A DNA stretch of 40,596 nt, taken from a virus. Below, piece by piece: positions 1 through 40,596 of this stretch. Made by a program: the position numbers and the translations under genes. A model generated the notes under the pieces. That model made no database searches, was not told the origin of the DNA, and saw nothing but the letters and a program-made list of their open reading frames with translations. The stretch spans positions 1 through 40,596 of the IMG/VR virus record IMGVR_UViG_3300046167_000087; one strand, 5' to 3'. The stretch's first letter is position 1. Every line of letters starts with the position of its first letter.

Positions 1-145
1 TTCCCTTATGATAAATCTTATACCATTGTCACATATTTGCCACAGATTATACAAAAGTAAATACATTCAGTTGACAGGGGGCTAAATCTTATCGTAATAT
101 CTACAGAGGTGACAGGGGGTGCACGGGGTATCCTGTTGTATGTAC
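1..145. repeat. Left copy of 145-bp direct terminal repeat
   Basis: These bases are identical to 40452-40596 at the other end of the window. Podoviruses of the T7 type carry short direct terminal repeats of comparable size (160 bp in T7), so this is best read as the physical genome end. The repeat holds two copies of the 10-mer TGACAGGGGG at 72-81 and 110-119, and a possible weak rightward promoter (TTGACA at 71-76, TAATAT at 95-100). An assembler overlap would produce the same picture, so the physical end is inferred. Confidence 0.85.
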
Positions 146-200
146 AATGCACCTCAAGATTTTCTATATATTTTTCTAGGGATGCCAAAGTAGTCTTCTC

Positions 201-240
201 AAAAAAGAAACCCACCGAAGGATTTACCTAGGGTGGGCTT
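201..240 (-). terminator. Leftward intrinsic terminator near the left end
   Basis: Read on the minus strand, AAGCCCACC (240-232) pairs with GGTGGGTTT (216-208), giving nine pairs with one G-U. An inner AGG/CCT closes a small loop, and a run of six T (206-201) follows. The T run exists only in the leftward direction; rightward there is just CTTTACAG. It would end transcripts starting at the consensus promoter at 414-442. Confidence 0.75.
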
Positions 241-407
241 TACAGTAGAATCTGAACGTGTCCTTAAGCTTTACGGTAGTTTACCAATACCATAGTACAA
301 TGTGGTATAGAGTAACCGTAATAGACCAAGGGATTATACGTTATACTAACAGGAGATACCTTGGTATACTTATAGTATATACATATATAGGCTGCCTCCG
401 CAGCTAT
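201..407 (-). ncRNA. Candidate structured small RNA, about 206 nt, leftward
   Basis: A perfect sigma70 promoter (414-442, minus) should start RNA near 407, and a strong intrinsic terminator should end it near 201. No convincing protein gene lies between. Read 5' to 3' on the minus strand, the RNA begins with a hairpin GCTGC-GGAG-GCAGC (404-391) that displays a Shine-Dalgarno-like loop. Next come a palindrome around 370-385, a stem ACCAAGG/CCTTGGT joining 365-359 with 331-325, and a composite hairpin (TTACGGT/ACCGTAA with inner TAC/GTA and ATACCA/TGGTAT, 321-271). The terminator hairpin is last. The function is unknown. It could be a trans-acting RNA, a replication primer, or the attenuated leader of an early transcript in concatemeric DNA. 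Transcription itself is inferred from the sequence signals. Confidence 0.5.
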
Positions 408-413
408 AATGGA

Positions 414-442
414 ATTATACACACAATTACCACCCCTGTCAA
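414..442 (-). promoter_or_regulatory. Perfect-consensus leftward sigma70 promoter
   Basis: On the minus strand there is a -35 TTGACA (442-437), a 17-nt spacer and a -10 TATAAT (419-414). The predicted start is near 407. It diverges from the rightward promoter at 482-511. On the linear genome it faces the nearby left end, so it can only make a short transcript unless the ends are joined. Its -35 lies inside TTGACAGGGG, the same sequence that is present in the terminal repeat. Confidence 0.75.
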
Positions 443-481
443 TAATAAAAGAATACTTTTAATAAATTATTTATTTAGGTG

Positions 482-511
482 TTGACAAATATATTACACT
501 CGTGGTATACT
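482..511 (+). promoter_or_regulatory. Rightward sigma70 promoter for the small terminase gene
   Basis: TTGACA at 482-487, an 18-nt spacer and TATACT at 506-511. The predicted transcription start (about 518) coincides with the first ATG of the small terminase gene at 519, so that mRNA may be leaderless. No Shine-Dalgarno sequence is visible before the ATG. Confidence 0.75.
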
Positions 512-518
512 AACTTTT

Positions 519-1046
519 ATGATGTACCAATACGAAAACTTTAAAGGATCTAACGGTAAGACAAAAACCAAAAGTTTGTTTTATGAGTTATGTTATTCAG
601 ATACCGAAGATGCTATCTTTACACTTAAGGATAGGGACTTAGAGGCTCACGGCAAGATGTACTTGTCATTACAGAAGCTATACCTACAGTTAGCTCCATC
701 TGATCCAACTGAGTATGAGTTTGCTCAGACAGTCTTCGGTTCATGGGATATATGGAAGACGGTATCATCCGCAGCTAACATAAAGGTACATGTAGCCAGA
801 TGGAGAAGTGAAGTTGAGGTCAAGGTCAAGTCAGAGGCTATAAAATCAATAGCTGAAGAGATGAAGACAAAAGGCAGAAGTTCCTTTAGTGCAGCCAAGT
901 TATTATTAGATAAGGGTTGGTTAGACAAGGAGAATGCTTCTCAGGCTAAACAGAAGTTAAAAGCTAAAGAAGATGAAGATCAAAACAAACAGGCTTTGTC
1001 ACATCTTACAGAAGATGCTGAACGCCTAGGTATTAAGGTGAACTAA
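519..1046 (+). CDS. terS: Terminase small subunit
   Basis: A 175-aa protein that would recognise phage DNA and recruit the large terminase to start packaging at the procapsid portal. It has the layout I know from podovirus small terminases: an N-terminal KTKSLFYE...YSDTEDAIFTLKDRD stretch (about residues 15-45), then EYEFA and W-rich segments (65-95), and a charged, Lys-rich C-terminal helix. Two ATGs occur in a row (519 and 522). The promoter at 482-511 starts RNA almost at the first, so translation may be leaderless. It opens the late block but lies 6.2 kb from the large subunit, with the fibre genes in between. Identification rests on remembered sequence pattern. Confidence 0.7.
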   Translation: MMYQYENFKGSNGKTKTKSLFYELCYSDTEDAIFTLKDRDLEAHGKMYLSLQKLYLQLAPSDPTEYEFAQTVFGSWDIWKTVSSAANIKVHVARWRSEVEVKVKSEAIKSIAEEMKTKGRSSFSAAKLLLDKGWLDKENASQAKQKLKAKEDEDQNKQALSHLTEDAERLGIKVN

Positions 1047-1052
1047 GAGCAA

Positions 1053-1343
1053 ATGGCTAAGAAACCAGATATTACAACTATAGCATCAGGGTATGCATCC
1101 AACACCACATTGAATGCTAACTTCGAGTCACTCCGTACAGGTTTCGATAATGTTGTGTCATTAGACGGTAGCACCCCCAACGCCATGCAAGCTGACTTCG
1201 ATTTGAATGGTAATGACATATTAAACGCAGGTAACATCTATGTTGATGGTGTCAATCTTTTAAACCTCTTAGATAATGTTACAGTTAGTGTCTATGCACC
1301 TAGTGGTGGTAATGATGGTGACGTGTGGTTCAAAGTAAGTTAG
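1053..1343 (+). CDS. Small fibre-type structural protein
   Basis: A 96-aa protein starting 6 nt after the small terminase. The N-terminal region (ITTIASGYASNTTLNANFE, about residues 6-24, then LRTGFDNVVSLDGSTP) resembles the virion-proximal domain of podovirus tail fibres. The DLNGNDILNAGNIYVDG segment (about 50-66) is a common fibre beta-repeat. The C-terminus (YAPSGGNDGDVWFKV) resembles a short knob or linker. It probably attaches or caps one of the fibres encoded downstream. No enzymatic motif is visible. Confidence 0.55.
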   Translation: MAKKPDITTIASGYASNTTLNANFESLRTGFDNVVSLDGSTPNAMQADFDLNGNDILNAGNIYVDGVNLLNLLDNVTVSVYAPSGGNDGDVWFKVS

Positions 1344-1372
1344 AAAAAAAAATTAAACGAGGAATAAAATAA

Positions 1373-1765
1373 ATGGCAGCCCTTTCAGACTATTCAGAGA
1401 AACTAATCTTAGATTACCTGATGACAACAGGTAGTGTAACTCGTCCTACAAACTGGTATGTAGCTTTATACACATCAGCACCTTCAGATTCAGGTGGTGG
1501 TACTGAGCTTTCAGGTAACGGTTATGGTCGTGAGACTGTAACATTCGCAGCTGCAACATCAGGAGCTGGCACAACATCTAACTCAGGTGCTGTAGTATTC
1601 ACAGCTGACGGTGGTGATTGGGGTTCAGTTACTCACATGGGTATACATGATGCATCATCAAGTGGTAACCTACTATGGCACGGAGCATTAGCAGCAGCTA
1701 AGACAGTGCTAGATGGTGACAGCTTAGAGTTCGCAGTTGGTAATATTGACCTAACTGTAGCATAG
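1373..1765 (+). CDS. Putative fibre-associated structural protein
   Basis: A 130-aa protein with a clear ribosome binding site (GAGGAA) before the ATG. It begins LSDYSEKLILDYLM and continues with WYVALYTSAPSDSGGGTELSG, a pattern I recognise from small proteins in many phage tail and fibre clusters. A Gly/Ser/Thr/Ala-rich beta region follows, ending LEFAVGNIDLTVA. It was probably assembled onto the tail or fibre. The exact role of the family is unknown to me. Confidence 0.55.
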   Translation: MAALSDYSEKLILDYLMTTGSVTRPTNWYVALYTSAPSDSGGGTELSGNGYGRETVTFAAATSGAGTTSNSGAVVFTADGGDWGSVTHMGIHDASSSGNLLWHGALAAAKTVLDGDSLEFAVGNIDLTVA

Positions 1766-1780
1766 AGGGAACAAGTCCCA

Positions 1781-2512
1781 GTGGCTCAAGGTTATCGTAT
1801 TACAGAGAGTGGTGACCTCAGGGTTACCGAACAGTCAGACTCAAGGGTATCTGAACGGTACTTTACAGGGTCAATCTCACTCTCAGGTTCAGGTAGCCTA
1901 GCACCAGCAGGGGGCAGAAAGCAACAGGTATCAGCATCCTTAGCTAATGTTGGTAGTGTACTTTATGCAGGGACAATATCAAGACCTGCCTCTGTCAGTG
2001 CAACAGCTACAAGTTCGTTAGCTTCAAGTGCAGTTCTAATTAAGAATGCTGAGATAGCTCTACAGGGTGTAGGTACTCAGCAAGCACAAGGTGATAGAAC
2101 AACCCAAGTTGAGGTAGCTTTAAGTTCTACCAGCACCAATGTGTCAGAAGCTAAACGCATTAAGAATGCAAGCTTCGCAGCACAGACAACAGGATCAATA
2201 TCTAACGTTGTCAACTTAAGACTGTCAGCAATCTTTGAGTCACCAGAAGATAACATCATACGCCTAACAGAACTAGGTGACACAAGGATAACAGAAGATG
2301 GTAATGTAAGGGTTGCCAGTGATGCATCTCCTAACAGTGTATATGGTACAATTAATGCTGACGGGTTAGTAAGACCATTCGCAGCTGTAGCATACATCAA
2401 AGAGAATGGTATCTGGAAAGAATTTGACCCATACGTTAAATGGGGTGGTGATTGGACTTTACCTGAGAAAGTCTACAAGAATGTTTCAAACAGATGGAAG
2501 AGGGTCTACTAA
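1781..2512 (+). CDS. Repeat-containing fibre/tail structural protein
   Basis: A 243-aa protein with a GTG start preceded by GAGGGA. Two related motif blocks bracket the protein: RITESGDLRVTEQSDSRVSE near the N-terminus and RLTELGDTRITEDGNVRV at about residues 165-182. Between them lie roughly six alternating Val/Ser/Ala-rich segments of about 20-28 residues, which look like degenerate beta repeats. The C-terminus (KWGGDWTLPEKVYKNVSNRW) is Trp- and Tyr-rich, as in surface-exposed phage baseplate or fibre tips. It abuts the next gene (stop TAA, then ATG). A structural role is inferred from composition and context. Confidence 0.5.
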   Translation: MAQGYRITESGDLRVTEQSDSRVSERYFTGSISLSGSGSLAPAGGRKQQVSASLANVGSVLYAGTISRPASVSATATSSLASSAVLIKNAEIALQGVGTQQAQGDRTTQVEVALSSTSTNVSEAKRIKNASFAAQTTGSISNVVNLRLSAIFESPEDNIIRLTELGDTRITEDGNVRVASDASPNSVYGTINADGLVRPFAAVAYIKENGIWKEFDPYVKWGGDWTLPEKVYKNVSNRWKRVY

Positions 2513-2755
2513 ATGGCTAACATTAAAATATCCGAGTTACCAGCAGCAAGTGCAGGTACAGGTACTCAAGAGTTCGAGATTAATGATGGTGGTACATCCC
2601 GTAAGTTGACAGGTGCTCAACTCCTGACGTATTTAGCAGGTAACCATACCCACACACTTTCAGATATAACCGATGCTGGTACGGCTGCAGCATCTGCTAC
2701 TACTGACTTCGAAGCAGCTGGTACATCAGTAGCATTAGCAATAGCATTAGGATAA
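2513..2755 (+). CDS. Short fibre N-terminal-domain-like protein
   Basis: An 80-aa protein starting directly after the previous stop. It begins MANIKISELPAASAGTGTQE and continues FEINDGGTSRKLTGAQLLTYL, the standard start of many phage tail fibre proteins (a small beta domain contacting the virion). Instead of continuing into a long fibre it ends after a HTHTLSDITDAGTAA stretch, itself a common fibre linker. It is a stand-alone adaptor or a remnant of a longer fibre. Confidence 0.55.
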   Translation: MANIKISELPAASAGTGTQEFEINDGGTSRKLTGAQLLTYLAGNHTHTLSDITDAGTAAASATTDFEAAGTSVALAIALG

Positions 2756-2762
2756 TAGATCA

Positions 2763-3074
2763 ATGGCAAACTTATTTAAAAATTATACAGTATCATGTAC
2801 TGACACATCAGAAACAACAGCATACACAGTTCCAGCTGCAACAACAGCAGTTGTCATCGGGTGTAACGTAGCTAACACAGGGGCTGCATCATTAACGGTA
2901 GACGTTAAGGTAGCAGGTAAGTATCTTGTCAAAGGAGCACCAGTTCCTTCAGGGTCAGCTTTGTCAGTCCTAGATGGTAAGATTATCGGTGAAGCAACTG
3001 ACACAGTTACAGTTACCTCTTCAGATGCAAGTGGTGATGTTGACGTTATCGTGAGTGTATTGGAGCAAACATAA
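2763..3074 (+). CDS. Small beta-rich structural protein
   Basis: A 103-aa protein rich in Thr, Val and Ala with alternating hydrophobic strands (YTVPAATTAVVIGCNVANT, about residues 21-39, and later VTVTSSDASGDVDVIVSVLEQ). It looks like a single all-beta domain of the kind used for decoration or fibre attachment. It sits inside the fibre cluster with tight spacing on both sides. I do not recognise a specific family. Confidence 0.5.
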   Translation: MANLFKNYTVSCTDTSETTAYTVPAATTAVVIGCNVANTGAASLTVDVKVAGKYLVKGAPVPSGSALSVLDGKIIGEATDTVTVTSSDASGDVDVIVSVLEQT

Positions 3075-3075
3075 T

Positions 3076-4542
3076 ATGGCTGGATATATAGGAAGTAAAT
3101 CATCTGTCACACTTGTTGATGGATACTCGGAAGCTGAAGCTGATGCTGAGTTTGTAACCAAAACTGGCGATACAATGTCAGGAAACCTGACTGTAAACAA
3201 GTCACAAAACTCTGAAATAAATTTAGAAGTAACAAACACCAACACTGGTTCAGATGCACAGGTACGAACTAAATATACAACTGATGGTGGTTTGTTTACA
3301 GTAGGTAAAACAAGCGATGCACATTCGTTTGCTGGTGATGCTTATATTTATAACGTAGACAATACAAACATACGTTTTGCTACAAGTGACACAGAACGTA
3401 TGCGCATAGACTCATCAGGTAAAGTTGGTATTGGTACTAGTTCGCCTAGTTATACATTAGAGGTTTATAAAAGTTCTGTTGGAAATGTTGCAAGTTTTAA
3501 CTCTTCATCAGGAAATCGTAGCCTTGACTTTACATCTGCTGATAATGGTGCTTACCTTGGTGCTGAGTGGGACAGAAATATAAATTCAGCAGGGGGTATT
3601 CATACTTGGTCTGTTGACGGCAATGAAAAACTGCGCATCGACTCGTCAGGTAACTTGTTGGTGCGTAAGACGAGTGCTGGGAACGATATTGGCTGTCAAC
3701 TTGAAGCTGTAGGAGTAGCAAAGTTTGTTGCCTCAAATACAAAAGTGCTAATTGTTGACAGAAACAATAGTGATGGAAACATTGTTGAATTTCGCAAAAA
3801 TGGCTCGAACATAGGTGTTATTGGCACAGTCAGTAATGATATGTACCTTGGTACGGATAACACAGGTTGGCGTTTTATAAATAGTGCTAGACGAATAGTA
3901 CCAATAGACCCTTCGTCAGGTGGTACAACTATAGATAACATAGTTGACCTTGGTGATAGTGGTGGACGTTTCGACGACATCTACGCAACCAACGGCACTA
4001 TCCAAACATCTGACTTTAACGAGAAGCAAGACATAGCCTCACTTACAGCAACTGAAATGCTAGTAGGTAAACGTATCTCAGCATTGTTTAAGACATTCAG
4101 ATGGAAAGACAGTGTAGCTGAGAAGGGTGACAATGCTCGTACTCATACAGGTGTCATAGCTCAAGACGTACAAGCGGCTTTCACAGCAGAAGGTTTAGAT
4201 GCTGGTGACTACTCATTGTTTATCTCAAGCACATGGTGGGAAACACAAACAGAAGTACCAGCTGTAGAAGCTGTAGAAGCAGTAGATGCTGTAACAGAAA
4301 CAACTACCGATGAAGATGGTAATGAGGTTGTTACAGTTATCACAGAAGCAGTAGAAGCTGTTGAAGCTAAAGATGCTTACACTCGTACTGATACATACGA
4401 TACAGAAGCTGAAGCACCAGAAGGTGCAACAAGTAAAACTAGAATGGGTATTCGTTACCCTGAGTTACTCTCTTTTGTAGCCGCATATAACGAACAACGA
4501 TTTGCTTCTATTGAGGCAAGACTAACAGCATTGGAGGCTTAG
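3076..4542 (+). CDS. Tail fibre with C-terminal S74 self-cleaving chaperone
   Basis: A 488-aa fibre, probably receptor-binding. The ATG at 3076 overlaps the previous stop region and starts MAGYIG, like the next gene's MSGYIG; an in-frame GTG further upstream is less likely. The N-terminal DGYSEAEADAEFVTKTGDTMSG is a fibre coiled/beta module. The middle has repeats such as ERMRIDSSGKVGIGTSSP and EKLRIDSSGNLLV. The C-terminal 170 residues are a Peptidase_S74 intramolecular chaperone: TSDFNEKQDI supplies the Ser-Asp cleavage site, followed by FRWKD and GVIAQDVQ and a coiled-coil end (FASIEARLTALEA). Within it sits a VEAVEAVDAV-type low-complexity insert encoded at about 4258-4377. Members of this family trimerise the fibre and then release the chaperone. 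Confidence 0.8.
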   Translation: MAGYIGSKSSVTLVDGYSEAEADAEFVTKTGDTMSGNLTVNKSQNSEINLEVTNTNTGSDAQVRTKYTTDGGLFTVGKTSDAHSFAGDAYIYNVDNTNIRFATSDTERMRIDSSGKVGIGTSSPSYTLEVYKSSVGNVASFNSSSGNRSLDFTSADNGAYLGAEWDRNINSAGGIHTWSVDGNEKLRIDSSGNLLVRKTSAGNDIGCQLEAVGVAKFVASNTKVLIVDRNNSDGNIVEFRKNGSNIGVIGTVSNDMYLGTDNTGWRFINSARRIVPIDPSSGGTTIDNIVDLGDSGGRFDDIYATNGTIQTSDFNEKQDIASLTATEMLVGKRISALFKTFRWKDSVAEKGDNARTHTGVIAQDVQAAFTAEGLDAGDYSLFISSTWWETQTEVPAVEAVEAVDAVTETTTDEDGNEVVTVITEAVEAVEAKDAYTRTDTYDTEAEAPEGATSKTRMGIRYPELLSFVAAYNEQRFASIEARLTALEA

Positions 4543-4545
4543 AAT

Positions 4546-5589
4546 ATGTCAGGATACATTGGCACACAGCCAGTACCACAGGCCACGCAGACAAGGGATA
4601 GCTTTACAGCTACATCTGGGCAGACATCGTTTGCTACTGGTGGCTACACTCCTAACTTCTTAGACGTATATTTGAATGGCGTTAAGTTAGCTTCCGCAGA
4701 TTATACAGCTACCAATGGCTCAGATGTTGTACTAGCATCAGGTGCATCTACAGGTGACATCCTAGAGGTTGTTGCATTTACAACATTTAACTCAGCTAGT
4801 TCTAGCATTGACGACAATGGTAACGCCACAGCAATCACGATTGATAGTTCAGAAAATGTGCAATTTGGGACTACCCAAACATTTCCTGCATTTAATAATG
4901 TTGTAGGTTGTGAGGTTGGTGGTTTTGGACAAATCTCTGCAAGCCGTGATGGTGCAGAAGCAATGCAACTTAATAGAAAATCATCTGATGGTAACATTGC
5001 AGTGTTTAAAAAAGACGGCTCAGATGTAGGTAGTATTGGGGCGCACTTAAGTGGGACATACCTTGGTACAGCAGACACTGGCATATATTTTAATGGTGGA
5101 AATGACAGTATTGACCCATATAATCCCAGTGTTCCAATTAATAGAGATAATGCTATTTCATTAGGGGCAGGGTCAAGACGCTTCAAAGACCTCTACCTAT
5201 CAGGCGGTGTATACCTCGGCGGTACAGGGTCGGCCAATAAGTTGGACGATTATGAAGAGGGAACTTGGACTCTTACACAAGGCGCACAAGGCACATGGAA
5301 CTCACCTACTTTTGTTGGTAAGTACACAAAAATAGGCCAATTGGTAACAGTTACAATGGAACAAAATGCTGGTACAATATCATACTCAAAAACATACTAT
5401 GGAGGATTACCCTTTCCTGTAAGTACAACTACTCATGGTTACAAAGGTGTAGGAGGTGCGTCAAACGGCAATATAGATGATTTAGGTGGGATAATGGCTT
5501 TCTCTGGAACAACTCAAATTTATGTTTTAACTGGTGGCTCAAATCAAACCAATTTAATATTCAGCATTACTTACCATACAGACTCATAA
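4546..5589 (+). CDS. Tail fibre protein, paralogous to the upstream fibre
   Basis: A 347-aa fibre. The N-terminus (MSGYIGTQPVPQATQTRDSF, then PNFLDVYLNGVKL) matches the common marine phage fibre start domain. The middle (SSDGNIAVFKKDGSDVGSIG, then YLGTADTGIYF and AISLGAGSRRFKDLYLSGG) is clearly related to the middle of the preceding fibre (NSDGNIVEFRKNGSNIGVIG, then VDLGDSGGRFDDIY). The C-terminus begins LDDYEEGTWT, a widespread receptor-binding tip module with YTKIGQLVTV. It has no S74 domain. The two genes probably form different fibres, or alternatives sharing a shaft module. Confidence 0.75.
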   Translation: MSGYIGTQPVPQATQTRDSFTATSGQTSFATGGYTPNFLDVYLNGVKLASADYTATNGSDVVLASGASTGDILEVVAFTTFNSASSSIDDNGNATAITIDSSENVQFGTTQTFPAFNNVVGCEVGGFGQISASRDGAEAMQLNRKSSDGNIAVFKKDGSDVGSIGAHLSGTYLGTADTGIYFNGGNDSIDPYNPSVPINRDNAISLGAGSRRFKDLYLSGGVYLGGTGSANKLDDYEEGTWTLTQGAQGTWNSPTFVGKYTKIGQLVTVTMEQNAGTISYSKTYYGGLPFPVSTTTHGYKGVGGASNGNIDDLGGIMAFSGTTQIYVLTGGSNQTNLIFSITYHTDS

Positions 5590-5632
5590 CCCACCGCATA
5601 GCTTTGGGTTGGACAGGTGGCAATAATGCCAC
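5588..5632 (+). other. Two adjacent hairpins between fibre genes
   Basis: AACCCA (5588-5593) pairs with TGGGTT (5605-5610), and directly after it GTGGCA (5617-5622) pairs perfectly with TGCCAC (5627-5632) over an ATAA loop. No T run follows, so this looks like an mRNA processing, stabilising or attenuating structure rather than a terminator. A strong ribosome binding site (AAAGGAGG) for the next gene follows. Confidence 0.5.
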
Positions 5633-5652
5633 GATAAATAAAGGAGGCCAAC

Positions 5653-5931
5653 ATGGCACTTACAGAAACAACAGTAGAAGATAAGATTGAAGTCGTTGGA
5701 GATCACAAGCATGTGCAAGTTCGTACAGCTACAGTGATAGCTAGAGATGGCACAGAGATCAGCAGATCATTCCATCGTCACGTATTATCTTGCTCAACTA
5801 AATCAGATGACACATGGGCAGACACTGACATCTCAGGTGAGTCAACAGAAGTACAAGCAATATGCAATGCTGTTTGGACAGACGCAGTGAAGACTGCATA
5901 TCAGACAGCTATGGATGCACAAGAAATATAA
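5653..5931 (+). CDS. Conserved small fibre-cluster protein
   Basis: A 92-aa protein with a very strong ribosome binding site (AAGGAGG) about 8 nt before its ATG. It starts MALTETTVEDKIEVVGDHKH and has VQVRTATVIARDGTEISRSFHRHVL, a pattern I recall from small proteins in marine phage fibre clusters. It has no known function. The C-terminal half (EVQAICNAVWTDAVKTAYQ) is predicted helical. A virion or fibre-assembly role is inferred only from position. Confidence 0.5.
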   Translation: MALTETTVEDKIEVVGDHKHVQVRTATVIARDGTEISRSFHRHVLSCSTKSDDTWADTDISGESTEVQAICNAVWTDAVKTAYQTAMDAQEI

Positions 5932-5944
5932 AGGGGTTATCTAA

Positions 5945-7042
5945 ATGACTAAAGCTAGACAATTAGCAGACTTGGGTAACGCCTATGACGATGGGGCTTT
6001 GTCGAACAGAAATCTTATAATCAATGGTGCTATGCAAGTGGCACAACGTGGGACGAGTTTTAGTCCACCTTCTCAGGGCGCTTATGTTGTTGATCGTTTC
6101 CATCAATACCAAGGAGGTGGCGGTGTTCTTTACTATGAGCAATCTACGGATGCTCCATTAGGGTTTAGCAACAGTTTAAAGATTACAGTCAACACCGCAG
6201 ACAGTAGTATTGCATCTGGTGATTATTATTATATGCGCTACGAAGCAGAGGGTTTAGACTGCTCAAGATTATCATTAGGTACAAGCAATGCCCAAAAGTT
6301 TACATTGTCATTTTATGTAAAAAGTTCTTTAACAGGGACTTTTAGTGGTGCTTTTCAAAACGCCGCAACAAATCGTTCGTATGTTTTTGAGTATACTATT
6401 AATTTAGCAAACACATGGGAGAGAAAAACTGTTACAGTAGATGGTGACACGTCTGGAACTTGGTTAACAAATAACTCTGTAGGACTTAGAGTTGCTTTTG
6501 ATTTAGGTAATGGGTCAAGTTTACGATCTTCTGCTGGCTCATGGGCTTCTTCTGGAAACTATGGTTCTACAGGATCAGTAGAATTAGTTGGAACTGCTTC
6601 TGCTACACTATACATCACAGGAGTCCAACTAGAAGTCGGCGACACTGCTACTCCATTCGAGCATAGGTCATACGGAGATGAACTGGCGAAGTGTCAGAGG
6701 TATTATCAGCATACTTATAGCACTGGTTCTGCGGTAGGCACTGCAACACATGACAATATGATTGGTTCTGGAGGTGCTCAAGGTAATAGTTCTTCTTCTG
6801 AAGTTTCTGGGGGAACTTACACCTTTAAAGTTGAAATGAGAGCTGCCCCTACTATAACATTCTATGATCATCTAGGTAATTCTGCAAGATGTTCTAGGTT
6901 AAACGCAGCTGTGGCGTGGTACGGAAACTCTAATGTAGGTACAAGTATAGCAACAACGACATCCTCAGTTAAACCTCAAAGCCCTAATGGTTCAACAGCA
7001 ACTGGGATGTATTGTCATATCGTTGCAGACGCAGAATTATAA
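5945..7042 (+). CDS. Tail fibre / receptor-binding protein
   Basis: A 365-aa protein with a Shine-Dalgarno-like AAGGGG upstream. The N-terminal SNRNLIINGAMQVAQRGTS motif (about residues 20-38), followed by YVVDRFHQYQ, is a widespread module in marine phage and prophage tail fibres. A long jelly-roll-like, carbohydrate-binding-type domain then ends with TGVQLEVGDTATPFEHRSYGDEL and KCQRYYQHTY. It is the third large fibre candidate in this cluster and is a likely adhesin tip. Confidence 0.7.
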   Translation: MTKARQLADLGNAYDDGALSNRNLIINGAMQVAQRGTSFSPPSQGAYVVDRFHQYQGGGGVLYYEQSTDAPLGFSNSLKITVNTADSSIASGDYYYMRYEAEGLDCSRLSLGTSNAQKFTLSFYVKSSLTGTFSGAFQNAATNRSYVFEYTINLANTWERKTVTVDGDTSGTWLTNNSVGLRVAFDLGNGSSLRSSAGSWASSGNYGSTGSVELVGTASATLYITGVQLEVGDTATPFEHRSYGDELAKCQRYYQHTYSTGSAVGTATHDNMIGSGGAQGNSSSSEVSGGTYTFKVEMRAAPTITFYDHLGNSARCSRLNAAVAWYGNSNVGTSIATTTSSVKPQSPNGSTATGMYCHIVADAEL

Positions 7043-7056
7043 CAGTAGGTATAACA

Positions 7057-7242
7057 ATGGAAAACGATATGAACATTACAACGGCACAATATGTTGCTGA
7101 CATAGATGGTAACAACTCTTCAATCAAAGCAACAATTGACGGAAAAGAGATGTCAGTCCCACTAGACCCAGCTAATCGTCACTACGCAGAGATACTCAAG
7201 CAAGTAGAAGCTGGTACTCTGACTATTGCGGATGCTGAGTAA
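7057..7242 (+). CDS. Conserved small protein upstream of the large terminase
   Basis: A 61-aa protein. The ATG at 7057 is chosen over an in-frame upstream start because the conserved part begins NITTAQYVADIDGNNSSIKA and has the SVPLDPANRHYAEILKQVE motif I recall from small phage proteins next to fibre genes. An AGTAGG sequence lies upstream as a weak binding site. The acidic C-terminus ends TIADAE. The function is unknown. Confidence 0.6.
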   Translation: MENDMNITTAQYVADIDGNNSSIKATIDGKEMSVPLDPANRHYAEILKQVEAGTLTIADAE

Positions 7243-7251
7243 ACTTTAAGG

Positions 7252-7281
7252 TTGACAACCGTAATCAACTTGAGGTATAAT
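7252..7281 (+). promoter_or_regulatory. Consensus sigma70 promoter overlapping the terL start codon
   Basis: TTGACA at 7252-7257, an 18-nt spacer and TATAAT at 7276-7281. The last two bases of the -10 are the first two bases of the terL ATG (7280-7282). Transcripts from here would start near 7288, inside terL, so they could serve portal, scaffold and capsid but not the annotated terL start. The same TTGACA-N18-TATA-box layout occurs at 482-511. Confidence 0.6.
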
Positions 7282-8815
7282 GGCTACAATAGACCAAATA
7301 AGACAAGCAGCTGAGACTGACTTAGCAACATTCATTAAACTGATAGCACCTGAACAAGTACTAGGGCAATGTCACGAAGATGTTTGTGATTGGTGGACAA
7401 GACCAGATCATAAGTCACATCAGTTATTACTGTTCCCTCGTGACCACGGTAAGTCAAGACTTATAGCTTATCGAGTAGCATGGGAATTAACAAAAGAACC
7501 AACTCTTAGAATCCTGTATATATCAGCAACAGCTAACCTAGCTGAGAAACAATTAGGATTCATAAAGGGTATCTTAACATCTGAGATATACACTAGGTAC
7601 TGGCCTGATCATGTCAATGCTGATGAAGGCAAACGTACCCGATGGACAAACTCAGAGATTATGTTAGATCACCCAGACCGTAAGAAAGAAAATGTCCGTG
7701 ACCCGTCTGTGTTTACTGGTGGTCTTACCACTTCTCTTACAGGGATGCACTGCGACATTGCTGTACTCGATGATATAGTTGTATACGAGAATGCATATAC
7801 AGGTGAGGGCAGAAACAAGGTTAAGAGTCAATACTCTCTTTTGTCATCCATTGAGGGTGCTGACGCAAAGGAGTGGGTCGTAGGTACTCGTTACCACCCA
7901 GCTGACTTATATAACGATCTTCTACAGATGACAGAAGACTTATATGATGATGACGGTAATAAGACAGGTGATGAAAACATCTACGAGATCTTTGAGAAGC
8001 CAGTTGAAGATAATGGTGATGGTACAGGACAGATGCTATGGCCTCGTACTCAAAGGAAAGACGGTAAGTGGTTCGGGTTCGACATACGAGTCCTAGCTAA
8101 GAAAAGAGGACAGTACCTAGACAAAGGACAGTTTAGAGCACAGTACTACAATGACCCAAGTGATCCTGATAATGTACCTGTAGGTCGTGACAAGTTTCAG
8201 TATTATGACCGTAAGCACCTAAGACAAGACAATGGGTACTGGTTCTACAAAGATAGTAAACTTAACGTGTTCGCAGCTGTTGACTTTGCGTTTAGTTTAT
8301 CTAAGAAGGCTGACTATACAGCTATCGTTGTCATAGGAATAGATGCTGAGAATAATGTGTATGTGTTAGATATTGACAGGTTTAAGACTGACCGTATATC
8401 TGATTACTTCCAGCACATATTTGATTTGTCAACCAAGTGGTCATTCCGTAAGATGAGAGCTGAGACAACAGTAGCTCAGGTTGCAATCGTTAAGCAGCTA
8501 AAAGAATTAGTTAAACAACACGGTCTATCTATAAGTATAGAAGAGTACAGACCTAACAAGAACCAAGGTAATAAACAAGAACGTATAGCTTCAGCTTTAG
8601 AACCTAGGTACGACAACCTTAGTATGTGGCACTACAGAGGTGGTAATACTCAAATACTAGAGGAAGAGTTATCCTCTCGCAACCCACCACACGATGACGT
8701 AATCGACGCATTGGCCTCTGTGGTAGACATGGCTATAAAGCCCTCACGTAGTGTAAGACGTACACGAGATAACGTTGTACAATTTAATTCAAGATTTGGT
8801 GGAGTTTCCTTCTAA
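7280..8815 (+). CDS. terL: Terminase large subunit (ATPase and nuclease)
   Basis: A 511-aa packaging motor that pumps DNA into procapsids and cuts concatemers. The Walker A is FPRDHGKSRL (residues 52-61) and the Walker B is AVLDD (161-165). A coupling stretch around TSLTGMHCD (151-159) precedes the Walker B. The C-terminal RNase H-like nuclease shows FAAVDFAF (D335) and the family-typical HDDVIDALAS near residue 480. The length and motifs match T7 gp19-type terminases. The start has only a weak GAGG four bases upstream. It overlaps the portal start by one base (TAATG). Confidence 0.95.
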   Translation: MATIDQIRQAAETDLATFIKLIAPEQVLGQCHEDVCDWWTRPDHKSHQLLLFPRDHGKSRLIAYRVAWELTKEPTLRILYISATANLAEKQLGFIKGILTSEIYTRYWPDHVNADEGKRTRWTNSEIMLDHPDRKKENVRDPSVFTGGLTTSLTGMHCDIAVLDDIVVYENAYTGEGRNKVKSQYSLLSSIEGADAKEWVVGTRYHPADLYNDLLQMTEDLYDDDGNKTGDENIYEIFEKPVEDNGDGTGQMLWPRTQRKDGKWFGFDIRVLAKKRGQYLDKGQFRAQYYNDPSDPDNVPVGRDKFQYYDRKHLRQDNGYWFYKDSKLNVFAAVDFAFSLSKKADYTAIVVIGIDAENNVYVLDIDRFKTDRISDYFQHIFDLSTKWSFRKMRAETTVAQVAIVKQLKELVKQHGLSISIEEYRPNKNQGNKQERIASALEPRYDNLSMWHYRGGNTQILEEELSSRNPPHDDVIDALASVVDMAIKPSRSVRRTRDNVVQFNSRFGGVSF

Positions 8816-9039
8816 TGGCTGGCACAACAGTTGACATCGAAAATATTATTAATCCTCACAGTGTAGCAGTTGACATTGCAGACCGTTGGACATCATGGAA
8901 TAATTCTAGAAAACCTAAGCTAGAGGAATGGAAAGAGTTACGTAACTATATCTATGCTACAGATACTCGTACAACATCTAACTCTAAGTTACCTTGGACT
9001 AACAGTACGACAACACCCAAAGCTGACACAGATAGCTGA
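8815..9039 (+). CDS. Portal N-terminal frame segment
   Basis: A 74-aa open frame. Residues up to about 68 (VAVDIADRWTSWNNSRKPKL, LPWTNSTTTPK) are authentic portal N-terminus. The last residues after the CCCAAA run are out of frame. It is one of three segments of a single portal gene. Confidence 0.65.
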   Translation: MAGTTVDIENIINPHSVAVDIADRWTSWNNSRKPKLEEWKELRNYIYATDTRTTSNSKLPWTNSTTTPKADTDS

Positions 9040-10560
9040 CAACTTACATGCTAACTACTTCTCAGCTTTGTTTCCACAGAAACGTTGGTTCAGATTCGAA
9101 GCTGAAGACCAAGAGTCTAACACTAAAGCTAAACGAGATGTCATCCAAGCCTATATGGATAACAAGGTTCGTCAGTCTAACTTCGAGAATACAACAAGCA
9201 AAATACTTAATGATTACATCCAGTATGGTAACTGCTTTGCTACTATTGATTTTGTCAAAGACTATACAACGTATGAGGATGGTGAAAGGGTTGTCAACTA
9301 CATAGGCCCTAAGCTAGTACGTATATCACCTTTCGATATTTGTTTTAATCCATTAGCACCTGACTTCGATAACTCTCCTAAGATTGTCCGATCTATTATG
9401 ACAACAGGTGAGATCAAACGTAAGATTGCTGAAACAGTTGACAACAAGTACATGGAAGAAATCTTCGATAAGATGTTGGTCAACCGTTCAGCTGCGAGTG
9501 GTAATGACATTGACGTAGCTAAGTCACAAGCATTTATTGCAGATGGGTTCTCATCCCTACAGGAATACTACGAGTCTGAGTATGTTGAAGTCCTAACATT
9601 TTACGGTGACATATATGACCAAGACACAGATACATTCCACAAGAACCGTATCATTACAGTTGTTGACCGTGCATACATCCTCACCAATGAACAGAACCCT
9701 AGCTGGTTAGGTAAGTCACCTGTCTTCCATGCTGGTTGGAGAGAACGACCTGACAACCTATATGCAATGGGTCCTCTTGATAACTTGGTAGGTATGCAGT
9801 ACCGTATTGACCACTTAGAGAACTTAAAGGCTGATGTCTTTGACCAGATCGCATACCCAATCTTAAGATACGTGGTGACGTTGAGGACTTCGACTTTGAA
9901 CCAGCAGCTCGTATCTACTTAGGTGATGAGGGTGATGTTGGTTATCTAGCACCTGACTCAACTGCACTTAATGCTGACTTCCAGATTCAAGGTTTAGAGA
10001 ACAAGATGGAGATGTTAGCTGGTGCACCTCGTGAAGCTATGGGTATCCGTAGTGCAGGTGAGAAGACAGCCTTTGAGGTACAGTCCTTAATGACAGCTGC
10101 AGGTCGTATCTTCCAGCACAAGACAGCTCACTTTGAACGTGTGTTCCTAGAGCCAATCTTAAATACAATGCTAGAAGCTGCCAGACGTAACATGGACTAT
10201 GCTGATACGATCAGAGTACTTAACGAAGACACTGGCATATTCTTCTTTGAGCAGATAACAAAAGAGGACATAGCAGCTAATGGTAAGATCATCCCTATGG
10301 GTGCTCGTCACTTTGCTGAACGTGCTCAACGTGTACAGTCAATCACACAGCTGTACCAACTAAAACTACAAGACCCAACCATTGCTGCACATATGTCAGG
10401 AAAAGAGTTTGCTCGTATCTTAGCTGATGAGCTAGGTGAACCAGCACTGTTCTCTGAGAATATAACTGTCATAGAACAAATGGAAACACAGAAGATTGCC
10501 ACAGAAGCTCAGGTTCAATTCGAAGAAGAACAAGAGATTGCAATCGAGAAGGGTTTATAA
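8815..10560 (+). CDS. Portal protein, whole gene (frame interrupted twice)
   Basis: The dodecameric head-tail connector through which DNA passes. The full region encodes about 580 aa, the usual podovirus portal size, but in three frame segments. Frame 1 runs to about 9018, frame 2 runs to about 9862, and then frame 1 resumes to the stop. The first shift fits one extra base in the CCCAAA run at 9016-9021 (restoring PKLTQIADNL). The second fits one missing C near 9862 (restoring PILKIRGDVEDF). Recognisable features are an RDWPWTN-like LPWTNSTT, NYFSALFP, and GAPREAMGIRSAGEKTAFEV. The gene starts inside the terL stop and abuts the next ATG. Because a portal is essential, consensus errors are the likelier cause. 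Confidence 0.85.
8954..9922 (+). CDS. Portal central frame segment
   Basis: A 322-aa open frame. Authentic portal sequence starts only at about 9018 (KLTQIADNLHANYFSALFP) and ends near 9862 (FDQIAYPIL). The first 20 and last 20 residues are read-through in the wrong frame, so the ATG at 8954 is not a natural start. The core includes KILNDYIQYGNCFATIDFV and VRISPFDICFNPLAPDF, typical of portal wing/stem regions. Confidence 0.65.
   Translation: MLQILVQHLTLSYLGLTVRQHPKLTQIADNLHANYFSALFPQKRWFRFEAEDQESNTKAKRDVIQAYMDNKVRQSNFENTTSKILNDYIQYGNCFATIDFVKDYTTYEDGERVVNYIGPKLVRISPFDICFNPLAPDFDNSPKIVRSIMTTGEIKRKIAETVDNKYMEEIFDKMLVNRSAASGNDIDVAKSQAFIADGFSSLQEYYESEYVEVLTFYGDIYDQDTDTFHKNRIITVVDRAYILTNEQNPSWLGKSPVFHAGWRERPDNLYAMGPLDNLVGMQYRIDHLENLKADVFDQIAYPILRYVVTLRTSTLNQQLVST
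9862..10560 (+). CDS. Portal C-terminal frame segment
   Basis: It continues the portal in frame from LKIRGDVEDFDFEPAARIYL to the stop. It contains the GAPREAMGIRSAGEKTAFEV motif conserved near the portal crown/tunnel in podoviruses and a helical C-terminus ending EEEQEIAIEKGL. An internal ATG at 10006 opens a shorter frame, but the homology starts well upstream of it. Confidence 0.65.
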   Translation, partial: LKIRGDVEDFDFEPAARIYLGDEGDVGYLAPDSTALNADFQIQGLENKMEMLAGAPREAMGIRSAGEKTAFEVQSLMTAAGRIFQHKTAHFERVFLEPILNTMLEAARRNMDYADTIRVLNEDTGIFFFEQITKEDIAANGKIIPMGARHFAERAQRVQSITQLYQLKLQDPTIAAHMSGKEFARILADELGEPALFSENITVIEQMETQKIATEAQVQFEEEQEIAIEKGL

Positions 10561-10803
10561 ATGAAGTCAGCTTGGTTTAACAAATGTAAAACTAAAGAAG
10601 AGAAATTGGCAGTTCGTCAGAGCATCATGTCTAACCGTGAGAGCCTAGAACGCCTACAAGAGATTCTTGAGCCTATGCGAAAGGATACCCTACCTACAGC
10701 AGACTATGACAGCCCCTCGTGGGCTTATAAGCAAGCTGACAGGATAGGTTACAACCGAGCACTAACCACGGTGCTTGATCTTATCAACTTAAACAAGGAA
10801 TAA
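10561..10803 (+). CDS. Conserved small protein after portal
   Basis: An 80-aa protein whose ATG follows the portal stop with no gap, so it is probably translationally coupled. It has a Lys/Glu-rich helical N-terminus and the motif DYDSPSWAYKQADRIGYNRAL (about residues 49-69), which I recall from small proteins between portal and scaffold in marine podoviruses. The function is unknown. Confidence 0.6.
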   Translation: MKSAWFNKCKTKEEKLAVRQSIMSNRESLERLQEILEPMRKDTLPTADYDSPSWAYKQADRIGYNRALTTVLDLINLNKE

Positions 10804-10807
10804 TATT

Positions 10808-11575
10808 ATGGTATTTACTGAGGGAACTGAAACCGCACAGACCACTCAGCCAGAGCAAACACAAGAAGAAACCTCACCACAGGGTTCTTTTTTGTCAAAG
10901 CTCGTAGAGGCAAAGGGAGAGAATTGGAAAGACCCTGAGGTTCTAGCTAAAGGTAAAATTGAAGCCGATGGCTACATCCAAACTCTAGAAGGTCAGTTGA
11001 CACAAATGCGTGAAGACTTGAAGAAGAAAGAGTATCAGGAAGAAGTTCTTGAACAGCTCCAGAAGAAGGCCACTGAATCTACTGCAGTGAATAATGGAGT
11101 GCCCAACAATAACAACAGTAACACTGAAGGAGAGAACACCACTCGTAATCTCAGTGAGGAAGACCTGAAGAGCCTTGTTGAACAGACACTTAATCAACGT
11201 GAAGCAGATGCTGTCACTAAGACAAATTTACAACGTGTTGATGAGGAACTTGACAAAAGCTTTGGCACTAATGCTGAAGAGGTTGTTAAGAAGAAAGCTG
11301 AAGAGCTAGGAATGTCAATGGAACGTCTAAGTGAAATTGCTTCTGAATCTCCTAATGCATTCTTCACTCTGATCGGTGAACCTAAGCCAACATTTAATCC
11401 TATGGTTAATGGCTCAGTACGCACTGAGGGTGTCAATATGCAAGTCTCGACGGATAGAAATTGGCAATACTACCAGAAGCTACGTCGAGAGAACCCTAAC
11501 CAGTACTATGAACCTAAAATGCAACAACAACTATTACAAGATAGAATGCGTTTAGGGGATAATTTCGGTAACTAA
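10808..11575 (+). CDS. Capsid scaffolding protein
   Basis: A 255-aa protein directly upstream of the major capsid gene, the usual place for scaffold. It is acidic and Gln/Glu-rich at the N-terminus (TETAQTTQPEQTQEETSP), with a long predicted coiled coil (about residues 55-90, QLTQMREDLKKKEYQEEVLE), an Asn-rich linker (about 97-107), more helix, and a C-terminal tyrosine/asparagine-rich segment ending LLQDRMRLGDNFGN. This composition and order match podovirus scaffolds, which template procapsid assembly and exit before DNA packaging. Confidence 0.8.
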   Translation: MVFTEGTETAQTTQPEQTQEETSPQGSFLSKLVEAKGENWKDPEVLAKGKIEADGYIQTLEGQLTQMREDLKKKEYQEEVLEQLQKKATESTAVNNGVPNNNNSNTEGENTTRNLSEEDLKSLVEQTLNQREADAVTKTNLQRVDEELDKSFGTNAEEVVKKKAEELGMSMERLSEIASESPNAFFTLIGEPKPTFNPMVNGSVRTEGVNMQVSTDRNWQYYQKLRRENPNQYYEPKMQQQLLQDRMRLGDNFGN

Positions 11576-11597
11576 AATCTAAGAAAGGACTAGCACA

Positions 11598-12572
11598 ATG
11601 GCTGGTATGATTTCCTCAAATGCTGATACACAGCGTTTAATCAGGGCAGAGGTTTACTCCTCTGAACTAAAAGACATCCTTCGGGATGAAATGCAAGCAC
11701 AAAAATACGTGCGTATGCTAGATGGATTCCCAGATGGTGATTCATTTACAATCCCAACAATCGGTAAAACTGTAACTGCTAACTACACAGAAGATACACA
11801 AGTTGCATATACACCGATGGACACAGCTGAATTTGCTTTCACTGTAGACCAATACCTACAGTCTGCGTCATATTTGACAAAGAAAGCTGCACAAGATTCA
11901 TTCTATAGTGCACAATTGGAAGCTAGATTTGTTCCTGAGCAAGAACGTGCAATCATGGAACACTTCGAAGCAACAACATTCTCAGCACCAGAAGTAGGTG
12001 TGTCAGCTAACTCAGCAGAAACTCTTGATGGTGTTGCACACCGTATCTCAGGTGGTAATGCTGGACGTTTAGAATTAGCTGACTTCGCATTTGCTCGTTA
12101 TGCCTTGAAAAAGTCAAACGTTGCAGATCGTGGTATGGTTGCTATCGTTGATCCGTCAGCTGAATACATGTTAAACACATTAACTAACATTACTAACGTA
12201 TCAAACAACCCTAAGTTTGAAGGTATTGTAAGTGCAGGTGTTGCAACAGGTATGCGTTTCGTAGCTAACGTGTATGGGTTTGATGTATACACATCTAACT
12301 ACTTGAAGTCAACAGTAGCTGACGCAGCATTAGTAGAGAAAGATGGCTCAACAGCTAATGACTTCTCATCTAACAATGGTGTTGCTAACCTATTCTTCTC
12401 AGCTGATCCAACATCTAACCCATTCGTGGGTGCTTGGAGACAAATGCCAGAAGTTGACTATGAGTACAACAAAGACTTCCAACGCCACGAGTATGTTACA
12501 ACAGCTCGTTACGGTGTTAAGAAGTACCGTCCAGAAGGTATCGTTACAGTAGTAACTAACCCTGACGTATAA
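11598..12572 (+). CDS. Major capsid protein
   Basis: A 324-aa HK97-fold type capsid protein as judged from context and pattern. The N-terminus ADTQRLIRAEVYSSELKDIL precedes a segment DGDSFTIPTIGKTVTANY. The centre carries VPEQERAIMEHFE and NVADRGMVAIVDPSAEYML, and the C-terminus YVTTARYGVKKYRPEG. It has a good ribosome binding site (AAGGA) before the ATG. A strong terminator at 12583-12618 follows the stop within 11 nt, which fits a very highly expressed gene. Codon choice is uniform and the frame intact. Confidence 0.9.
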   Translation: MAGMISSNADTQRLIRAEVYSSELKDILRDEMQAQKYVRMLDGFPDGDSFTIPTIGKTVTANYTEDTQVAYTPMDTAEFAFTVDQYLQSASYLTKKAAQDSFYSAQLEARFVPEQERAIMEHFEATTFSAPEVGVSANSAETLDGVAHRISGGNAGRLELADFAFARYALKKSNVADRGMVAIVDPSAEYMLNTLTNITNVSNNPKFEGIVSAGVATGMRFVANVYGFDVYTSNYLKSTVADAALVEKDGSTANDFSSNNGVANLFFSADPTSNPFVGAWRQMPEVDYEYNKDFQRHEYVTTARYGVKKYRPEGIVTVVTNPDV

Positions 12573-12582
12573 TTATCTATAA

Positions 12583-12618
12583 GGGGTGGGGCTTTAGTTA
12601 GCCCTACCTCACTTTTCT
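12583..12618 (+). terminator. Intrinsic terminator after the major capsid gene
   Basis: GGGGTGGGGCT (12583-12593) pairs with AGCCCTACCTC (12600-12610) in 11 pairs, two of them G-U, over a six-base loop. A short T-rich tail ACTTTTCT follows. It lies between the capsid stop and the promoter at 12620. Confidence 0.8.
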
Positions 12619-12619
12619 A

Positions 12620-12648
12620 TTGACAGAAGTTTAAAACTACGGTATAAT
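12620..12648 (+). promoter_or_regulatory. Perfect sigma70 promoter for the tail/internal-protein genes
   Basis: TTGACA (12620-12625), a 17-nt spacer and TATAAT (12643-12648), an exact consensus. It starts two bases after the capsid terminator's tail. The RNA would begin near 12655, giving a leader of about 44 nt with GGAGAG before the ATG at 12699. It restarts transcription for head decoration, tail and internal virion genes. Confidence 0.85.
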
Positions 12649-12698
12649 ATATTTACCTTGGCAGGGCCAGTAGTATATACCCCTACGGAGAGATAACA

Positions 12699-13169
12699 AT
12701 GGCTAACGTAAACCACAGTTCACTTACAGATCCCTACATACACGAACCTAAAGGAGCATCTTCGGCTGCAGCTGGTAGGGTATATGTAGCTAATGGTTCA
12801 GGGTCAGGTGCTTGGACAGCTAAAGAAACATTAGTAGGTGAAACTCTTAACGGATACCTAGAGGATGTCTCATCGGTTGAGACTGTACATATCCCAGTAC
12901 CCTACGCAGGTACAATATCTAAAGTAATAACAGTTCTTGAAGGTACAATCAGTTCAGCTGATGCCACAGTAGATGTAAAGAACTCTTCAGCTGCTTCTAT
13001 GGGTACACTTACAATTACTCAATCAGGTTCAGCTGCTGGTGATGTTGACACCTTATCTCCTTCAACAAATAACACAGTTACAGCAGATAGTTTTATTACA
13101 GTATCTAGTAACGGTGCATCCACTAACCAAGCTAAACTAAGATTTACAATTGTATTGGATAGATCATAA
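12699..13169 (+). CDS. Head fibre / capsid decoration protein
   Basis: A 156-aa protein. The N-terminus NHSSLTDPYIHEPKGASSAA is one I recognise from head fibre proteins of marine and Vibrio podoviruses, where this segment anchors to the capsid. YVANGSGSGAWTAKETL follows. The rest is a beta-rich domain (about residues 65-156), ending KLRFTIVLDRS, likely exposed on the head surface. It is the first gene after the consensus promoter at 12620 and overlaps the next ATG by one base. Confidence 0.7.
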   Translation: MANVNHSSLTDPYIHEPKGASSAAAGRVYVANGSGSGAWTAKETLVGETLNGYLEDVSSVETVHIPVPYAGTISKVITVLEGTISSADATVDVKNSSAASMGTLTITQSGSAAGDVDTLSPSTNNTVTADSFITVSSNGASTNQAKLRFTIVLDRS

Positions 13170-13900
13170 TGAAACGTACACTCCTAGAAATGGTTCAAAG
13201 CATTCTGAGTGATATGGACTCAGAGGATGTTAACACAATCAGTGACACAATAGAAGCTCAACAAGTAGCTTCGGTAATTGAAGACGCATACTATAACATT
13301 GTATCAGCTCGTGACATACCTGAGCATAGACAACTCCTAAAGCTTACCTCTTTGTCAGACAGTACAAGACCCACCCATTTTAAATATCCAGCTAACGTTA
13401 AGCAGATCGAAAGTATACACTACAATACATCAGCTGCAGGTTCTAGCTACAAGGCAATCTACTATATTGAACCATTAGAGTTTATCCTTAAGATGGACGA
13501 ACACTCACCTAACTCACTTAAGATTGCTGACAAACAGGGTAACACAGACCTGTTCGTTCTTAATGACATACAACCAACATACTACACGTCCTTCGATGAT
13601 GAACACATTGTAATGAACTCATATGACAGTACAATTGATTCTGTACTAGCAGCTGATAAGACAAGAGCATATGGTTCTGTTTATCCTACGTTCTCCATTA
13701 CTGACTCCTTTGAGCCTGACTTAGATGACAACATGCTGCCTTACCTTTTAGCTGAGGCTAAGTCTACATGCTTCTCTTTATTCAAGAGTGGTTCAGACCC
13801 TAAGGTTGAGCAGTCAGCTAGACGTTTGAAAGCCTATGTGCAGAATGACATGCACAACACCAAGAAGGCAAACAAAAGACCAGTTTACGGGAGAACTTAA
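13169..13900 (+). CDS. Tail adaptor (tail tubular protein A, gp11-like)
   Basis: A 243-aa protein that forms the ring between portal and nozzle in T7-like tails. The N-terminus MKRTLLEMVQSILSDMDSED and QQVASVIEDAYYNIVSARDI are typical of gp11-type adaptors, as is the C-terminal EAKSTCFSLFKSGSDPKVEQ with a basic end (KKANKRPVYGRT). Its position between the head decoration gene and the nozzle agrees. Start and stop overlap the neighbours by one base each. Confidence 0.8.
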   Translation: MKRTLLEMVQSILSDMDSEDVNTISDTIEAQQVASVIEDAYYNIVSARDIPEHRQLLKLTSLSDSTRPTHFKYPANVKQIESIHYNTSAAGSSYKAIYYIEPLEFILKMDEHSPNSLKIADKQGNTDLFVLNDIQPTYYTSFDDEHIVMNSYDSTIDSVLAADKTRAYGSVYPTFSITDSFEPDLDDNMLPYLLAEAKSTCFSLFKSGSDPKVEQSARRLKAYVQNDMHNTKKANKRPVYGRT

Positions 13901-14208
13901 TGTTAGAGTTCATAGATGACACAGCTAACCAAAGGTGTGTCTGTAAGTCAGATAAGATGGCAACCAACCTGATTATCGAAAAAGAACTAGGTGGATTTAT
14001 ATTCTTCATTGTCAAAGTAGAAGTAGGTACAGTACCTCACCAGTTAAACGGTAGGTACTCATCCATAGCTGAAGCTAAGAAAGCTGTCACGAAGTATCTT
14101 CACAACAAGAGAGAGACTCAGGCAGTTCGTAGAGAGAACTTCAGCAAAGAGAGACAACAACGCAAGGCGGTAGAGAATGGCCCAAAGCTTAACACAAAAG
14201 ACAGTTAA
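13900..14208 (+). CDS. Small hypothetical between adaptor and nozzle genes
   Basis: A 102-aa protein. It shows a beta-rich N-terminal half (LIIEKELGGFIFFIVKVEVG), a possible small alpha/beta fold with SIAEAKKAVTKYLHNKRE, and a strongly basic, charged tail. Its last 32 nt overlap the nozzle gene. The family is common between gp11- and gp12-like genes in this phage group, but I cannot assign a function. Confidence 0.55.
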   Translation: MLEFIDDTANQRCVCKSDKMATNLIIEKELGGFIFFIVKVEVGTVPHQLNGRYSSIAEAKKAVTKYLHNKRETQAVRRENFSKERQQRKAVENGPKLNTKDS

Positions 14209-16291
14209 CAACTTTGTCAAGGGTCTTATTACTGAGGCTGCTGAGTTAACGTTTCCAGAAGGTGCTTCTGTTAATGAGTTGAACTGTGATCTCCGTAGGG
14301 ATGGATCAAGACGTAGGCGACAGGGTGTAGCTTTAGAAAGCAGCCATGTTCTGTCATCGTTTACTGTCAGTGACTCAGATAGAGTTAACACTGGTAACTG
14401 GGTTAACGTTGGTGGTAATGCATCTCTTGAGTTCCTAGTGGTGCAAAAAGGCAACACTTTATATTTTTATAATAAGGCTGAACTACCATACTCAGCACAG
14501 ATACAAGCTGGTTCTGTTAACCTGTCATCATACGAGTTCTCAGGTTCAACAGGAGCTAACAACTCTAACTGTCAGTTTGCTAGTATTAACGGTAACCTTG
14601 TAGTTTCATCAGCTGGTATTAACACTATTGTTGTGTCATACAATGGTTCTAGTATATCAGTATCATCCATATCGTTTAAGGTCAGGGACTTCGATTGGCA
14701 GGGTAATACTGACACTTACAGTACAGAAGATAACTCACCATCTGCAGAACGTACATACGATGCTAAGAATACAGGATGGGGACAGAGTGGTGGTCCATCT
14801 GACTTCACTAAGCCTCTGACACATCCTTGGTATGCAGGTAAAGATGAAGATGGTAACTATGATGAAGCTGAGTGGGACAAGGTATTTGCTGGTACAACTC
14901 TAACTGGTAATGGTCACTTCATACTAGACTTCTTTAGTAAAGTACGTAGTGGTCTAGCTACTGAAACAGAATCATCTCGTTTTAAATCCGTTGCATCATT
15001 CTCAGGTCGAGTATTCTACGCAGGTCTGACAAGTGCTAAACATGCAGGTACAATCCTGTTCTCTCGTCTTGTAGAAGACACAGATGACTTAGGTAACTGT
15101 CATCAACAGAATGATCCAACAGCTGAGTATTTGTCAGATCTATTAGCTACTGACGGTGGTGTACTAAACATACCAGATGCTGTTAACATACAGCTACTCT
15201 ATCCTTTCCGTTCCTCATTGTTTATCTTTGCTGAGAATGGTGTGTGGCAGATTACAGGTGTTGATGGAGTCTTCTCAGCTACAGCCTATGGTGTTAACAG
15301 AGTATCTAACATTGGTTTACTTAATCCACAGACATTTATCCAAGCTGAAGGCTTACCTTTCTGGTGGTCACGTTTTGGTATTCACACACTAAACATTGAC
15401 GAAGTATCAGGTCAGGGTTCAGAACAGAACATTACAATACCAACCATACAATCTTTCTGGGATAAAATATCAACACCAGCTAAAGCTAAAGTTACAAGTA
15501 TATACGACAGTATAAACAAAAAGATATACTGGGCGTACCCTGACAACGATGAGACTATAGAAGCTAAACTTAATAACATACTCATACTAGACCTTACACT
15601 ACAGGCTTTCTACCCTTGGCGAATAGAAGATGAAGCCTCTAGCACCTCGTCAGTTGTTGGTTTGTCATTCTATTCAGGGTTCGGTGCTGCAGAGTTAGAA
15701 CTAGATGTTCGTACCTCAGGTGGTGACGATGTTGTTACATCAGGTGGTGATGACGTTGTATCTACACAGATCTCAGACTTTACAACTGGTGATCCAGCCC
15801 TTGTTCTACTTATAAGAGATGGTGCTACTAACAAACTTACAATGGGTACATTCTCAGATACTGACTTCTTAGATTGGGGTAGTATTAACTACTCATCCTT
15901 TGCTGAGACAGGGTATGACTTTGTTGGTGACCTAATAGCTAAGAAGAATACACCATATATTGCTGTCTACTCTAGGTTGACAGAAGAGGGTTTTACTGGT
16001 AGTGAGCAAGCAGGGTATGAATCAATCAGACCATCCTCATTGCTTGTGTCAACAGCATGGGACTTCAACTCTAACTTCAGTGCTGGTCAACAAGCTTATA
16101 GACTGAAGCACCCTGTAGTTGTAGACCCTGACAACTTAGCAAACTTTAATTACCCTGAGGATGTTATTACAACTAGACTTAAAGTCAGGGGTCATGGTCG
16201 TTCTGTACGTATTAAGTACGAGAGTGAGCAAGGTAAAGATTTTATTCTTCTAGGTTGGGGTCTGGTACAAGGAAGAAACAGTAGGTTTTAA
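14177..16291 (+). CDS. Tail nozzle (tail tubular protein B, gp12-like)
   Basis: A 704-aa protein that forms the conical tail tip channel in T7-like virions. The N-terminus NNFVKGLITEAAELTFPEGA and NELNCDLRRDGSRRRRQGV is diagnostic for this family. The interior has FPFRSSLFIFAENGVWQITG-type beta-propeller blades (about residues 335-355) and YGVNRVSNIGLLNPQTFI. The C-terminus ends LRVRG-like LKVRGHGRSVRIKYESEQGK, then WGLVQGRNSRF. The length matches gp12-like proteins (about 700-800 aa). Confidence 0.9.
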   Translation: MAQSLTQKTVNNFVKGLITEAAELTFPEGASVNELNCDLRRDGSRRRRQGVALESSHVLSSFTVSDSDRVNTGNWVNVGGNASLEFLVVQKGNTLYFYNKAELPYSAQIQAGSVNLSSYEFSGSTGANNSNCQFASINGNLVVSSAGINTIVVSYNGSSISVSSISFKVRDFDWQGNTDTYSTEDNSPSAERTYDAKNTGWGQSGGPSDFTKPLTHPWYAGKDEDGNYDEAEWDKVFAGTTLTGNGHFILDFFSKVRSGLATETESSRFKSVASFSGRVFYAGLTSAKHAGTILFSRLVEDTDDLGNCHQQNDPTAEYLSDLLATDGGVLNIPDAVNIQLLYPFRSSLFIFAENGVWQITGVDGVFSATAYGVNRVSNIGLLNPQTFIQAEGLPFWWSRFGIHTLNIDEVSGQGSEQNITIPTIQSFWDKISTPAKAKVTSIYDSINKKIYWAYPDNDETIEAKLNNILILDLTLQAFYPWRIEDEASSTSSVVGLSFYSGFGAAELELDVRTSGGDDVVTSGGDDVVSTQISDFTTGDPALVLLIRDGATNKLTMGTFSDTDFLDWGSINYSSFAETGYDFVGDLIAKKNTPYIAVYSRLTEEGFTGSEQAGYESIRPSSLLVSTAWDFNSNFSAGQQAYRLKHPVVVDPDNLANFNYPEDVITTRLKVRGHGRSVRIKYESEQGKDFILLGWGLVQGRNSRF

Positions 16292-16752
16292 TGTCAGACT
16301 ACATATTGCGTGATGCAACCGAAGAAGATGTATTAGATATAGTACTATCTGTCAAGCAGTTTTGTAAAGAAGTACCTCACCCAGCTTGGGGTAAGTTTGA
16401 AGCAAACAAAGTTAAAGATTTAGTGACAGGATTAATACAAAGTGAATTAGGTTTTGTAAGTATTGTCACACACGAAGATGAGGTAGTAGGAGCACTGATA
16501 GGTTGTGCTACAGAACTACCGATGAACTCTTATGTATTTGCACAAGAGTTGATGTTCTGGCTAGATCCTGACCATAGGAACGGTAAGACATCACCAAAGC
16601 TTATTGATGAATATGTGCAATGGGCTAAAGAAATTAACTGTAACTTTATACGGTTATCAACACTAGACGAATTATTAGACAGTAGGGCTGGCGTTCTCTT
16701 TAAGAGAAAAGGTTTTAAGCCTATAGAAACAGCTTATATAAAGGAAGTTTAA
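16291..16752 (+). CDS. GNAT-fold protein at the gp13 position
   Basis: A 153-aa protein. The N-terminus YILRDATEEDVLDIVLSVKQF is a typical GNAT N-terminal strand-helix, SIVTHEDEVVGALIGCA is the central hairpin, FWLDPDHRNGKTSPKLIDEY corresponds to the acetyl-CoA loop region, and GVLFKRKGFKPIETAYIKE is the usual GNAT C-terminal motif. The cofactor loop R/Q-x-x-G-x-G/A is degenerate (RNGKTS), so activity is uncertain. T7 gp13, located in the same place between nozzle and core proteins, also looks GNAT-like. A virion assembly role is therefore as likely as acetylation. Confidence 0.7.
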   Translation: MSDYILRDATEEDVLDIVLSVKQFCKEVPHPAWGKFEANKVKDLVTGLIQSELGFVSIVTHEDEVVGALIGCATELPMNSYVFAQELMFWLDPDHRNGKTSPKLIDEYVQWAKEINCNFIRLSTLDELLDSRAGVLFKRKGFKPIETAYIKEV

Positions 16753-16753
16753 C

Positions 16754-17299
16754 ATGGCAGTTTTTACAGCATTGGCAATAGGTGGTATAATGTCAGCAGG
16801 TGCAGCTATAGCTACAGGCGCAGCTGTTTACGGAACAGCAGCAGCAGTTGTTAGTACTAAGAAGTCCGTTAAGGCAGCTGAGGCAGCATCTACTACTGCA
16901 GCACAAGCTACTCAAGTACAAATTCAACAACAAAAAGAAACAGCTACACGACAACGTAGGAGTGCTGTACGTTCTAGTATCATAGCTAGATCGAGAGGGC
17001 AACAAATTGCTCAACAAAGAGGTGTAGCAACATCATCAGGATTCTTAGGAGGGATCTCATCTTTGTCATCTCAACTTGGTGCTAACTTAGGATTTGGTTC
17101 TATGATGAGTGGGTTAGGTCAACAGTATACAGGTCTGTCAGGACTAGCAGCACAACAATCAGCTGATGCACAGAGGTATGGAGCTATAGCAAGCACAGGT
17201 ATGCAGTTAGCCCAGTTTGGTTTTGGTTCTGGTAAGGTTACAAACCCATTTGCAACTTCTGGTATTCCTTTAGGTAATCCTAGCTTAGGTATGTATTAA
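16754..17299 (+). CDS. Internal virion protein (gp14-like)
   Basis: A 181-aa protein with a long hydrophobic Gly/Ala-rich N-terminal segment (about residues 3-35, ALAIGGIMSAGAAIATGAAV), then a Gln/Arg-rich helix (TTAAQATQVQIQQQKETA, RQRRSAVRSSI) and a Gly/Ser-rich C-terminus. The size, composition and position fit gp14-type core proteins, which are ejected and insert in the outer membrane to begin the DNA translocation channel. Confidence 0.7.
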   Translation: MAVFTALAIGGIMSAGAAIATGAAVYGTAAAVVSTKKSVKAAEAASTTAAQATQVQIQQQKETATRQRRSAVRSSIIARSRGQQIAQQRGVATSSGFLGGISSLSSQLGANLGFGSMMSGLGQQYTGLSGLAAQQSADAQRYGAIASTGMQLAQFGFGSGKVTNPFATSGIPLGNPSLGMY

Positions 17300-17316
17300 T
17301 TAAGGATTTATAAATT

Positions 17317-18765
17317 ATGGCTAACATCTTGACTCTTGAAGATTCTATTTTCAACTCTCAAACATTATCCCAACAACTAGAGGAAGAAAATGAAACAGAA
17401 GTGTTTAACCCACTATCTGAAGTTGAAACTATTAAAGCTCAAGAGTTAGCTATTGCACTAGACGGTGATGAGAATGAAATCCGTGAGGCTCGTGCTAACG
17501 GTGACACCAACCATACATCTGTAGCTAAGGTTGATGGGAGTGAGTTCGACTACAACTTGTCAATAGACCAAGCATACAACGATGGTATGAAACCTGAAGA
17601 CATTGCTGAGATAATTCAGAACCGTAAGGACAAGGGTGAGGACATGGGCTTACCTGAGTACATGCTCATGCAGAACCTTATGTTATCTGACAATGACATC
17701 AACCCTTATGGTGCTCGTACTCTTACCAACATGGAAACATGGAATCGTCTTATACAAAGAGAGATAGAGGATAACGATCAGTCAGGTTTATCTAAGGCTC
17801 TAACATTCTTAGACGTTAACATCTTACGTGAAATTACAATTGGTGCTTTCGAGAATGTTACCTTCCGTTCTAATCGTGAGGGTGTTGACATACGAGAAGC
17901 ATTCACAAGCCTTAAGCCAAATGAGTTTGAGGAGTGGGCTAAGGAGTATGTGAAGGAACGTAAGAGTGAAGGTATCTTCTCTACTGATTCTATATGGAAC
18001 TTACACAAGTCAGCTAACGATGCTCTATACGTAGGTAATGATCCTATGGCTGGAGCTAATGCTGTATTTGGTGTAGCTGACATAGCTACCCTAGGTTACC
18101 TTAAAGGTGCTACAACACTTTCAACAGCACTCAAAGCTGGTAAGAATTCTAATGTAGCAAACAAGCTACTGTCTTTGACAAAAGTACGTAGACCTATTGA
18201 TGCTGTCTCTGTCATTAAAGGTGAAGTACCAGCAGCTAATGTATTATCTAAGTCAGTAGATGACATGGGTATACAGGTCGATGAAATAGCTGCAGGGCGT
18301 AACCTACCCGAAGAACTAGACCCAGTACAAGGACCATCAGCACGTCCCTCAGGTGTCACCTTACGTCAGAACAATCGTAAGACAGTCTTGATGGAAAAGA
18401 TTGAAGAGATGAACCGTAGAGGTTCTTTCGGTGAGTATGTACCAGCATCAACAATAGCCAAAGCAGCTGATGATATTGCTGTTAAGATAGCTAGTCGTAC
18501 AAATGATGTGGTTGTTAACAGCCGTAAGATCTTTGATGAAGGATCAGACGACTACAAGGTTGTTGTTCGTATGGGTAAGAATGGCTCAGGTGCTCCGTTC
18601 CGTTTGAAACGAGATGCTGAAGCTATAGCTGAAGGTGACCCAAGCCTTAAGGTTGTCAAGAGAGAAGAGGGTAACGGTTACTTCATAGAAGCTGAACAAC
18701 GAGTAGACATACTTAAATTACCTGAAGCAGCTGATAGGTTTGACAAAGGGTGGTATTATTGGTGA
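17317..18765 (+). CDS. Internal virion protein, N-terminal segment
   Basis: A 482-aa open frame, the intact start of the large core protein. It begins MANILTLEDSIFNSQTLSQQ, a usual start for gp15-like proteins in marine podoviruses, and includes a Glu/Asp-rich helical region and a hydrophobic patch (ANAVFGVADIATLGYLKGA, about residues 248-266). It ends with an in-frame TGA at 18763 that is probably produced by an upstream indel. Confidence 0.7.
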   Translation: MANILTLEDSIFNSQTLSQQLEEENETEVFNPLSEVETIKAQELAIALDGDENEIREARANGDTNHTSVAKVDGSEFDYNLSIDQAYNDGMKPEDIAEIIQNRKDKGEDMGLPEYMLMQNLMLSDNDINPYGARTLTNMETWNRLIQREIEDNDQSGLSKALTFLDVNILREITIGAFENVTFRSNREGVDIREAFTSLKPNEFEEWAKEYVKERKSEGIFSTDSIWNLHKSANDALYVGNDPMAGANAVFGVADIATLGYLKGATTLSTALKAGKNSNVANKLLSLTKVRRPIDAVSVIKGEVPAANVLSKSVDDMGIQVDEIAAGRNLPEELDPVQGPSARPSGVTLRQNNRKTVLMEKIEEMNRRGSFGEYVPASTIAKAADDIAVKIASRTNDVVVNSRKIFDEGSDDYKVVVRMGKNGSGAPFRLKRDAEAIAEGDPSLKVVKREEGNGYFIEAEQRVDILKLPEAADRFDKGWYYW

Positions 18766-21700
18766 CTCGATAGAACAAAATGTTTGAGACCAGCTACCGT
18801 TAGACTAGGTGACAAGATTGGTGGTAAGTTTATGCAAGCTGAAGCTGGTCAAGCTTTAGTAGGTGACCTAGTTAAACCATACCAGAAAACTATCAATGCT
18901 GTTAAGGGTGTTGAGAGAACTAACCTAAGTGACTTTATGACACAACTAAGAGATGGTGAGTTGTCATACTTACGTAAAGCTCCTACTAAGGAAAGCTTTG
19001 AGGCATTGTACAAAACTATGTATGGTTCAGTACCATCTCAAAAAGCCTTAGAAGCTTACGATGCTTTGATAGACATCAGTGATACAACATGGCACATAAA
19101 GTCAAGTGAACGTCTTAAACGTACAGTAGCTGAAGGTGGTGTATATGCTGAGTTTACAGATGACTTCGCAGATATTGTTTACCGTGTTGACAATGTAAAA
19201 GTAAAACTACCAGATGACGAATTAGTATTAGACTTTGCTACAGGACGTAGCATTCGTAAGGCAGAACTAAATCCAGATCAAATCGTATTTAAAGTTCCTA
19301 AGCACATACATGGATCATTTGTTTGTCACCAACGTCAAGTCTACTCGTGCACTAGAACGTGTGGATGTTATGCCTTACAACGTAGGTGGTCCTCGTACAA
19401 ATGCTGAGTTCCGTTGGTTTGTTGGTACAACTAAGGAACAAACCTTGGTGTCAGGTAACAAGATTAGTGGTGGGTTTAAGACACTCCTAGGTTCTTTCGG
19501 TAAAGAGCAAGCACAGTTAGCTGTCTTACAAATAAATAACATCACCCGTAAAGTTAAAGCACTTATGGATACTCAAGGTGTTGACGATATAGGTAAGCTT
19601 GCCTTATCTAAACCTGAGTATGATGACCTAGGTGATGTAATCAGACAGAATAATTCTTGGAATAAACACATAGTTGACTACGAAGACTTAGTTACTTTAG
19701 GTACAAAGTACAACTTTAAGTTTAGAGAAGAGTTTGTAGCAAAAGCTCGTGATGAAAAGGTAAGTATAGTTGACCAAGGTGAAGGACATTTCTTTGAGAG
19801 GTACTACTTACGGTGAAGTTGTAGGTACTCGCCTAAACACTAAACGTGGTGACACACCATTGTTTGAGTTTGGTGGTAAGGAAGCTGTCAACGCAAGCCC
19901 TGTATCAGCTATAGCAGACCAGTTCGGTTCTGAGGTGTTCGGATATACTAACCGTGCAGCATCACAGAATGCTATTGTAGGTTGGGTAAAGTTAGCTGAA
20001 AACAATCCTAACATTGTAGAGTTTCCTAAAGGTGTTCCAAAGAGTGATTACCTTAATCGTTTCTTAGAAGCTAAGGTAACTAAGACAGGTAGTTTTAACG
20101 ATACAGCATCTCAGTTACGTGAACAGCAAGATATAATTAAACGTAGGCTCAACCAACCAACATGGTTAAGTGACAAGTGGGAATCCTTATAGTAACTCAG
20201 TTGCTGAACATGTGTTTCGAGAAATCAAGTATGAAGGTTGATCTATCTAAGACTGACCCATCGTCTACTCTTATGAAGGTTGGGTTCTACTCCAAGTTTG
20301 GTTTCCTTAACCCTGACCAATTCTTTTTACAGTCACTACATGCACTAACAATAGCAGCTGTATCACCAGTACAAGGTAGTAAAGCCCTAGGTCTAACAGC
20401 ACCTATGTTGATTAGTCACTAAACTACCAGTAGGGCCAACTCGTAGACTTAGCAATTAAACGTTTAGCTAAAGCTAAGCTTATTGATGAAGATGAACTAA
20501 CCAGGTTTAATCAGGTATATTGATGAGAGTGGTCGTAACATTATTGACACACAAATCCTAGAACTTCAACAAGCACAGAAGTTTGGTGCTTCAAGTACTC
20601 TTACAGGTAAAGCTGCTGACAATGCTAATAAGTTTTTAGATAAGTCAACCTTCTTATTTAAGGAAGGTGAACGAGCTACACGTATGTCAGCTCTTACCAC
20701 AGCTTTCTTAGAGCATAGAGCTAAACGTCCGTTAATTGACCCACTATCACCTGAAGGTAAACTCTGGATTACTAACCGTGAACAAGATTTGTCATTCCGT
20801 ATGACTACATCATCACGTAGTTTTGCACAGTCAGGACCAATGAGAGTACCTACACAGTGGTTATCCTTTTCTTTACGAGCATTATGAAATATTACAGTTG
20901 GTCGTAACTTTACAGCTGGTGAACGTATACGTATGTTTGCTGCAATGGGGCCGATGTTCGGGTTGACAGGTTTAGGCTTAGGTAAATCCGCAGGTTACGT
21001 CACAGAGAAATTAGGATATGATCCTCAAGACCCTGAGACTGTCAAAATGTTTAACCGTATTAAGTATGGTACTATTGATGCCCTACTGTCTGAGCTATTA
21101 GGTTCTGAGACAGCATATGCTACTCGTGTAGCTCCTGTAGATCAGCTTGTAGACACATACCGTAAACTTTTCGATGATGAGTTTATGACAGTACTTGCTG
21201 GTCCATCTGGTGAGATTGCAAGAGACATGTATAAAGTAGCTACATCAGCCTTTGCTGCTATGTTCAAAGGGCAAGGTGAACTAGCTCGTGAGGATTTGAC
21301 ACAGTTAGTACGCAACATTTCTTCTTTTGATAAAGTTGTCAAGATAAAAGAACTGATTGAGACAGGTAATTACCGTAGCCGTACACGTAAATTATCAGTT
21401 GGTGACCTAGACCCTATAACTGCAGCTTCAGTATTATTCGGTGCGACACCAGCACCTGTACAAAACTTCTATGATTTAAACGAAATGATCTACAAAGAGA
21501 CTAAAGTTGTACGTGATTTCGAGAAAAGAATGAGAGCTAAGTCTGATTATGCCATAAGGCTCTTGACAGAAGGCTCTAAAGATGATATGCTAAAAGGTGA
21601 GAAACTCTTCTATGAGATAAACGATGAGCTTTGGGCGCAACCCTTCTCGAATCAAATAAAAGTACAGATTCAGAAGAGACTTGCACGGGGTGAAAGCTTC

Positions 21701-21772
21701 CCTGACATGATGAAAAATGCTACAAGATTAGGTCTTGAGTATGATGCACAGGTTTTCCAACAACAAAAATAA
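17317..21772 (+). CDS. Large internal virion protein (gp15-like), whole gene with multiple frame breaks
   Basis: The region encodes one protein of about 1,480 aa by position, the second of three core proteins, but the frame is broken repeatedly. The breaks are a compensating pair at 18763-18785, then single shifts near 19305, 19799, 20181, 20236, 20420, 20442 and 20502, and an in-frame TGA at 20885 (LRAL-stop-NITVGRN, probably TGG). Every one of the seven single shifts is +1, fitting one extra base, for example an extra G in GGG at 20179-20181. Joining the frames gives continuous sequence such as YYWDSIEQNV, SDKWNPYSNSVAEHVF and PTVDLAIKRLAKAKL. Codon use stays normal, so either the consensus is poor here or the gene is recently damaged. 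Confidence 0.75.
18784..19407 (+). CDS. Internal virion protein, segment 2
   Basis: It continues the core protein in the original frame (RPATVRLGDKIGGKFMQAEA). Authentic sequence runs to about 19305 (IVFKVPKHI). The last 30 or so residues, Cys/Arg-rich, are the wrong frame. There is no ribosome binding site at the first ATG-like start, so this is not an independent gene. Confidence 0.55.
   Translation: MRPATVRLGDKIGGKFMQAEAGQALVGDLVKPYQKTINAVKGVERTNLSDFMTQLRDGELSYLRKAPTKESFEALYKTMYGSVPSQKALEAYDALIDISDTTWHIKSSERLKRTVAEGGVYAEFTDDFADIVYRVDNVKVKLPDDELVLDFATGRSIRKAELNPDQIVFKVPKHIHGSFVCHQRQVYSCTRTCGCYALQRRWSSYKC
19310..19816 (+). CDS. Internal virion protein, segment 3
   Basis: It continues with MDHLFVTNVKSTRALERVDV and the helical GSFGKEQAQLAVLQINNITR, and is authentic to about 19798 (DQGEGHFFE). 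A single extra base near 19799 moves the frame again. Confidence 0.55.
   Translation: MDHLFVTNVKSTRALERVDVMPYNVGGPRTNAEFRWFVGTTKEQTLVSGNKISGGFKTLLGSFGKEQAQLAVLQINNITRKVKALMDTQGVDDIGKLALSKPEYDDLGDVIRQNNSWNKHIVDYEDLVTLGTKYNFKFREEFVAKARDEKVSIVDQGEGHFFERYYLR
19770..20192 (+). CDS. Internal virion protein, segment 4
   Basis: Authentic from about 19800 (GTTYGEVVGTRLNTKRGDTP) to about 20180 (RLNQPTWLSDKW). An extra G in the GGG at 20179-20181 shifts the frame, after which NPYSNSVAEHVFREIKYE can be read. Confidence 0.55.
   Translation: MTKVKDISLRGTTYGEVVGTRLNTKRGDTPLFEFGGKEAVNASPVSAIADQFGSEVFGYTNRAASQNAIVGWVKLAENNPNIVEFPKGVPKSDYLNRFLEAKVTKTGSFNDTASQLREQQDIIKRRLNQPTWLSDKWESL
20177..20422 (+). CDS. 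Internal virion protein, segment 5
   Basis: Authentic from about 20237 (VDLSKTDPSSTLMKVGFYSK) to about 20419 (LGLTAPMLISH). The GFLNPDQFFLQSLHALTIAA stretch is the kind of amphipathic segment seen in large core proteins. Further extra bases near 20420 and 20442 follow. Confidence 0.5.
   Translation: MGILIVTQLLNMCFEKSSMKVDLSKTDPSSTLMKVGFYSKFGFLNPDQFFLQSLHALTIAAVSPVQGSKALGLTAPMLISH
20504..20887 (+). CDS. Internal virion protein, segment 6
   Basis: Open from GLIRYIDESGRNIIDTQILE through RMSALTTAFLEHRAKRPLID to LSFSLRAL, where a TGA at 20885-20887 interrupts. The same frame resumes right after it (NITVGRNFTAGERIRMFAA), so this is a nonsense base, probably TGG read as TGA, rather than a gene end. 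Confidence 0.5.
   Translation, partial: GLIRYIDESGRNIIDTQILELQQAQKFGASSTLTGKAADNANKFLDKSTFLFKEGERATRMSALTTAFLEHRAKRPLIDPLSPEGKLWITNREQDLSFRMTTSSRSFAQSGPMRVPTQWLSFSLRAL
20888..21772 (+). CDS. Internal virion protein, C-terminal segment
   Basis: The last 294 codons of the core protein. They contain a Gly-rich hydrophobic stretch (AAMGPMFGLTGLGLGKSAGY) and a helical C-terminus ending with QIKVQIQKRLARGESFPDMM and AQVFQQQK. The next virion gene begins 13 nt after the stop with its own start site. Confidence 0.65.
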   Translation, partial: NITVGRNFTAGERIRMFAAMGPMFGLTGLGLGKSAGYVTEKLGYDPQDPETVKMFNRIKYGTIDALLSELLGSETAYATRVAPVDQLVDTYRKLFDDEFMTVLAGPSGEIARDMYKVATSAFAAMFKGQGELAREDLTQLVRNISSFDKVVKIKELIETGNYRSRTRKLSVGDLDPITAASVLFGATPAPVQNFYDLNEMIYKETKVVRDFEKRMRAKSDYAIRLLTEGSKDDMLKGEKLFYEINDELWAQPFSNQIKVQIQKRLARGESFPDMMKNATRLGLEYDAQVFQQQK

Positions 21773-21784
21773 GGATATGTAATT

Positions 21785-24286
21785 ATGGCAGGTTTTGCTA
21801 TGGATTTAGGTGACGAAGGTACAGCCTATGAGAAGGGTGTCAATGCACCTAGTGCCAGTGCTTCAGCAGCTGCAGCTCAAGGCATGGCTAACCTGACAAA
21901 AGGTTTGTTTGGTGCTATGGATGCATATTCCAAAGCACAAACTAGAGGTAAACCTACAGAAGCTTCTTTGAATAAAGCTGGCTTTGCTAATTTTGTCACA
22001 CAGTTAGACAAGCTTAAAGGTGTAACAGACCCAACACGCCTTAAGGCTGGTATTAACTCAGCTATATCCTCATATGAATCTTTAGGTTTTCAATTAGGTG
22101 ATCCTGAAGCTGATGCTGTATTCAGACGTACAGGTGTTGATATAAGTTCTCTAACCTTTAACCCTGCTATGGCAGCAGCTGAGGCAGCTAACAAACAGTT
22201 AATAGAAAACCCTGCATATATGTTCCTAGCTGAACAAAAGTTAAGTCAATCAGGTAAACCTTTCACAAGTCAAGATGTAGCCACTATAGCTTTAAACGAT
22301 ATGAAGGCTTCTGAAGCTGCTGCATTGTACATAACGTCAGCATCTAATATATCTAAGATGGAATTCCAAGAGTCATATATGCCTCATGCTAACAAAGTAC
22401 TACAGAACATTAGAGCTATTGCTTTAGTAGGTCTTCAAGCTGAAATAGCTGGTGGTGATGTCAGCCCTGAGTCTATGGTTCAACTAAGAACTAGCTTTGA
22501 TATAGCTAAGTCTCAACTTACAAGACCACTCAACATAACAGCTGATGAGTTCTCCCCTGTTAAATCACAGATTGACACATTAGATGCTCTTCTGGGTCGT
22601 CTTGAAACGTATGACAAAGATATGCTTACAGCTGAAACTATGGCAGCAATGGAGCCGATTTCTGCAGCCCTTCTAAAGCAAGCTAAAGTGTTAGGTAAGA
22701 CAGACCCGATATTAGCTCAAGCTTTATTGTCAGATAAAGTTGATTGGTCTACTTATGTTGCTAGGAAATGGCCTGAAATCTTAAAGACTTTAGAAAAGAC
22801 AGAAACTAAAGACACAGTGTACACTAACTTAAATGTATTTGATTTACCTGAAGCTGAAGTTGCTGCTGCTGTCATACTACACAACAATGAAGAAGTAGAA
22901 ATAGCCACAGACCGTAGTGATGAAGACAGATTAAATGCAATAAACAATGCTTTTGACTTTAAGGTGAAGTTAACACAACCAATAAACCTTAATCAACCTG
23001 AACATAGGGATTCATTCTTGAATGGTGTTGGTCAAGCTACAGTTAACGTTAGTACATCAAACAAACTCTTAAGTAAAGAAACGATGGACGTACTGTTTGA
23101 CAACGATGTATTTGACAAACTAAATATTGTCAAGAAGTTAGACCCTGAAGGCCATACCCTTGCTGTCAATCAGTTAAAGGATGCACTACAGTCTCAGTCT
23201 AATATCTTTGCTACCACAATGAAAGGTATTGTAGAGAGTACAGTATTTGAATTGACAGGTATTGGTGAGGTTAAACTGAAAGCTGAGAAAACTACAAGTC
23301 CTTCAGAGTGGGCTGGTGGTTTATTCCAAGCTAAAGCTGACAAGTATTATGGTGGTAATATCTACCGCATGATTAAAGATAGTGGTAGGGCTTTGTCAAC
23401 TGGTGAACGAACAGAGTTACGTGGTAGAGGTTGGGGTGTTGAGGCTCTAGGTAGAAACTACTCAGAGATTACACGAGCTAACAACCAGTTCAAGACATAT
23501 GCTAACTACTGGCGTAGGTTAGGTGGTGACCCATCTACTATGGAATCTATGATACTTACTCGTCAAGAGGATGATGCAACTCCAGTTGCTACTAACAACA
23601 ACTTAACAGCTGATCAGAATGCTGAGGTAACTGCAGCTATCAATGAAGATTTTATAGGTATACCCTTAGAAGACATTGACTTTGAGTCTAATGCTGAAGC
23701 TACACCTAAAGAACCTGACGAAGAGATTGTTACAAGTCCTATTGGTGGTTTAAACTTAGACAGCACATTAGATGAAATACTTATATCTGAAGGTGGTTTC
23801 CAGAATAGACCTAAAGATAAAGGAAACTATAGACCTGATGGTACTTTGATAGGAACTAACAGGGGTGTGACACCCAATTCTTTAGCAGAATTTAGAGGTG
23901 TTGATCCTAACACAATTACAGAAGCTGACATCAAAGCTGTGACAGAAGATGAAGCTCGTCAAATATTCAAACAAATATACTTTGACAAACCTAAACTTAA
24001 TCAGTTGCCTGTAAACTTACAAGAAGCTGTGTTTGATATGCAAATAAACTCAGGTCGAAATGCAGTTCGTATTCTACAAAAATTGGCTGGTATGCCTAAA
24101 GATAAACGAGATGGTTATGTAGGTCCTGAGACTTTAAAGGCTCTTCAAGGTGTTAATATAACTAACGCAGAGTATGCTGATGCTCGTATAGAGTTTTATA
24201 ATAACTTAGTTAAGTCTGACCCTGACCAGTACGGAGAGAACCTTGCTGGGTGGATAGCTAGAGCTAACAAATACAGGAATAAATAA
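21785..24286 (+). CDS. Large internal virion protein with C-terminal muramidase (gp16-like)
   Basis: An 833-aa protein. The first 600 residues are helical and Ala/Lys-rich like other core proteins. Residues about 660-830 form a GH108-type N-acetylmuramidase: DEILISEGGFQNRPKDKG supplies the conserved catalytic Glu in an E-G-G motif, followed by GTNRGVT and a C-terminal half with VGPETLKALQG like a PG_binding_3 domain. It would cut peptidoglycan during DNA entry. No separate endolysin gene is visible, so the domain may also serve lysis. The T7 counterpart gp16 carries a different lytic domain at its N-terminus. Its stop abuts the holin ATG. Confidence 0.8.
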   Translation: MAGFAMDLGDEGTAYEKGVNAPSASASAAAAQGMANLTKGLFGAMDAYSKAQTRGKPTEASLNKAGFANFVTQLDKLKGVTDPTRLKAGINSAISSYESLGFQLGDPEADAVFRRTGVDISSLTFNPAMAAAEAANKQLIENPAYMFLAEQKLSQSGKPFTSQDVATIALNDMKASEAAALYITSASNISKMEFQESYMPHANKVLQNIRAIALVGLQAEIAGGDVSPESMVQLRTSFDIAKSQLTRPLNITADEFSPVKSQIDTLDALLGRLETYDKDMLTAETMAAMEPISAALLKQAKVLGKTDPILAQALLSDKVDWSTYVARKWPEILKTLEKTETKDTVYTNLNVFDLPEAEVAAAVILHNNEEVEIATDRSDEDRLNAINNAFDFKVKLTQPINLNQPEHRDSFLNGVGQATVNVSTSNKLLSKETMDVLFDNDVFDKLNIVKKLDPEGHTLAVNQLKDALQSQSNIFATTMKGIVESTVFELTGIGEVKLKAEKTTSPSEWAGGLFQAKADKYYGGNIYRMIKDSGRALSTGERTELRGRGWGVEALGRNYSEITRANNQFKTYANYWRRLGGDPSTMESMILTRQEDDATPVATNNNLTADQNAEVTAAINEDFIGIPLEDIDFESNAEATPKEPDEEIVTSPIGGLNLDSTLDEILISEGGFQNRPKDKGNYRPDGTLIGTNRGVTPNSLAEFRGVDPNTITEADIKAVTEDEARQIFKQIYFDKPKLNQLPVNLQEAVFDMQINSGRNAVRILQKLAGMPKDKRDGYVGPETLKALQGVNITNAEYADARIEFYNNLVKSDPDQYGENLAGWIARANKYRNK

Positions 24287-24730
24287 ATGTTTGGATTACC
24301 ATTAGAACTAATTACAATGCTAGGCTCTACCGTTCTCGGTGGGGTCATGTCCATATGGGGTCAAAGCATTAAGGCTAAACAAGAGAACAACAAGATGCTC
24401 ATGGAACGAGCTAACTTTAATGCTGAACAAGTTAACATAGCTCGTGAAGCTGGTAAGACTGACAAACACTTTGCTTGGACACGTAGGCTTATAGCTCTAT
24501 CAGCTGTGTTTGCTATCATTGTACTACCTAAGTTAGTTGCTGTATTCTACCCTGAGATAAACGTTATCGTAGGTTACACTGAAGTTGAGGGTGGTATTAT
24601 TAACTGGCTGCTTGGTGCTAACGAAACTGTAAGATGGCAAGCTGCCTCTGGCTTTGTCATAACACCACTAGATACTCACATTGTGTCAGCTATTGTTGGC
24701 CTATACTTCGGAGCAGGGTTTACAAAATGA
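24287..24730 (+). CDS. Holin (three transmembrane segments)
   Basis: A 147-aa protein with hydrophobic segments at about residues 5-24 (LELITMLGSTVLGGVMSIWG), 67-88 (LIALSAVFAIIVLPKLVAVF) and 120-143 (VITPLDTHIVSAIVGLYFGA), separated by a charged helix. This is the Holin_3TMs layout. It would form the lysis pore or pass the muramidase to the periplasm. Its position, immediately after the muramidase-bearing protein and before the spanin-like pair, supports lysis. The stop overlaps the next ATG (ATGA). Confidence 0.75.
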   Translation: MFGLPLELITMLGSTVLGGVMSIWGQSIKAKQENNKMLMERANFNAEQVNIAREAGKTDKHFAWTRRLIALSAVFAIIVLPKLVAVFYPEINVIVGYTEVEGGIINWLLGANETVRWQAASGFVITPLDTHIVSAIVGLYFGAGFTK

Positions 24731-24993
24731 TGGACAAAGATACAGATTGGCACTTATCGAAGACAGTACCTGTTACTCTTGTAGTAGCTATCATCTGTCA
24801 AACAGTAGCTCTTGTATGGTATGTGTCATCACTTGACAACTCCGTTAAGAACAACGCCCGTGAGATACTTAGACATGAGGTACGTATAGATACTTTAGAT
24901 AGGGTTGTACAGTCTCAAGCTTTAACCCTAGCTCGTATTGATGAGAACATTAAGTCAATCAGGCTTATGATGGAAGACAACAGACGTGATTAA
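24727..24993 (+). CDS. Probable inner-membrane spanin (i-spanin-like)
   Basis: An 88-aa protein. The start is set at the ATG overlapping the holin stop; a second ATG follows directly. It has one transmembrane segment at about residues 14-33 (TVPVTLVVAIICQTVALVWY), then a periplasmic coiled coil (SVKNNAREILRHEVRIDTLD to ENIKSIRLMMEDN). This is the i-spanin layout, and a small lipoprotein gene overlaps its end. The assignment is by architecture; a small structural membrane protein is the alternative. Confidence 0.55.
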   Translation: MMDKDTDWHLSKTVPVTLVVAIICQTVALVWYVSSLDNSVKNNAREILRHEVRIDTLDRVVQSQALTLARIDENIKSIRLMMEDNRRD

Positions 24994-25204
24994 ATATTAC
25001 CTCGTATTAGCTTTGGTATTGATTGCCTGTACGTCCACAATAATACAGTTCCCTTCGGTATGTCCTAACAACGAGCCTAAATGTCAAAGAAATTTAAATG
25101 CACAAACACTATCTCTTATCGGTAAAGATGAAGCAGCTGTCCAGCTTATGTGCCAAGACTCTAATATTAAAGATGTTCTTGGTGACCAGTGTACTAGCCA
25201 ATGA
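24986..25204 (+). CDS. Small lipoprotein, probable outer-membrane spanin
   Basis: A 72-aa protein with a GTG start, overlapping the previous gene by 8 nt. It has a short signal peptide MIKYYLVLALVLIACTS with lipobox L-I-A-C (Cys at residue 15), then a short periplasmic part with three further cysteines and a Pro-rich region (FPSVCPNNEP). Lipoproteins overlapping a TM-plus-coiled-coil gene are the standard o-spanin arrangement. About 77 nt of its 3' end also encode the signal peptide of the next gene. Confidence 0.55.
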   Translation: MIKYYLVLALVLIACTSTIIQFPSVCPNNEPKCQRNLNAQTLSLIGKDEAAVQLMCQDSNIKDVLGDQCTSQ

Positions 25205-25841
25205 TGTTACAGGTGACTTCAGTAACAATTACCAAGACAGTACAGTAGACAGTAACAACACAGACGAAACTGTTACCAACAACTACAATGCGACAGGTGC
25301 AGGGGATAAAGCTCCTGTCATGTCCAGTATAGCACCTACGATTATGGGTGGCGGTGGTAACGACTCATGCTTAATGCCAAATTCTGTAGGCATACAGTTA
25401 AGTGTCATAGGTTTGTCATCGGGTGGTATGCAGCAAGACAACTCCTGTAACAGGCGTAAGAATGCTAGGCTATTAGGAGCACCTCAGCAAGTAGGAGGTT
25501 TAGGTTTACAGATTTCTGGCATCAGTATTTTATGTGCAGATCCAGCTGTATTTAAGGCGATGGTTTTAGCTAATACGCCCTGCCCTGTAAACGATTTCAA
25601 AACTGGTAAACTTCTTATGGGTAAGAATGCTTTACTAAAGTATAGAGAGAATCCTTCCGTTTATGTGGTGGGGTATGAAGATGACAAACAATTTTGGGAC
25701 ACCTTGTTAAAGGTAGGAGAGGACATAGAATCAAATGAAGAGTCAGATGAAAAAACTACTGTTAGCAAGCTCAGTCTTAGTGACCGTTTCAGGACAAGCA
25801 AACGCACAGACAGGAGAAGAGAAACTACAAGCACTGATTGA
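25128..25841 (+). CDS. Secreted conserved phage protein 1
   Basis: 237 aa if started at the ATG at 25128. The N-terminus KQLSSLCAKTLILKMFLVTS ending VLA-ND reads as a signal peptide with cleavage after Ala. A longer frame opens at 25098, and an ATG at 25173 is too short to supply the signal. The mature part has an Asn/Thr-rich start (GDFSNNYQDSTVDSNNTDE), then a core with MGGGGNDSCLMP, CNRRKNARLLGAPQQVGG and NTPCPV, a pattern I recall from unclassified marine phage proteins. Paired cysteines suit the periplasm. The last 107 nt overlap the next gene, and the tail there is low-complexity Ser/Thr/Arg. The function is unknown. Confidence 0.6.
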   Translation: MKQLSSLCAKTLILKMFLVTSVLANDVTGDFSNNYQDSTVDSNNTDETVTNNYNATGAGDKAPVMSSIAPTIMGGGGNDSCLMPNSVGIQLSVIGLSSGGMQQDNSCNRRKNARLLGAPQQVGGLGLQISGISILCADPAVFKAMVLANTPCPVNDFKTGKLLMGKNALLKYRENPSVYVVGYEDDKQFWDTLLKVGEDIESNEESDEKTTVSKLSLSDRFRTSKRTDRRRETTSTD

Positions 25842-26559
25842 TAGCATTAATGTTATAGATAACAGACTACAGTTGTCAATTCAGTTAGGTGTCGGTGCTG
25901 TAGGTTATGCTGAAGTTGGTGGTGTCATAGTAGACGGATCATTAGATGATGGTCATATTTCTTCTGCTATGCTTACAGCTTACCTAGATGCTGTCGATCA
26001 GGTAATGGAGCATGATTATGCTACAGCTACATCAGCTGAACAACTCTTCGTACAAGAACATGTAGCTGCTATGAACAACTTAGCCTTAGCTGTTGACACA
26101 TTGGTTGATGCTGCAGATGTTCTTATGACAGCTACATCGGTTGCAGAAGTTGCAATGGAAGCTGACACAGCACCTGAACAGGTAGCTCTACAGGACATGC
26201 TTGCTACAGAGGAGTACTCTATAGATGCAGCTGAAGTAGCCACATACAACCAAGCATTAGATTCTGTTGAAGGTTATGCTCAACAAGCTGGTGCATTTAT
26301 GGCAGCTGCTAACACTGACAGCCTTACAGCAAGCATTGACAGTTATGCAGCACAAAACAACATTGTCATAGGTAACTATTCAGCCTTAACATACACACAA
26401 AGTGTAGATGAATTTGTCATTACATGGGATAACTACGGTAATGCTACAGGTTGGAACGGTTATCTAACAGATGAAATGAAAGACTCTGATGACATCTACG
26501 GTGCTGCTACATATATAATGCAACACGGTTCATTAGCTAACAGTGATCCACAGCCATGA
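25735..26559 (+). CDS. Secreted Ala-rich phage protein 2
   Basis: A 274-aa protein with a clear signal peptide MKKLLLASSVLVTVSGQANA-Q (a second ATG at 25747 starts exactly at MKKLLL). The mature part is acidic, Ala-rich and largely helical with repeated AA-D-VL patterns, then an aromatic C-terminal domain (FVITWDNYGNATGWNGYLTD). Export to the periplasm or envelope is well supported; the function is unknown. The start lies 107 nt inside the previous gene and the stop overlaps the next ATG by 4 nt. Confidence 0.65.
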   Translation: MKSQMKKLLLASSVLVTVSGQANAQTGEEKLQALIDSINVIDNRLQLSIQLGVGAVGYAEVGGVIVDGSLDDGHISSAMLTAYLDAVDQVMEHDYATATSAEQLFVQEHVAAMNNLALAVDTLVDAADVLMTATSVAEVAMEADTAPEQVALQDMLATEEYSIDAAEVATYNQALDSVEGYAQQAGAFMAAANTDSLTASIDSYAAQNNIVIGNYSALTYTQSVDEFVITWDNYGNATGWNGYLTDEMKDSDDIYGAATYIMQHGSLANSDPQP

Positions 26560-27008
26560 TAGAAGATACTGAAGTAAAAGTTGGTGGGTTTACATTCAAA
26601 GGGTGGTACATAGCTGCTGCCCTACCCATCTTAGGTTCTCTTAGTGGTGGTATATACTACGGCTATGACACATTACAAAGGTTCTATGCTGTTGAGTCAG
26701 GCATTGAGACAGTTGTCACTAAGTCAGGAACATTTGATAAGAAAGCTGGGGATTTGAGTTCCCGTATTCAAACACTAGAACAGGCGGTACAAGACAATGA
26801 TGTTAGAGGGCTTAACACAAGGTTATCAACGATTAGTACACAGATGCAAACAATCTTGGAACAACAGAAAGACTTGCTTGACTTACGTAGTCAAGTTGAG
26901 AGATCGACTGGGATCACTGATAGTTTGGGTAATAAGCTTGACAAATACCAAACAGAAATAGATGATATATGGAAAGCATACGATTCTTTAGTAGATAACC
27001 CACTCTAA
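26556..27008 (+). CDS. Single-pass membrane coiled-coil protein
   Basis: A 150-aa protein overlapping the previous stop (ATGA). It has a short cytoplasmic start (IEDTEVKVGGFTFKG), a transmembrane segment at about residues 17-37 (WYIAAALPILGSLSGGIYYG), and a long coiled coil (about 60-130, SSRIQTLEQAVQDNDVRGL to GNKLDKYQTEIDDIWKAYD). The sequence family occurs in marine phages in a similar place. It could bridge inner membrane and periplasm like a second spanin, or act in superinfection control. Neither is shown. Confidence 0.6.
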   Translation: MIEDTEVKVGGFTFKGWYIAAALPILGSLSGGIYYGYDTLQRFYAVESGIETVVTKSGTFDKKAGDLSSRIQTLEQAVQDNDVRGLNTRLSTISTQMQTILEQQKDLLDLRSQVERSTGITDSLGNKLDKYQTEIDDIWKAYDSLVDNPL

Positions 27009-27026
27009 ATAACGAAAGGTAAGAAC

Positions 27027-27278
27027 GTGCCTAAGAAACTTAACAAAGCTAAGATGAAGTGTAACTCCCCTAGGACTACACCAAGTCACAAAACTAAGTC
27101 ACATGTTGTCAAAGCTTGTGCTGGTGGTAAAGAAAAGATTATTAGGTTTGGACAGAAGGGTGTCAAAGGTAGTCCGAAAGGATCAGCTAGAAACAAAGCA
27201 TTCAAGGCACGTCATGCTAAGAACATTAAAAAAGGTAAGATGAGTGCAGCTTACTGGGCTAACAAGGTGAAGTGGTAA
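27027..27278 (+). CDS. Small basic conserved phage protein
   Basis: An 83-aa protein with a GTG start preceded by GAAAGG. It is very Lys-rich with conserved CNSPRTTPSHKTKSHVVKAC and RFGQKGVKGSPKG, ending GKMSAAYWANKVKW. This pattern is widespread in T4- and T7-like marine phages as an unnamed small protein. It is probably nucleic-acid binding or virion-packaged given its charge. It overlaps the next start by one base (TAATG). Confidence 0.65.
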   Translation: MPKKLNKAKMKCNSPRTTPSHKTKSHVVKACAGGKEKIIRFGQKGVKGSPKGSARNKAFKARHAKNIKKGKMSAAYWANKVKW

Positions 27279-27439
27279 TGGCTAATAAACAACCCGTATG
27301 GAAAAAGAAACGTCCTAAGTCTTTAGGTAAATCTAAACCGTTGACAGATGGACAAAAGAAAAAGGCTAGAGCTAGAGCATCTAGAGCTGGTAGGAAATAC
27401 CCTAATATGATTGACAATATGTGGGCGGCTAAACAATAA
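27278..27439 (+). CDS. Very small basic protein
   Basis: A 53-aa protein starting at TAATG. It begins MANKQPVWKKKRPKSLGKSK, then QKKKARARASRAGRKYPNMI and ends DNMWAAKQ. The ARARASRAGRKYPN-DNM pattern is one I recall from small phage proteins found near structural genes. About a third of the residues are Lys or Arg. The GGAGAA after its stop is the ribosome binding site of the next tiny gene. Confidence 0.6.
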   Translation: MANKQPVWKKKRPKSLGKSKPLTDGQKKKARARASRAGRKYPNMIDNMWAAKQ

Positions 27440-27451
27440 AGGAGAAACGTT

Positions 27452-27541
27452 ATGCCATATAAGAACGGAAAGAAAGTTCCCTACGGTAAGGGTACAAATA
27501 AAAAGAAACCTGTTAAAAAGAAACCAATGAAAAAGAAATAA
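27452..27541 (+). CDS. 29-aa Lys-rich micro-protein
   Basis: The frame has AAAGGAG 8-10 nt upstream of the ATG and ends right before the terminator. The sequence starts MPYKNGKKVPYGKGTNKKKP and ends KKPMKKK, so about half of the residues are lysine. It is the last gene of the rightward block. It could be a DNA-condensing or packaged peptide. The strong ribosome binding site is the main evidence that it is translated. Confidence 0.5.
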   Translation: MPYKNGKKVPYGKGTNKKKPVKKKPMKKK

Positions 27542-27545
27542 AGAA

Positions 27546-27585
27546 AAGCCCCAAGGAGAAATCCAAGGGGCTTAATACTTTTATG
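27546..27585. terminator. Terminator between convergent late and early blocks
   Basis: AAGCCCC (27546-27552) pairs with GGGGCTT (27567-27573). Rightward it is followed by AATACTTTT; leftward, the complement gives TTTTCTTTATTTC. It can therefore stop both the rightward late transcripts and the leftward early transcripts, which meet here. Confidence 0.75.
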
Positions 27586-27769
27586 TGTCAATGTACCAAC
27601 TTAAACATTGGAATGCTTTTATATTCCAATCCTCTATTGTGAGCAACTCTCTTACACCAATCCTTAAACTGTATTCACAATCATCCATGTTGTCATAGAC
27701 TGTCTGGTCAGTTGAAGTTAAACAGGTTGTTGTCTCCAAGTAACACAGCAATATAATAGGGGTAAACAT
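27581..27769 (-). CDS. Small hypothetical with hydrophobic N-terminus
   Basis: A 62-aa protein, last gene of the leftward block. It begins MFTPIILLCYLETTTCLTST, a short hydrophobic stretch that might act as a weak signal or membrane anchor, and has four cysteines in total. The rest includes DDCEYSLRIGVRELLTIED. It overlaps the upstream stop by one base. I do not recognise a family. Confidence 0.4.
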   Translation of the reverse strand: MFTPIILLCYLETTTCLTSTDQTVYDNMDDCEYSLRIGVRELLTIEDWNIKAFQCLSWYIDT

Positions 27770-28029
27770 TATTCACCTTCCATTTCCTTTATAAGATATT
27801 CTAAGTACCATTTGGCTTTCCTTAGGTCTTCTACAGGTTTACCTTTGTACCTGTATCTATGCATATACTTCTTAGCATTACCTTCTAGGTAACCCATGAA
27901 CATCATGTGATCCATGTTGTCCCTCATATATTCTATGCATTCTATCCTACCGTTACCGTAGTGTGGTGGTTGGTTGACAACATCTTCCTCTACCTCATCA
28001 CGCAGAGCATCCAAGTTCCATTTAGCCAT
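27769..28029 (-). CDS. DUF3310 protein
   Basis: An 86-aa protein. The signature VNQPPHYGNGRIECIEYMRD (about residues 18-37), NAKKYMHRYRYKGKPVEDLR and KAKWYLEYLI is the DUF3310 pattern, a short family found in very many phages and sometimes annotated as a nucleotide kinase-like protein without proof. It sits with nucleotide metabolism genes (RNR, MazG-like), which suits a nucleotide-related role. Start and stop are tightly overlapped with neighbours. Confidence 0.8.
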   Translation of the reverse strand: MAKWNLDALRDEVEEDVVNQPPHYGNGRIECIEYMRDNMDHMMFMGYLEGNAKKYMHRYRYKGKPVEDLRKAKWYLEYLIKEMEGE

Positions 28030-28487
28030 TATACATCTTCTTTCTCTAAGTTAATTAATTCAGCATCTGTGTATGGAATATGAAAGAACTTCTCACCTTT
28101 AGTAATGTACCTACCCTTAGCTTCTTTAAGGCTTTCTTCTGTTAGTAAGGTGTCTTTAATTCTCCATGCTTGCTGCATGTCAGCCCTGAAGATATAGAAG
28201 TTAAGCACACCATTCTTTTCTTTGTATAGTTTGACAAGCCTACCCTTACGTTCAGGTAATCTTATCTCTGCCCAGTTAGTATTCCAATCACCCTTCCAAC
28301 CTGTCTTAACCTCAGCCTCATTGAAGTAGGTGTAGTCACCTTTCTGAGATACAACATCCACATTGAAGTTCTCTTCAGTACTGACAATAGTATGACCTAC
28401 ACTGGTGAGGTACTCGACTAATCTGTCTTTAGCCTTACCATCATATGCTTCATACAATGCCCTACTGAATTGTCTTTTAACTGCCAT
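28029..28487 (-). CDS. PD-(D/E)XK-type nuclease
   Basis: A 152-aa protein. Asp44 (NVDVV) followed by EAEVK (E59, K61) gives the D...E-x-K core of PD-(D/E)XK nucleases, with a preceding helix (KAKDRLVEYLTSVGH) and a basic second half (RLPERKGRLVKLYKEKNGVL). It is likely to act on DNA in recombination, repair or host DNA breakdown. The exact substrate cannot be told from sequence. It is encoded downstream of RNR after a hairpin at 28521-28540. Confidence 0.65.
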   Translation of the reverse strand: MAVKRQFSRALYEAYDGKAKDRLVEYLTSVGHTIVSTEENFNVDVVSQKGDYTYFNEAEVKTGWKGDWNTNWAEIRLPERKGRLVKLYKEKNGVLNFYIFRADMQQAWRIKDTLLTEESLKEAKGRYITKGEKFFHIPYTDAELINLEKEDV

Positions 28488-28520
28488 TTGTATTCCCTTT
28501 ACTCTAATACTTTATACTAA

Positions 28521-28540
28521 CCCTTGGAATAAACCAAGGG
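28521..28540 (-). terminator. Hairpin between RNR and the downstream nuclease gene
   Basis: CCCTTGG and CCAAGGG pair perfectly over an AATAAA loop. In the leftward direction the tail is TTAGTATAAAG, a weak T tract, so it may only partly terminate. A promoter-like TTGACA (28577-28572) with TGTAGT 17 nt on lies just upstream, so the hairpin could also protect the 5' end of a new transcript. Confidence 0.5.
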
Positions 28541-28579
28541 CTAATATTACTACAACATATATACCTACTGATGTCAACA

Positions 28580-30475
28580 TTAGGTTAAGTCTACCATCTC
28601 ACAAACGTCACCACTACATGCCATTGTCTGACTTCCAGCTGTGTTGTCTTCGTTCTCGTAATCTGACAGTAATGACCAATCAATCTTGTTAGGCATTTGA
28701 CCTAGTGTCTCTAAGTATTTCTTTTTGTCAACATCTTGGTATGGTGCTTGTTGGTATGTATGTTCATTGAAAGGTAGGAATGACACACCACTCATCTCAT
28801 CAAAGTGTTTGTATACGAATGCTCCTACTTCAAACCACTCATCACTCTTAACATTAATTGTAACAGATGGTTTGTGTTCACACCAGTGACGTTGGTAAGT
28901 CAACCACATCTCAAGTTGTTCAATGGCTGTCATGTCAGCTGTAACTACAGCATCCTTAGGAGCTTTCATAGGGAAACTAAATACTGTTGTAGCATCTGGC
29001 TTCATTACATCTGGCTCATTAGGTATGCCCTGATCCATCATGAATTGTGTCAACGGATCTTTGTTGTCTCCACGTACAGTCCTAATATAATAGGCTGAGT
29101 GACGAGCATGAATGCCACTGCTAGAGTCAACCAATTGGCTGACAGTACCGCTTGGTTTATTACAGCTGATAGCAGCACTGACAGGGATACCAAGGCGTTC
29201 AGCCCAAGTAGCATTAGTAGTAACGGCGATTTGCTTAAGATGGTCAAGAGTCTTCTCCAATCCTTTGTTCTTGAGTGTCATCAATGGATTATCCATGACA
29301 CCTGTTAACGACACACCTAGTAGTCTTTCTTCTTCGGTGTTATTCTTCCAGACCTTACGTAAGTATGGGAACTTAGTATAGTTAGATTGAATAGTACCTA
29401 ATATAGTTGCAAGTCTTACCTTCTCAGATAAGGTGTCCAGTGTGTCTGTTGCTCTTACAACTACCTCTGTTAAGTTACAGAATTGTGACGGCCTCAAAAT
29501 TATTTCACTGCATGGGTTAGTGCCGAAGTCATAGTCAGCATCACGCCTACCATTCTTAGCAGCTTGTACCTTAGATGCTTGCCTGTTGAAGATACCACGT
29601 TCACCTGAACCTGATTCAACTAAGGCCATCCATTCTCTCATGAACGATAAGCTGTCAGGCTTCTCAGTGTATGACACAGAGTTGTTAGCTAATGCTCGTT
29701 GTGGATCGTTGTCCCACCATGAACCTGATTTAGCATGACGCATTCTGTCATCTGATAAATTACTCAATGAAATCATAGCACTACGGCGTACACCACCTAC
29801 CACAACTACCTCACCAATCTTACACATAATGTCATGGCACTCTAATGATGAGAGCCTACGTCCTTGTGCATCTTTAAATGTCTTGATGACAAAGGTGAAC
29901 AGGTCAACCAATGGAGCAGGTCCTGATGCTCTACCACCAAACGTTTTAAGAGGTGCACCTGCAGGTCGTACTTTAGATACATCCCATGTTGGTATTTCAC
30001 CACTGTAAAGTAATGCGATCATCTGACGTAGAGCCTTAGCCCAACCTTCCTTACTGTCTTTGACAACTATGTTAGTCTCACTGACAAATAGAGTTGGTAC
30101 TTCAGGTAGCTTCTGTACTGACTGACGTTCAACTGAGAACCCAACACCTGTACCACACAATAGAATAAACATAGCCTCATCGAATGCCTTAACATCATCG
30201 ACAGCTAAGTATGAACAGTTATACATACAGGTATTGTCACGTTCTGCAGCCTTACCTGCTGTCATCAATGATCTCATGCTAGGCATAACAGCTAAGTTTA
30301 GTATAGCTTCTTTGATTTCTTTCTTGGTAACTATGTCAGCTAAGTCACCTACAATATTATCCATGTACCTGTCTACTGTGTCACCCCAAGACTCACGGCC
30401 TTTACCTTCGTAGTATTTAGCATACCGTGACTTATGTATAAATGCTTGGTAATCTGTTGGTAAGTAGTTATTCAT
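28580..30475 (-). CDS. nrdJ: Class II (B12-dependent) ribonucleoside-triphosphate reductase
   Basis: A 631-aa monomeric RTPR-type enzyme that makes deoxynucleotides from ribonucleoside triphosphates using adenosylcobalamin, without oxygen-dependent subunits. Visible landmarks are CMYNCSY (C87, the likely first redox cysteine), LCGTGVGFSV (107-116), the active loop GTNPCSE (N320, C322, E324), and the C-terminal thioredoxin-exchange pair C-x4-C (C620, C625). It is shorter than the Lactobacillus enzyme (739 aa). It supplies dNTPs for phage replication and depends on the host's B12. It is the hallmark gene of cobaviruses and SIO1-like roseophages. The start overlaps the upstream stop (ATGA). Confidence 0.92.
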   Translation of the reverse strand: MNNYLPTDYQAFIHKSRYAKYYEGKGRESWGDTVDRYMDNIVGDLADIVTKKEIKEAILNLAVMPSMRSLMTAGKAAERDNTCMYNCSYLAVDDVKAFDEAMFILLCGTGVGFSVERQSVQKLPEVPTLFVSETNIVVKDSKEGWAKALRQMIALLYSGEIPTWDVSKVRPAGAPLKTFGGRASGPAPLVDLFTFVIKTFKDAQGRRLSSLECHDIMCKIGEVVVVGGVRRSAMISLSNLSDDRMRHAKSGSWWDNDPQRALANNSVSYTEKPDSLSFMREWMALVESGSGERGIFNRQASKVQAAKNGRRDADYDFGTNPCSEIILRPSQFCNLTEVVVRATDTLDTLSEKVRLATILGTIQSNYTKFPYLRKVWKNNTEEERLLGVSLTGVMDNPLMTLKNKGLEKTLDHLKQIAVTTNATWAERLGIPVSAAISCNKPSGTVSQLVDSSSGIHARHSAYYIRTVRGDNKDPLTQFMMDQGIPNEPDVMKPDATTVFSFPMKAPKDAVVTADMTAIEQLEMWLTYQRHWCEHKPSVTINVKSDEWFEVGAFVYKHFDEMSGVSFLPFNEHTYQQAPYQDVDKKKYLETLGQMPNKIDWSLLSDYENEDNTAGSQTMACSGDVCEMVDLT

Positions 30476-30663
30476 TCTTTAGTTCCCCTATCTTTCTTGT
30501 CTTCTTTGAACCAGATCATACGATCAATTTCTCCACGAGTAAGACCTATATCTTTTAACTCCCTATCTGTCAACTTATTTAAATGTTTAACTGCATCTCT
30601 ATGTAGCTGCCATGTAATCAGATAATTAATAAATCTATACCACCAACGTCCGAATGCTTTCAT
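30472..30663 (-). CDS. DUF1127-type small protein
   Basis: A 63-aa protein. The segment HLNKLTDRELKDIGLTRGEI (about residues 28-47) is the DUF1127 signature of small proteins that are very common in alphaproteobacteria. It is preceded by an Arg/Trp-rich N-terminus (GRWWYRFINYLITWQLHRD). Some bacterial members bind RNA and affect RNA turnover and metabolism. A phage copy between a MazG-like gene and RNR suggests host RNA or metabolic control. Function here is inferred. Start and stop overlap both neighbours by 4 nt. Confidence 0.75.
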   Translation of the reverse strand: MKAFGRWWYRFINYLITWQLHRDAVKHLNKLTDRELKDIGLTRGEIDRMIWFKEDKKDRGTKE

Positions 30664-31007
30664 CTTTTATCCCCTGATCCTTTAAGAACACCACGTTCAT
30701 ATCTATCTGACAACTTACTAATATTCCTATTTGCTAACTTAGATAAGCTAGTGTTATGTTGCCTAGCAAACTCACTGACAAACCACAGTACATCACCTAG
30801 CTCATCTAATACGTCACCATGTGGGTATGACATCTCATCTTTACGATACCACTTAGCTAACTTACCTGTAAGCTCACCAACCTCAGCTGACAAACCTAAA
30901 CTTAAATATTCTAATGCTCTATTCTCAGGATAAATAGCTGTGGTTGCAGCTGCCCTTTGATACTCATCTAATGTTTTTACTTTAGTCACTCTTCTATCCT
31001 TTTCCAT
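30660..31007 (-). CDS. MazG-like nucleotide pyrophosphohydrolase
   Basis: A 115-aa protein with the all-alpha NTP pyrophosphatase pattern: LGLSAEVGELTGKLAKWYRK (about residues 37-56, E-x-G-E) and VLDELGDVLWFVSEFA (about 66-81, E-x-x-D). These acidic residues bind Mg2+ in the family, which hydrolyses (d)NTPs and, in some members, (p)ppGpp-like alarmones. In marine phages MazG is often proposed to modulate host starvation signalling or clean the nucleotide pool. Sitting upstream of RNR suits the latter. Confidence 0.8.
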   Translation of the reverse strand: MEKDRRVTKVKTLDEYQRAAATTAIYPENRALEYLSLGLSAEVGELTGKLAKWYRKDEMSYPHGDVLDELGDVLWFVSEFARQHNTSLSKLANRNISKLSDRYERGVLKGSGDKR

Positions 31008-31171
31008 TCTTCTAATTCTGCATCTAGATTAAAGTAATCTTCGACATCTATTCTCTTCTCGTCTACAAGCCATGCCACCACATACTCTTCTGGTATTTCG
31101 TTCTGTTCAAGGAGAAGTTCTAGTCCATAATTTTGGACAAGAGCACGAATTTTACTATCATAATCAAACAT
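30986..31171 (-). CDS. Small acidic hypothetical
   Basis: 61 aa from the ATG at 31171; a TTG two codons earlier is not needed. It is acidic and helical: FDYDSKIRALVQNYGLELLL, then EEYVVAWLVDEKRIDVEDYF. It overlaps the MazG-like gene start by 22 nt. The early part resembles small phage regulators only in composition, and no family is recognised. Confidence 0.5.
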   Translation of the reverse strand: MFDYDSKIRALVQNYGLELLLEQNEIPEEYVVAWLVDEKRIDVEDYFNLDAELEEWKRIEE

Positions 31172-31177
31172 TGTCAA
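31149..31177 (-). promoter_or_regulatory. Possible internal leftward promoter
   Basis: On the minus strand TTGACA (31177-31172), 17 nt, then TAAAAT (31154-31149). Transcription would begin near 31142 inside the small acidic gene and could add expression of the MazG-like, DUF1127 and RNR genes. The TTGACA also lies in the ribosome binding region, so it may be chance. Confidence 0.35.
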
Positions 31178-31548
31178 CTACCCTTTTTCTTTTCTTTAGT
31201 CCATTCGACAGGAATAATTTCTTTTGCAAACTTGAATCCGTTCTTTGTACACCAATCACCATATGTAGTCTTAGAACCCTTATACAATTTAGCTGCAGGG
31301 TTGCTGAATACAAAACGAATATCATGTTCGGGGTGTTGTGCCTTGACCATTAAATGCTTGGTTCTATCTGAGTGAATGAACCGCCCTTTTGTTTCGATTA
31401 TTATACCATTGTCAAGCACAAAGTCAGGGGTATATGTTTTAAATCTTAAGTCTTGCCATTTGATACGCATCTTTTCGTATTCAAATTTAATCTTTAGTTT
31501 CTTGAGGTAGGCTGCTGTCCTCTTCTCTAAGCCTGATCTGAAACGCAT
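31174..31548 (-). CDS. Endonuclease I (Holliday junction resolvase, T7 gp3-like)
   Basis: A 124-aa protein. The catalytic set of T7 endonuclease I is visible: E8 (RSGLEKR), D42 (YTPDFVLDNG), E52 and K54 (IIETKGRF). It resolves branched phage DNA and helps break down host DNA. The length is a little below T7 gp3 (149 aa). It overlaps the exonuclease gene by 22 nt, as the two recombination enzymes act together. Confidence 0.88.
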   Translation of the reverse strand: MRFRSGLEKRTAAYLKKLKIKFEYEKMRIKWQDLRFKTYTPDFVLDNGIIIETKGRFIHSDRTKHLMVKAQHPEHDIRFVFSNPAAKLYKGSKTTYGDWCTKNGFKFAKEIIPVEWTKEKKKGS

Positions 31549-32246
31549 TTAGGCGGCTCCCATATTTGGTTCTCGTAACGTCTAAGCCAGAGTAGTCTAG
31601 CATTCTCAATGACCCTTGCCTCATCCCCACCATAGGAACGTAAGCATTCCTCATACATACCAGCCTCAGTTGTACAGTCAGCCAAGATCTTATCAGCTTT
31701 CTTAGGGCCGATACCGTATAATCCAATGATGTTATCAGCCTTGTCACCTGTAAGGATTTGAGTATAGAAGAAACGTAAGCCTTCAAACTCACCCATCTCT
31801 GTCATTGTACGTTTGTTAGGGTTGTAGTGTGAGCATGGTATCTGCAGCATGTCCTTGTCTATAGATATGACAATAGATTCTTTACCATAGTTAGTAGCCC
31901 ATATACCACATAGGTCATCAGCCTCTTCACCTTTGGATACAACAGCATCCCAATTCTTTATCATGTGGTTACGTATATCTTGTAGGTGCTGAGGTTTCTC
32001 TGTGTTCTTACGGTTACCTTTGTACTCATGTGTAATCGAGTACTTGTACCTGAAGTTACCTTTACCTGTCAGGAATACTTGGTACTGCTCAGGGTCTAGT
32101 TCCCACATCACTTCGTTAAGTGATTGCTCAAGTATCTCATCTAGTTTGTCTAGTGCATCCTCAACTGGATCGTTCTCACATGAGAAAGCTGCACGATATG
32201 CAAACGGATCACCATCTACTAGCACCTGTTTAGGTTTTGTCAACAT
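31527..32246 (-). CDS. 5'-3' exonuclease (FEN-like, T7 gp6-like)
   Basis: A 239-aa structure-specific nuclease. It has N-terminal LVDGDPFAYRA (acidic metal site), the arch region YKGNRKNTEKPQ, GEEADD (about residues 107-112), VISIDKDMLQIP, and TGDKADNIIGLYGIGPKKAD, a helix-hairpin-helix typical of FEN nucleases. It removes RNA primers and processes DNA ends and host DNA. The ATG has AAAGGA upstream and sits just after the terminator at 32268-32296. Confidence 0.88.
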   Translation of the reverse strand: MLTKPKQVLVDGDPFAYRAAFSCENDPVEDALDKLDEILEQSLNEVMWELDPEQYQVFLTGKGNFRYKYSITHEYKGNRKNTEKPQHLQDIRNHMIKNWDAVVSKGEEADDLCGIWATNYGKESIVISIDKDMLQIPCSHYNPNKRTMTEMGEFEGLRFFYTQILTGDKADNIIGLYGIGPKKADKILADCTTEAGMYEECLRSYGGDEARVIENARLLWLRRYENQIWEPPKCVSDQA

Positions 32247-32267
32247 AGATATAATCCTTTATATATT

Positions 32268-32296
32268 AAAAAGAGCACCCCAATTAAGGGATGCCC
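32268..32296 (-). terminator. Leftward intrinsic terminator after the SSB gene
   Basis: On the minus strand GGGCATCCC (32296-32288) pairs with GGGGTGCTC (32281-32273) in nine pairs, two G-U, with a TTAATT loop, followed by TTTTT (32272-32268). It would end most SSB transcripts and lower expression of the nuclease genes beyond. Confidence 0.75.
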
Positions 32297-32315
32297 AAGT
32301 CGGAGAGGGAAACTT

Positions 32316-32804
32316 TTACCAACGATCTTCTGTGGCTAATTCTTCATATGGTACGTGCTCTAAGATACCAATCTTTTCTAGGCGTACAGATGCTGTTGAT
32401 CCTTCACCATAAATAGATAGCTTAACCTTAGCTGTTGTACCATTACCTAGTGCACCATCCTCTACAAAGTCCCACTTAGAACTTGTAGTACCTTTGGTTA
32501 CTGAAGGTGCGCCACCGAAATCATCAATGCCAGATGGGTGTACGTTAGGACGTTTAAGTTTCATCCCTACCTTACCACCTGCTGCATCAATAGGTTTAAT
32601 CATTTGGTTACCCATTGCTGTCTCAGGGAAACCCATTGCAATCATACGATTAACTTCTTCACTGTCTTTAGGTACAAACATTGTGTTGTACTGACCTTGT
32701 GTATTTACATGGTAATCTGAGTTGTCCATGTTGTCTTGGAATACACGAGCATAGTATAAAGATCCTTCGAATATACCGTATTTAGTTTTCTTTTTATCAG
32801 CCAT
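32316..32804 (-). CDS. ssb: Single-stranded DNA binding protein (gp2.5-like)
   Basis: A 162-aa protein with the OB-fold-like pattern of T7-type SSBs: YGIFEGSLYYARVFQDNMDN, later GAPSVTKGTTSSKWDFVEDG and TTAKVKLSIYGEG. It ends in an acidic tail with a final aromatic residue (ELATEDRW), as in gp2.5, where the tail contacts the polymerase and helicase. It has its own likely promoter (32837-32865) and terminator (32268-32296), which fits high expression. Confidence 0.82.
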   Translation of the reverse strand: MADKKKTKYGIFEGSLYYARVFQDNMDNSDYHVNTQGQYNTMFVPKDSEEVNRMIAMGFPETAMGNQMIKPIDAAGGKVGMKLKRPNVHPSGIDDFGGAPSVTKGTTSSKWDFVEDGALGNGTTAKVKLSIYGEGSTASVRLEKIGILEHVPYEELATEDRW

Positions 32805-32836
32805 ATCAATTTCCTTTTTTAGCTTCTGATTTAGTT

Positions 32837-32865
32837 ACAATATAAATAATTAATTGTGTTGTCAA
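32837..32865 (-). promoter_or_regulatory. Leftward promoter for the SSB gene
   Basis: On the minus strand TTGACA (32865-32860), 17-nt spacer, TATTGT (32842-32837). The start would be near 32830, giving a short leader with AAAAAAGGAAA before the ATG at 32804. Together with the downstream terminator it makes the SSB gene a stand-alone unit. Confidence 0.5.
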
Positions 32866-32907
32866 TACAAAAATTATAGGTGAAAGTGCTACAAGATAGG
32901 GAAACAT

Positions 32908-33966
32908 TTAGTGAGTGTCCTTCCAGTTACGTCCGATGTCAGTTGACCCTGCTAATGGGCATACCATATTAAACTTCTCTCCTATGTCAACAAAAGATTG
33001 ACGTTGCATAGCACCTAGTTCCTCAGCTGTTGCATAATTACCACACACTTCAGTCTGCCATTCATCATGAGGCCATGTGACAAGCTTAAAGTCTATACCT
33101 TTATCCTTAGCTTGACGTACCCATTGTAGTGCTGAGTGTTTCATGATGACAGACTCACCATTCTGCAGCATACCTGCGAGTGTCTTATGTTCAGATGGTA
33201 CTAGAACCTTACGTCCATCCATACCTTTGAACCAACCTCGTTTAGCTATGTGTGGTATGACTTTTTTCTTTAGGTTAGCAAGTCCTTGGATTGATTCCAT
33301 AAAGTTCTCGACACATTGACTAGCCTCACGTTGATTGACACGTAGTATCTGAGCTATCTTACCTGTACCTGCCCCTAGTAGGAATGCATAGATGAAAGTC
33401 TTAGCATCATCTCTTGTTATGTGTGACATACCTAATGCTTTCTTGTTCAGGTTGTGTATGTCAGTCTCGTTCTCTTTCTTACCTGACACAATAGCATCCA
33501 CATATTCTTCTGACTTCATTAGATGTGCAAGTACTCGCAGCTGAATCCCTTCAGCATCCGTACCCACTAGGTAGTTACCTTTCTCAACACCCCATAAGGC
33601 ACGGAACTGTCCATCGTATCTATGCTTAACCTCTTCCACAGCTGACTTAGGTGTACCGTGAAACTCAGATGGTATGTTAGCTTGGTTAGGTGCTGAGTGA
33701 GCCATACGTCCTGTCCATGCCCCAATGTGTGTGAACCTACCATGTATTCGGTGGTCATCACCACAATGTCCTAGCCATTCAACCAAAGATGATCTCCTAC
33801 CTTCAAGTGTCAACCACTCAGCTAATCTTTTGCCACCTGCAGGGGCTTCATCAGGTAGTGTCTCAAGGTTAGCTTCAGATAATGTCCAACCATAACGTGC
33901 AAACTTATCTCCACGATCTCTGTTTTTGTTCTCTATCATATTGTATGTGTCCCTTTGTTTTCTCAT
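32908..33966 (-). CDS. DNA polymerase, polymerase part
   Basis: A 352-aa open frame. Motif A is VGTDAEGIQLRVLAH (D137), the O-helix is RDDAKTFIYAFLLGAG (R165, K169, Y173) and motif C is PHDEWQTEV (H300, D301, E302). Y173 corresponds to T7 Y526 / E. coli F762, and L177 replaces the tyrosine of T7 Y530 / E. coli Y766. The first ATG has no ribosome binding site, supporting a frame break rather than a separate gene. Confidence 0.8.
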   Translation of the reverse strand: MRKQRDTYNMIENKNRDRGDKFARYGWTLSEANLETLPDEAPAGGKRLAEWLTLEGRRSSLVEWLGHCGDDHRIHGRFTHIGAWTGRMAHSAPNQANIPSEFHGTPKSAVEEVKHRYDGQFRALWGVEKGNYLVGTDAEGIQLRVLAHLMKSEEYVDAIVSGKKENETDIHNLNKKALGMSHITRDDAKTFIYAFLLGAGTGKIAQILRVNQREASQCVENFMESIQGLANLKKKVIPHIAKRGWFKGMDGRKVLVPSEHKTLAGMLQNGESVIMKHSALQWVRQAKDKGIDFKLVTWPHDEWQTEVCGNYATAEELGAMQRQSFVDIGEKFNMVCPLAGSTDIGRNWKDTH

Positions 33967-34819
33967 ATGGCTGCCAACCAGCTTCCCATAGTCTTTCTAT
34001 TCTCATCTTAGGTGATGCTGGATTAAACTCTATCCAATCGTAGCACACTAAGTCGGGTGGGTTAGCTGACCAATCAACTGTTGTCTTAAAGTATTTCTCT
34101 TGTGCTTTCTTTACACTTGACATAACAGTACCATCCTTTTTCTTTCGGTACTTAATCCTGTTCACCTCTTCTAATTGTGGTGGGAAATCACGTTGGAAAC
34201 TTTCAGTTAGTTCTATCATGCGTAGCTCAACCTCATCCAAGAGGTGTTCAGCTTTATCTTTCTCGAAGTAGAACCCTGCGTCTGTCATCTCTTCACATAA
34301 GATCTGTATGTCATGTTCACATTTGATAGCATCCTGTAGATCAGGGTCAAAGATACTAGACTTAAACTTATTGTATAGTCTAACTGTAACCTCAACATCC
34401 TGATGACAATAGTCAATCATCTCTTGTGTCAATACTTCGAACTGATCAAACCCAATCTTAAACTCACCTAGCCTTTGACCCCATGCCTTGAGACTGTGAC
34501 CACCCTTGATGCTGTAGTCTATAAGCCTTGACATAATCAATGTGTCAATGACATCAGTTGGTTTAATAATCTCAGGGTATGCTATGAGTAAGGGGTTCAG
34601 CAGCTTGTTTATTACTTTAACATCGAACCCTATCCCATTGTGAAATACGAACTTATCTGTTTGTTGACACAGTAAGTAGAAGGCTTCTCTCTCTTCAGGT
34701 ATGGTACAAACATTAAGGAACTGGTACTTCTCATTGGTGTCAACATCCTGAGCACAGATGACATGTATCTTAGTAGCATCCAATGCGTCAGTCTCAATGT
34801 CCATTGCTAATATTTTCAT
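32908..34819 (-). CDS. DNA polymerase, family A, whole gene (two frames)
   Basis: The gene encodes a T7 gp5-like polymerase of about 637 aa, but in two overlapping frames joined near 33920. The first frame reads DREQKQRSWR-stop and the second begins upstream in frame (IENKNRDRGDKFARYGWTLS). Dropping one A from the A5 run at about 33924-33928 would give a continuous DREQNRDRGDKFA. Proofreading and polymerase motifs are all intact. It replicates the genome with the primase-helicase and SSB. The split may be a consensus error, a +1 frameshift site or two true subunits. Confidence 0.85.
33905..34819 (-). CDS. DNA polymerase, 3'-5' exonuclease part
   Basis: 304 aa from the ATG at 34819, which overlaps the upstream stop as ATGA; an upstream in-frame ATG at 34876 is less likely. 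It has Exo I MKILAMDIETDA (D-x-E), Exo II FHNGIGFDVKVIN, and Exo III YCHQDVEVTVRLYN (Y-x3-D). It ends out of frame near its stop. As a separate product it would be a stand-alone proofreading exonuclease. Confidence 0.8.
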   Translation of the reverse strand: MKILAMDIETDALDATKIHVICAQDVDTNEKYQFLNVCTIPEEREAFYLLCQQTDKFVFHNGIGFDVKVINKLLNPLLIAYPEIIKPTDVIDTLIMSRLIDYSIKGGHSLKAWGQRLGEFKIGFDQFEVLTQEMIDYCHQDVEVTVRLYNKFKSSIFDPDLQDAIKCEHDIQILCEEMTDAGFYFEKDKAEHLLDEVELRMIELTESFQRDFPPQLEEVNRIKYRKKKDGTVMSSVKKAQEKYFKTTVDWSANPPDLVCYDWIEFNPASPKMRIERLWEAGWQPYEKTKGHIQYDREQKQRSWR

Positions 34820-35028
34820 TCGTAATCCCTGTCTTGCCATGTAGCCCATAAACATAGAGCTAATTCCCAAGGCCATATGATAGCTTTCATTCTCATAGTT
34901 GTAGTATTCCTAGGTGCTTCAAGTATTATGTGTATCGTATTCATCAGTATGTAATGGTTAACAATACCCACAAAATAAATGCATGCTGCTATGTAAACTA
35001 AAGGATCATATTCTAATAGTTCTTGCAT
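34816..35028 (-). CDS. Small membrane protein between helicase and polymerase
   Basis: A 70-aa protein with two hydrophobic stretches (PLVYIAACIYFVGIVNHYIL, about residues 9-28, and IIWPWELALCLWATW, about 50-64). Its ATG overlaps the primase-helicase stop and its TGA overlaps the polymerase ATG, so translation is coupled. It could tether the replisome to the membrane, but no family is recognised. Confidence 0.5.
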   Translation of the reverse strand: MQELLEYDPLVYIAACIYFVGIVNHYILMNTIHIILEAPRNTTTMRMKAIIWPWELALCLWATWQDRDYE

Positions 35029-36656
35029 CAGTACTCTCCATATTTTTCTGACAGAGTAAAGCTATCTGTATTGAAAGTCAACTGACCTGCATATCCTGTC
35101 GGTCCAACTGGTCTGTTCTTTGTGACAAGAAGTTTGGTTGTATTTCTTTCATCAATATCTTCTGACATCTTATCTCGTTGTAACTCAACAACAACTGATG
35201 CTCTTTGCTCTATCATACGGCAATACTTAACAGCACCATCATCATTGGTATGTCCGATTGTTACAATGCCAACACCTAACTCAGCAGCTAACTTAGATAG
35301 CCTGACAGATAGATCAGCTAGGAATTGTTCTTTGCTTTCATCACCACCCATGTTAGCTGCAATATCTTGGATAGGTTCAAAGAATATATACTGAACACCA
35401 CATGCTTGTGACAAATACCTGATGTGTCCTAGTATATCTATAGGGTCATCCTCATCATTCAAGAAGAACTGATATAGTCTCTCATCTTTGGTTAGCTTAA
35501 CGATAGCATCATGTACTTTCTGTTCAGCACTAGCCTGAGCTATGAGATCCTTACGTGTCAGGTTATCCTTTAGTTCGTATGACACCAACCCAAGTAGTGA
35601 TCTAAGTTTTGTCTCTTCCATATGCCAAGCTGCAATGCTTATCTCAGGGTGCTTGGTAAGTATGTGGTACTCTAAGTATCTCATGAACTCAGTCTTACCT
35701 ATACCTGTTTGTGCCTTGAACAAGGTGAAGTGACCCTGCATCAGACCCATACATAAATCATCGAACTCTTGTACCCCTGTCTCGACATACACATGGCTCT
35801 CACTATTGTTATACATCTTAAGGAACTGATCTGATGTATTGATTATGTTCTCAGGTGTATACTTCTTAGCATTGAACCATGCATTATAAAATTCATTACG
35901 AGCACCTGCCTCTAGGAACTCATTAGCATCTTTGTATTTGTCATGTTGTACCCTGTATACTTTGTTAGGGTATAGGTTAGCTATCCTTTGTGCTACAGCA
36001 TTCCCTTGTTCATCATGTTCAATGGATAGTATGATCTTCTCGAATGATCCTAACCAATCTGCTGCTTTAGTCCAAAGTTTATTCGATGGTGTAGCTGATG
36101 GTAGTGACACAAAAGCTGATGAATACTTAGTTGAATTACACATTTGGTATGCTGACATAGCATCTAGTTCACCCTCAGTTATGGTGACAATCTTACCTGA
36201 CCCAGCATTCCAATGGTTCATACCGAATAGTTCATCTGACTTAAGGTTGGTAGCTCTAAATTCTTTTGGAAAAAATCTAGTCTTTATACCACCTGAAGGG
36301 TATGGGTATTCTTGCTTCACCTCTTTACCATTGCTGTCAAGGTATGTCTTAACACCATAGAACTGCATAGTCTCTCTGCTTATTGATCTTACTGACCTGT
36401 ACACTGATGTTAGTACTTCGGTAGGTACAGGTTTAATCTGCGTTTGTTGTGGGTTCATATCCCATCCATCCTTTTGCTCTTGCCCCATTACAGGGTATGT
36501 TTCTTCTGCCCATTCGAACTTACTATCTTTAGTCCTAGGATAAACTCTTTCGCAGCTATGACACCTGCCTGAACAGCTCTCAGTATTGTAGCTGAAGGCA
36601 TCTGTGCTGCCACAGTCCTCATATGGACATTCCTTATGGCTTAACCAATTACTCAT
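35028..36656 (-). CDS. Primase-helicase (T7 gp4-like)
   Basis: 542 aa from the ATG at 36656, which overlaps the upstream stop (ATGA); an earlier in-frame ATG adds five residues and is unlikely. It has an N-terminal zinc-binding domain (C10, C15, C32, C35), a TOPRIM-type primase with VTITEGELDAMSAY, then a RecA-like helicase with Walker A AQTGIGKTEF, FFLNDEDDPIDIL, and VTIGHTNDDG. It unwinds DNA and lays down primers at the fork. The length matches gp4 (566 aa). Confidence 0.93.
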   Translation of the reverse strand: MSNWLSHKECPYEDCGSTDAFSYNTESCSGRCHSCERVYPRTKDSKFEWAEETYPVMGQEQKDGWDMNPQQTQIKPVPTEVLTSVYRSVRSISRETMQFYGVKTYLDSNGKEVKQEYPYPSGGIKTRFFPKEFRATNLKSDELFGMNHWNAGSGKIVTITEGELDAMSAYQMCNSTKYSSAFVSLPSATPSNKLWTKAADWLGSFEKIILSIEHDEQGNAVAQRIANLYPNKVYRVQHDKYKDANEFLEAGARNEFYNAWFNAKKYTPENIINTSDQFLKMYNNSESHVYVETGVQEFDDLCMGLMQGHFTLFKAQTGIGKTEFMRYLEYHILTKHPEISIAAWHMEETKLRSLLGLVSYELKDNLTRKDLIAQASAEQKVHDAIVKLTKDERLYQFFLNDEDDPIDILGHIRYLSQACGVQYIFFEPIQDIAANMGGDESKEQFLADLSVRLSKLAAELGVGIVTIGHTNDDGAVKYCRMIEQRASVVVELQRDKMSEDIDERNTTKLLVTKNRPVGPTGYAGQLTFNTDSFTLSEKYGEY

Positions 36657-36898
36657 AATATTTGATCCCAATAATCTTGTGTAAACATATCTAAAATGAC
36701 CTGTATTTCTTCAGGTGTCAAGGTGGTAAGCTTAACGATCTCTCTATCTTCATTGTCATATAGTTCTGTGATAGCAAACTCTGGTTCTTTATCTACAATG
36801 AAATGGTGGTCATCCCAGTAGCCAGAACCGTCATCCCAAACCTGTCCAAAGACTTCAAGTTCTTGCTTGCCTCTTCTTATGTATGCTCTGTAATCCAT
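36653..36898 (-). CDS. Hypothetical protein upstream of primase-helicase
   Basis: An 81-aa protein. It is acidic: MDYRAYIRRGKQELEVFGQV, then WDDGSGYWDDHHFIV and LTPEEIQVILDMFTQDYWDQ. The C-terminal helix could be an interaction surface. Its TGA overlaps the primase-helicase ATG, suggesting coupled expression and perhaps a replication role. No family is recognised. Confidence 0.55.
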   Translation of the reverse strand: MDYRAYIRRGKQELEVFGQVWDDGSGYWDDHHFIVDKEPEFAITELYDNEDREIVKLTTLTPEEIQVILDMFTQDYWDQIL

Positions 36899-36947
36899 TT
36901 AATTTATTTTCCCTCTTGACAGATTAAATAATGTTGATACCCTAGGG

Positions 36948-36962
36948 CTTGTCCCTGACAAG
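36948..36962 (-). other. Short inverted repeat upstream of the 81-aa gene
   Basis: CTTGTC and GACAAG pair over a CCT loop in the gap between the 52-aa gene ending at 36974 and the gene starting at 36898. No T run follows in the direction of transcription, so it is more likely an operator or mRNA structure than a terminator. Confidence 0.35.
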
Positions 36963-36973
36963 GGTTCTATAGG

Positions 36974-37132
36974 TTAATTACGGTATGTCTTACCACCATT
37001 AGTTAAAGATATAAGATACTCTTTATTCTCTTGCTTCTCGTGGTCAGATATTTCTTTATCCAACCACTCAGCATCATCTATCTCTTTGATTAATTCATTG
37101 TGGTATCTATGTAATGGTTTAGATTTCATCAT
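36974..37132 (-). CDS. Small hypothetical (52 aa)
   Basis: It has two successive ATGs (37132 and 37129) with a strong GGAGGA directly upstream. The protein is charged and helical: SKPLHRYHNELIKEIDDAEW, then LDKEISDHEKQENKEY, ending TNGGKTYRN. It overlaps the upstream gene by 14 nt. It is shorter than usual calling limits, but the binding site and packing support it. Confidence 0.6.
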   Translation of the reverse strand: MMKSKPLHRYHNELIKEIDDAEWLDKEISDHEKQENKEYLISLTNGGKTYRN

Positions 37133-37277
37133 AGTCCTCCTCCCAACTCTTAATATGTTTAATACCCTTCACCTTATCTAGTGACGAACTCACATAAGTT
37201 TCTAACGTAGCTCTATTATAGCTGCAATAAGTTTGTATTAACTTACCATTTCTATCATATGTCTTAACTCTATACAT
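37119..37277 (-). CDS. Small hypothetical (52 aa)
   Basis: The ATG at 37277 overlaps the upstream stop by 8 nt. The sequence MYRVKTYDRNGKLIQTYCSY then ATLETYVSSSLDKVKGIKHI resembles the small beta-beta-alpha proteins common in phage early regions. It ends EEDYDEI inside the start of the next gene. The function is unknown. Confidence 0.55.
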   Translation of the reverse strand: MYRVKTYDRNGKLIQTYCSYNRATLETYVSSSLDKVKGIKHIKSWEEDYDEI

Positions 37278-37509
37278 TTAGTAGTTCCCTTTCATCTGTG
37301 TATAAATCCATATAGTCTAGTCGTTTACTGTCAACATCACCATAATCAATCATGTACTCGTACACTTTGCCATCGTCTAGCTCTATGTATAACGTACCCC
37401 ATTTGTCATAGACGTGCCGTATATCTTCACCTGTCTTACCTTCTGGCAATTCTATCTCAGCATACGCCGCAACTGTATAGCACCCTTCCAAACTTATCTT
37501 ATTACTCAT
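37270..37509 (-). CDS. Small hypothetical (79 aa)
   Basis: The ATG at 37509 is preferred because it overlaps the upstream stop (ATGA); an earlier in-frame start adds five residues. The protein is beta-rich and acidic: GCYTVAAYAEIELPEGKTGE, DKWGTLYIELDDGKVYEYMI, ending DLYTDERELLNV. No family is recognised. It is one of a run of small early genes of the kind that often modify host functions. Confidence 0.55.
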   Translation of the reverse strand: MSNKISLEGCYTVAAYAEIELPEGKTGEDIRHVYDKWGTLYIELDDGKVYEYMIDYGDVDSKRLDYMDLYTDERELLNV

Positions 37510-37667
37510 TTTATTAACTCCCATACTGTATTGATTGTAAAACTAAACGTAAACATAACACCAATAAATGCAAACCATAAAACTGAATAGACAAATGCTG
37601 TCATAAGTTTCTCTTTACGTTCCTCATCTCTTTTATATTTATCTACATTAAAATATTTGTTACTCAT
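37506..37667 (-). CDS. Small membrane protein (53 aa)
   Basis: The ATG at 37667 overlaps the upstream stop (ATGA). A charged N-terminus (NKYFNVDKYKRDEERKEKL) is followed by one transmembrane segment (AFVYSVLWFAFIGVMFTFSF). It would sit in the inner membrane with its N-terminus in the cytoplasm. The role is unknown. Confidence 0.55.
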   Translation of the reverse strand: MSNKYFNVDKYKRDEERKEKLMTAFVYSVLWFAFIGVMFTFSFTINTVWELIK

Positions 37668-37867
37668 TTTGCTACCCTTTCTTTTACCCAAAGTCTTTTG
37701 AGTTTGTTATTCTTGCCACCTATAGCACCTGTAGCCTGTCTATTCTTTTGTGCAGTCCACTGGTCACCTTCTTTATAATTGCGTATGTTAAAAACTTCAC
37801 GCATTCTTTTATTTTCTTGCTTGCATACTGTTTCATGAGCAAGTCTTAATCTATCTTGAACATCCAT
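37664..37867 (-). CDS. Small basic hypothetical (67 aa)
   Basis: A good ribosome binding site (AAAGGAG) lies before the ATG. The protein is basic and helical at first (DVQDRLRLAHETVCKQENKR), then QWTAQKNRQATGAIGGKNNK and LKRLWVKERVAK. It could bind nucleic acid by charge. No family is recognised. Confidence 0.55.
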   Translation of the reverse strand: MDVQDRLRLAHETVCKQENKRMREVFNIRNYKEGDQWTAQKNRQATGAIGGKNNKLKRLWVKERVAK

Positions 37868-37978
37868 TTAAATTTCTCCTTTTTCTAATATACTTGTTAC
37901 TTCGTATGTAAGGTTGTCAATAAGGTCATAAACATCTTGTGGTGCATGATACTCAAACGGTTGCCAATGATACTCCAT
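37868..37978 (-). CDS. Micro-protein (36 aa)
   Basis: The frame runs from the ATG at 37978 to a TAA next to the following gene's start and contains that gene's AGGAG binding site at its end. The protein starts MEYHWQPFEYHAPQDVYDLI and ends LEKGEI, acidic and aromatic. A GAAAGGGAAA sequence upstream serves as its binding site. It fits exactly between its neighbours, which is the main support. Confidence 0.5.
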   Translation of the reverse strand: MEYHWQPFEYHAPQDVYDLIDNLTYEVTSILEKGEI

Positions 37979-37982
37979 TTAA

Positions 37983-38165
37983 TTATTTCCCTTTCTCTAA
38001 ATATATTTCTACACTGTTAACTTTATACCCACAATAAAGACATTTCTTTCTACGTTTAATTGATGGGTATCCTAATTTAAAATAGTCTCTTGTGTCAATT
38101 ACTTTAAGCTTACGCATATATGATTTGACTAAACACTCAGGACAATAGCTTAAAGATTTATTCAT
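37983..38165 (-). CDS. Small zinc-ribbon protein (60 aa)
   Basis: Two C-x-x-C pairs, CPEC (residues 8-11) and CLYC (42-45), are separated by a basic stretch (MRKLKVIDTRDYFKLGYPSI, KRRKK), the layout of a zinc ribbon that binds nucleic acid or protein. It is upstream of the replication genes. It may be a small transcription or host-takeover factor; the target is unknown. Confidence 0.6.
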   Translation of the reverse strand: MNKSLSYCPECLVKSYMRKLKVIDTRDYFKLGYPSIKRRKKCLYCGYKVNSVEIYLEKGK

Positions 38166-38331
38166 CCTCTTGTATCCTATCTCTTAATTCATTTGACAAA
38201 GTTTTGCATAGCTCTGCAATTCTATAGAGTTCTTTCTCTATGTCAGCTTGCGTTTCAAAATTACATGAAACAATTTCTAAGCATGAAATTTCTATGTCTG
38301 TTAAATTCATTATTATATCTTTATCAATCAT
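38158..38331 (-). CDS. Small acidic helical protein (57 aa)
   Basis: The ATG at 38331 lies within the 21-bp repeat that also ends the methyltransferase gene, with AAGGG from that gene's last codons as binding site. The protein MIDKDIIMNLTDIEISCLEI, then FETQADIEKELYRIAELCKT, ends RDRIQEDE. It overlaps the next gene by 8 nt. The function is unknown. Confidence 0.55.
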   Translation of the reverse strand: MIDKDIIMNLTDIEISCLEIVSCNFETQADIEKELYRIAELCKTLSNELRDRIQEDE

Positions 38332-38348
38332 TTTATTTTATCCCTTTT
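38328..38348. repeat. 21-bp direct repeat, copy 1 (3' side of methyltransferase)
   Basis: Identical to 39097-39117. Read on the minus strand it contains, in order, AAAAGGGATAAA, the stop TAA of the methyltransferase gene and the ATG of the next gene. The two copies bound the methyltransferase as a neat one-gene cassette of 769 bp per unit. Confidence 0.9.
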
Positions 38349-39100
38349 AGTATAAATTCTATTACAGGTATTGTCCAACCATTACCAATCATTTTGTATC
38401 TCTGTGAATTACTAACACCACTGGTATAATTTTTAGGTATACCCTGCAGCATTTCACATTCATTAGGAGATAGCTTGTCTTGTTTGTTCTCAGATTTTAA
38501 TGGTACATTGTGACCACCTGTTCCCATGTTAGCAGTCAAACAAGGTGACACCCCTGATTTATTCTTTCTATAATAAGTCCTACGCCATTGATAAAAGTCA
38601 CCTTTCCAATCAGGTCTATCAGGTAATTCACCTAATGGAATATTAGTCCAGTAATATCTTTTTCTATTCTGTTGTACAAACCTATCAGAATTTATCATGA
38701 TAGGTTGCACCCCTAGTTGTTCAGATATTATATCTAAACTTTCTTTATTCATGTTGACGTTTTCCAATAAGAAATACTTAGGTTTTAATTTTTTTAGTAG
38801 CCTAACATATTCAAAGAATAACTTTGACCTTGGATCATCAAAGTTTAATTCTTTACCACCATTGGCACGACTAAAACCTTGGCATGGACTGCCACCAATC
38901 AATAAATCTATGTGTGACAAATTTGCTGCACAAACTTTTGTGACATCTCCGACATCAATTGTATCAGGAAAGTTTTTATCCCTTACCTTGATTGCATACT
39001 TATCTATTTCACTAGCATAATATTTACTTGGTTTAATACCAATATTATTTAAGGCAATTTGTCCACAAGATAGACCATCAAATAAACTTAATACATTCAT
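38333..39100 (-). CDS. DNA cytosine-5 methyltransferase
   Basis: A 255-aa enzyme that moves a methyl group from S-adenosylmethionine to cytosine C5 in DNA. It has motif I LSLFDGLSCGQIAL (4-17), motif IV GGSPCQGFS with catalytic C73, motif VI LLENV (111-115), motif VIII QNRKRYYW, and motif X YKMIGNGWTIPVI near the C-terminus. The target recognition region (about 165-225) is short. No partner restriction gene is visible, so it is an orphan that may protect phage DNA from host restriction or alter transcription. It is flanked by identical 21-bp repeats, a sign of acquisition or exchange as a cassette. Confidence 0.92.
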   Translation of the reverse strand: MNVLSLFDGLSCGQIALNNIGIKPSKYYASEIDKYAIKVRDKNFPDTIDVGDVTKVCAANLSHIDLLIGGSPCQGFSRANGGKELNFDDPRSKLFFEYVRLLKKLKPKYFLLENVNMNKESLDIISEQLGVQPIMINSDRFVQQNRKRYYWTNIPLGELPDRPDWKGDFYQWRRTYYRKNKSGVSPCLTANMGTGGHNVPLKSENKQDKLSPNECEMLQGIPKNYTSGVSNSQRYKMIGNGWTIPVIEFILKGIK

Positions 39101-39117
39101 TTTATTTTATCCCTTTT
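39097..39117. repeat. 21-bp direct repeat, copy 2 (5' side of methyltransferase)
   Basis: Identical to 38328-38348. On the minus strand it covers the last codons and stop of the preceding 104-aa gene, the AAGGG binding site and the methyltransferase ATG. Both genes thus end in the same four residues (KGIK). Confidence 0.9.
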
Positions 39118-39416
39118 GTTGTTACGAATTCTAATAGTTCTTTAAAGCTATCTGTTGCGAGTAACTCAGGGCTTTCATCTGTAACCAATCCATTGTAGAA
39201 ATCTGAATTGAACACTGTAAATCTTGGAGGCAATGCATCGCCAACGCCTAGCCCATATATATCATGAGCATTTGCTTGACGTTCTGTTGTGTGGTGGCTA
39301 TCTATCCAAATGTGCAAACCATTGACTTGATAGCTTGGCAATGCGTCATTATTATAGCTAGTGCATTTCCAATTGTTAGGGATGTCTAGATCAGTTGTGT
39401 ATGTATTCCAATTCAT
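39102..39416 (-). CDS. Early hypothetical with IWIDSH motif (104 aa)
   Basis: It has the core NGLHIWIDSHHTTERQANA (about residues 32-50), related to the NIWIDTHKQTVEGHWW of the 129-aa protein encoded upstream. It is followed by YGLGVGDALPPRFTVFNSDF and an acidic C-terminus (DESPELLATDSFKELLEFV). The two genes share a 19-nt leader segment, so they are probably an old duplication. The function is unknown. Confidence 0.6.
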   Translation of the reverse strand: MNWNTYTTDLDIPNNWKCTSYNNDALPSYQVNGLHIWIDSHHTTERQANAHDIYGLGVGDALPPRFTVFNSDFYNGLVTDESPELLATDSFKELLEFVTTKGIK

Positions 39417-39418
39417 TT

Positions 39419-39437
39419 TATTTCTCTTTCTGTTTTA
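39419..39437. repeat. 19-nt leader repeat, copy A
   Basis: Identical to 39878-39896. On the minus strand it reads TAAAACAGAAAGAGAAATA and ends three bases before the ATG of the 104-aa gene, acting as its ribosome binding region. The same leader also has ATTGGTGTCA (39481-39472), which is present in copy B's leader (39929-39920). Confidence 0.8.
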
Positions 39438-39485
39438 AGTTTAGTATTATCTAGTGCCACTCGTTAGTGAATGACACCAATAATA

Positions 39486-39875
39486 TTAAATACAATTAAA
39501 TAATTCTTCACTTGCGTTGTCAATGTCCATTTCATCCCTATAGTATGAAGCTGTAAAGCTATCACCCCACCAATGACCTTCAACTGTTTGTTTGTGGGTA
39601 TCAATCCATATATTAGGACCACCAAAAGCTACTAACAATCTAGAACCTAAGTATTCATTAGAACTATTAACAATGTAGTTTGTTTCCATTGTATCTTTAA
39701 TGTAATCCCAACCACTCATTATTTTGTTTACATCAGTACCACACTCACATTCTTTATAGTATTCATCTTCCGACCAGATCGTGTGAGTTCCACACTCAGG
39801 GCAACAATCAGTTTCATACCCATTCTCAATATCTTTTACGATTGATAGTACATGTTCTTTTACTGAGCTTGTCAT
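39486..39875 (-). CDS. Early zinc-ribbon hypothetical with IWIDTH motif (129 aa)
   Basis: An N-terminal helix (TSSVKEHVLSIVKDIENGY) is followed by a zinc ribbon CCPECGTHTI ... ECECG (about residues 24-46). The C-terminal part, LLVAFGGPNIWIDTHKQTVE then GHWWGDSFTASYYRDEMD, is related to the 104-aa neighbour and to a family I recall in phage early regions. It probably binds nucleic acid or protein. The role is unknown. Confidence 0.6.
   Translation of the reverse strand: MTSSVKEHVLSIVKDIENGYETDCCPECGTHTIWSEDEYYKECECGTDVNKIMSGWDYIKDTMETNYIVNSSNEYLGSRLLVAFGGPNIWIDTHKQTVEGHWWGDSFTASYYRDEMDIDNASEELFNCI
39495..39523 (-). promoter_or_regulatory. Possible leftward promoter ahead of the 104-aa gene
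   Basis: On the minus strand TTGACA (39523-39518), 17 nt, TTTAAT (39500-39495), start near 39488. It would give a leader of about 70 nt carrying the ATTGGTGTCA and AAACAGAAAGAG elements. It lies partly in the 3' end of the preceding gene. Confidence 0.45.
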
Positions 39876-39877
39876 AT

Positions 39878-39896
39878 TATTTCTCTTTCTGTTTTA
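39878..39896. repeat. 19-nt leader repeat, copy B
   Basis: Identical to 39419-39437, two bases upstream of the 129-aa gene's ATG on the minus strand. Further upstream a hairpin TTGGCATCA / TGGTGTCAA (39942-39920) can form, with nine pairs including two G-U, and it includes the shared ATTGGTGTCA element. Confidence 0.8.
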
Positions 39897-39949
39897 GGTT
39901 ATAAAGTTAATTCTACAATTGACACCAATAGTTGATGCCAATGTTAAAG

Positions 39950-40144
39950 TTAACTATTTCTATAATCTGAGAATTCACAATCAATAAATGCCATCTCTTT
40001 TAAATCTTTCCCAAAGAATGTCACGTCATTTCTATTATCGTTTTCATCTAATATTGATAATGTGATTGCTATTGTTCCAGTGTCTTGAATGCTTATTCTT
40101 TTTGTTATGCTTTTTACTCTGTGAATTGATACCATAGTTGTCAT
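39950..40144 (-). CDS. First early gene, small hypothetical (64 aa)
   Basis: It is the most upstream gene of the leftward block. TAGGA lies nine bases before the ATG. The protein is beta-rich: TTMVSIHRVKSITKRISIQD, then TIAITLSILDENDNRNDVTF, and acidic at the end (DCEFSDYRNS). First-expressed small phage proteins often act on host functions, but nothing in the sequence identifies a target. Confidence 0.55.
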   Translation of the reverse strand: MTTMVSIHRVKSITKRISIQDTGTIAITLSILDENDNRNDVTFFGKDLKEMAFIDCEFSDYRNS

Positions 40145-40451
40145 TTGATTAAATCCTAATTGTTTAAGTTGTCCCTATTTATAGTTTTAAAGATTTCAAA
40201 ATGTAAAGAAAAAAGTTTAAATAAATGTAAATTAATTTTAAAGTCCTTGTTTATATGACACAAAGAATATCAAATTGATACAAGACAAGGGATTAGAACC
40301 TAGATAATGACAAATAAATAATGACCAGTAAAAGAATTAATATCGGTGTTATATTATAACTGTATAAACCAAACGTGTCTTTAAGCTTATTACAATTATA
40401 TTTGTCAGTTATTACAAAGGGATAAGACAAAGGTATAATGCTATGGTGTAT
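40145..40451. other. Non-coding upstream region of the early block
   Basis: An AT-rich stretch between the first early gene and the right terminal repeat. It contains the leftward promoter at 40353-40381 and a leader of about 200 nt. The leader holds a nested hairpin: CCTTGT (40245-40250) with ACAAGG (40285-40290) enclosing TATCA-AAT-TGATA (40268-40280). A rightward TATAAT at 40435-40440 has no clear -35. I see no convincing gene here. Confidence 0.65.
40353..40381 (-). promoter_or_regulatory. Leftward early promoter
   Basis: On the minus strand AAGACA (40381-40376), 17-nt spacer, TATAAT (40358-40353). The start would be near 40346, about 200 nt upstream of the first early ATG. With no phage RNA polymerase gene seen, host sigma70 polymerase must start the early genes, and this is the best-placed signal. 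Confidence 0.6.
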
Positions 40452-40596
40452 TTCCCTTATGATAAATCTTATACCATTGTCACATATTTGCCACAGATTA
40501 TACAAAAGTAAATACATTCAGTTGACAGGGGGCTAAATCTTATCGTAATATCTACAGAGGTGACAGGGGGTGCACGGGGTATCCTGTTGTATGTAC
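40452..40596. repeat. Right copy of 145-bp direct terminal repeat
   Basis: Exact copy of 1-145. If it is a true terminal repeat, concatemers join through it and the terminase duplicates it at each cut. It places TTGACAGGGGG at 40522-40532 and a second TGACAGGGGG at 40561-40570 near the right end. Confidence 0.85.

Follow-up and report, generated by a model that had tools for sequence, protein, structure and literature searches.

Short RNAs and transcription at phage genome ends

The packaging RNA (pRNA) of phi29 is a short RNA encoded at a podovirus genome end, and the oop RNA of lambda is a short, terminated, leftward transcript that starts from a strong promoter near the control region and is antisense to a gene. 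In T7, phiOR is the right-end promoter; in T7-like phages, concatemers form after the early genes cease to be needed. Lytic phages, too, encode small RNAs, among them sRNA1 and sRNA2 of PAK_P3 and the band C and band D RNAs of T4 (PMC4933390). In complex with lysozyme, T7 RNA polymerase pauses at concatemer junctions, contacting the terminase and starting maturation (PMC3276506).

The locus described here lies near the left end of the window, by which we mean the whole stretch of DNA analysed: 40,596 bp, one complete linear virus record, of a podovirus. Its predicted product is, like phi29 pRNA, short and encoded at a podovirus genome end, but it matches no Rfam family, the phi29 packaging RNA included, and the window has terminase-type packaging with terminal repeats, whereas phi29 is of the protein-primed type. 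Lambda oop is antisense to a gene; the window RNA, in contrast, overlaps none. It resembles the PAK_P3 and T4 RNAs in being a short non-coding RNA of a virulent phage; while those were found by expression, the window RNA was recognised by conservation and is tied to the terminase cut site, its unusual feature. Like phiOR, its promoter lies near the same genome end (in the early-left orientation) of a terminal-repeat podovirus and reads toward the concatemer junction. T7 uses its own RNA polymerase together with lysozyme and a class II pause, in place of which the window has a host sigma70 promoter and an intrinsic terminator; of the T7-type elements, the end promoter reading toward the junction is present, and a class II pause and a phage single-subunit RNA polymerase were not found, the latter among 28 proteins scanned against PHROGs, a set that holds not all of the small ORFs. 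Transcription by the host sigma70 polymerase therefore fits. The predicted RNA gene is apparently undescribed and absent from Rfam (no match at the gathering threshold or at E up to 1), and the cobavirus paper (PMC6775973) deals with genome ends and terminators in its main text, where neither "promoter" nor "non-coding" occurs as a word.

Affiliation and ends of the phage genome

Genes of the window have their matches in two phages of the genus Veravirus (Cobavirinae, Zobellviridae), CRP-5 of Roseobacter and ICBM2 of Lentibacter, and by its sequence the phage is a Veravirus-like member of the Cobavirinae within the Zobellviridae. The late genes run rightward, starting at 519, and the replication genes leftward, starting at the right end; the DNA polymerase, at 32908-34876, is encoded in two pieces, ORFs of 323 and 352 aa with an overlap of some 60 bases. 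The genome ends and the beginning of the late arm carry the following features:

1-145 and 40452-40596, no strand: left and right copies of a perfect direct terminal repeat of 145 bp
139-165, minus strand: candidate terminase cut-site motif AGAAAATCTTGAGGTGCATTGTACATA, spanning the repeat boundary 145/146, aligned with the mapped ends of relatives
482-511, plus strand: late promoter TTGACA-N18-TATACT, divergent from the RNA promoter and ending 7 bp short of gene 519-1046
519-1046, plus strand: first late gene (phrog_8035), which flanks the RNA unit in all relatives

The inner boundary of the repeat lies at most 3 bp from that of ICBM2, whose genome end was mapped by PacBio reads (PMC6775973), and on this comparison the left end of the window is judged a genuine terminus. 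A motif TTAGAAA(A)TnTTnnGGTGn precedes the boundary; since it is recognisable at the mapped ends of ICBM1, ICBM2, VpV262 (L090) and RIO-1 (L089), in front of the right-end cut, it probably serves the terminase as cut signal throughout the family Zobellviridae. Among 84,980 genomes, no copy was found in bacterial or prophage sequence. In RIO-1, VpV262 and CVT22 the relatives of gene 519 have the large terminase gene nearby, a position that suggested a small terminase; a fold search with the gene 519-1046 product gave no solved match. Because the late promoter ends so close to the ATG of gene 519, the late mRNA may be leaderless in the window; relatives have a longer leader between the two.

The promoter, the predicted RNA and its terminator

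The unit on the opposite strand comprises:

414-442, minus strand: consensus sigma70 promoter TTGACA-N17-TATAAT (12/12), predicted start at about 407
201-407, minus strand: predicted non-coding RNA of about 206 nt
391-404, minus strand: 5' stem-loop GCUGC-GGAG-GCAGC
375-382, minus strand: palindromic box GTATATAC, at +26 of the small RNA
245-263, minus strand: GGACACGTTC mini-stem, then AGATTCTAC, conserved directly before the terminator
201-240, minus strand: intrinsic terminator with a symmetric 2x2 internal loop and a T-run

The consensus promoter pointing to the left end, the nine-pair hairpin with a T-run ending near 201, the GGAG-loop stem at the RNA 5' end and the lack of a convincing gene between promoter and terminator had all been pointed out in the initial annotation, and each held up. 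The perfect promoter sequence occurs twice in the 40.6 kb genome, at 442-414 (-) and 12620-12648 (+), and sites with at most two mismatches number 21 against 9.0 expected; the leftward promoter and the late promoter stand back to back, 40 bp apart. From 407 to 199 the RNA folds at -64.1 kcal/mol (z = -4.06; none of 200 shuffles as good), and with the terminator left out z is about -2.7. The terminator hairpin at 240-208 reads AAGCCCACC-CU-AGG-UAAAU-CCU-UC-GGUGGGUUU, with the T-run at 210-201; nine outer pairs, the internal loop and three further pairs give a fold energy of -18.3 kcal/mol. A simple terminator scan overlooked this hairpin, probably on account of the internal loop.

As in a phage small RNA, an own promoter and an own terminator are present and protein-coding content is absent: closed ORFs on the RNA strand reach 21 aa at most, none there is conserved in relatives, a 52-aa ORF at 264-422 has no Pfam match, and neither a tRNA nor a tmRNA was found. 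A leader peptide was rejected, no ATG being conserved among relatives, and so was a CsrA-type GGA loop, because the loop is lost in a sister lineage that has GCCGC-CAG-GCGGU instead.

Conservation of the unit among relatives

A protein search of IMG/VR with gene 519 gave 23 relatives, whose upstream regions align blockwise through the promoter, the start region, GGACACGTYC-AGATTCT, the terminator and the cut motif. IMG/VR was also searched with the cut motif alone, so that the promoter played no part in the selection. Among the 52 viral contigs obtained in this way, 41 have a TTGACA-class promoter on the same strand, 194-367 nt upstream of the motif, and in all 46 contigs that are long enough a gene 519 relative lies beyond the promoter on the opposite strand. 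This recurrence in one place, between the homologue of gene 519-1046 and the terminase cut motif, is no product of chance. Several of the remaining 11 contigs end too near the unit, and L054 (with a gap), L065 and the L042 group are diverged variants. The -10 box is TATAAT in most relatives and TACCCT in one branch; the RNA spans from about 122 to 269 nt, with a poorly conserved body that varies freely, and the terminator is strong in every representative tested. The initial annotation had expected a promoter-driven small RNA to be conserved in relatives, and promoter, terminator and position are indeed kept across a wide set of contigs. The wider check that it had proposed, for the promoter-hairpin-terminator order in Zobellviridae genomes, was positive for these contigs and showed a similar layout in the distant relative VpV262 (outward promoter at 45546, 11/12; terminator at 45715; then the repeat at 45874). 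From RIO-1 and Siovirus (ICBM1) the unit is absent; it is thus dispensable for the family. ICBM1 has instead a perfect promoter directed into the late genes.

The pairing of the terminator stem is maintained by compensatory change. In the alignment, 90% of cells are paired, with 36 double changes against 12 in shuffles, and the covariation score, 0.508 against 0.193 in shuffles, was reached in none of 500 of them, all slid controls scoring lower; the covariation check that had been proposed for the RNA segment was thus positive at the terminator stem. The symmetric 2x2 internal loop (mostly UU/UU or CU/UC) recurs in many lineages. Three lineages, with different sequences, clearly pair in the 5' stem (about +4 to +17): the window has GCUGC/GCAGC there, the sister group has GCCGC/GCGGU, and CRP-5 along with others has AUCAGCCC/GGGGUGAU. 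In other lineages this stem is weak or missing. Apart from the terminator, contigs outside the group to which the window belongs show weak structure, many z values falling between 0 and -2 once the terminator is left out.

Some words are conserved far beyond what shuffles give: of 18 representatives, 11 have TATATACT, against at most 6 in shuffles, and nine have AGATTCT, against at most 7, counts that are not independent, the representatives being related to each other. AGATTC is predicted to be only partly unpaired (0.18-0.79), and AGATTC/AGAATC words recur in the RNAs of relatives.

The motif around AGATTC/AGAATC (the GGACACGTTC/AGATTCTAC region) stands in two to three copies inside the RNA of L058 and L073. 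GANTC (CcrM) sites are depleted 2.2-fold genome-wide (67 against 146 expected), and a 7-kb part of the early arm, 33544-40596, has none, yet most small RNAs of relatives contain GATTC/GAATC; control by CcrM was set aside as a mere lead, some relatives having no site and the site lying about 156 nt past the start.

A probable 5' module shared with the capsid-region promoter

The second perfect promoter has a leader similar to that of the small RNA:

12620-12680, plus strand: perfect TTGACA-N17-TATAAT behind the major capsid gene, followed by the leader and its GTATATAC box

This leader contains a short 5' stem (statistically weak) and GTATATAC at +19, and the promoter with a similar leader is also found in CRP-5 and ICBM2. 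Since the capsid-region promoter shares it, the 5' module is not specific to the small RNA. GTATATAC follows within 45 nt at the two perfect promoters and at no other of the 117 promoter-like sites, which makes it likely that the box and the 5' stem form a common operator or 5'-end module of both; across relatives, the word is enriched at +17 to +36.

Distance to the cut motif and possible roles

A distance of exactly 20 nt from the end of the T-run to the cut motif is found in 25 of 47 distinct contigs, among which are several terminator sequences unrelated to each other. The window departs from this: a small palindromic insert has left 15 bp behind, and the distance is 35. Insertions of 15-27 bp are tolerated, that of the window included; a spacing of 20 nt is favoured, not strict. 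The insert of about 25 bp (AAGTAGTCnAAGACTACGyCTTCTC), which looks like a tiny mobile palindrome, is left as a remnant at 187-201 in the window, is longer at the same site in L001 (3658) and L016 (3611), and lies inside the RNA in L013 (3715).

We consider it somewhat probable that the element is a lineage-wide small non-coding RNA gene beside the packaging cut, with a product that acts as RNA; its promoter, its terminator, the absence of a gene, its position and its conservation all argue for this. Host sigma70 RNA polymerase would start at 442-414, copy about 206 nt toward the genome end and stop at the intrinsic terminator ahead of the terminase cut site. The small RNA so made would be stable and act in trans, probably through a 3' core consisting of the GGACA-AGATTC segment and the terminator hairpin, and the 5' stem-loop with its GTATATAC box would serve as a stability or control module in common with the capsid-region promoter. 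The terminator would also bar host polymerase from the cut site and the early arm.

It is also conceivable that transcription itself matters and not the RNA, host polymerase being sent toward the concatemer junction and held at the terminator before the cut motif, marking the site for the terminase. The unit always adjoins the cut motif, the exact 20-nt spacing recurs despite unrelated terminators, the length and body of the RNA are variable, VpV262 has promoter, terminator and repeat in the same order, and T7 offers a precedent (PMC3276506). The spacing nevertheless tolerates insertions, RIO-1 and Siovirus have the cut motif without the unit, release at a terminator differs from pausing, and the conserved AGATTC word is unnecessary for a terminator, all of which leaves this a real possibility, though an unlikely one. 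The poorly conserved RNA body, taken with the back-to-back promoters 40 bp apart and a terminator that is strong in all tested representatives, would suit a boundary element too, in which divergent promoter and terminator shield late promoter, cut site and early arm from one another and the RNA is meaningless; we find this distinctly unlikely, as such an element would need no consensus promoter firing into it and neither a conserved 3' word nor a re-formed 5' stem.

The initial annotation had further proposed a topology-sensitive attenuator of the early genes acting across the terminal repeat. The part of the proposal that stands is geometric: in a concatemer the promoter would face the early arm across the repeat, and a GACACGT motif is present on both sides of it. 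The 18-nt motif GACACGTYYRGWTTMTAC occurs exactly twice in the genome, at 245-262 and 40362-40379, both leftward (-); the copies flank the terminal repeat from two sides and are conserved in close relatives, and the pattern GACACGTYY...TAC has two occurrences in the whole genome. The early arm, however, has a promoter-like site of its own:

40353-40381, minus strand: early-arm promoter-like site, overlapping the second GACACGT motif copy at 40362-40379

No general antiterminator pairing, moreover, was seen: in most relatives the 5' arm of the terminator has no competitive upstream partner (-8.5 against -17.8 kcal/mol in the window), and close competitors were seen in CRP-5 and L060 only. On the linear genome, no regulated gene lies downstream on the same transcript, and in T7-like phages concatemers arise once the early genes are no longer needed, so that attenuation appears very improbable. 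The idea that the right end carries a duplicate of the left region was rejected, the local alignment score of 52 being lower than the best shuffles and the 18-nt GACACGT motif being all that the two regions have in common.

Significance for packaging in terminal-repeat phages

The favoured reading, a small-RNA gene, would put a conserved and apparently new RNA gene, common to a group of marine phages of Roseobacter-clade bacteria, where genome maps show an empty gap. Cultured phages with their hosts, ICBM2 on Lentibacter sp. SH36 and CRP-5 on FZCC0040, make it directly testable. Transcription and the cutting of concatemers may be linked as in T7. A tentative and rather unlikely extension is that, in terminal-repeat phages without their own RNA polymerase, a host-polymerase promoter-terminator cassette and its RNA would be part of the packaging signal, transcription that ends at a fixed distance from the cut motif licensing the terminase to cut the concatemer. 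Should the RNA, or its transcription, have a part in packaging, podoviruses lacking an RNA polymerase of their own would have a solution to a step so far known from T7.
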